Below, in pieces: positions 1-30,031 of a stretch of DNA of 30,031 nt. The translations under genes were made by a program, and so were the position numbers. Origin of the DNA: a virus. Each line of letters begins with the position of its first letter. The stretch's first letter is position 1. The notes below the pieces were generated by a model. It was not told the origin of the DNA. It saw only the letters and a program-made list of their open reading frames with translations, and made no database searches. The stretch is from positions 1 through 30,031 of IMG/VR virus record IMGVR_UViG_3300047409_000243; one strand, given 5' to 3'.

Positions 1-691
1 TTCGCCCTGTGAAGCCCTCAACACCCCTGGCCTTGGCGATGCGGTTGATCGCTTCCTCTGGCGTCATCGCCCGATCGGGAAGCGCCTTCGCCGCCTCGAG
101 CGACGCGGAAAAAAAGCCGTTGGGGTTGAGCTCGCGCCCGGCGCCAAAATTGGCCGCGGCCGGCTGCGGCGCCGGGGCCAAGGGAAGGTCGCCGCCGTTC
201 AGTCGTTGCTGCACGTCGGGGGTGATGCGGATCCCGGGCAGCGGTTCCGGCGCGCCGGGAACCTGGACGTGCTCGACCGGCCCGAGCTGGGACAAGAGAT
301 CCTGGTGCTCGTGGGAGCCGACGAACCAATCGTAATCGCCACGCGCGCTGGACAGGAGCCCCTGCCGAAACCCCACGGTCTGGGGATCGTCGATCAGCCG
401 GGGACCACCATCCCCACCAATCGGCCCACCGAGGCCTTGTGAGGGCGAGGAGAAATCAGGGGCTGTCGCCGGGACCGGCGGCTGATCTGCGCCATCGCCC
501 CCGCCAGGCGCGAAGGCGGGGCGGAAGGGCGCAGCAGCATCGGCCCCGACTTCCGCCGGAATTCCGACGGGATGGGGCCGGGGTTCGAACACGAGGGCGT
601 GGTCGCCGGACTCGAGTCTGGCCGACCGGAGCCGCGGTGCGGTGAAATCGAGGTGAACGGCGTGCAGGACGGAGCGGGGAGCGAGGCCCAT
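1..691 (-). CDS. large polyvalent-type virion protein, N-terminal part (runs off left edge)
   Basis: An open frame of 230 codons starts with ATG at 691 and reaches base 1 without a stop, so the gene continues outside the window. Its start overlaps the stop of the upstream gene (TAATG), which supports translation. Residues 1-110 are proline- and glycine-rich and look unstructured. Near residues 185-230 is a segment with NGFFSASLEAAKALP followed by TPEEAINRIAKARGVEGF. It resembles the short helical motif (F/Y-S-x-L-E-x-A, TP-x-x, GV-x) often seen in very large polyvalent phage proteins. Its place after two internal virion proteins suggests the long ejected internal protein (T7 gp16 position), but no enzymatic domain lies within the visible part. 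The identity is inferred from position and this one motif. Confidence 0.7.
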   Translation of the reverse strand, partial: MGLAPRSVLHAVHLDFTAPRLRSARLESGDHALVFEPRPHPVGIPAEVGADAAAPFRPAFAPGGGDGADQPPVPATAPDFSSPSQGLGGPIGGDGGPRLIDDPQTVGFRQGLLSSARGDYDWFVGSHEHQDLLSQLGPVEHVQVPGAPEPLPGIRITPDVQQRLNGGDLPLAPAPQPAAANFGAGRELNPNGFFSASLEAAKALPDRAMTPEEAINRIAKARGVEGFTGR

Positions 692-2424
692 TATTGACCG
701 TCCTGTTGGGCGCCGGAGGCGCGAAGAACATCGGGATCGGCCATGAGCCGGCGGCGATCGGCAGGGGAGAGCGCGTTGACCATGCCGGTGACACCCGGCG
801 CATCGAGATCAGCGCCGGCGTTCAAGAGCCGCAGCAGCGAGCCTTTCACGGAATCGAACGAGGCGCCCTGGGCGGCGCGATCGGCAGGCTCTGGCGGAGG
901 CGCTTGGTCGGGCGGCTGGTCCGCGGCGTTCAGCGCGTCGATGTGTTCTCGATAGGCCTTCTCCCAGATTTCGCGGTTGTCGGAGCCCATCGCGCCCCAG
1001 GTGTTGTCGAGCTGGGTCGGCAGCGAGTTCTGGACATAAGCGGCCTGGTCGGCCGGCGACATGGCGCGCACGCGCGTGGCCCAGGCTTGCAGCACAGCGC
1101 GCGGATAGAGTGCTTGTCGCGACGGCGGCATGCCGAGGGCGGCCTGCGCGGCAAGCATGGCGTTTGCATAAGCGACGCGGGCCTCGAGCGCCTGGGCCTG
1201 CAGCGGGGAGTTTTCCGCCGCATCGCGTTGCTGCGGGGTTTGGGCGTGCGCGCGAGCAGCGGTCAATTCTGCCGCCGCCTGGGTTGAGAGCGTGGTGTAT
1301 TGCTGAGCCAGATAAGCGACGTAGGGCTGTGTCGACATCACATAGGACGCCGGATCGTCGCGCGCGGCGCGAAGGTGCGTGCGCGCCGCTGCACCCAAAT
1401 ACGGATTACCCGTCCCACCACCGGTGACGCCGGCGCGCTCGGCCTCGTCGGCCATGGCCGCGATTTCGGGCAGCGACTTGCCGGCGAGATCACCCATCGC
1501 TGAGGCGGCGTTGTAGGTCCGCAGCGCGGCCGCAGCGTGCTCGGCGTAACCCAGGCGCGCGTTGTCGCTGAGATATTGCCAGCGCCCAGCGAGCGCTGGA
1601 TCCTCGTCGGAGGTGATCGCGCCGGTGCGCACCGTGGCGAGCAGTGCATGCTCCACCGCCATGTTCGCCCCGGACTCCTGGGCTTGGCGGAGGAAACGCG
1701 CGCGGGTGTCGGGATCGAGCGTGGCCCAATCGCCGTGATTGGCTTCGATCTCGGCGGCCAGGTGATCAGGATCGAGGTTCATGCGCTGCACAACCTCAGC
1801 CTCGAGCGCGCCGGCGACTTTCGCGCGCACTTCGTTGGTCTGAGTGACCACCATCTGGGCCGCGTCGTCGGGGTGGATGAGCCCGTTATCGACGCCGGCC
1901 TGCACGATCGCCGCCCAGCCGGTCTGGGCTTTGTCGCGGATCTCCTGCGGTTGGGAGAGATCAGCGGCGACGTCACGGGCCTGCGCCCCGGAGGTGATGA
2001 TGTTGGCGCGCGCGAGATCGGTCCCGCGCTGGCGGGATTGGTTCTGCATAACGCCGTCGAAACGCGACAGCGTCTGCGAGGTGTGCTCCATCCAGGCGCG
2101 CCGGGTGGCGGCGCCCTGCAAGCCGCCGCCGGCCTGCTGCATGGTTTGCGTGGCTTCAGTCAGCGCGCGCTGCGGCGCGGTTTGCCAATCGTCGTCGTTC
2201 TCAAATTTCTGCCGGATCTGCTCGAGCGCCATCGTCGAGGCCATGTCGGCGCGGTTCACATCGAGCGAGTTCTGTTGGTCCTGCAGCCGATTGACGACTT
2301 CGGTCGCCGCGTCGGCGGCTTCCCCGATCGCCGGCGTCAGCGGCGATTTAGGCGGGGAGACGACGTCGCGGGTTTGGCGCAGGCCCTCGAGCGGGACCTC
2401 GTCGGAATTGGGAACGTTCGCCAT
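691..2424 (-). CDS. internal virion (ejection) protein, T7 gp15-position
   Basis: This 577-residue protein is rich in alanine, glutamine and charged residues and appears almost wholly helical. It has no signal peptide or membrane segment. An in-frame TTG lies one codon upstream, but ATG 2424 overlaps the stop of the previous gene (TGATG) and is the better start. It lies downstream of the tail nozzle and a gp14-like gene and upstream of a much larger gene, which is the order of T7-type internal core proteins that are ejected to form the DNA channel across the envelope. The name comes from position and composition; I recognise no catalytic motif. Confidence 0.75.
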   Translation of the reverse strand: MANVPNSDEVPLEGLRQTRDVVSPPKSPLTPAIGEAADAATEVVNRLQDQQNSLDVNRADMASTMALEQIRQKFENDDDWQTAPQRALTEATQTMQQAGGGLQGAATRRAWMEHTSQTLSRFDGVMQNQSRQRGTDLARANIITSGAQARDVAADLSQPQEIRDKAQTGWAAIVQAGVDNGLIHPDDAAQMVVTQTNEVRAKVAGALEAEVVQRMNLDPDHLAAEIEANHGDWATLDPDTRARFLRQAQESGANMAVEHALLATVRTGAITSDEDPALAGRWQYLSDNARLGYAEHAAAALRTYNAASAMGDLAGKSLPEIAAMADEAERAGVTGGGTGNPYLGAAARTHLRAARDDPASYVMSTQPYVAYLAQQYTTLSTQAAAELTAARAHAQTPQQRDAAENSPLQAQALEARVAYANAMLAAQAALGMPPSRQALYPRAVLQAWATRVRAMSPADQAAYVQNSLPTQLDNTWGAMGSDNREIWEKAYREHIDALNAADQPPDQAPPPEPADRAAQGASFDSVKGSLLRLLNAGADLDAPGVTGMVNALSPADRRRLMADPDVLRASGAQQDGQ

Positions 2425-2996
2425 CAATAACCAGCCGCCATCCAGGGCGGAGGATTATCGAGGCCGCCTTCGTCCCACACTTGCGGCGTATCGGTTGAGC
2501 CGCCGTCGTTGGCGGGTGCGGTGCCAAAGCGGTCACGCCAGGAGGAAAACCCGTTCACCAGGGTCTCTCCGGCCACCAGGTAGGAGGCCTGCCGGGCCTG
2601 CGCGCCCTGTTTGCGGACGAGCTTGGCGCGGAGGTTATCGTTGCGGGCTTCCTGTTCGGCCTGCGCGGTCGCCAGAAGCTCCTGGATCGTGCCCTGCTTG
2701 GTCACCGCGTCCTGCAGCGCGGTCCCGGTCGGGTCGTCCATCTTGAAGCCGGAGCCGGCGAGGATGGCGCGCTGGCGCGACCGCAGCCGCTCGTTCGCCA
2801 CCTTGAGACGCTGGCTTTGGATCGAGCCCATGGCCCGGGTTTCATTGGCGCGGGCGTCCAATTGCGAGGCCACCGAATCCGCGATCGCAGCGTCCTCGGA
2901 TCCCCCGGCCAGCTTCTGGCGCGCCGACAGAAGCGTGCCCGCGGCCGAGATCGCCGGCATGGCGGACTTGGCGAAATTGCCCACCGAGGCGATCAT
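2424..2996 (-). CDS. internal virion protein, T7 gp14-like
   Basis: This protein of about 190 residues has a short hydrophobic N-terminus (MIASVGNFAKSAMPAISAAG), then a long helical region rich in Arg, Gln and Ala with the pattern RSRQRAILAGSGFKMDDPTG. Podoviral gp14-like internal proteins share this style: repeated A-x-x-x-R heptads, a central A-x-SGF/SGV segment, then a Gly/Ala-rich tail. ATG 2996 follows the previous stop by four bases. A GTG at 3014 with a GGGG ribosome-binding stretch nine bases upstream would add six residues and overlap the previous gene, so the start is uncertain. A role in DNA ejection is inferred. Confidence 0.75.
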   Translation of the reverse strand: MIASVGNFAKSAMPAISAAGTLLSARQKLAGGSEDAAIADSVASQLDARANETRAMGSIQSQRLKVANERLRSRQRAILAGSGFKMDDPTGTALQDAVTKQGTIQELLATAQAEQEARNDNLRAKLVRKQGAQARQASYLVAGETLVNGFSSWRDRFGTAPANDGGSTDTPQVWDEGGLDNPPPWMAAGY

Positions 2997-3000
2997 GTCG

Positions 3001-3351
3001 CTAGCGAAGCTCACAGATCCACGCCCCTTCCCGGTTGGCAGCATCGTGTGGCCGGAAGCCCAAACGGGTGAGCCACAGGTCAGATTTAGCGATTCCGGCG
3101 TCCGGTCGAGCCCAGACCCGCTCCACCCCCGACGCCGCCAGGTCCTTAAGCAGAACGAGCGCGGAGCGATGGAAGATCGGGCGCACCGGCCCGGCGGCGA
3201 ACAGCCAGACCTCGCCATTGGATTCCGTGGCGCCCCCGATCGCGACCACAACGCCGTCCTCGAGCGCGGCATAGCCGGCGACCTCGTCCTTGACCCGGAG
3301 CACGCCGAAGCGGCGTCCGTGCCACCATTCGAGCGGCTCAACCGCGAGCAA
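3001..3351 (-). CDS. GNAT-fold-like small virion protein (T7 gp13 position)
   Basis: This 116-residue protein has alternating strand and helix segments typical of an acetyltransferase-like fold: FGVLRVKDEVAGYAALEDG, then GEVWLFAAGPV, then a C-terminal WLTRLGFRPHD segment followed by GAWICELR. T7-like phages encode a GNAT-like protein at this position, just after the nozzle. The start is TTG at 3351. It is chosen because a perfect AGGAGG lies nine bases upstream, inside the end of the nozzle gene; the next ATG is too far in. Acetyltransferase activity is not implied, since the phage members are thought to act in virion assembly. Confidence 0.75.
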   Translation of the reverse strand: MLAVEPLEWWHGRRFGVLRVKDEVAGYAALEDGVVVAIGGATESNGEVWLFAAGPVRPIFHRSALVLLKDLAASGVERVWARPDAGIAKSDLWLTRLGFRPHDAANREGAWICELR

Positions 3352-3355
3352 GGAA

Positions 3356-5770
3356 TCAGCCCTCCTGGGTTGTCATTTCCACGGTGTAGCCCTGCACTTG
3401 GCCGGGGCCGGCGCCGTCGAATTGCATCAAAATCCGGGGATCGCGGAGGTTCTCTGTGAAAGATCCCACCGGAACGCGGATCTCGCCCGTATAGAGCGCG
3501 GGCGCGGAATCCACCGGAATGTCCACCGCGAGGTCCTCGAGCCGATAGAGCTGGGTGACCTCGAACGGATCAATATTCGGATCGTAGCTTTCGCCATTGG
3601 CGACCCCGATGGAGAACCCGCCCAGGGCCGTTTCGCGGAATAGCACCGTGACATAAGTCACCTTTTTGATGAGCCCGACGGCGGTCCCAGCCTGGGCGCC
3701 ATAGGGCAGCTTCCCGCTCATGTAGCGGGTCAGCATTTCGCGCCCGATGATCGCGGCGCTGCATTCGTTGTTTTCCCCGAGATCAATGCCGACGCCGCCG
3801 TCCTCGTCGACAATGTCGACGGTGAATGGCCCAAATTGCGCGGCCTCGGTGTCGCCGGCGAGCGCGCCCCAGACCAGCACCTCCTCGCCATAGAGGTGGT
3901 CAAGCCCGGTGATGACGCGCGCCGGCGGTCCGGCGTAGCGAAGCGCCTCGGCCAGATGCCAGAAATCAGCGTGGTTGGTGGCGCGATCGCGCTCGAGGCG
4001 CACGATCATGCGCCGCGGCACGCCCTCGATCGAGCGCTCGAGCGCCATGAACACGAAGTCCTGGTCGGTCTCGCCGGACGCAACGCCCGGCGTCGCCGTC
4101 ACCGAAAGCACCGAGGCGTCGTCCTCGGCGCCAGCAGCCCCCGGATAGACCTGGCGCGCCCAGGCTTCGATCTGCTCCTGTTCGGAAAGCGTCATCACCG
4201 CCAGCTGCCCATCGGCGCGCGGCAGATGCAGCCGCACCCTGGGGCGGAGCTGCGCCGTCAGCCCGATGAAACCCCCGCCCTTGAAGCCAATATCCTCGTT
4301 CAAGCGGTTGAGATCGTCGGTGACGAAGCTGTCGGTGTTCAGATCGTAGGACACCCGGCGCACCCGATAGCCGGAGGCGTCGACAAAGCAGATCTTGGCC
4401 GATTGCGCGCGCGCGGTCATGTTCGACGGCGTCAGCACCTCCTCAAGCGACGAGGAGCGGACCTGGAGCGTGCCAGGGTCCTGGATCAACACGGCGTCGA
4501 TATCGGCAACGTCCGCGTCGACGCCGAGCTGCAAGCGCAGCGCGCCCTTGAGCCAGCGGACCGGCGATGCATCGCCCACGGCCAGGATCCGCGAAATCCC
4601 GTCGCCGTCGTTTTCGCCAAGCTTGAAGCTCTCGAACAGCCCGGATTCGCTGCCAAAGATTGAGATGATCGAAGCGAGCCAGAGCCGCCCGTCGAATAGA
4701 TCGCCACACGCCGGCCAGCCGCGAAACGTTGACCATGCACCCTCCTCCCAGGTCCGCGTGGCCGAGAGGGAGCCAAACGGGGTGATCACGTCGATGAAAG
4801 CGTTTTGCGCGTCGCTCACCTCGGTGATGCGGGCGACGCCAGAGGTTTCGCCGGCTGCAAACGTGAGCGCGAGCTCGGGCGTGCCGGAGGTGTAATTGCC
4901 GGGGCGCACCCCGATCCGGTAATAAATCGTGCTGTTGTCGAAACCGTCGTTCACCTGGGTCTGGCCGGTCGAGAGGATCTCGACGTCGGTCCAATCGACA
5001 TCGGTCCCGACCGAGCGCTGCAGCGTGACGTCCGCCACGAAGGTCCCACCCACCGTGGCGATAAAAGTGCGCCCCGTGGTGATGCCGGTGACCAGGATGG
5101 GCTCCGACCATTGGTCCTCGGCGGTGACGTTCTTGGTGACGATTTGCCCGGCCGCGGTAAGCGACATCAGCGCGCCGACATGGTTGGCGTTGAAGAAATC
5201 GCGATCAGCCTCAAGTGTGACGTCGACCCCCCGAAGCGCGCCAGGCGTCATGGTGATGTTAGCGTCGCCATCGATGAAAGGGCCGTCGTCGGCGCGCCAT
5301 TCGACGAAGCCCCAGCTGTCGTTGGCGTAGCGGACGAGCGCCCGGGGCGCGTGCAGGAAGTGCCAGAACCACCGCACCGAGCGCGACTGCGCCTGGCGCA
5401 CTGAGGCGATCTCATCCTCGGCATAAGGGGCGTCGAGCTCAAGGTCGCCGGGATCGACGAAATAAAGGGCCGTGACGGCCGCCAGGCCCTCGCCCGCACG
5501 TTCGAACCGGAAGTAGTAGGTCGCCACCCCGGGGATGAAGGACAGCACGTGCGAGCCCGGGAGGAGCCGCACGCGGTCGGTGCCGTACTTGCCGCGGCTG
5601 ATGTCGCCGGTGCTGACCACGGTCCCGATCAAGAGATCCACCCAATTGCGGGAGACCTCGATGTGCACCGAGGCCAGCGTTCCGGGCGTCGCCGTGGTGA
5701 CCGCGATCGTGGCGGCGGCGACCCCGCCATCGGGAGCCTCGAGCGTCAGCGGCGGGGCGATCGCGCTCAT
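3356..5770 (-). CDS. tail nozzle (tubular protein B-like), main C-terminal part
   Basis: This 804-residue beta-rich protein has the layout of podoviral nozzle proteins (T7 gp12 or stabilisation-protein type). Recognisable pieces are FYFVDPGDLELD-like strands early on, RGWPACGDLFDGRLWLAS near residues 350-370 (the usual 'W-P...F...RL...G' block), and FVDASGYRVRRVSYDL. After these come RADGQLAVMTLSEQEQIEAWAR and a long C-terminal beta region ending in RDPRILMQFDGAGPG. The expected N-terminus of the family (RPQ...LNGGE...A..D) is absent here and sits in the preceding gene, so the nozzle is split into two ORFs. The start ATG overlaps the upstream stop by four bases (ATGA), suggesting coupled translation in a fixed ratio. 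Confidence 0.85.
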   Translation of the reverse strand: MSAIAPPLTLEAPDGGVAAATIAVTTATPGTLASVHIEVSRNWVDLLIGTVVSTGDISRGKYGTDRVRLLPGSHVLSFIPGVATYYFRFERAGEGLAAVTALYFVDPGDLELDAPYAEDEIASVRQAQSRSVRWFWHFLHAPRALVRYANDSWGFVEWRADDGPFIDGDANITMTPGALRGVDVTLEADRDFFNANHVGALMSLTAAGQIVTKNVTAEDQWSEPILVTGITTGRTFIATVGGTFVADVTLQRSVGTDVDWTDVEILSTGQTQVNDGFDNSTIYYRIGVRPGNYTSGTPELALTFAAGETSGVARITEVSDAQNAFIDVITPFGSLSATRTWEEGAWSTFRGWPACGDLFDGRLWLASIISIFGSESGLFESFKLGENDGDGISRILAVGDASPVRWLKGALRLQLGVDADVADIDAVLIQDPGTLQVRSSSLEEVLTPSNMTARAQSAKICFVDASGYRVRRVSYDLNTDSFVTDDLNRLNEDIGFKGGGFIGLTAQLRPRVRLHLPRADGQLAVMTLSEQEQIEAWARQVYPGAAGAEDDASVLSVTATPGVASGETDQDFVFMALERSIEGVPRRMIVRLERDRATNHADFWHLAEALRYAGPPARVITGLDHLYGEEVLVWGALAGDTEAAQFGPFTVDIVDEDGGVGIDLGENNECSAAIIGREMLTRYMSGKLPYGAQAGTAVGLIKKVTYVTVLFRETALGGFSIGVANGESYDPNIDPFEVTQLYRLEDLAVDIPVDSAPALYTGEIRVPVGSFTENLRDPRILMQFDGAGPGQVQGYTVEMTTQEG

Positions 5771-6375
5771 TGCCGCACCGTGTGTGGATTTTGCGATGAG
5801 CCGTCGCCAAATCCGCCGGAGGGCGGCGGCGGCGAATAAGGCCCACCATCGGCCCCGCCGCCGCCGCCAGCGCCGCCGCCGCCGCCAGAACCACCGGTCC
5901 CGCCGCCAGAACCACCGGTCCCGCCGGCGCCGCCGCCAGCGTCAGGAGGCGGCGTGACGCCCGGATCCCCGGGCTGCGGCGGCCAGGTCGGCAGGGTAGG
6001 CGAGATCGAGCCGCCGGCGGTTGAGGCGTCGACCCAGCCACCGCCGGAGAACGCACCCGTGGCGTCGCCGGTTTGGACGAAGCCGATGTCGTAGATGAGC
6101 CGGAGCCGCCCCGGCGCCAGATCGACGGTGAAGGATTGGGCCCGCGAGAAGCGCCAGGTCGTCAGCGCCGGCTCGAGCTCGCCGCCCGGACCATCCTGGC
6201 AAAAGCCGATGAAGCGGGTGCCGGGCGCGCGCATCATGCCGCCCTTCACGCCGGGCAGCGCGTTCTCGAAAACCTGGGCCTTGTTGGAATAGGAATCGAT
6301 ATCGCTGCGGGCGATGACGTCGAGATCGACCTCGCCGCCATTGAGCGACAGCACCTGGGGCCGTGCGAGGGTCAC
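5767..6375 (-). CDS. tail nozzle, separate N-terminal part with glycine-rich tail
   Basis: Residues 1-60 (RPQVLSLNGGEVDLDV, DIDSYSNKAQVFENALPG, MRAPGTRFIG) match the start of podoviral nozzle proteins, in which this segment normally continues directly into the beta domains. Here it ends after 202 residues in a Pro/Gly-rich tail containing GGSGGGTGGSGGGGG, followed by a stop, and the rest of the nozzle starts as a new gene. The start is GTG 6375, overlapping the tubular A stop (GTGA). Either the two chains assemble together or the split marks a recent break; the clean ATGA junction favours two working chains. Confidence 0.75.
   Translation of the reverse strand: MTLARPQVLSLNGGEVDLDVIARSDIDSYSNKAQVFENALPGVKGGMMRAPGTRFIGFCQDGPGGELEPALTTWRFSRAQSFTVDLAPGRLRLIYDIGFVQTGDATGAFSGGGWVDASTAGGSISPTLPTWPPQPGDPGVTPPPDAGGGAGGTGGSGGGTGGSGGGGGAGGGGGADGGPYSPPPPSGGFGDGSSQNPHTVRQ
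5881..5922. repeat. two perfect 21-bp tandem units inside glycine-rich coding region
   Basis: Two identical 21-bp units stand head to tail, within a longer stretch (about 5823-5945) of GCC/CCG triplets. On the minus strand they encode the repeated glycine-serine-threonine linker of the N-terminal nozzle gene. As the unit is a multiple of three, expansion or loss would change linker length without a frameshift. Confidence 0.85.
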
Positions 6376-6980
6376 CGGTTGGCGCGCCGGCCGCCGCGGC
6401 GCGAGCGCAGCCAGGAGCCCGTGGGTCGTGGCTGCTCGGACGTGTTGTCGCGATCCTGCAGGCAGGCCTCTTCAAAGAGACCCATGGTGCGCGCGCTCAA
6501 TTGCTGCTGGTGCGTGGCCGAGTTGACCACCGCGCCCTGCAGCTGATCGGCGATGTGGGAGGCCACCGCTTTCCCAAACGCGCGCGGCCAGTAGCCATAT
6601 TTGGCCTCGTTGGCGTATTCCGCCATGACCCCTTCGCGATAGAGGGGCGACGCATCGGTCAGGATGAAGCCTTCGCGGTTGACCCAGCCGTCGCGCATCC
6701 GATCGCGACGTCGACCGGTCATCGAAACCCAGTTGACCTTCAAGACCGAGCCCAGCGCGTAGCGATAGGTCCAGCCGATCAGATCGGCCTGCGATGGCGC
6801 CAGCTGCAGCTGCTCGACGCGGGAGGCGAAAGTCCACTCGTTCATGCCGAGCAGGAATTCCGCGCACCCCTTCTCGATTTCGCTCACCCGCGCCGCAATG
6901 CCGGCAGCGCCCACGACCAAGGATTTTTCCTTCAGCCAAGTGGAGACGTCGGCGTAGAGCTCGGCGCGGGTGAACGCCAT
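6372..6980 (-). CDS. tail tubular protein A-like head-to-tail adaptor
   Basis: This 202-residue protein starts MAFTRAELYADVSTWL, the usual opening helix of podoviral adaptor proteins. It then has EKGCAEFLLGMNEWTFAS, a W-T-Y-RYALGSVLKVNWVSMTG core and REGFILTDASPLYREGVMAEYANEAKYGYWPRAF. This order (opening helix, W-x-F-A, then P-x-D strand pairs and a Y-x-x-x-V-x-D-x-x-x-W/P segment) is typical of T7 gp11-like proteins. These form the ring beneath the portal that holds the nozzle. The last 30 residues are basic and low in complexity. It overlaps both neighbours (TAATG and GTGA). Confidence 0.8.
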   Translation of the reverse strand: MAFTRAELYADVSTWLKEKSLVVGAAGIAARVSEIEKGCAEFLLGMNEWTFASRVEQLQLAPSQADLIGWTYRYALGSVLKVNWVSMTGRRRDRMRDGWVNREGFILTDASPLYREGVMAEYANEAKYGYWPRAFGKAVASHIADQLQGAVVNSATHQQQLSARTMGLFEEACLQDRDNTSEQPRPTGSWLRSRRGGRRANR

Positions 6981-7507
6981 TAGGCGGCCTCGGGCTTATC
7001 AGCGGTGAGCTTCGCCCCCTTGGGCGGTTCCTTCGCCTTCGGCGCAGCGCGCGCGGCCGGCGTGTCCTCCGAGCGGGTGTCGGCGTGGAACCAAGCGGCG
7101 GCCTCCATCGCGGTCGCGAAGCCCGAGCCATATGCGGCGTTGCGGCCTTCCTGCAGGATGTGCCAGCCAATCGATTTGTTGCGGTTGAACTCGAGCGAGA
7201 AGCCCGCCGGCAATTCCGGCTTCGGCGCCTGCCAATCCGACACCGCCGTGGTGAGGATGGTCTGGGCGCGCTCGTTTTTGCCCATCACCTTCAAGACTAC
7301 GACGCGCGAGCCGTCCTCCCAGAGGCAGCAGATGTCCTCGAGCGGTTTCATCTGGCGCGACACCGGCCACCAATAATTAGGCGTCAGCAGCGTATCGAGC
7401 GCGGTGTCGTGCGGGATCACCGCTTCGTAGGTGTTGCGGGCCTGGCCGTTGGCGGTCAGGGGCTCGCGATATTGCGGCATCGTGGCCTTGAGCTTGATTG
7501 CGGACAT
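6980..7507 (-). CDS. conserved phage protein between decoration gene and tail adaptor
   Basis: A 175-residue soluble protein. The start is ATG 7507, because GGGAG stands five bases upstream; an in-frame TTG at 7519 lies on the ribosome-binding site itself. Residues 1-110 look folded (YWWPVSRQMKPLEDICCLWEDGS, VVVLKVMGKNERAQTILTT), then EFNRNKSIGWHILQEGRN. The last 40 residues are Pro/Ala/Lys-rich and disordered. It is the first gene after a terminator-like hairpin and is translationally linked to tubular A. I do not recognise a named family; a structural or assembly role is inferred from position. Confidence 0.75.
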   Translation of the reverse strand: MSAIKLKATMPQYREPLTANGQARNTYEAVIPHDTALDTLLTPNYWWPVSRQMKPLEDICCLWEDGSRVVVLKVMGKNERAQTILTTAVSDWQAPKPELPAGFSLEFNRNKSIGWHILQEGRNAAYGSGFATAMEAAAWFHADTRSEDTPAARAAPKAKEPPKGAKLTADKPEAA

Positions 7508-7517
7508 GGGGTCTCCC

Positions 7518-7550
7518 AAAAGGAAAGGGCGAGGCTTGCACCCCGCCCTT
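7518..7550 (-). terminator. Rho-independent terminator-like hairpin after the capsid/decoration genes
   Basis: Read on the minus strand, AAGGGCG pairs with CGCCCTT, with two further G-C pairs inside and a loop of about six bases, followed by TTTCCTTTT. It lies downstream of the decoration gene and upstream of the tail genes. This fits partial termination that keeps capsid-region transcripts more abundant than tail transcripts. The T-run is interrupted by CC, so it is probably leaky. Confidence 0.6.
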
Positions 7551-7572
7551 AAACCCAGAATCAGCCCGACGC

Positions 7573-7905
7573 CTAGTCGCTGTCGGTCATGGTGTAGGCG
7601 TCGCCATCGGCCACATCGATGTGGGCCGTGGCCGGGTCGCCCGCCGCGATCGCGTTGACGATGAAGCGGATGCGCCCGGTGATCGCCGAGGTGCCGGGGA
7701 CCGGGTGGCCGCCGGTGGGGACCGCCGAGGTCCAGATCGTGGCGTAGACTTCGTCGCCGATCTGCATGCCCTTCGCAGCCGCGCCGTCGAAATAGTTCGC
7801 CGAGTTCATGGTGGCCTGAGAGTCGGTGGTCTCATAGGCCCAGACGTGGTTCCGGAAGATCCCGAACTCCTCGCCCATTTTCAGGTTTGCAGGAACGAAA
7901 GCCAT
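7573..7905 (-). CDS. head decoration-like protein (short paralogue)
   Basis: A 110-residue protein next to the major capsid gene, with GGAGG ahead of its ATG. It contains LKMGEEFGIFRNHVWAYETT and QIGDEVYATIW, then HPVPGTSAITGRIRFIVNAI. The same sequence blocks, strongly conserved, form the N-terminal half of a second protein encoded at 16089-16706. Location right after the capsid gene, small size and a beta-rich profile suggest a capsid decoration or stabilising protein. I do not know an official family name. Confidence 0.7.
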   Translation of the reverse strand: MAFVPANLKMGEEFGIFRNHVWAYETTDSQATMNSANYFDGAAAKGMQIGDEVYATIWTSAVPTGGHPVPGTSAITGRIRFIVNAIAAGDPATAHIDVADGDAYTMTDSD

Positions 7906-7994
7906 GGAGGCCCTCCAAAAAGTGAAGCCAGAACGCCGCCGAGGCGGCCAGCGCCGAACCCGTTAGAGCCCGACGCCAGCGGCCCCGCCAGAGA

Positions 7995-8867
7995 TCACGG
8001 GAAAGCGATGCTGTCGTCGTGCAGGAATTTGAGCACGCCGTTGTCCAAAAGACGCTTGGCGGCGCACCATTCCTGGCCGTTGCAGAACCACTTGCGGTTT
8101 TTCTTGTCAAAATCGACGATCATCGAGACGTCGCCGGCTTCCTTGAACGCCACCGCAGTCTGGTGGAACAGGTAGCAGGAGCCCGAATTGGTGCCCGCAC
8201 CCGTGGTCCCGCGCGCGTAGGGGGTCCAGAGCACGCCTTGCCAGGTGAACGGCTTATAGCCTTTCACCAGGGGCATATCGTCGTTGTAATCGCGCGAGGC
8301 GACCGGGACGTTTTGCTCGAGATAGGCAAAGCCCCGCACGGTCAGCACGCCCGTGGCGACGCCTTCCTGGCCAACCGTGAGCGAGTGGAACAGCGAGGTG
8401 ACCTCGAGCGCGTTCTTGGTGAGAAGGGCGAAGCCGATCGTGCCGGAGCCGCTGGGCAGATCGCCCGAATTGATCGAATTGGGCGTACCGTCGAGCTCCG
8501 TCAGGATGAGATCGTCCATCTTGCGATGGATCGCGCCCTCGACCCGGGCGTACATGATTTTGCGTTGATCGACCGACGATTTGAACGCGGTGAAATTGTC
8601 GATGTCCTCAGCGCCCAGCGCTTCCTGCAGCGCGACCGTGATCTCGGATTGGTTCGAGTTACGGTAGACGATGTCGCCGTTGGCGCCGCGGGTCGTGGTG
8701 ATCTGATCGTTTTCAACGATCGTGAAGGAGACGGTGCCCGCGCCCGACATCCAGCCGGACTGATTGCACCGTTGGGGCAGGAGCGACGTGCTCTGCCCAT
8801 AATTCATGATGAATTCGCCTTCCCATTCCTCGGCCTCAGCCGCGGAGACGATGTTAGAACCAGCCAT
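7995..8867 (-). CDS. major capsid protein
   Basis: This 290-residue protein has the pattern of phage capsid proteins seen in BPP-1-like podoviruses. Residues 1-30 contain an early WEGEFIMNYGQSTSLLPQ stretch. Next come YRNSNQSEITVALQEALGAED and QRKIMYARVEGAIHRKMDDL (the long spine-helix region). A beta/loop region follows with GFALLTKNALEVTSLFHSLT and YKPFTWQGVLWTPYARGTTG. The C-terminal part has SCYLFHQTAVAFKEAGDVSM and FCNGQEWCAAKRLLDNGVLK. Such proteins assemble into a T=7 HK97-fold shell. It is the first coding sequence after a 242-bp leader, and a short GCCGCC/GGCGGC hairpin (7935-7948) lies between it and the decoration gene. Confidence 0.85.
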   Translation of the reverse strand: MAGSNIVSAAEAEEWEGEFIMNYGQSTSLLPQRCNQSGWMSGAGTVSFTIVENDQITTTRGANGDIVYRNSNQSEITVALQEALGAEDIDNFTAFKSSVDQRKIMYARVEGAIHRKMDDLILTELDGTPNSINSGDLPSGSGTIGFALLTKNALEVTSLFHSLTVGQEGVATGVLTVRGFAYLEQNVPVASRDYNDDMPLVKGYKPFTWQGVLWTPYARGTTGAGTNSGSCYLFHQTAVAFKEAGDVSMIVDFDKKNRKWFCNGQEWCAAKRLLDNGVLKFLHDDSIAFP

Positions 8868-9112
8868 AGGTGTGCCCCTGTTGAGTTAGCGCAGCACGAT
8901 CTCCGGGGCCCACGCGGGGCGGCCCTTAACCAGCGAGCCTCAAGGGGCGTCCAGGCCGGGGCCCGGGTCCGAGGCGCGCCACGCGGGGGCCGCGTGGTTC
9001 GGTCGAAGGACGAGGCCTGCCTGAGCAGGGGCGGTCGTCCAAAGGCTGGCACGGATCGCAGCGCGCAGCCCTGACACCCGCGCCGATAGTGTGAGTCGGG
9101 GGAAAACGTCTA
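8868..9112 (-). promoter_or_regulatory. 242-bp leader ahead of capsid gene, with a candidate promoter and a hairpin
   Basis: This is the longest non-coding stretch within the otherwise overlapping late operon. On the minus strand TAGACG (9112-9107) and CTATCG (9089-9084) are separated by 17 bases, resembling an alphaproteobacterial housekeeping promoter. Downstream, CACGCGG and CCGCGTG form a seven-bp stem around three bases (8980-8996). The leader would be about 210 nt. A capsid-specific promoter or processed leader would fit the need for many capsid copies, but the promoter match is only moderate. No convincing ORF is seen in it. Confidence 0.35.
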
Positions 9113-9295
9113 CGGGTTGGGCGTGAGGACGGGCGGGACGCTGCTAATGGACCCGATCAGGCCCATGTCCCGTTTTATGATCGTTTCAGAGAGTTCCTCG
9201 GCGTCGATTTCGAGCGCCCTCAGCCAGAGCAAGAGCGCCAACAGCGAGCCCATCGACAAGACCCCAAGCACGAAGCCCGCAACGAATCCTAGCAT
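9110..9295 (-). CDS. small single-pass membrane protein
   Basis: A 61-residue protein with one strong hydrophobic segment (FVAGFVLGVLSMGSLLALLL, residues 4-23), then an acidic helix (ALEIDAEELSETIIKRD) and a Pro-rich end. Its ATG overlaps the end of the DUF6527 gene by seven bases (ATGCTAG). Small one-helix proteins in phage operons may be spanins, pinholins or unknown membrane factors. There is no charged or lipobox feature that would settle it, and no endolysin lies nearby. Confidence 0.6.
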   Translation of the reverse strand: MLGFVAGFVLGVLSMGSLLALLLWLRALEIDAEELSETIIKRDMGLIGSISSVPPVLTPNP

Positions 9296-9723
9296 GTGGT
9301 CACCAACCCCTTAGTCACGAACCCGTGCCAGTTACACCCACCATTCAGCTGCACCGAGCGCGCGCCGCCGGGCGCTTCGGCGTTGAGGGTGAGGTCGCCC
9401 AGGTTGTCACCCTCGATTTTCCAGCGTCCTGGCCCAGGCGTCGCATCCTCCGGGACGCCACGCGAGCGCGACCAGCAGACGATCTGGTGGTTGCACCCTG
9501 GCAGCGGGCAATAGAACCGGATCCCCTGACATTCGGCGACGGTCTGCACCACCCGGTGCAGGATTCGGTCGCCCTCCACCACATAGCGCACCAGGAAGGG
9601 GCGGAGATCGACGAGGCGAACGCCCTCAGCGCCTTTCGGGACGTCGGCCTGCCCGCCATCGATCGAACGGAGACGCGCAGGAGCGGCCACCGTAGGCGCT
9701 TTGGGAGGGTTCCAGGATTTCAC
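9289..9723 (-). CDS. DUF6527-type protein
   Basis: A 144-residue protein starting at GTG 9723. Residues 60-135 show the features I associate with DUF6527: QGIRFYCPLPGCNHQIVCWS, then GVPEDATPGPGRW, then DLTLNAEA and a final GGCNWHGFVTKG. The conserved Cys and His residues suggest metal binding. The family is found widely in phages and near prophage structural genes, with no known function. Its place between scaffold and capsid genes suggests a virion or assembly link, though this is inference only. Confidence 0.7.
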   Translation of the reverse strand: MKSWNPPKAPTVAAPARLRSIDGGQADVPKGAEGVRLVDLRPFLVRYVVEGDRILHRVVQTVAECQGIRFYCPLPGCNHQIVCWSRSRGVPEDATPGPGRWKIEGDNLGDLTLNAEAPGGARSVQLNGGCNWHGFVTKGLVTTC

Positions 9724-9726
9724 GGC

Positions 9727-9831
9727 TCACCGCGCGCGTTTCAGCCAATCGTGGAGCCGGAGCCCGCACCAGGCCCCGACCGCCCAGCACCCGAGCCCAG
9801 CCCAGGCGGCGTCCCAGAGCGTCAGGGTCAC
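9727..9831 (-). CDS. 34-residue putative membrane peptide
   Basis: A short frame starts at GTG 9831 and overlaps the scaffold stop (GTGA). It ends three bases before the next GTG start. It encodes a hydrophobic stretch rich in Trp, Gly and Ala (LWDAAWAGLGCWAVGAWCGL) followed by a basic end (KRAR), consistent with one membrane helix with its positive end inside. The tight stop-start overlap and the exact fit of the gap between two genes support it. Its function is unknown and it could be a chance ORF. Confidence 0.5.
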   Translation of the reverse strand: MTLTLWDAAWAGLGCWAVGAWCGLRLHDWLKRAR

Positions 9832-11084
9832 GCCTTGCGCCCCGTGCCTTCCTTGGCGTTGCCGCCCTTGCCGCCCTTCGACGCTTTGGCGGCGAGTGCT
9901 GCGGCGCGGTTTGGCGAGCCGCCGGCCTTCTTGAGCCGGGACAGCATTTTCGCCCGGCGTTCCTTGCCGGCGGCGCTGTCATATTCCTTTTTCTCGACCG
10001 CCGAGCCGTTCGCCAGCGCGAGCTCCTTGGAATAGTCCTCCTCAAGCTGCTCGGCGGTGCGCCCGCCATCATCGTCGGGGATCAGCACCAGATCCTCGCC
10101 GGCGTCACGGCCACCAACGGCCATGGCGCGAGCGTAGAGCTCGTTGTCGCCGAGCCGGGTGCCATCCTGCAACACCAGGTTACCGAGCGCGGCCGCATCG
10201 ACGCCGGCGGCCGTGCACAATTGGCCCGCATAGGCGTTGGCGAGCTTCAGATTCTTGTCGACGTCGCCCGCGCCCCAGGCCTTCGCCAGCGCCTTTTTCG
10301 TGGTGTCGGCGGCTGCGCCCATGCGCTTGGCCATTTCCGCGCGCCCGCCGACCAGCATGTCGACCACGATCTGCGCAGCGCTTTGAAACTGGCCAGTCTT
10401 GGTCCCAAAATTCCCGGACTGCCAGAGCGCGCCCATGACGCCAGCCACGATGTTGCGTTCGTCGTCGGTGAGCTCCTCGCCATCGGGGAGCGTCGGCTCG
10501 ACCTTCAGATCCTCGAGCTTTTCGGGGCGCCCCATTTGGTCGGTGTAAAACTTGGCGACGTCCTCGGGCTTGGCGTCGTCGCCGGGGATCTGCACGCCGC
10601 CCTTGGCGCGCGCCGCAGCCTCGGCCGCAGCGAGCCCGCGGCCCGCATCGGCTGGGGAGGCGTAGCGCTTCAGGCGCGCCAGGAGTTTTTCGTCCCCGCC
10701 CGCCATGGCCACGCGCCAATCTTCACCGCCGGCTTCGGCCGCCTCGGCTTTGATCTTGTCGCGATAGGCCGTCAATTTGGCGAGAAGCTCGGTGTCGTCA
10801 CCCGCGATCTCGGCGAGGTCGGCATCGGTGTCACCATCACCGGCGCCGCCCTTATCATCGTCGCCTCCCTCGCCTTCTTTGCCCTTTTTCGCTGCAGCGG
10901 CAGCGGCGGCTTCAGCGGCAGCGGTCGCAGCAGCCTCAGCCGCGGCGGCTTCTTCAGCCGTTGGTTTTTTGTCGCCGGCGTCGCCCTCGCCCTTTGGCCC
11001 CGGTTTCGTCACCACTGACGCCCCCTTCTTGTCGTTCGCGGAGGAGTCGTTTGGCTTCGTTACTGGCTTCGCGGCGATTGCCAT
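9828..11084 (-). CDS. scaffolding protein
   Basis: This 418-residue protein is placed between the portal region and the capsid gene, as scaffolds are. Residues 1-50 are Lys/Pro/Asp-rich. Residues 45-75 are almost pure Ala/Glu (AEEAAAAEAAATAAAEAAAA), followed by an acidic Gly/Asp stretch. The middle holds helical segments with DAKPEDVAKFYTDQMGRPEK and LPDGEELTDDERNIVAGVMG. The C-terminus is strongly basic (KASKGGKGGNAKEGTGRKA), as in scaffolds that contact the capsid through a positive tail. The ATG at 11084 has GAGG six bases upstream. The start lies 131 bp inside the preceding gene in another frame. Confidence 0.8.
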   Translation of the reverse strand: MAIAAKPVTKPNDSSANDKKGASVVTKPGPKGEGDAGDKKPTAEEAAAAEAAATAAAEAAAAAAAKKGKEGEGGDDDKGGAGDGDTDADLAEIAGDDTELLAKLTAYRDKIKAEAAEAGGEDWRVAMAGGDEKLLARLKRYASPADAGRGLAAAEAAARAKGGVQIPGDDAKPEDVAKFYTDQMGRPEKLEDLKVEPTLPDGEELTDDERNIVAGVMGALWQSGNFGTKTGQFQSAAQIVVDMLVGGRAEMAKRMGAAADTTKKALAKAWGAGDVDKNLKLANAYAGQLCTAAGVDAAALGNLVLQDGTRLGDNELYARAMAVGGRDAGEDLVLIPDDDGGRTAEQLEEDYSKELALANGSAVEKKEYDSAAGKERRAKMLSRLKKAGGSPNRAAALAAKASKGGKGGNAKEGTGRKA

Positions 11085-11418
11085 GTGGGGCCTCTTCAAA
11101 TTGGCGGAGATAATCGAGCCGGATCCCGGCGACCTGCATGAGCTGTAGTCCGACGAATCGTCGCCCGGAGTTGAACGTGGCGTGGCGCTCGGCTTCAAGC
11201 CCCCCGGGAACGTATCCGTCCTCGAACACCCCGCACAGACGCCGGAGCACGAAGCGCAGCGCGCGGCGACCCTCCGCCGTTTCGAGCAGGCGTCGCAGAT
11301 CGGCCTCGGCCTGGCGGAGATCCTCGATCTCCTCGGCCGACACCGGAGGCGCACCTGGTGGGCGCCGCGGTTCCGGCGCCACCACAACCACGGGCGGGGG
11401 AGGAGAAGCGCCAGCCAT
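10954..11418 (-). CDS. Bbp19-like protein
   Basis: A 154-residue protein. After a proline-rich N-terminus, residues 35-110 match the Bbp19 family pattern of BPP-1-like podoviruses: LRRLLETAEGRRALRFVLRR, then LCGVFEDGYVP, then TFNSGRRFVGLQLMQVAG and YLRQFEEA. Members sit between portal and scaffold genes, as here, and their role is unknown. The family core ends about where the scaffold gene begins; the last 43 residues, basic and low in complexity, are encoded entirely within the overlap. The ATG overlaps the portal stop (TGATG). Confidence 0.75.
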   Translation of the reverse strand: MAGASPPPPVVVVAPEPRRPPGAPPVSAEEIEDLRQAEADLRRLLETAEGRRALRFVLRRLCGVFEDGYVPGGLEAERHATFNSGRRFVGLQLMQVAGIRLDYLRQFEEAPHGNRREASNEAKRLLRERQEGGVSGDETGAKGRGRRRRQKTNG

Positions 11419-13118
11419 CAGACCGGCTGCGCGTTAACCGGCGCGGGCGCGGGCAGCGCTGCGCGCGGCTTGCCCGCCGACAGCGCAGAGGGCGAGGCCA
11501 GAGCATTGGTTTGTGACGCCAGCTGAATGGCCTTCTGGATATTGACCTCTTGCTGGTCGCCCGCGATGTCGCCGGCGGCTTCCTGTTCGTCGCGCACCCA
11601 ATCGCCAGGCCCGATGCCGCGAATGGCGTCGCGGATAACCTTGTGCCAATCGACCGAGCGGAAGGCCTGGGTCTGCTGGTACTGCGCCTCGAGCTGGGCC
11701 ATCTGCCCGACGAACGAGATCACCTGTGTCGCCTGTTGCGCGCGGAGACGCCGCAGCGCGATCGAGATCGGGGTCTCGAACGAATACTTGGATTCAACCC
11801 CGCGCTTCACCAGCTGCTCGGGCCTCGGCGCAAACGCGCCCCAGCGGGTGCCAATATCGTCGGCCCGGTTCATCATCCGGGCGTTGTCGCCTTCCATCGG
11901 TTCGAAGATGGGCGAGGCCTCACGAGCGTCCTGGTCGATCAGCCGCTCGGTTTCGTAAGCGGTCATTTCCCGATCTTGCGGGAGCGTCAACAGATTGATC
12001 AGCCAGTACTGCGCGATCGCCTCGGTGTTGGATTTGGCAAATTCAAAGGCGAAATTGGGCATCGCCCCGTTCTCGACGGCCTGAATCGGCTTGCCGGAGC
12101 GCCAGTCGAAATTGCGGCGGATGTAGTTCTCGCCCGAGGGCGCCAGATCGAGCGAGCCGTCGATCGCGCCGGCGGCGATCATTTGCGGCGGATCCGCCGC
12201 GCGCTCCATGGCCTCGATCATGGTGCGTCGGATATCCTGGCCCATGTGGCTGTCGGCGAGCGCCAGCATGGCGCATGGCGACACCGCATAAGGCGAGTTC
12301 GCCACCGCCTGCAGCCAGCGCCGCCAGATATACGGGAACGACCAGAAGAACTCCTCCTGCACCACCGACTCGGTGTCGCAATCGACATAGAGCGCGACCC
12401 ATTTATGATCCTTCGACGGCGGGCGCTTCTTCGACGGCTCGTACTCGCCAAGCGGAAACACCGACAGCATAAGCCCGTCGAGACGCCCTGAGGGATCATC
12501 CATTGCCGCTTGCTTCAGCGCGCGCGGGAGATTGCCGCGGCGTTCGAACATTTTCAGCGCCACCCGCCCCGTCGGCCGCAGTCGTTCGTGGGTGACGTCG
12601 ATGATGCCCTCGCCGTTTTCCTCGCCCGCCACCGAGGCCAGGTGTTTGGTGCGGAACAAGAGGCCGGAGAGATCGTCGTTGGTGGTGAGCTTGACGCAGG
12701 AATAGCCGAACGTGGCGTAGTCCTGATCGGAGAGCGACAGCTGCGCGCCCATCTGAGCGCGCTCATCATAGACCAGCGAGCGCATGGTCTTGGTTTTGTC
12801 GGCGTTCCAATCGGCGACTGGATCCTTCTCGTTCAGCCAATCGGGAAACACCTTCGCCTCGAACCATTCCTGGCCCCGGCCCCGGCTCATCGCGCCCAGC
12901 GCATTGCCCAAGCGCCAGCGCATGAACATCGGCGAGCCGTCGTATTTGTCGCGGTAATATTCGTCCCCGATCAGATCCGCGCCGAAGAACGAGGCGCGCT
13001 CGGGGAAGAAGATCTCGGCGAGCTCCTGGTTCAGCGATTGCCGCGCCGATTGCTTTTCAAACGTGGACTCTGCCCGCTTGCAGACCTCGCGCGCGCGGCT
13101 GTCTGAGCGGGAAGCCAT
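11418..13118 (-). CDS. portal (head-to-tail connector) protein
   Basis: A 566-residue protein of the podoviral head-tail connector family (Pfam PF12236 type). Visible landmarks are AESTFEKQSARQSLNQELAE at the start (the usual first helix and 'e-i-f-P-er' segment), SRGRGQEWFEAKV and LSLSDQDYATFGYSCVKLTT. Further on are FERRGNLPRALKQAA, VALYVDCDTESVVQEEFFWS and YAVSPCAMLALADSHMGQDI, the last a well-conserved block 'SP...AL.D...L'. Then come DREMTAYETERLIDQDAREA near residues 385-405 and a long C-terminal helix. It forms the dodecameric ring for DNA passage. An in-frame TTG precedes ATG 13118, which overlaps the upstream stop. Confidence 0.9.
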   Translation of the reverse strand: MASRSDSRAREVCKRAESTFEKQSARQSLNQELAEIFFPERASFFGADLIGDEYYRDKYDGSPMFMRWRLGNALGAMSRGRGQEWFEAKVFPDWLNEKDPVADWNADKTKTMRSLVYDERAQMGAQLSLSDQDYATFGYSCVKLTTNDDLSGLLFRTKHLASVAGEENGEGIIDVTHERLRPTGRVALKMFERRGNLPRALKQAAMDDPSGRLDGLMLSVFPLGEYEPSKKRPPSKDHKWVALYVDCDTESVVQEEFFWSFPYIWRRWLQAVANSPYAVSPCAMLALADSHMGQDIRRTMIEAMERAADPPQMIAAGAIDGSLDLAPSGENYIRRNFDWRSGKPIQAVENGAMPNFAFEFAKSNTEAIAQYWLINLLTLPQDREMTAYETERLIDQDAREASPIFEPMEGDNARMMNRADDIGTRWGAFAPRPEQLVKRGVESKYSFETPISIALRRLRAQQATQVISFVGQMAQLEAQYQQTQAFRSVDWHKVIRDAIRGIGPGDWVRDEQEAAGDIAGDQQEVNIQKAIQLASQTNALASPSALSAGKPRAALPAPAPVNAQPV

Positions 13119-13393
13119 CAATGCACCAGCTTGGTGTCGGGCGCGCCAGCGGCCAGGTCGGCGTCGGTTGCGGTCGCATTGCGCAATTCGTGCGCCTCAC
13201 GCTCGAGCATTTCGGCGAAGGCAGCGCGCGCCGTCGCGTTATCAAGGTTCTTCCAGGCGTGGACGAGCTCGCCGTTGGGGCCCTCGGCCACCAACATGAC
13301 CACCAGCACGCGGCGACCGCGCCCCATGGCGCTTTCCGCGGCGTTGAAGGCAACGCGTTTCAGAAACTCGCGAACGATCACCGGCAGCGCCAT
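13118..13393 (-). CDS. small unknown protein upstream of portal
   Basis: A 91-residue protein, one of five small genes between large terminase and portal. It starts MALPVIVREFLKRVAFNAAES. It then has a beta segment (RRVLVVMLVAEGPNGELVHAWKNLD) and a helical end (FAEMLEREAHELRNA). Both ends overlap neighbours (TGATG). No family is recognised; the compact alpha/beta profile suggests a folded soluble protein. Confidence 0.65.
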   Translation of the reverse strand: MALPVIVREFLKRVAFNAAESAMGRGRRVLVVMLVAEGPNGELVHAWKNLDNATARAAFAEMLEREAHELRNATATDADLAAGAPDTKLVH

Positions 13394-13641
13394 CAACCAA
13401 CTCCTGCGGCTGCAGCCTGCAGCCCTGCGATATCGAGCACCCGACCCCCGAGCTTCGACGCGAGCGCCGCGGCCGCGCCCTTGTCGGCGTGGAGCGCGTA
13501 GACGTCGGGCCCGACCTGCAACAGGCCCAGATGATGGCCAGCTGACACCACCCAGACATTCGCCCGGTCAATTTCGGAGCGCTCCAGGAAGGCCTCGACG
13601 AGCTCGGGACGCAGCGTGGTCAGGATCACCGGCTTAGGCAT
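13393..13641 (-). CDS. small unknown protein
   Basis: An 82-residue protein with start ATG at 13641, eight bases before the stop of the upstream gene. The sequence MPKPVILTTLRPELVEAFLE and NVWVVSAGHHLGLLQVGPDV suggests alternating strands and helices, like a small alpha/beta domain. It has no catalytic motif and no membrane segment. A longer reading to 13713 exists but has an Arg-rich, coding-unlike N-terminus, so the shorter start is preferred. Confidence 0.6.
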   Translation of the reverse strand: MPKPVILTTLRPELVEAFLERSEIDRANVWVVSAGHHLGLLQVGPDVYALHADKGAAAALASKLGGRVLDIAGLQAAAAGVG

Positions 13642-13852
13642 CGGCAGCCTCCAGGCTGTTCTGCGCCTCGCGCACGGCCGTCCAGTAGCGCTCCGACGGC
13701 TCGGGGCCGCCATAGCGCTCCTGGCCGGGGCGATACTGCGCCTTGACCGCCATGCGGATCTTGAGCGGCACGCGGAACCAATGCTCGCGGCACATCAACA
13801 GCCGATCGGGGATCTGGGCGCCGCAGGATCGGGCCGCGCATTTGTGGGTCAC
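13634..13852 (-). CDS. small zinc-binding phage protein
   Basis: A 72-residue protein with the metal-ligand pattern C-A-A-R-S-C-G-A-Q-I-P, then LMCREHWFRVP, then an amphipathic YRPGQERYGG and an end with W-x-A-V-x-E-A-x-x-S. I recognise this arrangement (Cys...Cys, 'MC-x-x-HW-x-x-VP', 'Y-R-x-GQ') from small unnamed proteins in many actinobacterial and proteobacterial phages. Three Cys plus one His could bind one zinc. The start overlaps the upstream stop (ATGA). Function unknown. Confidence 0.7.
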   Translation of the reverse strand: MTHKCAARSCGAQIPDRLLMCREHWFRVPLKIRMAVKAQYRPGQERYGGPEPSERYWTAVREAQNSLEAADA

Positions 13853-14031
13853 TTGGCCGCCTTCAGCGCTGCAGCACGCCGGCGCTCGTGGCGGTTTGGA
13901 AAATCGGATGCGGCATGTTGGCGCCGCACCGAGGCCTCCTCACGCTTGGCCCGGAGAAACTGGTCGCGCGCCAATTCCTGAGCCAAGACTTTGACGTCGG
14001 TCGCGGTCATGTAGGTGCCGTTCTTGTTCAT
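13849..14031 (-). CDS. 60-residue basic protein
   Basis: A very short protein, MNKNGTYMTATDVKVLAQEL at the start, ending in a strongly basic helix with RHERRRAAALKAAK. The terminal 'N-R-H-E-R-R-R-A-A' motif recurs at the ends of many small phage proteins. It overlaps both neighbours by four bases (ATGA at each side), which supports expression. Nucleic-acid contact by the basic tail is only a guess. Confidence 0.6.
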   Translation of the reverse strand: MNKNGTYMTATDVKVLAQELARDQFLRAKREEASVRRQHAASDFPNRHERRRAAALKAAK

Positions 14032-14369
14032 GCGGCCCTCCCGAGCACCAGGGGCGCGGCCACCTTTGGCGGCGAGACGTCGCCAAGCTGCCCGCCGACC
14101 AGCGTCCCACCGAGCCCTGCAGCGCGCTGCGCGGCCTGGGCCTTGGTCTGCAAGAGCCGGAGCTTCGTCGCCGTCCCGGTGTCCACCGGCAGCGGCACGA
14201 CAGCGGCGGGATCCACCGACGGGGTGTTCGAGGTCGAGGCCACCGTCGGCATCTTGGGCTTGCGGAGCGCCGAGGCGATCGAAGCCACGCCGGCGACGGC
14301 CGAGACGATCGGAGCGACGGTCGTGGCGAAGCCCGCGACCGCCGCAATCATGGGGGGAATGAACGCCAT
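14028..14369 (-). CDS. small protein with hydrophobic N-terminus
   Basis: A 113-residue protein whose first 35 residues are hydrophobic and helical (IPPMIAAVAGFATTVAPIVS, then AVAGVASIASAL). After that it is Pro/Ser/Thr-rich and ends in Ala/Gly-rich sequence. The ATG follows directly on the terminase stop. Similar small proteins lie between terminase and portal in related podoviruses. The hydrophobic part may insert in a membrane or pack against the portal; it lacks the charged loop of a typical holin. Confidence 0.6.
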   Translation of the reverse strand: MAFIPPMIAAVAGFATTVAPIVSAVAGVASIASALRKPKMPTVASTSNTPSVDPAAVVPLPVDTGTATKLRLLQTKAQAAQRAAGLGGTLVGGQLGDVSPPKVAAPLVLGRAA

Positions 14370-16040
14370 CTAACGCCTCTTCGGATCACGCCAGGCCCGG
14401 GACCGTTCCTTCCCGACCTGGTGCGCACGGTTGGTTTCTGACCGACTCGACCGTTTATGGAAAGCGTCACCCGCCAGAGGACCATCAAACGTCCCGGCTT
14501 CAGCCCGGGCTAGGACGGTGGCGTCACCCTCATCGGGGGAGCGACCGATCCGGGCCTCGACGTGCTCCTTGGGCTCGAGCTTGATGGTGTTTCGGCCTTT
14601 GTGGCGCACCCGGGTCCAGGTCACCGCGCAAAGCTCGGTCAGCAGGCTCTTTGACGGGTAGAGCGCGAGATCGTCCCCATCGACCGGGTCGAGCGCCTCG
14701 CGCATGCCCCAATAATACTCGGCCCGCTTGTTGTAATAGGCATCGCCGTGGCGGCTGATCTCTGTCGATTCAGCCGAGAAAATACAGGACAGCACAGGGT
14801 GGCGGTTGGACTCGAGGATGGCCACCGCCCCCGCACCCCAGCCCCCGGTGTTGTCGATGTTAACCTGGGCGTCGTTGCGGACCACGAAGAAGATCGCCGC
14901 CGCGGTTTCGCGAGGATCCTTGAAATTGGGTCCGGATTTGATCGCCGGGGTATCGAAGAACGTGCCGTGGCGCGGGACCATGACCAGCCGGGCTTTGCCG
15001 CCGCCGGCGGGATCAACGCCGAGGGCTTCCATCGGCCCCATTTCCTCTTCGCCGGCGTCGAAGGCGGCCTTGCGCTTTTCCCAGCGTTGCATGGCTTCGA
15101 TCACCCACTCGGTGGGGATCACCTGCATGGCGTCATCTTCGAATTGCGCCCGCCATTTACCCTCAGCGAGCGCCAGCCGCAGGTGCTCAGGCAGGCCCGC
15201 CAGCGTTGAGGCATAGCCGGTGTCGGCCAGGTCCGGATTGTCGGCGAGCGCCGCGGGAATGAAGGTCCGCGAGCGAGGTAAAATCTCCAGGCCGCTCTTG
15301 TCGCGGCCGCGCCAGGAGGCGTCGACCTCCACCTGCTCGCCCTTGATCGAGGTGAAATAGCGAAGCTCGCCAGGCTTCGCCGGGTTGGCGTGGCGATCAT
15401 CCACCCAGGGCGCGAAATAATCGACCACCCAGAGGCCATCGACGCTGGTCGGCGGGTTCGACGCCGCCACGATGCGACAGCGCTGCAGCGGATCCACCGA
15501 GCGCAGCCAGGCGTTGACGGTCTCGAACCCTTCGCGCGCGAAATGGGTGAGCTCGTCCCAGGCTTTCAGCGACGCCGGACGGCCTTGGTAGTGTTTCCAG
15601 GCCCCTGGCTCCGACAACGCGCCAAACTCGATCACTGGGAAGCGCTTACGCACGCCCATGCGCTGCTGCGCCGTCCAGATATGCTCGGAACCGTTGTAAC
15701 CCGGGGGCTTTGACCCCTCGGCTAACTCGCCGCCGGCCAGGATCTCGGCCAGCCGGCGAACGATCGCCACCCGGTCGTTGTGCTGCAGCCGGAAGATCTG
15801 GGAGACATCGTGCTCGTTGATCGCGAGCCCAATCAGGAAGTCGGACTTTCCCCCGCCAGCCTCGCCGCCATAGAGCAATTCATCGGCCGGGCAGAAATAG
15901 GCCTGAGTCTGCGGTCCGGTGTTGGGAACCCAGAGCATGCCCTGGGTTTCGTCCTGCGCGGCCTGCACCACTTCGGCCTGCTCGTCGGCCGGCAGGCCCT
16001 CCAGGCGCGCGATGATGTCGTCCAGAGCGTTCGCCCGCAC
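14370..16040 (-). CDS. terL: terminase large subunit
   Basis: A 556-residue packaging motor and nuclease. The ATPase part shows the adenine-side segment WVPNTGPQTQAYFCPADE (residues 37-54), Walker A YGGEAGGGKS (about 57-66), Walker B LKAWDELTHF (DE pair near 165) and coupling motif VAASNPP (near 190). The nuclease part shows LGVDPAGGGKARLV (about 345-358) and NIDNTGGWGAGAV (about 400). GDDLALYPSKS follows near 465, then the acidic RSPDEGDATVLA near 520. The Asp usually found after GGG in the first nuclease motif is replaced by Lys-Ala-Arg, a small oddity. The start is GTG 16040, with a GGCGGGG stretch upstream. Confidence 0.93.
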   Translation of the reverse strand: MRANALDDIIARLEGLPADEQAEVVQAAQDETQGMLWVPNTGPQTQAYFCPADELLYGGEAGGGKSDFLIGLAINEHDVSQIFRLQHNDRVAIVRRLAEILAGGELAEGSKPPGYNGSEHIWTAQQRMGVRKRFPVIEFGALSEPGAWKHYQGRPASLKAWDELTHFAREGFETVNAWLRSVDPLQRCRIVAASNPPTSVDGLWVVDYFAPWVDDRHANPAKPGELRYFTSIKGEQVEVDASWRGRDKSGLEILPRSRTFIPAALADNPDLADTGYASTLAGLPEHLRLALAEGKWRAQFEDDAMQVIPTEWVIEAMQRWEKRKAAFDAGEEEMGPMEALGVDPAGGGKARLVMVPRHGTFFDTPAIKSGPNFKDPRETAAAIFFVVRNDAQVNIDNTGGWGAGAVAILESNRHPVLSCIFSAESTEISRHGDAYYNKRAEYYWGMREALDPVDGDDLALYPSKSLLTELCAVTWTRVRHKGRNTIKLEPKEHVEARIGRSPDEGDATVLARAEAGTFDGPLAGDAFHKRSSRSETNRAHQVGKERSRAWRDPKRR

Positions 16041-16088
16041 CGGATCAGACCCCGCCTGTAGGGCCCGCGCTGGACGATTGGAGCGGCA

Positions 16089-16706
16089 TCAGGCGCCCAG
16101 GGTCGCGGTGCCGGTGACCGGGGAGCCCACATTGCCCACGGTATCGGTCAGCGTCAGCGTCGCCGTCAGCGTGCCCGCCGTGAGCAGGTGCAGATCGAGC
16201 GGGGTGATGTTGAAGGTTCCCGAGGCCACCGTGCCGGTGGCCGTAACCGGGGTGCCGCCCCCGCTCGAGGCGATCGACAGCGCGTAGGCCGCCCCGACTT
16301 CGGCCCCGGTGATGTCGACCCGAGCCGTGGCCGCGGTGGTGGCGATCGAATAGGAGCCGGCGTGGAAGGCGACGGCGTAGCCGATGGGCGGGGTGGAATC
16401 GAACACGTAAGCGTCGCCATTGGCGACATCGACGACACCGCCGGCGGAGATCGCATTGACGATCAACAGCACCCGGGCGTCGATCACGGAGGAGCCAGGA
16501 ACGGGATGTGGGCCAGCCGGGACCGCGCTATCCCAGACGGTGGCGTAGATCTCATCCCCGATTTGCCCGCCGAGCGCGGCCAGGCCGTTGAAATAGCCCG
16601 CCGTGTTCATGGTGGCCTGGCTGTCGGTAGTTTCGTAATTCCAGCGGTGATTGCGGAAAATCCCGCGTTCGCGGCCCATTTTCAGGTTGTGGATGTCAAA
16701 CGCCAT
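16089..16706 (-). CDS. decoration-like paralogue with Ig-like C-terminal extension
   Basis: A 205-residue protein. Residues 1-105 repeat the blocks of the decoration-like protein encoded next to the capsid gene (LKMGRERGIFRNHRWNYETT, QIGDEIYATVW, HPVPGSSVIDARVLLIVNAI, VANGDAY). Residues 110-205 form an added beta domain with GAAYALSIASSGGGTPVTAT and AGTLTATLTLTDTVGNVGSP, the signature of bacterial Ig-like domains. Ig-like domains on phage particles often decorate capsids or tails and bind cell-surface sugars. It sits, unusually, between the two terminase genes. An extra capsid-surface or fibre-like component is inferred. Confidence 0.75.
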   Translation of the reverse strand: MAFDIHNLKMGRERGIFRNHRWNYETTDSQATMNTAGYFNGLAALGGQIGDEIYATVWDSAVPAGPHPVPGSSVIDARVLLIVNAISAGGVVDVANGDAYVFDSTPPIGYAVAFHAGSYSIATTAATARVDITGAEVGAAYALSIASSGGGTPVTATGTVASGTFNITPLDLHLLTAGTLTATLTLTDTVGNVGSPVTGTATLGA

Positions 16707-16775
16707 GGCCCGCTCTCCTCGCCCAGGCCGACCGACTCAGGGCGCAGAATCCCTGCCACAGACCGAGACGCCCGG

Positions 16776-17453
16776 CTATCGGCTCGACGCCGGCGGCGCT
16801 TCCTCCTCGACCACCACAGCCTGGCGCGGCTGCTCGTTGGCCGCCTTGGTCAACAGGAACGCCACCCGGCGCGCCGTATCGCGGGTGAGCCGCGGCGGCC
16901 CGGAGACCAGAGGATCCTCAGGCTCGGCGCTTGAGGCGCGCCCGGTGTTTTTCAGATCAACCTCGGTCTTGCGCCCCCAGCCGAACTCGGCGCCCTGAGA
17001 GGCCAGGAAGAACTCGCCGGCGCGCTGCGCGTCGGGCCCGTTCGACAGGGCCTTGACGACCATCTTGTTGCCGATCGCGGCCACGATGGCGGCCTTCCCG
17101 TGTAGCAATTCGACCGGGTAGTGCTTCTCCAGCGCCGAGCGCTCGAGGTTGATCGAGGCGGCGATCTCATCGTGCGTGAGCCCAGCCGACCGATACTGCT
17201 TGACCAGCGCCCGCATGGTGTCGGTGGGCGCGTGTTCGGGGCGGCCCGGACCCTCCGCCGGGATCAGGTCGCGGTAGTGCTTGTAGAGCGTTGAGCGGTC
17301 GATCCCGACAGCCTCGGCGATCAGTGCGTGGGTGGCGTTGGCCTTCACCATCGCGATCACCACCCGCTCGCGCTCGGGCGTGCGCACCTTGGGCGCGCCG
17401 ATGCCGCGGGGCTTCAGCTTGGGCCGATCGGGATTGCGGGCCGGACGAGGCAT
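16776..17453 (-). CDS. small terminase-like DNA-binding protein
   Basis: A 225-residue protein with two helix-turn-helix units. The first is in residues 20-55 (VVIAMVKANATHALIAEAVG, then IDRSTLYKHYRDLI). The second is in residues 75-105 (LVKQYRSAGLTHDEIAASIN, then LERSALEKHYPVEL). A helical region with FFLASQGAEFGWGRKTEVDL follows, then a disordered Pro/Glu tail. Proteins of this shape precede large terminases in many alphaproteobacterial prophages. It is therefore probably the small terminase that recognises the packaging site, although automatic tools often label such HTH proteins as resolvases or regulators. The start ATG is one base after the previous stop. Confidence 0.7.
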   Translation of the reverse strand: MPRPARNPDRPKLKPRGIGAPKVRTPERERVVIAMVKANATHALIAEAVGIDRSTLYKHYRDLIPAEGPGRPEHAPTDTMRALVKQYRSAGLTHDEIAASINLERSALEKHYPVELLHGKAAIVAAIGNKMVVKALSNGPDAQRAGEFFLASQGAEFGWGRKTEVDLKNTGRASSAEPEDPLVSGPPRLTRDTARRVAFLLTKAANEQPRQAVVVEEEAPPASSR

Positions 17454-17454
17454 G

Positions 17455-17745
17455 TCAGTCGATCGGGCCCCATTGCGAGGCGCCGAAGGTTGCGTAGTCC
17501 CGCGTCGATTGGCGGAAGGCCTCGTACAGCGAGCGTCCAGCCGGTGTACTGAACATCTTCCCGCCGCCGGCAGCGCCGCCATAGTAGTGCACATCCCCCG
17601 GCATCATGGCTTGAGAGGGCGGATTCGGTGACCAGGTGATGCGCGCGGCGTAGGCCGGCGGCAGAAAAGGGTTAAGCGCCGGCGGCACGACGGCCGCGGC
17701 CAGAGCCCCCAGCAGCGCGGCGCGACGGCTTGGATTGGTTTGCAC
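17455..17745 (-). CDS. small ORF with Tat-like N-terminus and terminase-like P-loop remnant
   Basis: A 96-residue ORF starting at GTG 17745 with GTGGAGG eight bases upstream. It overlaps the methyltransferase 3' end by 74 bases and ends one base before the small-terminase start. Residues 5-32 resemble a twin-arginine export signal (PSRRAALLGALAAAVV, then PPAYAAR with an A-Y-A cleavage pattern). Residues 35-62 (W-S-P-N..P-S-Q-A....P-G-D...YYGGAAGGGKM) align with residues 39-66 of the large terminase in the same window. The catalytic Ser/Thr after the P-loop Lys is Met, and the rest of the ATPase is missing. It may be a decayed or recruited terminase fragment; function unknown. Confidence 0.5.
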   Translation of the reverse strand: MQTNPSRRAALLGALAAAVVPPALNPFLPPAYAARITWSPNPPSQAMMPGDVHYYGGAAGGGKMFSTPAGRSLYEAFRQSTRDYATFGASQWGPID

Positions 17746-19192
17746 GTTCAGCCTCCACTTCCTCGAAAGACCGGCCCGACGCCTCGAGCGTCGCAACCCG
17801 GCCGGTGAACGCTTGCCAGCGTTTCACGATGACGTCGACATAAGCGGGGTCGAGCTCGAGACCAACGGCAGTCCGGCCCTCCATTTCCGCTGCGATCAGC
17901 GTGGTGCCCGAGCCCAGGAACGGGTCGTACACCACCCCACCAGGGGGCGAATTGTTCACGATCGGCCGGCGCATGCACTCTACCGGCTTTTGGGTGCCGT
18001 GCCCGGTGTCAGATTTCAGGTGCTCGATTTCCCAGACCGTGGACTGCTTGCGCCCGCCCTCCCATTGGGCGGTTTCCCCGGTCCGAACGGCATAGGTCGA
18101 GACCTCGTGATCAGGCTCGAACTTGATGACCTTGGGCTCGCGTCCCTCCTTCACGGCCACATAGCAGGGCTCGTGCTGCCAATGGTAAGCGCCCCGCCCA
18201 ATCACCAGGCGCGACTTCACCCAGATGATCTGGGCCCGGGGGAGCAGCTTCGATGCGATGAGCGACGTCGCCACCGCCCCGGCGTGCAGCCCGCCATGCC
18301 AGACATAGGCCACCGCGCCCGGAAACAGCGCCCAGGCCTCACGCCAATCGGCGCGGTCATCGTTCATGACCTTGCCGCGAGCCGCACCGGCGCCTGAAAC
18401 ACCCTCACGGACCCGCCCTACGGGGTCGATTACGACCCCTCCTGGCGGGTCCGTGACCATGAGCGATGGCCTTTCCCGGCCGAGCGCGGCCTTCACCGCA
18501 TCGGCCTTGGTGGAATCCCCGCAGACGACGCGGTGGCCACCCAGGAGCCAGACGTCGCCGGAGACGGTGACCGGCACTTCTGGAAGCGGCGGCGCATCGT
18601 CAGGGTCGGTGAGGCCCTCCGTGCCCGATTTCAGGAGCCGCGCGAGCTCCTCGCCATCGAAGGCGGTCAGCGCGATGTCGAACCCGGCGGCCTCGAGATC
18701 CACGAGCTCGAGCCGGAGCATGTCCTCGTCCCAGCCGGCGTCGAGTGCGGCCCGGTTGTCGGCGATGATCGCGGCCTTGCGCTGTTCAGGCGACCAGCCG
18801 TCGCACCGCATGGCCGGGATGAAGCCCGCCGGGATCACATAGCCGTTGGGAAACTTCACCGCCTCGCCGTCGGCGTGCATTTCCATCACGGCCTCGCGGC
18901 GGAGGTGGCCGAAGCAGAGGCCCTCGGTGTCGAACATCACCGCGCCCCAGAAGCCGAGGCCCCGGATCAGGGCTTTGACCTTGGCCTTTTGGTCGGCCGA
19001 GTGAGTGCGGGAATTGCGGGCGTACGGGACGAGCGCCTCGCACCGGATCAACTCGACCTGGGGCATGTCGAGATGGGCCGAGCCCACCACCACGGAGCCC
19101 TTCCCGTGCAGCTTTTCCACGTCTTTCCGACGCACTCTCCGCGTGGGAGAGGCGGTTTTTTTGCTGTTTGTTTTCTTAGGCTTAGCTCGCAT
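17672..19192 (-). CDS. ParB-like domain/DNA methyltransferase fusion, catalytic motif altered
   Basis: A 506-residue protein starting at ATG 19192, which overlaps the previous stop. A Lys-rich leader is followed by a ParB/sulfiredoxin-like domain (about residues 50-205; NSRTHSADQKAKVKALIRGL, FGHLRREAV, IIADNRAALDAGWDEDMLRL). Next is an amino-methyltransferase domain: WLLGGHRVVCGDST, the motif IV region, VMNDDRADWREAWALFPGAV and YHWQHEPCYVAVKEG. It ends with GTQKPVECMRRPI and SAM-binding motif I DPFLGSGTT. Enzymes of this type methylate adenine or cytosine amino groups of phage DNA, mostly to escape restriction. Motif IV should be DPPY but reads DPPGGVVIDPVGR, losing the catalytic Tyr and two more aromatics; see the repeat inside this gene. 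As written the enzyme is probably inactive, while SAM binding looks intact. Confidence 0.9.
   Translation of the reverse strand: MRAKPKKTNSKKTASPTRRVRRKDVEKLHGKGSVVVGSAHLDMPQVELIRCEALVPYARNSRTHSADQKAKVKALIRGLGFWGAVMFDTEGLCFGHLRREAVMEMHADGEAVKFPNGYVIPAGFIPAMRCDGWSPEQRKAAIIADNRAALDAGWDEDMLRLELVDLEAAGFDIALTAFDGEELARLLKSGTEGLTDPDDAPPLPEVPVTVSGDVWLLGGHRVVCGDSTKADAVKAALGRERPSLMVTDPPGGVVIDPVGRVREGVSGAGAARGKVMNDDRADWREAWALFPGAVAYVWHGGLHAGAVATSLIASKLLPRAQIIWVKSRLVIGRGAYHWQHEPCYVAVKEGREPKVIKFEPDHEVSTYAVRTGETAQWEGGRKQSTVWEIEHLKSDTGHGTQKPVECMRRPIVNNSPPGGVVYDPFLGSGTTLIAAEMEGRTAVGLELDPAYVDVIVKRWQAFTGRVATLEASGRSFEEVEAERANQSKPSRRAAGGSGRGRRAAGA
18405..18456. repeat. 52-bp concentric quasi-palindrome over methyltransferase motif IV (micro-inversion)
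   Basis: Perfect 13-bp inverted arms (TCACGGACCCGCC at 18405-18417, GGCGGGTCCGTGA at 18444-18456) enclose 26 bp. Inside is a second inverted pair (GGGGTCG 18422-18428, CGACCCC 18433-18439) with the same centre. In the present orientation the minus-strand gene encodes DPPGGVVIDPVGR. On the opposite strand the same bases, in the same frame relation, read DPPYGVDYDPSWR, the expected catalytic motif. Both orientations are open and in frame. Only three clusters of four bases differ (18418-18421, 18429-18432, 18440-18443). Confidence 0.93.
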
Positions 19193-19707
19193 CAGGACCC
19201 CTGCGCGCAATTGCCCTGGGAATCGACGCCGTGGGGGCACTGAGGCACGGGACGACGCCCGATGTCCTCCGGATGGTCGACCCGCTGCATCGCCGCATTG
19301 AGCATCTGGGAGCGATTGGCGGCGTCGATGCCGACGTCAGCGCCAGAGCTCATCATGCGCAGCGAAACCACGAAAACGAGCGGGATCAGCACCGCGGCCG
19401 CCCCGATCGAGCCTATGCAGAGCATGGCCCACCGGGACGCCTTGATGCGGTGGACGCAAACGTCCTCGACCTCGTGCGCCTTGGCCTCGAGCGCCCGGCC
19501 CAATTCGGCGAGGTGCGCTTCAGCCTGCGCCTCGAGCGCCGCGCGCTGTTCGCGAAGCCAGCCCTTGCGGGCGTTGGTGACCGCCTTCTCGCCAGCTTCG
19601 ATCATCGCCCGCTGCACCTCCTCGCGGGTGAAGTATTCGACGCGCGCGCCGGCCGGGCTGTCGTTGCCCGGCTCGGTGCGTGGCGACGGCAGCGCCGCGG
19701 TCGCCAT
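19192..19707 (-). CDS. coiled-coil protein with one membrane segment
   Basis: A 171-residue protein. Residues 25-85 form a charged helix (REEVQRAMIEAGEKAVTNAR, LREQRAALEAQAEAHLAEL). Residues 93-118 are a membrane helix (WAMLCIGSIGAAAVLIPLVF, VVSLRMM). The last 50 residues are polar and include PQCPHGVDSQGNC, a possible disulfide or metal pair. No signal peptide is seen. The ATG shares a base with the upstream stop (TAATG). It could anchor something at the inner membrane; no family recognised. Confidence 0.65.
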   Translation of the reverse strand: MATAALPSPRTEPGNDSPAGARVEYFTREEVQRAMIEAGEKAVTNARKGWLREQRAALEAQAEAHLAELGRALEAKAHEVEDVCVHRIKASRWAMLCIGSIGAAAVLIPLVFVVSLRMMSSGADVGIDAANRSQMLNAAMQRVDHPEDIGRRPVPQCPHGVDSQGNCAQGS

Positions 19708-20195
19708 TAGGCGAAGCCGCGGGGACGGAAACTGCCGGCGGCGCGATAATCGACACGCTTTGCGGCGTCGCCAGCGGGGCCAGTGGGGCCAGCGGCCTCG
19801 GCGTTGTACGTGACTACGGTGCGGGTGGCGTCGGCGGACCCGCCGTTCAGATCGCCCTGCTCACCAAGGGCCGGGAGAGCGCCGGCCATGTGATCAGCGC
19901 CCGAAGGGTTGGGTTGCGCATCGCGCGTGACGTCGGCCTGCGCAGCCAGCACAGCGCGCGCGCGCGCCTCTTCAACCTCGCTCGGATCCTCAAGCAGCTT
20001 GTCGACCGCGCCGTGGTTGTCCTTCACCATTTGCTCGAGCTTGGTGCGCTCGCCACTCATACGCGTTTCAGCGCGCTCGACCTCGCCAGCATGACGAACC
20101 TGCGCGGCGTCGCGTTCGGAAACGCGGTCGGCATGCGCGGTCTTTGCCTTCAGCCAGACTTCGCGCTGTTCCTGGATCTGAGCCTGTGTGTGCAT
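19707..20195 (-). CDS. coiled-coil protein, unknown function
   Basis: A 162-residue protein. ATG 20195 is preferred over an upstream in-frame start because GAGGAGCG lies just upstream. Residues 1-65 form a long charged helix rich in Gln, Glu and Arg (QAQIQEQREVWLKAKTAHAD). A Gly/Pro/Asp-rich region with a short collagen-like stretch (GPTGPAGD) follows. Its stop overlaps the start of a membrane coiled-coil gene, so the two may work as partners. No family recognised. Confidence 0.65.
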   Translation of the reverse strand: MHTQAQIQEQREVWLKAKTAHADRVSERDAAQVRHAGEVERAETRMSGERTKLEQMVKDNHGAVDKLLEDPSEVEEARARAVLAAQADVTRDAQPNPSGADHMAGALPALGEQGDLNGGSADATRTVVTYNAEAAGPTGPAGDAAKRVDYRAAGSFRPRGFA

Positions 20196-20212
20196 CGTTC
20201 GCTCCTCTGCGA

Positions 20213-20686
20213 TCACCACCATTTAAAACCAAAATTGAATCCAAGATCGGCCGCGCCGGCGATCATGATCGAGCCGCGCGCGACGCACGAAACATAAATC
20301 GAGCGCGACGCTGCGATCGGCTGCAGCAAGAGACCAGGCAAAACCGAATGCGTGAATTCGCGAGCGCCGCCGAGGTCGGTATAGTCGCCGGTGGCGATCG
20401 ACACCCGGCCCTGGAAATCTTCCGCCGCCAGATCCGCGTCGGTGATCGAAGCGTCGGAGCCTACGACACCGATGGCGGTCGAAACCGAGGCAAAATACAA
20501 ATCGAGCGCAATGCCGGCGTCGGCCTTATCGAAGCCCGCGATCGAACGAAGCTCGGCCACGCGCCCGGACTGAAACACCATGCTGGCGAGCTCGACGCCG
20601 GTGAACAGAACCTTGCCCGTTGTATAGGACGCCGGCGTCAGCGTGGGCGCGAGCGCGACGAGTTGAGCTTGGGTGCTGCGCGACAT
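20213..20686 (-). CDS. conserved phage virion-type protein, unknown function
   Basis: A 157-residue beta-rich protein with GGAG eight bases before its ATG. It has SYTTGKVLFTGVELASMVFQ, AELRSIAGFDKADAGIALDL, then YFASVSTAIGVVGSDASITD. Near the end come SRSIYVSCVARGSIM and a terminal FGFKWW. I recall this pattern (short lead, 'D-K-x-D-x-G-x-A-L-D-L-x-F', 'S-I-T-D-A', 'R-x-I-Y-V', aromatic end) from small proteins next to structural genes of marine and soil podoviruses. It looks like a compact virion component; no named family can be assigned. Confidence 0.65.
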   Translation of the reverse strand: MSRSTQAQLVALAPTLTPASYTTGKVLFTGVELASMVFQSGRVAELRSIAGFDKADAGIALDLYFASVSTAIGVVGSDASITDADLAAEDFQGRVSIATGDYTDLGGAREFTHSVLPGLLLQPIAASRSIYVSCVARGSIMIAGAADLGFNFGFKWW

Positions 20687-20702
20687 GAAATGAACTCCAG
20701 CC

Positions 20703-21068
20703 TCACCCCTGCGGAGATTCGCGCGGCGGCGCTACTTGCGGACGTTGCTCGGCGGTCGACATCGGCAGCGGCTCGCCTGGCGCCAGAATGCCGTGCGCCA
20801 CCGCCGAGCGCATTTTCGACACCGCCACATCGGTCTGCACCTTGAGCATCACCACCATGTTCCCGGAGACGAGCAGCCGCAGGCGGTCGGCCCAATCGAG
20901 GTGAATGGCGACGTTGGACTGGAGATACCCCTCAGCCAGGCCGGGCTCGGCTTCGCCGACCGCGTACTCCGGGATATAGGGCCAATGAAAACCGAACCGC
21001 CGCCAGAATGAAAACCGATCACGGAGGTACCCACCGCTCTCAAGTATTTGTTTCGGTTCCCGTTTCAT
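20703..21068 (-). CDS. conserved phage protein with 'DRLRLLVSG' motif
   Basis: A 121-residue protein starting at ATG 21068, overlapping the end of the preceding gene by 29 bases. Its core is IHLDWADRLRLLVSGNMVVM followed by LKVQTDVAVSKMRSAV. This strand-rich segment recurs in many short phage proteins of unknown role. The N-terminus contains aromatic residues (FSFWRRFGFHWPYIPEY); the C-terminus is disordered. The start codon lies within a palindrome resembling a bacterial parS site. A longer frame to 21149 has a coding-unlike Arg/Gly N-terminus and is rejected. Confidence 0.65.
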   Translation of the reverse strand: MKREPKQILESGGYLRDRFSFWRRFGFHWPYIPEYAVGEAEPGLAEGYLQSNVAIHLDWADRLRLLVSGNMVVMLKVQTDVAVSKMRSAVAHGILAPGEPLPMSTAEQRPQVAPPRESPQG

Positions 21069-21495
21069 GTGAAACACGCTCCCTCTCAAGCCGCCTTCTG
21101 GTCCGCGCCACCGCGCCGGCCACTCGCGAGCGAGAGACCTTAACGCCATAGACCTCGAGCATTTTTGCCGCCGCCTTCGAATAGGAAAGCCGCTCCTCGA
21201 TCACCAGCTGCGCGGCGAGCACGTTGTCAGGATCGACGTCGCGGGTGGATGTGCGAAACTTACCCTCAGCGTGGCGAACGCGCATGCGCGCAGCCATCTG
21301 CCGGCGAGCGCTCTTGGAGTAGCCGCGCGGGGCGATCTTGTGTGCGACGCGGATCTGATCGACGCGCTGTGTGGTCATGTCGAAGCGCTGCGCGATCTCG
21401 GCATAGGAAAGCTCGTCCTCGCGCAGCAGCGTCGCCACCAACGCATCGCGCTGATCCATCGCCCGGTTGCGGCGGCCAGGACCGAGCACCCTCAT
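21040..21495 (-). CDS. double helix-turn-helix DNA-binding protein
   Basis: A 151-residue basic protein. The first HTH, about residues 24-52, reads LREDELSYAEIAQRFDMTTQ then RVDQIRVAHKI. The second, about 98-132, reads VIEERLSYSKAAAKMLEVYG then VKVSRSRVAGAVAR. Both have the 'L-S-Y-x-x-x-A' entry helix, suggesting internal duplication. The spacer is Arg-rich. Such proteins can act as late-gene regulators in phages. The stop-start overlap with the nuclease gene (ATGA) indicates shared expression. Target and effect unknown. Confidence 0.7.
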   Translation of the reverse strand: MRVLGPGRRNRAMDQRDALVATLLREDELSYAEIAQRFDMTTQRVDQIRVAHKIAPRGYSKSARRQMAARMRVRHAEGKFRTSTRDVDPDNVLAAQLVIEERLSYSKAAAKMLEVYGVKVSRSRVAGAVARTRRRLERERVSHETGTETNT

Positions 21496-21938
21496 CCCAT
21501 CACCCGCGCGTTCAAATCGACGCCGATGGCCTCAAGGTCGCGCACGATGTCCTCGACACAGTCCCACGGCCCAAAAGCCAGCACGCCCCGCGCGCGCATC
21601 TCGTCGGCCCATTTTATCTGGTCGTCGTCCAATTGCTTGCGCGCGGTCCAGCCGGTCTTAGTTCGCATCGAACGCCGGCGGGGTCGCTTCAACTCGGCGA
21701 CACAGAGAAGTCCCCGCGCATCTGAGACCACAACGCCCCTGACGGCTATATTTAGCGGCCGCTTACGATCGAACACCAGCAGATCCGGAAAGCCTTTGCG
21801 GAGACCGGCTGCAGCAGCGCGTCCGGCCGCGCCGCGCGACCGCTCGCCTTCGTTGGGCACGTGCACGCCGAGCAGACCGTTGAGCGCGAGAAAATCGCAC
21901 GCCGTGATCTGGAACGATTGCTCGGCGTAATCACGCAT
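21492..21938 (-). CDS. VRR-NUC domain nuclease
   Basis: A 148-residue protein with the VRR-NUC (PD-(D/E)XK) pattern. It has QSFQITACDFLALNGLLGVH, VPNEGERSRGAAGRAAAAGL, then RKGFPDLLVFD (catalytic Asp in G-x-PD). VAELKRP (the E-x-K pair) follows, then a Gln-containing helix (KQLDDDQIKWADEMRARG). VRR-NUC proteins in phages are thought to cut branched DNA during replication or packaging. The start is ATG 21938, just before the previous stop. A longer ORF extends upstream but its N-terminus is Arg-rich noise from another frame. Confidence 0.87.
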   Translation of the reverse strand: MRDYAEQSFQITACDFLALNGLLGVHVPNEGERSRGAAGRAAAAGLRKGFPDLLVFDRKRPLNIAVRGVVVSDARGLLCVAELKRPRRRSMRTKTGWTARKQLDDDQIKWADEMRARGVLAFGPWDCVEDIVRDLEAIGVDLNARVMG

Positions 21939-22221
21939 CGACGGGCTTCTCTTCGAACCGTTTGCACGCCGGCGCGCGGACTCGAATGTCGGTCCCCGCC
22001 CCGCGCGTCGACACCACCAGGCCGCACTTCCAGTAGACCTTGCTCGAGTGGAACGCCGTGGTCCGCGCGTGCTTGCAGTCTTTGCAGCGTTTGCCATCCG
22101 GGCCGGAGCCGGGCGGCGCGGCATAAGCCGACTTCCTCGGTTGCCGCGGCGAGCGCATCACCCGGCGCGCCTCTTCCGGTGTGAGCTCGCGCCCGAACAG
22201 ATCGCGGACGGTGTCAGGCAT
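21931..22221 (-). CDS. zinc-ribbon-like small protein
   Basis: A 96-residue protein starting at ATG 22221, which overlaps the previous stop by eight bases. The opening MPDTVRDLFGRELTPEEARR is a motif common in small phage proteins placed near replication genes. After a Pro/Gly region come KRCKDCKHA, KVYWKCGLV and APACKRFE, giving four cysteines in a C-x2-C...C...C arrangement that could bind zinc. It precedes the VRR-NUC gene directly. No enzymatic motif is seen. Confidence 0.7.
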   Translation of the reverse strand: MPDTVRDLFGRELTPEEARRVMRSPRQPRKSAYAAPPGSGPDGKRCKDCKHARTTAFHSSKVYWKCGLVVSTRGAGTDIRVRAPACKRFEEKPVDA

Positions 22222-22621
22222 CGGGGCGCGTCTCCGGCTCACCGCGCTCCTTCGCCACAAGCGCGAGCTCAATCACGCCAAGCTTCGCGCCGGCCTCGGT
22301 CGCGCGATCGGTGGCCGCAAGCCAAGCCGGAGAGCCGTGACGGCCCGCAGCGTTCTCGCGCTGCGCCTCGAGCATGCCCTCCAACCACGCGACCGTCAGA
22401 GCAGGATCAACCTCCTGCATGTCGTCAAGCGCGGTTTTAATAAACAGCGTGCAGGCGTTGGAATAGGTGATGCGGATCCGGAGCTGATGCGCAAGCGCGA
22501 CGCCGAGGTTCTGGATCGAGGTCTCGACGAAGTCCGCGCAAGCGTCCTCGATGCCCTGAGGGGCGCTCCGAAAGCCCGCTGCCTCGGCGATCCTGCGCCG
22601 ACGTCCAATCCCAGAGTCCAT
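22214..22621 (-). CDS. helical unknown protein
   Basis: A 135-residue mostly helical protein: ACADFVETSIQNLGVALAHQ, FIKTALDDMQEVDPALTVAW, then LEGMLEAQRENAAG. The ATG at 22621 overlaps the upstream stop; a GTG one codon earlier (22624) would give a GTGATG start, equally possible. It has no membrane segment or metal motif and sits between the replication-initiator-like and zinc-ribbon genes. No family recognised. Confidence 0.6.
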   Translation of the reverse strand: MDSGIGRRRRIAEAAGFRSAPQGIEDACADFVETSIQNLGVALAHQLRIRITYSNACTLFIKTALDDMQEVDPALTVAWLEGMLEAQRENAAGRHGSPAWLAATDRATEAGAKLGVIELALVAKERGEPETRPDA

Positions 22622-23400
22622 CACCCCGCCCTCCTCTGCTGCAGCGCGGCCAGCGCTGCGGCGCGACCGCCGTGCTTGACGGCGGGCGGTCGCGCCAGCG
22701 CCGCTGGTTCAGAAGGATTCTCTGAATCTATATGGTTATAGACTCTAGGCAAAAACCCGGTGGAGAACCCAGCAGCGCTTTGATCTGCAACGGAATTGGT
22801 GACGTTTTCGGTGACGTGACGCACCCCCTCGGTGACGTGACAATCACGCTCCTCCGGCGTGACGCAGAGCGTGACGTTCACGGCCCCGTCGGCGCGTGCC
22901 GTCGCCGCCTCCATGGCCGCGAACGAGCGCATCTGGTCGAGGGTTTTCTGAGCCCGGCGACTGGAGCGATAGCGCGCCGAGCGCGCCCGCGCCTTGGCCC
23001 GGCGTTCCGCCTCGGCCCCCAGGGTTTCGAGCGATTCCCGGATGGCCCGATCGGCGAGCTCGCGCTCGGTTGGGGTCGGGCCGCCCGTGGCGGCACGCTT
23101 GGCATCGGCCGCAGTCATGCGGCGATCGCGATAAACCCCATCGATTAGATCCAGGACGCCATGGGCGGTCAATTCGACCAGCCCCGCCTCCACGATCGCG
23201 GGCGGAATATTGGCGAGCCCGGACAGGGTCGCCAAGCTCACAGCGCGGCCCTCCACGACGAGCGCGCCCCGGGGCGTCGCATACCAGCAGAGCGCGCGAA
23301 CCTCGACGTAGAGCCCGCGTGCGGCGGCTGAGCAGGCACGGAGCGGCGCATAGGCCACATCCTCGCGCCAATAGACCTGTTCGAACGGTAGGTCGGCCAC
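22621..23400 (-). CDS. winged-helix replication-initiator-like protein (DUF1376-like)
   Basis: A 259-residue protein. GTG 23400 is chosen as start because it forms TAGTG with the upstream stop and GGGGGG stands seven bases before it; an earlier start at 23466 would overlap the upstream gene by 67 bases. Residues 1-95 show the phage replication N-domain pattern: LPFEQVYWREDVAYAPLRAC, SAAARGLYVEVRALCWYATP, RGALVVEGRAVSLATLSGLA, then GVLDLIDGVYRDRRM. A long basic helix follows (residues 115-165), then a low-complexity tail. It probably binds the origin and loads a helicase. No helicase-loader ATPase is seen beside it. Confidence 0.75.
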   Translation of the reverse strand: MADLPFEQVYWREDVAYAPLRACSAAARGLYVEVRALCWYATPRGALVVEGRAVSLATLSGLANIPPAIVEAGLVELTAHGVLDLIDGVYRDRRMTAADAKRAATGGPTPTERELADRAIRESLETLGAEAERRAKARARSARYRSSRRAQKTLDQMRSFAAMEAATARADGAVNVTLCVTPEERDCHVTEGVRHVTENVTNSVADQSAAGFSTGFLPRVYNHIDSENPSEPAALARPPAVKHGGRAAALAALQQRRAG

Positions 23401-23687
23401 TAGATACCCCCCTGCTGCGCCCCAGCGCAGCCTGTAGAAGCCAGAGACCCGCAGCCGCAGGGGCATACCCCCGCGGCTGCGGCGAGCCCCCCAGGGCCCC
23501 CGAGAGCCACCCCAGCGTCGGGCGGCAACGGTTCAGGATCGATGACGGTGTCGCAGGCCGAGCAGCACCACGCCCCGTCGTCGGTGCGGCGATAGCAGCC
23601 ACAATGGCCGCAGGCGCCACAGGGCCGAGGCGCGCCGTTCAGCGTGCGCACACGCCCGAAGAATTGAACGGAATCGACCTCGGCCAT
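23400..23687 (-). CDS. small cysteine-rich zinc-ribbon protein
   Basis: A 95-residue protein starting at ATG 23687, 11 bases after the DUF2303 stop. After MAEVDSVQFFGRVRTLNG it has CGACGHCGCYRRTDDGAWCC followed by SACDTVI, two CxxC pairs forming a zinc ribbon. A Pro/Gly-rich C-terminus has a further CPCGCG. Its stop shares a base with the GTG of the replication-initiator-like gene. It may bind nucleic acid or protein partners in replication. Confidence 0.7.
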   Translation of the reverse strand: MAEVDSVQFFGRVRTLNGAPRPCGACGHCGCYRRTDDGAWCCSACDTVIDPEPLPPDAGVALGGPGGLAAAAGVCPCGCGSLASTGCAGAQQGGI

Positions 23688-23697
23688 GGCGCGGCCG

Positions 23698-24555
23698 CTA
23701 GATGGAGCCAGCGGGAACGCCGTAATGCAGCGGGACGCCGGTCTTGGAAATGACGTCGCCGCCGATCTCCTCGAGCAAGGACTGGCGCACATAGACCGGA
23801 CGCGCGAGCTCGATGCCAAGCTGCAGCGAACCGTCAGCGATCGACCAGCGCAGGAACGCGTACACCTTCATGGTCGGCTCGCCATAAAACACCGGAATGG
23901 TGAGCTCGAACTTGCGCGGCACCTCGATCTGGCCCGCCTTGGATTTGGCCTCGGCATTGGCGGCGTACTCAAACGAGACGTCGCCAGTGTCAGTGCGGAC
24001 CGATTGAGTGAAATCGACCTTGCGCGCGGCGGAGAAATCGCGGGCCATTTCCAGAATGTCAGCGCCGGCGGGCGCGGAGACGTCGGCGGCGTTCTCCTCC
24101 AGAAAGCGAACAAACTCAGTCTGGCCCATCATCTTGCCGGAGATCTTCGACCACCGCGCCCATTCCTCGCTGTCGCGCAATTGGTAGGCGACGCGGTGGG
24201 CGCAGCGCCCGGGCGCAACGGGTTGTCCAGCCTCCTGGCCAGCGTGGTAATCGAGGACGGCCAGCAATTGCCCGCCGCCCGAGTCGTTCAGCGTAGCGAA
24301 CATGCGCGCGGTCGAGGTCTTGAACGCGTTGATGTAGGCGACGAACGAATCCTTCGCGATCACGGTCGGATGCGCGGTGATTAAGGGCTGCAGCGGCGGG
24401 AGATAATCGGCCGACTGGTATTCATTCACCGAGACGCCGCCGCCCGCTTGCGGCGTCGCCACCAGCCTGCGGCCATCGGGAAGCTCGACGATCTGCAGCT
24501 GCGAGGCGCGCGCGATCTCCACCAGCGTGGCGAGATTCTCTTTGCTCAAGTCCAT
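23698..24555 (-). CDS. DUF2303 (YfdQ-like) protein
   Basis: A 285-residue protein of the DUF2303 family, known from the E. coli CPS-53 prophage protein YfdQ. Visible features include a segment of the type 'LP.G..L...' (IVELPDGRRLVATP) and TAHPTVIAKDSFVAYINAFK. These are followed by GGGQLLAVLDYHA, YQLRDSEEWARWSKISGKMM, TEFVRFLEENAAD and a C-terminal LTIPVFYGEPTMKVYAFLRW. The family is common in temperate phage early regions and its molecular role is unknown. ATG 24555 is preferred over ATG 24561 because GGAGG is then nine rather than three bases away. Confidence 0.88.
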   Translation of the reverse strand: MDLSKENLATLVEIARASQLQIVELPDGRRLVATPQAGGGVSVNEYQSADYLPPLQPLITAHPTVIAKDSFVAYINAFKTSTARMFATLNDSGGGQLLAVLDYHAGQEAGQPVAPGRCAHRVAYQLRDSEEWARWSKISGKMMGQTEFVRFLEENAADVSAPAGADILEMARDFSAARKVDFTQSVRTDTGDVSFEYAANAEAKSKAGQIEVPRKFELTIPVFYGEPTMKVYAFLRWSIADGSLQLGIELARPVYVRQSLLEEIGGDVISKTGVPLHYGVPAGSI

Positions 24556-24585
24556 GGGCATTTCCCTCCAATAAAAAACCGATTC

Positions 24586-24918
24586 TTAATCGACCTTCGA
24601 ACGCTGCTTCGCCGCCGTAGCGCGCCGCTCGGCGCGGTTGCCGCCGATAACACGCGCCTGGTCGGCGTGCTTGATAATGGCGTCCGCCAATTCGCGGGCC
24701 TGTTGCGGACCGAACGCCAACCACGCTACCGGCTTGCCAAAGTTGATGATTACCTGCCCGTTCGAGTTGGTGATTCCAAACTGCAACTCGCCCTCGTCGT
24801 CAGGGGAAAGCTTGCCATCCGGATATTTGCCGGTCGCGCCGAAGCCGGGAGAGCGGCCAAGCGCCTCCATAAACTTCGGATCGAGCGGGCCATCGCCGTC
24901 GCCATGATTGCTGCTCAT
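24586..24918 (-). CDS. small unknown early protein
   Basis: A 110-residue protein with GGGAGG five bases before its ATG. The middle holds a strand-rich part (GELQFGITNSNGQVIINFGK, PVAWLAFGPQQARELADAII), like a small domain often seen in short phage early proteins. The end is basic (GGNRAERRATAAKQRSKVD). It lies between two other early genes with short gaps. No family name is assigned. Confidence 0.65.
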   Translation of the reverse strand: MSSNHGDGDGPLDPKFMEALGRSPGFGATGKYPDGKLSPDDEGELQFGITNSNGQVIINFGKPVAWLAFGPQQARELADAIIKHADQARVIGGNRAERRATAAKQRSKVD

Positions 24919-24929
24919 AACCGCCTCCC

Positions 24930-25265
24930 TTAATTGCGCTGGCGCCCACCACCCGCGGGCTCGTCGTCGAACATGCTCTTCTGCTTGGGATCGTCGCGCT
25001 CGAGCGAGCCGTCGACCGTGGCGTAGAAGATGGCGTCGCCGACAGTGCGGATGGGCTTCTCGATTTTCGGGCGCGCGGTGATTTTGACCTGGCCCTCGGC
25101 GTTGTAGGTGAGCTTCAGCTTAAGCTCGAATTCACCGTCACCTTCCTGGATGAACACCGCCTGGGCGAGCTCGCCCAGCAATTCGTTGCACTGTTCGATC
25201 AGCGCGCCCTTGCGGATGTTCTGCAAGGTGTCGACCAGGTTTCCCTTCTGCGCCTTAACAACCAT
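24930..25265 (-). CDS. conserved early protein, unknown function
   Basis: A 111-residue protein starting at ATG 25265 with GGAGAGAGG upstream; a longer frame to 25325 has a Cys/Trp-rich N-terminus unlike coding sequence. Residues 5-75 are helix plus strands (LVDTLQNIRKGALIEQCNEL, FELKLKLTYNAEGQVKITAR, then PKIEKPIRTVGDAIFY). The 'L-x-L-x-x-x-x-x-x-G-x-V-K-I-x-A-R/x-x-K-x-P' strand pair is common in small phage proteins from replication/recombination regions. No role established. Confidence 0.65.
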   Translation of the reverse strand: MVVKAQKGNLVDTLQNIRKGALIEQCNELLGELAQAVFIQEGDGEFELKLKLTYNAEGQVKITARPKIEKPIRTVGDAIFYATVDGSLERDDPKQKSMFDDEPAGGGRQRN

Positions 25266-25373
25266 GACCTCTCTCCAACCACCAGCGCCTGATGCGCAGG
25301 ACCAAAAGCTCGACGTCCACCGCAAGCGCGGTCGAATGCAGACGCAACGCCCGCAGAACGATTCGCGCCAGTC

Positions 25374-25604
25374 TCACCGGTGCGGCTTCTTGGGATGACC
25401 CTGCAGCCACGGCGAGCGACGGTGGAAATCTTCCACAGAAATTCCGGTTACGCGCGCGATCGTAAGCGAGGTCCGGGCCCAGGCCACGGCGCCATTTTCG
25501 ATCTCGCTGTAGCGGGAGCGCGAGATCCGGAAGCGATTGGCCGCCGCCTGCTGCGACAGCCCCGCGTTAATTCGCCATTGTTTCAACCAAGTGCCGCGCG
25601 CCAT
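25374..25604 (-). CDS. Cro/C1-type helix-turn-helix regulator
   Basis: A 76-residue protein consisting of one XRE-family HTH: LKQWRINAGLSQQAAANRFR, ISRSRYSEIENGAVAWARTS, LTIARVTGISVEDFHRR. The recognition helix starts near SRSRYSEI. The short length with no dimerisation or cleavage domain resembles Cro or an early regulator more than a full cI repressor. It is the first gene leftwards from a mirrored promoter/operator region with twin palindromic sites and is the best candidate to bind them. Confidence 0.85.
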   Translation of the reverse strand: MARGTWLKQWRINAGLSQQAAANRFRISRSRYSEIENGAVAWARTSLTIARVTGISVEDFHRRSPWLQGHPKKPHR

Positions 25605-25634
25605 CCGATTCGCCCTTGCGAGAAACGCGAGTGG

Positions 25635-25659
25635 TCGGGCGCTCCGACATAAGTGTCAA
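25635..25659 (-). promoter_or_regulatory. leftward operator with TTGACA box (mirror copy 1)
   Basis: Read leftward, TTGACA (25659-25654) is followed after CTT by ATGTCGGAGCGCCCGA. TGTCGG and CCGAC(C) form a near-palindrome around five bases, typical of a dimeric repressor site. The box is about 50 bases ahead of the regulator start at 25604. A clear -10 hexamer at the right distance is missing (GACCAC), so the promoter is tentative and the operator more certain. Confidence 0.55.
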
Positions 25660-25706
25660 GGGGTCGTTTCGGCTTTCCACCGTTAAATAATTTCGCGCCC
25701 GAGACA

Positions 25707-25735
25707 TTGACAGGAATGTCGGAGCGCCCGACACA
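25707..25735 (+). promoter_or_regulatory. rightward operator with TTGACA box (mirror copy 2)
   Basis: The sequence TTGACAGGAATGTCGGAGCG, continuing CCCGACA, contains a perfect TTGACA and a perfect six-bp palindrome TGTCGG/CCGACA around five bases. It is the inverted counterpart of the site at 25635-25659 (22 of 25 positions identical), pointing to the plus-strand genes. The -10 box at 17 bases (GACACA) is weak. The overlap of -35 and operator fits repression by occlusion. Confidence 0.6.
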
Positions 25736-25768
25736 GGGTGCGTCGTTGAGGCGGGGAAGCTGGAGCAA

Positions 25769-25812
25769 TCCTAGGACCCGCACCACCCTGATGCTGCAGG
25801 GCGGGTCTAGGG
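25769..25812 (+). promoter_or_regulatory. long hairpin in the leader of the rightward operon
   Basis: CCTAGGACCCGC pairs with GCGGGTCTAGG, and inside it CCCTG pairs with CAGGG around a loop of six, giving a long two-part stem about 60 bases before the first rightward gene. It is followed by GCTTTCCC rather than a clean T-run. It could be a leaky terminator or attenuator, or a structured leader acting in antitermination. The remainder of 25605-25873 holds the two operators and an AT-rich stretch near 25682-25693, but no gene. Confidence 0.5.
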
Positions 25813-25873
25813 CTTTCCCTCAGATTGCCCCTGGAGGCCGGGGTCGCGCCCGGCCAGCGGCCACGAGGGAACG

Positions 25874-26452
25874 ATGACCACCAACGCAATCCTCGCCGCC
25901 GACAACAAGGCCCACGCGATCTGTTGGGGCGTGGTCGATTGCGGGCGCCAGACTTGGTATTTCGAGGAGCGGCCGCGCCGGGTGCGCGAGGTCCGCCTCC
26001 TATTTGAAGTCATCGGCGAGCGGCGCTACAGCCTAGAGACCCGCTACAATTTCAGCTTCTGGCCCACCGCCAAGCTGCACCAGCACCTGACCTCTTGGTA
26101 CGGGCGCCCGTTGACCCGAGCGGAGCGCGAGGGCTTCGACCTTGAGATCCTGGTCGGCCGCCCGGCGCTCTTGCAGATGAGTTGGTCGAGCGAGCACCGC
26201 ACCGTGCGCGACATCCGGCCCGGGACGGCGCACGCCATGCCGGAGCACCGGCCGCTGTTTCTGAGCCTGGAGCCCGGGCGGTTTGACCCCGAGGCTTACC
26301 ACCGCCTGCCGGAGCGGCTGCGCGATCGCATCATGGCCAGCCCCACCTATCACGCTTTGTGCACCGGCGAATCGGGCGAGGAATTCCCCGCCGAGTTCGT
26401 GCGGGAAGCGACGATGGCCGAGATCCTGGATCATGACGAGGTGCCGTGGTGA
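25874..26452 (+). CDS. conserved phage early protein (possible recombination/replication accessory)
   Basis: A 192-residue protein, first of the rightward operon, with GAGGGAACG ahead of its ATG. It shows IGERRYSLETRYNFSFWPTA then KLHQHLTSWYGRPLTRAERE. GFDLEILVGRPALLQMSW follows, the 'S-x-L...L-x-x-x-x-GR-x-L-T-x-x-E...F-D-L-x-x-L-x-G-x-P-x-x-L' pattern. I have seen it in unnamed phage proteins located among recombination and single-strand-binding genes. No catalytic residues are evident. The C-terminal half is Pro/Arg-rich. Its stop overlaps the next start (GTGA). Confidence 0.7.
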   Translation: MTTNAILAADNKAHAICWGVVDCGRQTWYFEERPRRVREVRLLFEVIGERRYSLETRYNFSFWPTAKLHQHLTSWYGRPLTRAEREGFDLEILVGRPALLQMSWSSEHRTVRDIRPGTAHAMPEHRPLFLSLEPGRFDPEAYHRLPERLRDRIMASPTYHALCTGESGEEFPAEFVREATMAEILDHDEVPW

Positions 26453-26796
26453 TCCCCACCGCTTACAAGATCCTGAACGCCATGGCCGAATGGGGCGGCT
26501 GGGTGCCTGCACATTGGGATGCCCGCAACATGATCCTTGGCAATCGGAGCAATGTCTGGCGCGCTCGTGCAGTCCGCGATCTTGAAGCCCAGGGCCTCAT
26601 CGAGCGCGCCGTCGACACCATGACGGAGAACCGCGCGCCCGGATATGTTGGCGAGTTCAACGAGGCGTGGGCGGCGGCTGGCATCAAGGATCCGTGGATG
26701 TGGCTCTACGCCGAGCGCATCACGGCCAAGGGCCTCGAGTGTTTGCAGGCGGCGCGCAAGCGTGGTTACGGACCAGCATGGGGAAATGCGGAATGA
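26449..26796 (+). CDS. winged-helix DNA-binding protein
   Basis: A 115-residue protein. GTG 26449 is taken as start (overlapping the previous stop, GAGG seven bases upstream); GTG 26446 is one codon earlier. The layout is a winged helix: AYKILNAMAEWGGWVPAHWD, then the recognition part GNRSNVWRARAVRDLEAQGL and wing IERAVDTM. A second helix pair follows with YAERITAKGLECLQAARKRG. It may regulate early transcription. No close family named. Confidence 0.65.
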   Translation: MIPTAYKILNAMAEWGGWVPAHWDARNMILGNRSNVWRARAVRDLEAQGLIERAVDTMTENRAPGYVGEFNEAWAAAGIKDPWMWLYAERITAKGLECLQAARKRGYGPAWGNAE

Positions 26797-27134
26797 CCGA
26801 CGAGTTTAAAACCACCAGCCCAGCCAGCGACGAAGCGCTGACGCTGCTGCACCAAACCCTGATGGACAAAGGCTTCTACATCGAGGCCGGCTGGGTGAGC
26901 CTGCGCCAAGCCTGCTTTCCCAACAACGACGCCAGCGCCGTCCAGCTTGAGGAAATGCGAAACGCCTTCTTCGCCGGCGCGCAGCACACCTTCCACGGCA
27001 TCATGACCGCGCTCGACCCGGGCGAGGAGCCGAGCGAAAACGACCTGAAGCGCATGAGCCTGATCGACGCGGAGCTGAAGCGCTTCATCGCGGACTTCGT
27101 GAAGCGCCGCATGCCCACCCGAGGGAGCGCCTGA
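26793..27134 (+). CDS. conserved small prophage protein
   Basis: A 113-residue helical protein starting at ATG 26793 and overlapping the previous stop (ATGA). It carries GFYIEAGWVSLRQACFPNND then QLEEMRNAFFAGAQHTFHGI and DPGEEPSENDLKRMSLIDAE. This motif set ('IEAGW', 'Q-L-x-E-M-R-x-A-F-F-A-GAQH', 'D-L-x-R-M-x-x-I-x-x-EL') is common in small unnamed prophage proteins of alphaproteobacteria, which supports the host guess. Function unknown. Confidence 0.7.
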   Translation: MTDEFKTTSPASDEALTLLHQTLMDKGFYIEAGWVSLRQACFPNNDASAVQLEEMRNAFFAGAQHTFHGIMTALDPGEEPSENDLKRMSLIDAELKRFIADFVKRRMPTRGSA

Positions 27135-27610
27135 TGCGCAAGCTCAACACCCACGAGCTCGAGGAGATCGCCGGGCTGCTGGCCTACGGGCGCAGCCAGA
27201 ACGTCGACGCGATCGCGCTGTCGATTCCGCAATCGCTGCTCGATCATATCTTTCTGGTCGACCTGGAAAGCGAGCAGCGCCGCCAGGCGCTCGAGGCCGT
27301 GCGCGCCAACATGGTGGAATGCTGGGCCACCGAACGAATCGAGCCTGACGCCGCGCTGCGCTATCAACAGGCCGAACACCGCGAAGAATACGTTCAATTC
27401 ACCATCCTAAACCGGATCTCGCGCGCCATCGGGACCATGGCCATACGCTACGGCGCCCATGAGGTGGCGCCCGGCCCGGGGCGTTTCATCGAGGCGCAGA
27501 CCGTGGTGGCTGTGTTGAGGCCCGACGGCGTCCGCGCCCTCCTCACCGCCACGGGCCACCAACGCGCGGAGACGGTCGCCGGCGAAGATTTGGAGGCCCG
27601 CCTTGGTTGA
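27134..27610 (+). CDS. unknown early protein
   Basis: A 158-residue protein whose ATG overlaps the previous stop (TGATG). The first 60 residues are helical (LNTHELEEIAGLLAYGRSQN, DAIALSIPQSLLDHIFLVDL). The middle has YVQFTILNRISRAIGTMAIR, and the end is alpha/beta with VVAVLRPDGVRALLTATGHQ. No metal ligands or membrane segment. No family is recognised. Confidence 0.6.
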   Translation: MRKLNTHELEEIAGLLAYGRSQNVDAIALSIPQSLLDHIFLVDLESEQRRQALEAVRANMVECWATERIEPDAALRYQQAEHREEYVQFTILNRISRAIGTMAIRYGAHEVAPGPGRFIEAQTVVAVLRPDGVRALLTATGHQRAETVAGEDLEARLG

Positions 27611-27800
27611 GATCACACCGGCTGCAGCTGAGGCAGCAAAGGAATTCCTAGAGGGGCTGGCGGCACGGTTTGACGCCCGGGCCAAGTTTGCAGACAGCCA
27701 GCAAGGCGACGTCTGGCGCAACGCCCGCAACCAAGCCGAGCGCGATGCGCGGGATCTGCGCGACGCAAAAGAGATCATCGACCGAGCCGTAAGGGGGTAA
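27603..27800 (+). CDS. small helical protein, TTG start
   Basis: A 65-residue helical protein (AAAEAAKEFLEGLAARFDAR, AERDARDLRDAKEIIDRAVR). TTG 27603 is chosen because GGAGG lies six bases before it and no ATG exists nearby; it overlaps the previous gene by eight bases. Three bases separate its stop from the next ATG. Function unknown. Confidence 0.55.
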   Translation: MVEITPAAAEAAKEFLEGLAARFDARAKFADSQQGDVWRNARNQAERDARDLRDAKEIIDRAVRG

Positions 27801-27803
27801 ATC

Positions 27804-28220
27804 ATGGACACCACAACAACCACCGTCGGCCAAGCGCAGACCCACGTCCTGAAGTGCTGGCCTGAGTTTTTCGGCGACATCATCGCCGGGCGAAAGCTGT
27901 TCGAGGTCCGCCTCGACGATCGCGGTTACGGTGAAGGCGACAAGCTCTACCTCGAGGACTGGGATCCCAACGCCGGGATCTATACCGGGCGCAAGCACAC
28001 CACCGAGGTGGTCTACATCCTGCGCGGGCCGGTGTTCGGGCTCCCCGACAAGCACGTGGTGATGGGGCTGAAACCGCCGACGAGCCCGCTCGGCGAGCGC
28101 GCCGCGGAGATGCTGCGCAACCAGGCCCGAACCTGCCGCACCCTCACCGTGCCCTGGGAACCCAGTGAAGTGGCCGATGACCTGGACCTGCTCGCCGATC
28201 GCATCGAGGCGTTGCCGTGA
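27804..28220 (+). CDS. DUF3850 (ASCH/PUA-like) protein
   Basis: A 138-residue protein. Residues 13-92 carry the DUF3850 pattern: THVLKCWPEFFGDIIAGRK, LFEVRLDDRGYGEGD, LYLEDWD, then YTGRKHTTEVVYILRG and HVVMGLKPP. This is a PUA/ASCH-like beta fold related to RNA- or modified-base-binding domains, frequent in phages with no proven role. A 45-residue helical tail follows (GERAAEMLRNQARTCRT). GGGGG stands seven bases before ATG. The stop overlaps the next GTG (GTGA). Confidence 0.85.
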   Translation: MDTTTTTVGQAQTHVLKCWPEFFGDIIAGRKLFEVRLDDRGYGEGDKLYLEDWDPNAGIYTGRKHTTEVVYILRGPVFGLPDKHVVMGLKPPTSPLGERAAEMLRNQARTCRTLTVPWEPSEVADDLDLLADRIEALP

Positions 28221-28495
28221 ACGGGCGCCCGACCCTGGTCGCCACCAACCGCGAGCTCGCTAGCGCCATCAAGGACGGCATCGACACGGCCAGGCGACTC
28301 GGGCGCGACGTCGATGTGGTCTGGGGCGCGGTGATCTACACCACCGGCCCCGGTGACACGCCGGAGACTGGCTACCGCAAGTACATGGCGGCCGCGAAAG
28401 TGGCGCGCGCAGCGGAGACGCCGCCGGCGCGGACAGCGGTATCGAGGCGCATGGTCGAAGCGCCGCCGCGTGATGACGTCGGAGGCCCGAAGTGA
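28217..28495 (+). CDS. small unknown protein
   Basis: A 92-residue protein starting at GTG 28217, overlapping the DUF3850 stop. It has a short folded part (LVATNRELASAIKDGIDTAR, RLGRDVDVVWGAVIYTTG) and a disordered basic tail. 36 non-coding bases separate it from the next gene. No family recognised. Confidence 0.55.
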   Translation: MNGRPTLVATNRELASAIKDGIDTARRLGRDVDVVWGAVIYTTGPGDTPETGYRKYMAAAKVARAAETPPARTAVSRRMVEAPPRDDVGGPK

Positions 28496-28531
28496 TGTGT
28501 TCAGCACAAACTCAATCGACGGAGAGCACCG

Positions 28532-28855
28532 GTGGGTGACGCTAGGATTATCGCCCTCTGTAATTCCTACGCTCACGGCGACGACGGGAATAGCGGATGC
28601 TACGCGCTCAAAGACCTTAGAGACTACGACATTGCGGAGATCGCCCAAGTCGTCGCCTCTCTGTCCTTCGCCCTGGATGAAGCGAACGGACAAGTTCGTC
28701 AGGTTCAGAGGCTTCTAGCCGAAGGCCTTTGCGATGACGACGGAAACATGATCCCGCTGACAGTGAACAGCGTTGATGACGAGCGCGGCGGGTCTGGCCT
28801 CTATCTCGAATTGCCGGACGGATACTGCATTGCAAAGGCAGTGAGCCATGAGTGA
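28532..28855 (+). CDS. small unknown protein
   Basis: A 107-residue acidic protein starting at GTG 28532 with GGAG eight bases upstream. It has ARIIALCNSYAHGDDGNSGC, a helix IAEIAQVVASLSFALDEANG, then acidic DDDGNMIPLTVN and a terminal YLELPDGYCIAKAVSHE. Base composition around 28532-29850 is somewhat less GC-rich than the structural genes, suggesting a separately acquired accessory block. Its stop overlaps the next ATG by eight bases. Confidence 0.55.
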   Translation: MGDARIIALCNSYAHGDDGNSGCYALKDLRDYDIAEIAQVVASLSFALDEANGQVRQVQRLLAEGLCDDDGNMIPLTVNSVDDERGGSGLYLELPDGYCIAKAVSHE

Positions 28856-29186
28856 CGCGATGTTGGAACGAGCGGCAAAAGCGGTCTGGGCGCTTGGCCC
28901 TGTGATCGACAAGGGAAGCTGGACCGGCGATCCGCCGCCGTTTGAAGTCGGGGCATCCCCTACCGCGATCAATGAAGAGGAGCGCGCCGAGTGCTTCACT
29001 ATCGCGCGCGCCGTCCTGCTCGCTTTTCTCGATACGGACAGTGACGAGCTTTTTGAGACGCTGGAAATTGCGGTTGCCGCTGGGCTGAAAGAGGACGTGG
29101 ATGATCCGCCGCTAGCAGTTTCTCGCGCCATCGTTTCCGCATTGCGTGAGCGCATCCAGAAGGCGCCGGGAGACGCGAGCACATGA
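28848..29186 (+). CDS. small acidic unknown protein
   Basis: A 112-residue protein starting MSDAMLERAAKAVWALGPVI. It has EERAECFTIARAVLLAFLDT near the middle and a helical end. The 'M-x-x-A-A-x-A-x-x' start with a later 'A-R-A-V-L-x-A' helix is a common pattern of short phage proteins of unknown role. Overlaps both neighbours (eight bases and ATGA). Confidence 0.6.
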   Translation: MSDAMLERAAKAVWALGPVIDKGSWTGDPPPFEVGASPTAINEEERAECFTIARAVLLAFLDTDSDELFETLEIAVAAGLKEDVDDPPLAVSRAIVSALRERIQKAPGDAST

Positions 29187-29563
29187 CGATGCTGAGCATC
29201 AACGACTTCGGGCGCGTTAAGGACCCTTGTCCGGATTGCTTCGGGGACCGCTGCACGATGAATTGCAGCGGGCGCGAGAACATCCCCGACGAGCCGCGCT
29301 TTGGCATCGCATATCCGATCCAGACAGCGCACGCGGCTGGCACGTTCGACGGGCGCGGCGTGTTGCTGTTTTCACCGCACACTGGATGGCGGCGCGGGCG
29401 CTTCAATCACGACAAATATTCGCAAAAGCAGCGCCCATTCTGGGACTATGACCACTGCCGCATTTCCGAGTCTCGCTACCACCAGCCGACGCATTGGATG
29501 CCGTTGCCGCCCGATCCGGTTGCCGAAGAAAAAGACGGCCCGAGTTCAGCCGCAGGGGAATGA
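29183..29563 (+). CDS. DUF551-like protein with N-terminal Cys motif
   Basis: A 126-residue protein. The N-terminus has PCPDCFGDRCTMNCSG, a four-Cys zinc-type motif ending in 'C-T-M-N-C' that I know from small phage and gene-cassette proteins. The C-terminus has YHQPTHWMPLPPDP, which matches the typical end of DUF551 domains ('THWMPLPxPP'). The middle is rich in His, Trp, Arg and Tyr. No function is known for either part. It overlaps the previous gene (ATGA). Confidence 0.65.
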   Translation: MTMLSINDFGRVKDPCPDCFGDRCTMNCSGRENIPDEPRFGIAYPIQTAHAAGTFDGRGVLLFSPHTGWRRGRFNHDKYSQKQRPFWDYDHCRISESRYHQPTHWMPLPPDPVAEEKDGPSSAAGE

Positions 29564-29569
29564 AACAGC

Positions 29570-29857
29570 ATGTCTGAACTATGCACGCAATTGTTGCTGG
29601 ACGCCGACCTGATCGAAAACGGCGACGAGCCGCTTGAGACGCGACACACCGCATCCCTGCTCCGCCGTGCTTCCGCGCGCATCGATACCCTGCAAGCCGC
29701 ATGCCTGGAGGCTCGCAGCGTTTTCCAGGAGTACGTTCGCCTACACCGCGCGAAAAACCCGCCAGACGAAGCGAAAGCGCAAGCCAATTTTGCGCACGCT
29801 GAGCGCTTGGGCGCCGCACTGACGAACAGCACGAAACAAGCAGCGGTGGAGAAGTAA
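29570..29857 (+). CDS. small helical unknown protein
   Basis: A 95-residue helical protein (LETRHTASLLRRASARIDTL, CLEARSVFQEYVRLHRAKNP). AGGGGA stands upstream of ATG. The pattern 'H-x-x-A-S-L-L-R-R-A-x-x-R-I-x-x-L' is frequent in short unnamed phage proteins. One base separates its TAA from the next GTG. Confidence 0.55.
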   Translation: MSELCTQLLLDADLIENGDEPLETRHTASLLRRASARIDTLQAACLEARSVFQEYVRLHRAKNPPDEAKAQANFAHAERLGAALTNSTKQAAVEK

Positions 29858-29858
29858 C

Positions 29859-30031
29859 GTGGGCCTATCCAGCGACAAGGTGAAAAAGTCCGGGGTGCGC
29901 CTCACGTCGCGTGAGGAAAATCTGATGGATCACGCCGACGAGTTCTGCGCGAGCGTGCTTCGTCGCACCGGTCTGAAGCGAGACGAGCTTTCTTGTCCGC
30001 ACGAAAAATCTGACATGACGCCATGCATCGC
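29859..30031 (+). CDS. small Cys/His-containing protein (runs off right edge)
   Basis: An open frame starts at GTG 29859, one base after the previous stop with GGAG upstream, and reaches the window end. It reads VGLSSDKVKKSGVRLTSREE, LMDHADEFCASVLRRTGLKR, then ELSCPHEKSDMTPCI. The C-P-H...PC segment may be part of a zinc site, and small proteins with this kind of end occur next to DUF551-like genes. Too little is visible to assign a role. Confidence 0.5.
   Translation, partial: MGLSSDKVKKSGVRLTSREENLMDHADEFCASVLRRTGLKRDELSCPHEKSDMTPCI

Follow-up and report, generated by a model that had tools for sequence, protein, structure and literature searches.

The window analyzed here is the whole 30,031-base stretch of a virus record (IMG/VR class), in which portal, capsid, and terminase genes were found. 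Among the matches listed, the portal protein showed only 22 to 26% identity to known phages, and a search for close phage relatives with the terminase as the query returned no matches. At positions 25634 to 25732, in the gap that separates the leftward gene block from the rightward one, lies a 33-nt inverted repeat (82%) around a 33-nt spacer, a candidate control region or origin. A small protein encoded on the minus strand at positions 21040 to 21495 carries a weak sigma-70 region 4-like helix-turn-helix and gave a weak match to an HNH-endonuclease PHROG.

The minus-strand gene at positions 17672 to 19240 encodes a fusion of a ParB-like domain and a DNA amino-methyltransferase. The open reading frame is 522 amino acids long, with a GTG start as listed and a true start perhaps downstream. 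It matched Pfam N6_N4_Mtase (2.7e-21) and phrog_498 (1.5e-116), and ParB-like PHROGs matched residues 61 to 214. The top match was to a viral contig, at 59% protein identity, and identity to a homolog on a Methylobacterium contig was 56%; no relative above 59% was found in the viral and bacterial contigs searched. Motif IV lies ahead of motif I, the order of the beta class, and motif I (DPFLGSGTT) is present at residue 439. Motif IV, at residue 264, reads DPPG, which departs from the D/N/S-PP-Y/F/W pattern of that class. Judged from its sequence, the methyltransferase is a beta-class-like homolog with a broken motif IV.

An inverted element at positions 18405 to 18456, TCACGGACCCGCC-CTACGGGGTCGATTACGACCCCTCCT-GGCGGGTCCGTGA, sits exactly on motif IV of this gene and, as an earlier note on the same DNA had described, consists of perfect 13-bp arms around a 26-bp spacer. 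Read on the minus strand, the arm at 18444 to 18456 codes for V-T-D-P-P, the family consensus; the spacer at 18418 to 18443 now codes for G-G-V-V-I-D-P-V-(G), where the family has Y-G-V-x-Y-D-P-x-(W); and the outer arm at 18405 to 18417 codes for (G)-R-V-R-E, unlike the WR-N-x-A of the family. The current motif IV reading is DPPGGVVIDPVGR. Inverting the element converts it to DPPYGVDYDPSWR with the reading frame still open, so that the DPPY form is regained, and the second, concentric palindrome that the note had pointed out is likewise present at 18422 to 18439, with 7 bp (GGGGTCG and CGACCCC) around a 4-nt ATTA loop. As single-stranded DNA, the element folds at -25.9/-26.6 kcal/mol (z about -8), and none of 200 shuffles was equally stable. 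With a GGC-rich tract excepted, it provides the sole pair of perfect arms of at least 13 bp with a spacer of 3 to 60 in the window, and eight Markov simulations produced no such pair. The excepted tract, GGC/GCC-rich and repetitive, lies at positions 5813 to 5949 within a glycine-rich reading frame and contains several 13-bp inverted repeats that stem from low complexity.

Comparison with the family shows which orientation is the unusual one. With few exceptions, the motif in homologs from viral and bacterial contigs is DPPYGVxYDPxWR, in agreement with what had been said earlier of ParB-methyltransferase fusions. Among 361 aligned homologous segments, motif IV began with DPPY in 331, SPPY in 23, and DPPF in 3, the remainder being one nonsense, one DRPY, one DFPY, and one gapped segment; DPPG occurred in none. 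We then scored every inversion of 6 to 120 bp within the gene (172,845 in total) against the family profile. The top 14 were all nested versions of the 52-bp element, each gaining 46.5 bits, and the best elsewhere gained 8.8. Of 98 columns conserved at 95% or more, the protein encoded in the window departs from the family at four, A193, Y267, Y271, and W275; the last three are all inside the element, and all are regained on re-inversion. The gene outside the element is otherwise intact, which makes the inversion look recent. At the level of sequence, the micro-inversion on motif IV is real, and it is an unusually clean one. The ancestral motif would have read DPPYGVDYDPSWR, and the proposal that DPPG is the inverted state and DPPY the ancestral one is borne out by the absence of DPPG from the homologs and by the score gained on re-inversion.

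The nonsense segment in the alignment comes from a methyltransferase homolog on a Siccirubricoccus deserti contig (L088), where the codon of the motif IV tyrosine is a stop (DPP*GVAYDPAWR). This is an apparent independent loss at the same motif IV residue.

The motif codons of this GC-rich family form what reads as a quasi-palindrome, and the arms of the element take this pairing to completion. In the window, all 13 arm positions are paired, versus 3 to 11 of 13 in 249 homologs, most of which pair 5 to 8. Synonymous recoding of the same peptide gave all 13 pairs with a probability of 4.1e-4, which rules out the perfect arms as a mere amino acid requirement. The outer-arm codons for R-V-R-E are CGG GTC CGT GA, where the family has R-N-x-A. 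Valine at +1 was found in 11 of the 249 homologs, with the codon GTC in 8; CGT was the codon at +2 in 7; and at +3, alanine was found in 183 and glutamate in a single one. The product of the outer-arm column frequencies is 6.6e-7 if independence is assumed. The departures of the outer arm from the family are exactly those that give full complementarity to the V-T-D-P-P arm. The family profile supports this putative homogenization strongly, but the closest relative is 59% identical, and a distant homolog, L168, shares the arm codons. That the inversion event itself made the arms perfect is a better account than a switch that was already in place.

These features point to one intermolecular replication template switch that probably inverted the spacer, rewrote the second arm, and led to a probable loss of function. 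We favor a template switch because spacer inversion together with arm homogenization is its published signature. The perfect 13-bp arms are longer than the 9 bp that such spacer inversions have to exceed, and the spacer is an exact reverse complement of the ancestral one, the ancestor itself being reconstructed from the family. The ancestor would have carried the ordinary DPPYGVDYDPSWR motif IV with its quasi-palindromic codons. The growing strand would have copied the V-T-D-P-P arm, the putative template, and then used the half-complementarity of the WR arm to jump to the opposite template; copying would have run back through the spacer and the V-T-D-P-P arm before the strand returned. A single switch of this kind would both flip the spacer and replace the outer arm by the complement of the V-T-D-P-P arm, changing WR-x-x-A to WR-V-R-E and making the second arm a perfect complement, after which the perfect 13-bp arms could permit renewed flipping of the spacer. 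We infer a single and recent event that ran from DPPY to DPPG at the cost of activity.

Several observations weigh against this explanation. L168, a distant forward-oriented homolog (40% identical) whose motif IV lies near 10296 to 10333 on the minus strand, reads WRVREA; its outer arm is the same 13 nt as that in the window and pairs with its own V-T-D-P-P arm at 11 of 13 positions without any inversion. It was retrieved by a pattern favoring such arms, and WRVRE is absent from its own relatives, which were fetched and aligned, so that its arm may reflect a parallel event of arm homogenization or a coincidence. L168 nevertheless lends something to the idea that natural WRVRE codons had already made the arms perfect, and that the spacer was then simply inverted by hairpin or cruciform replication or repair, with no overwriting of the arms. 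In yeast, 9 of 10 spacer inversions arose on arms that were already perfect (PMC8604942). Set against this are the lack of glutamate at +3 in the 249 homologs other than L168, the low column product, and the distance of L168, and we regard this route as unlikely. The overwriting of the arm is itself read from the family profile, and the spacer of 26 bp compares with 2 to 5 bp in the published yeast coding inversions, in REG2, SYG1, and SPO75 (PMC8604942).

The inversion is known from one contig alone, and inverted-repeat chimeric reads could have become the consensus at low coverage. Sonicated libraries yield chimeras of this type, in which the spacer of an inverted repeat is turned around and bases at mismatches between the repeats are changed, and these are described as low frequency (PMC10908179). 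As we understand that model, a chimera returns to the flank from which it started, but the contig runs on correctly past the element. Assembler k-mer sizes in common use exceed 13 bp, the length of the arms. A library or assembly artifact is, in our judgment, slightly more doubtful still than arms that were perfect beforehand.

The earlier note had proposed a phase-variation device, in which maintained arms allow a 26- to 52-bp element to flip, turning the enzyme from an active (DPPY) to an inactive (DPPG) form and back. Arms that are perfect beyond coding need, a frame that is open in both orientations, a gene intact apart from the element, and the recurrent flips at perfect arms in yeast SPO75 and YBZ1 (PMC8604942) would all suit such a programmed or selected switch. 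However, the inverted form was absent from the collections searched: neither the 44-bp core of the element nor a strict inverted-motif pattern had a match in viral_contigs, and the inverted form was found in none of 385 genomes from the class to which the Methylobacterium homolog belongs, while the forward form gave at least 120 matches in viral_contigs and was present in 7 of these 385. Degenerate inverted-motif patterns picked out 7 viral contigs, all of which proved to be forward motifs on the other strand. Perfect 11-bp arms at the spacing of the element were absent from the 385 genomes, and none of the 249 homologs has perfect arms. Comparing homologs, as the note had suggested, yielded the forward orientation only. 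No resolvase or tyrosine integrase domain (PF00239, PF00589) was found in the 30-kb record, a contig that may be incomplete and whose host could supply an enzyme. A "DNA invertase" PHROG match at 16776 to 17594 is weak, covers a helix-turn-helix only, and adjoins a terminase-small-like match; we did not take it for an invertase. The note's preference for a hairpin-guided template switch over a recombinase is supported by the spacer inversion, the arm signature, and the lack of recombinase domains in the record. A single event also accounts for the departure of the outer arm from the family. A programmed switch is unsupported and, in our estimate, very improbable, and we consider it just as improbable that perfect arms are retained for a recombinase-free, hairpin-driven, reversible switch at the active site, by which replication would turn the enzyme on (DPPY) and off (DPPG) in the phage population.

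A template-switch spacer inversion has close counterparts elsewhere. The yeast REG2, SYG1, and SPO75 cases share with ours an inverted repeat in a gene, a complete spacer inversion, clustered amino acid changes, and a frame that is kept, and REG2 in particular combines inversion with an imperfect arm made perfect (PMC8604942). They differ in spacer size, and here a phage gene and catalytic residues are affected and the ancestor comes from the family. In rRNA genes, loops are inverted by interstrand template switching (PMC8794818), and the general mechanism is also documented in bacteria and phages (PMC8604942, PMC8794818). Mutations in phage T4 rII and Escherichia coli thyA/rpsL are similar in that an imperfect inverted repeat in a phage or bacterial gene templated a loss-of-function change. 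Most of these are arm corrections, not whole spacer inversions this large. They are quasipalindrome template-switch mutations, as cited in PMC8604942. Hairpin inversions of 5 to 50 bp with arms of 11 to 24 bp flip-flop in chloroplasts (Kim and Lee 2005, as cited in PMC12928735); arm and spacer sizes, the hairpin basis, and the capacity to flip-flop are alike, but the chloroplast inversions are established across many relatives, whereas here a catalytic motif was hit in one phage contig only. Invertons, some of them intragenic, also have short inverted repeats flanking coding DNA whose inversion recodes a protein. They are flipped by an invertase and seen in both orientations (PMC11892184; Chanin et al. 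2024, as cited there), in contrast to the one orientation and the lack of an invertase found in this record.

The methyltransferase was very probably inactivated by the inversion, because Y267, Y271, and W275 have been lost. With a glycine in motif IV and two further near-invariant aromatics gone, activity should be abolished or crippled. Annotation pipelines would nevertheless label the gene an intact methyltransferase. The case is most likely a template-switch spacer inversion, a kind of mutation already known, and would be a very clean natural example of a catalytic enzyme motif recoded by a single copying error with the reading frame left open. Half-palindromic codons may predispose the DPPYGVxYDPxWR motif of GC-rich genomes to inversions of this kind, and the arms, once made perfect by a switch, could then favor a flip in the reverse direction.
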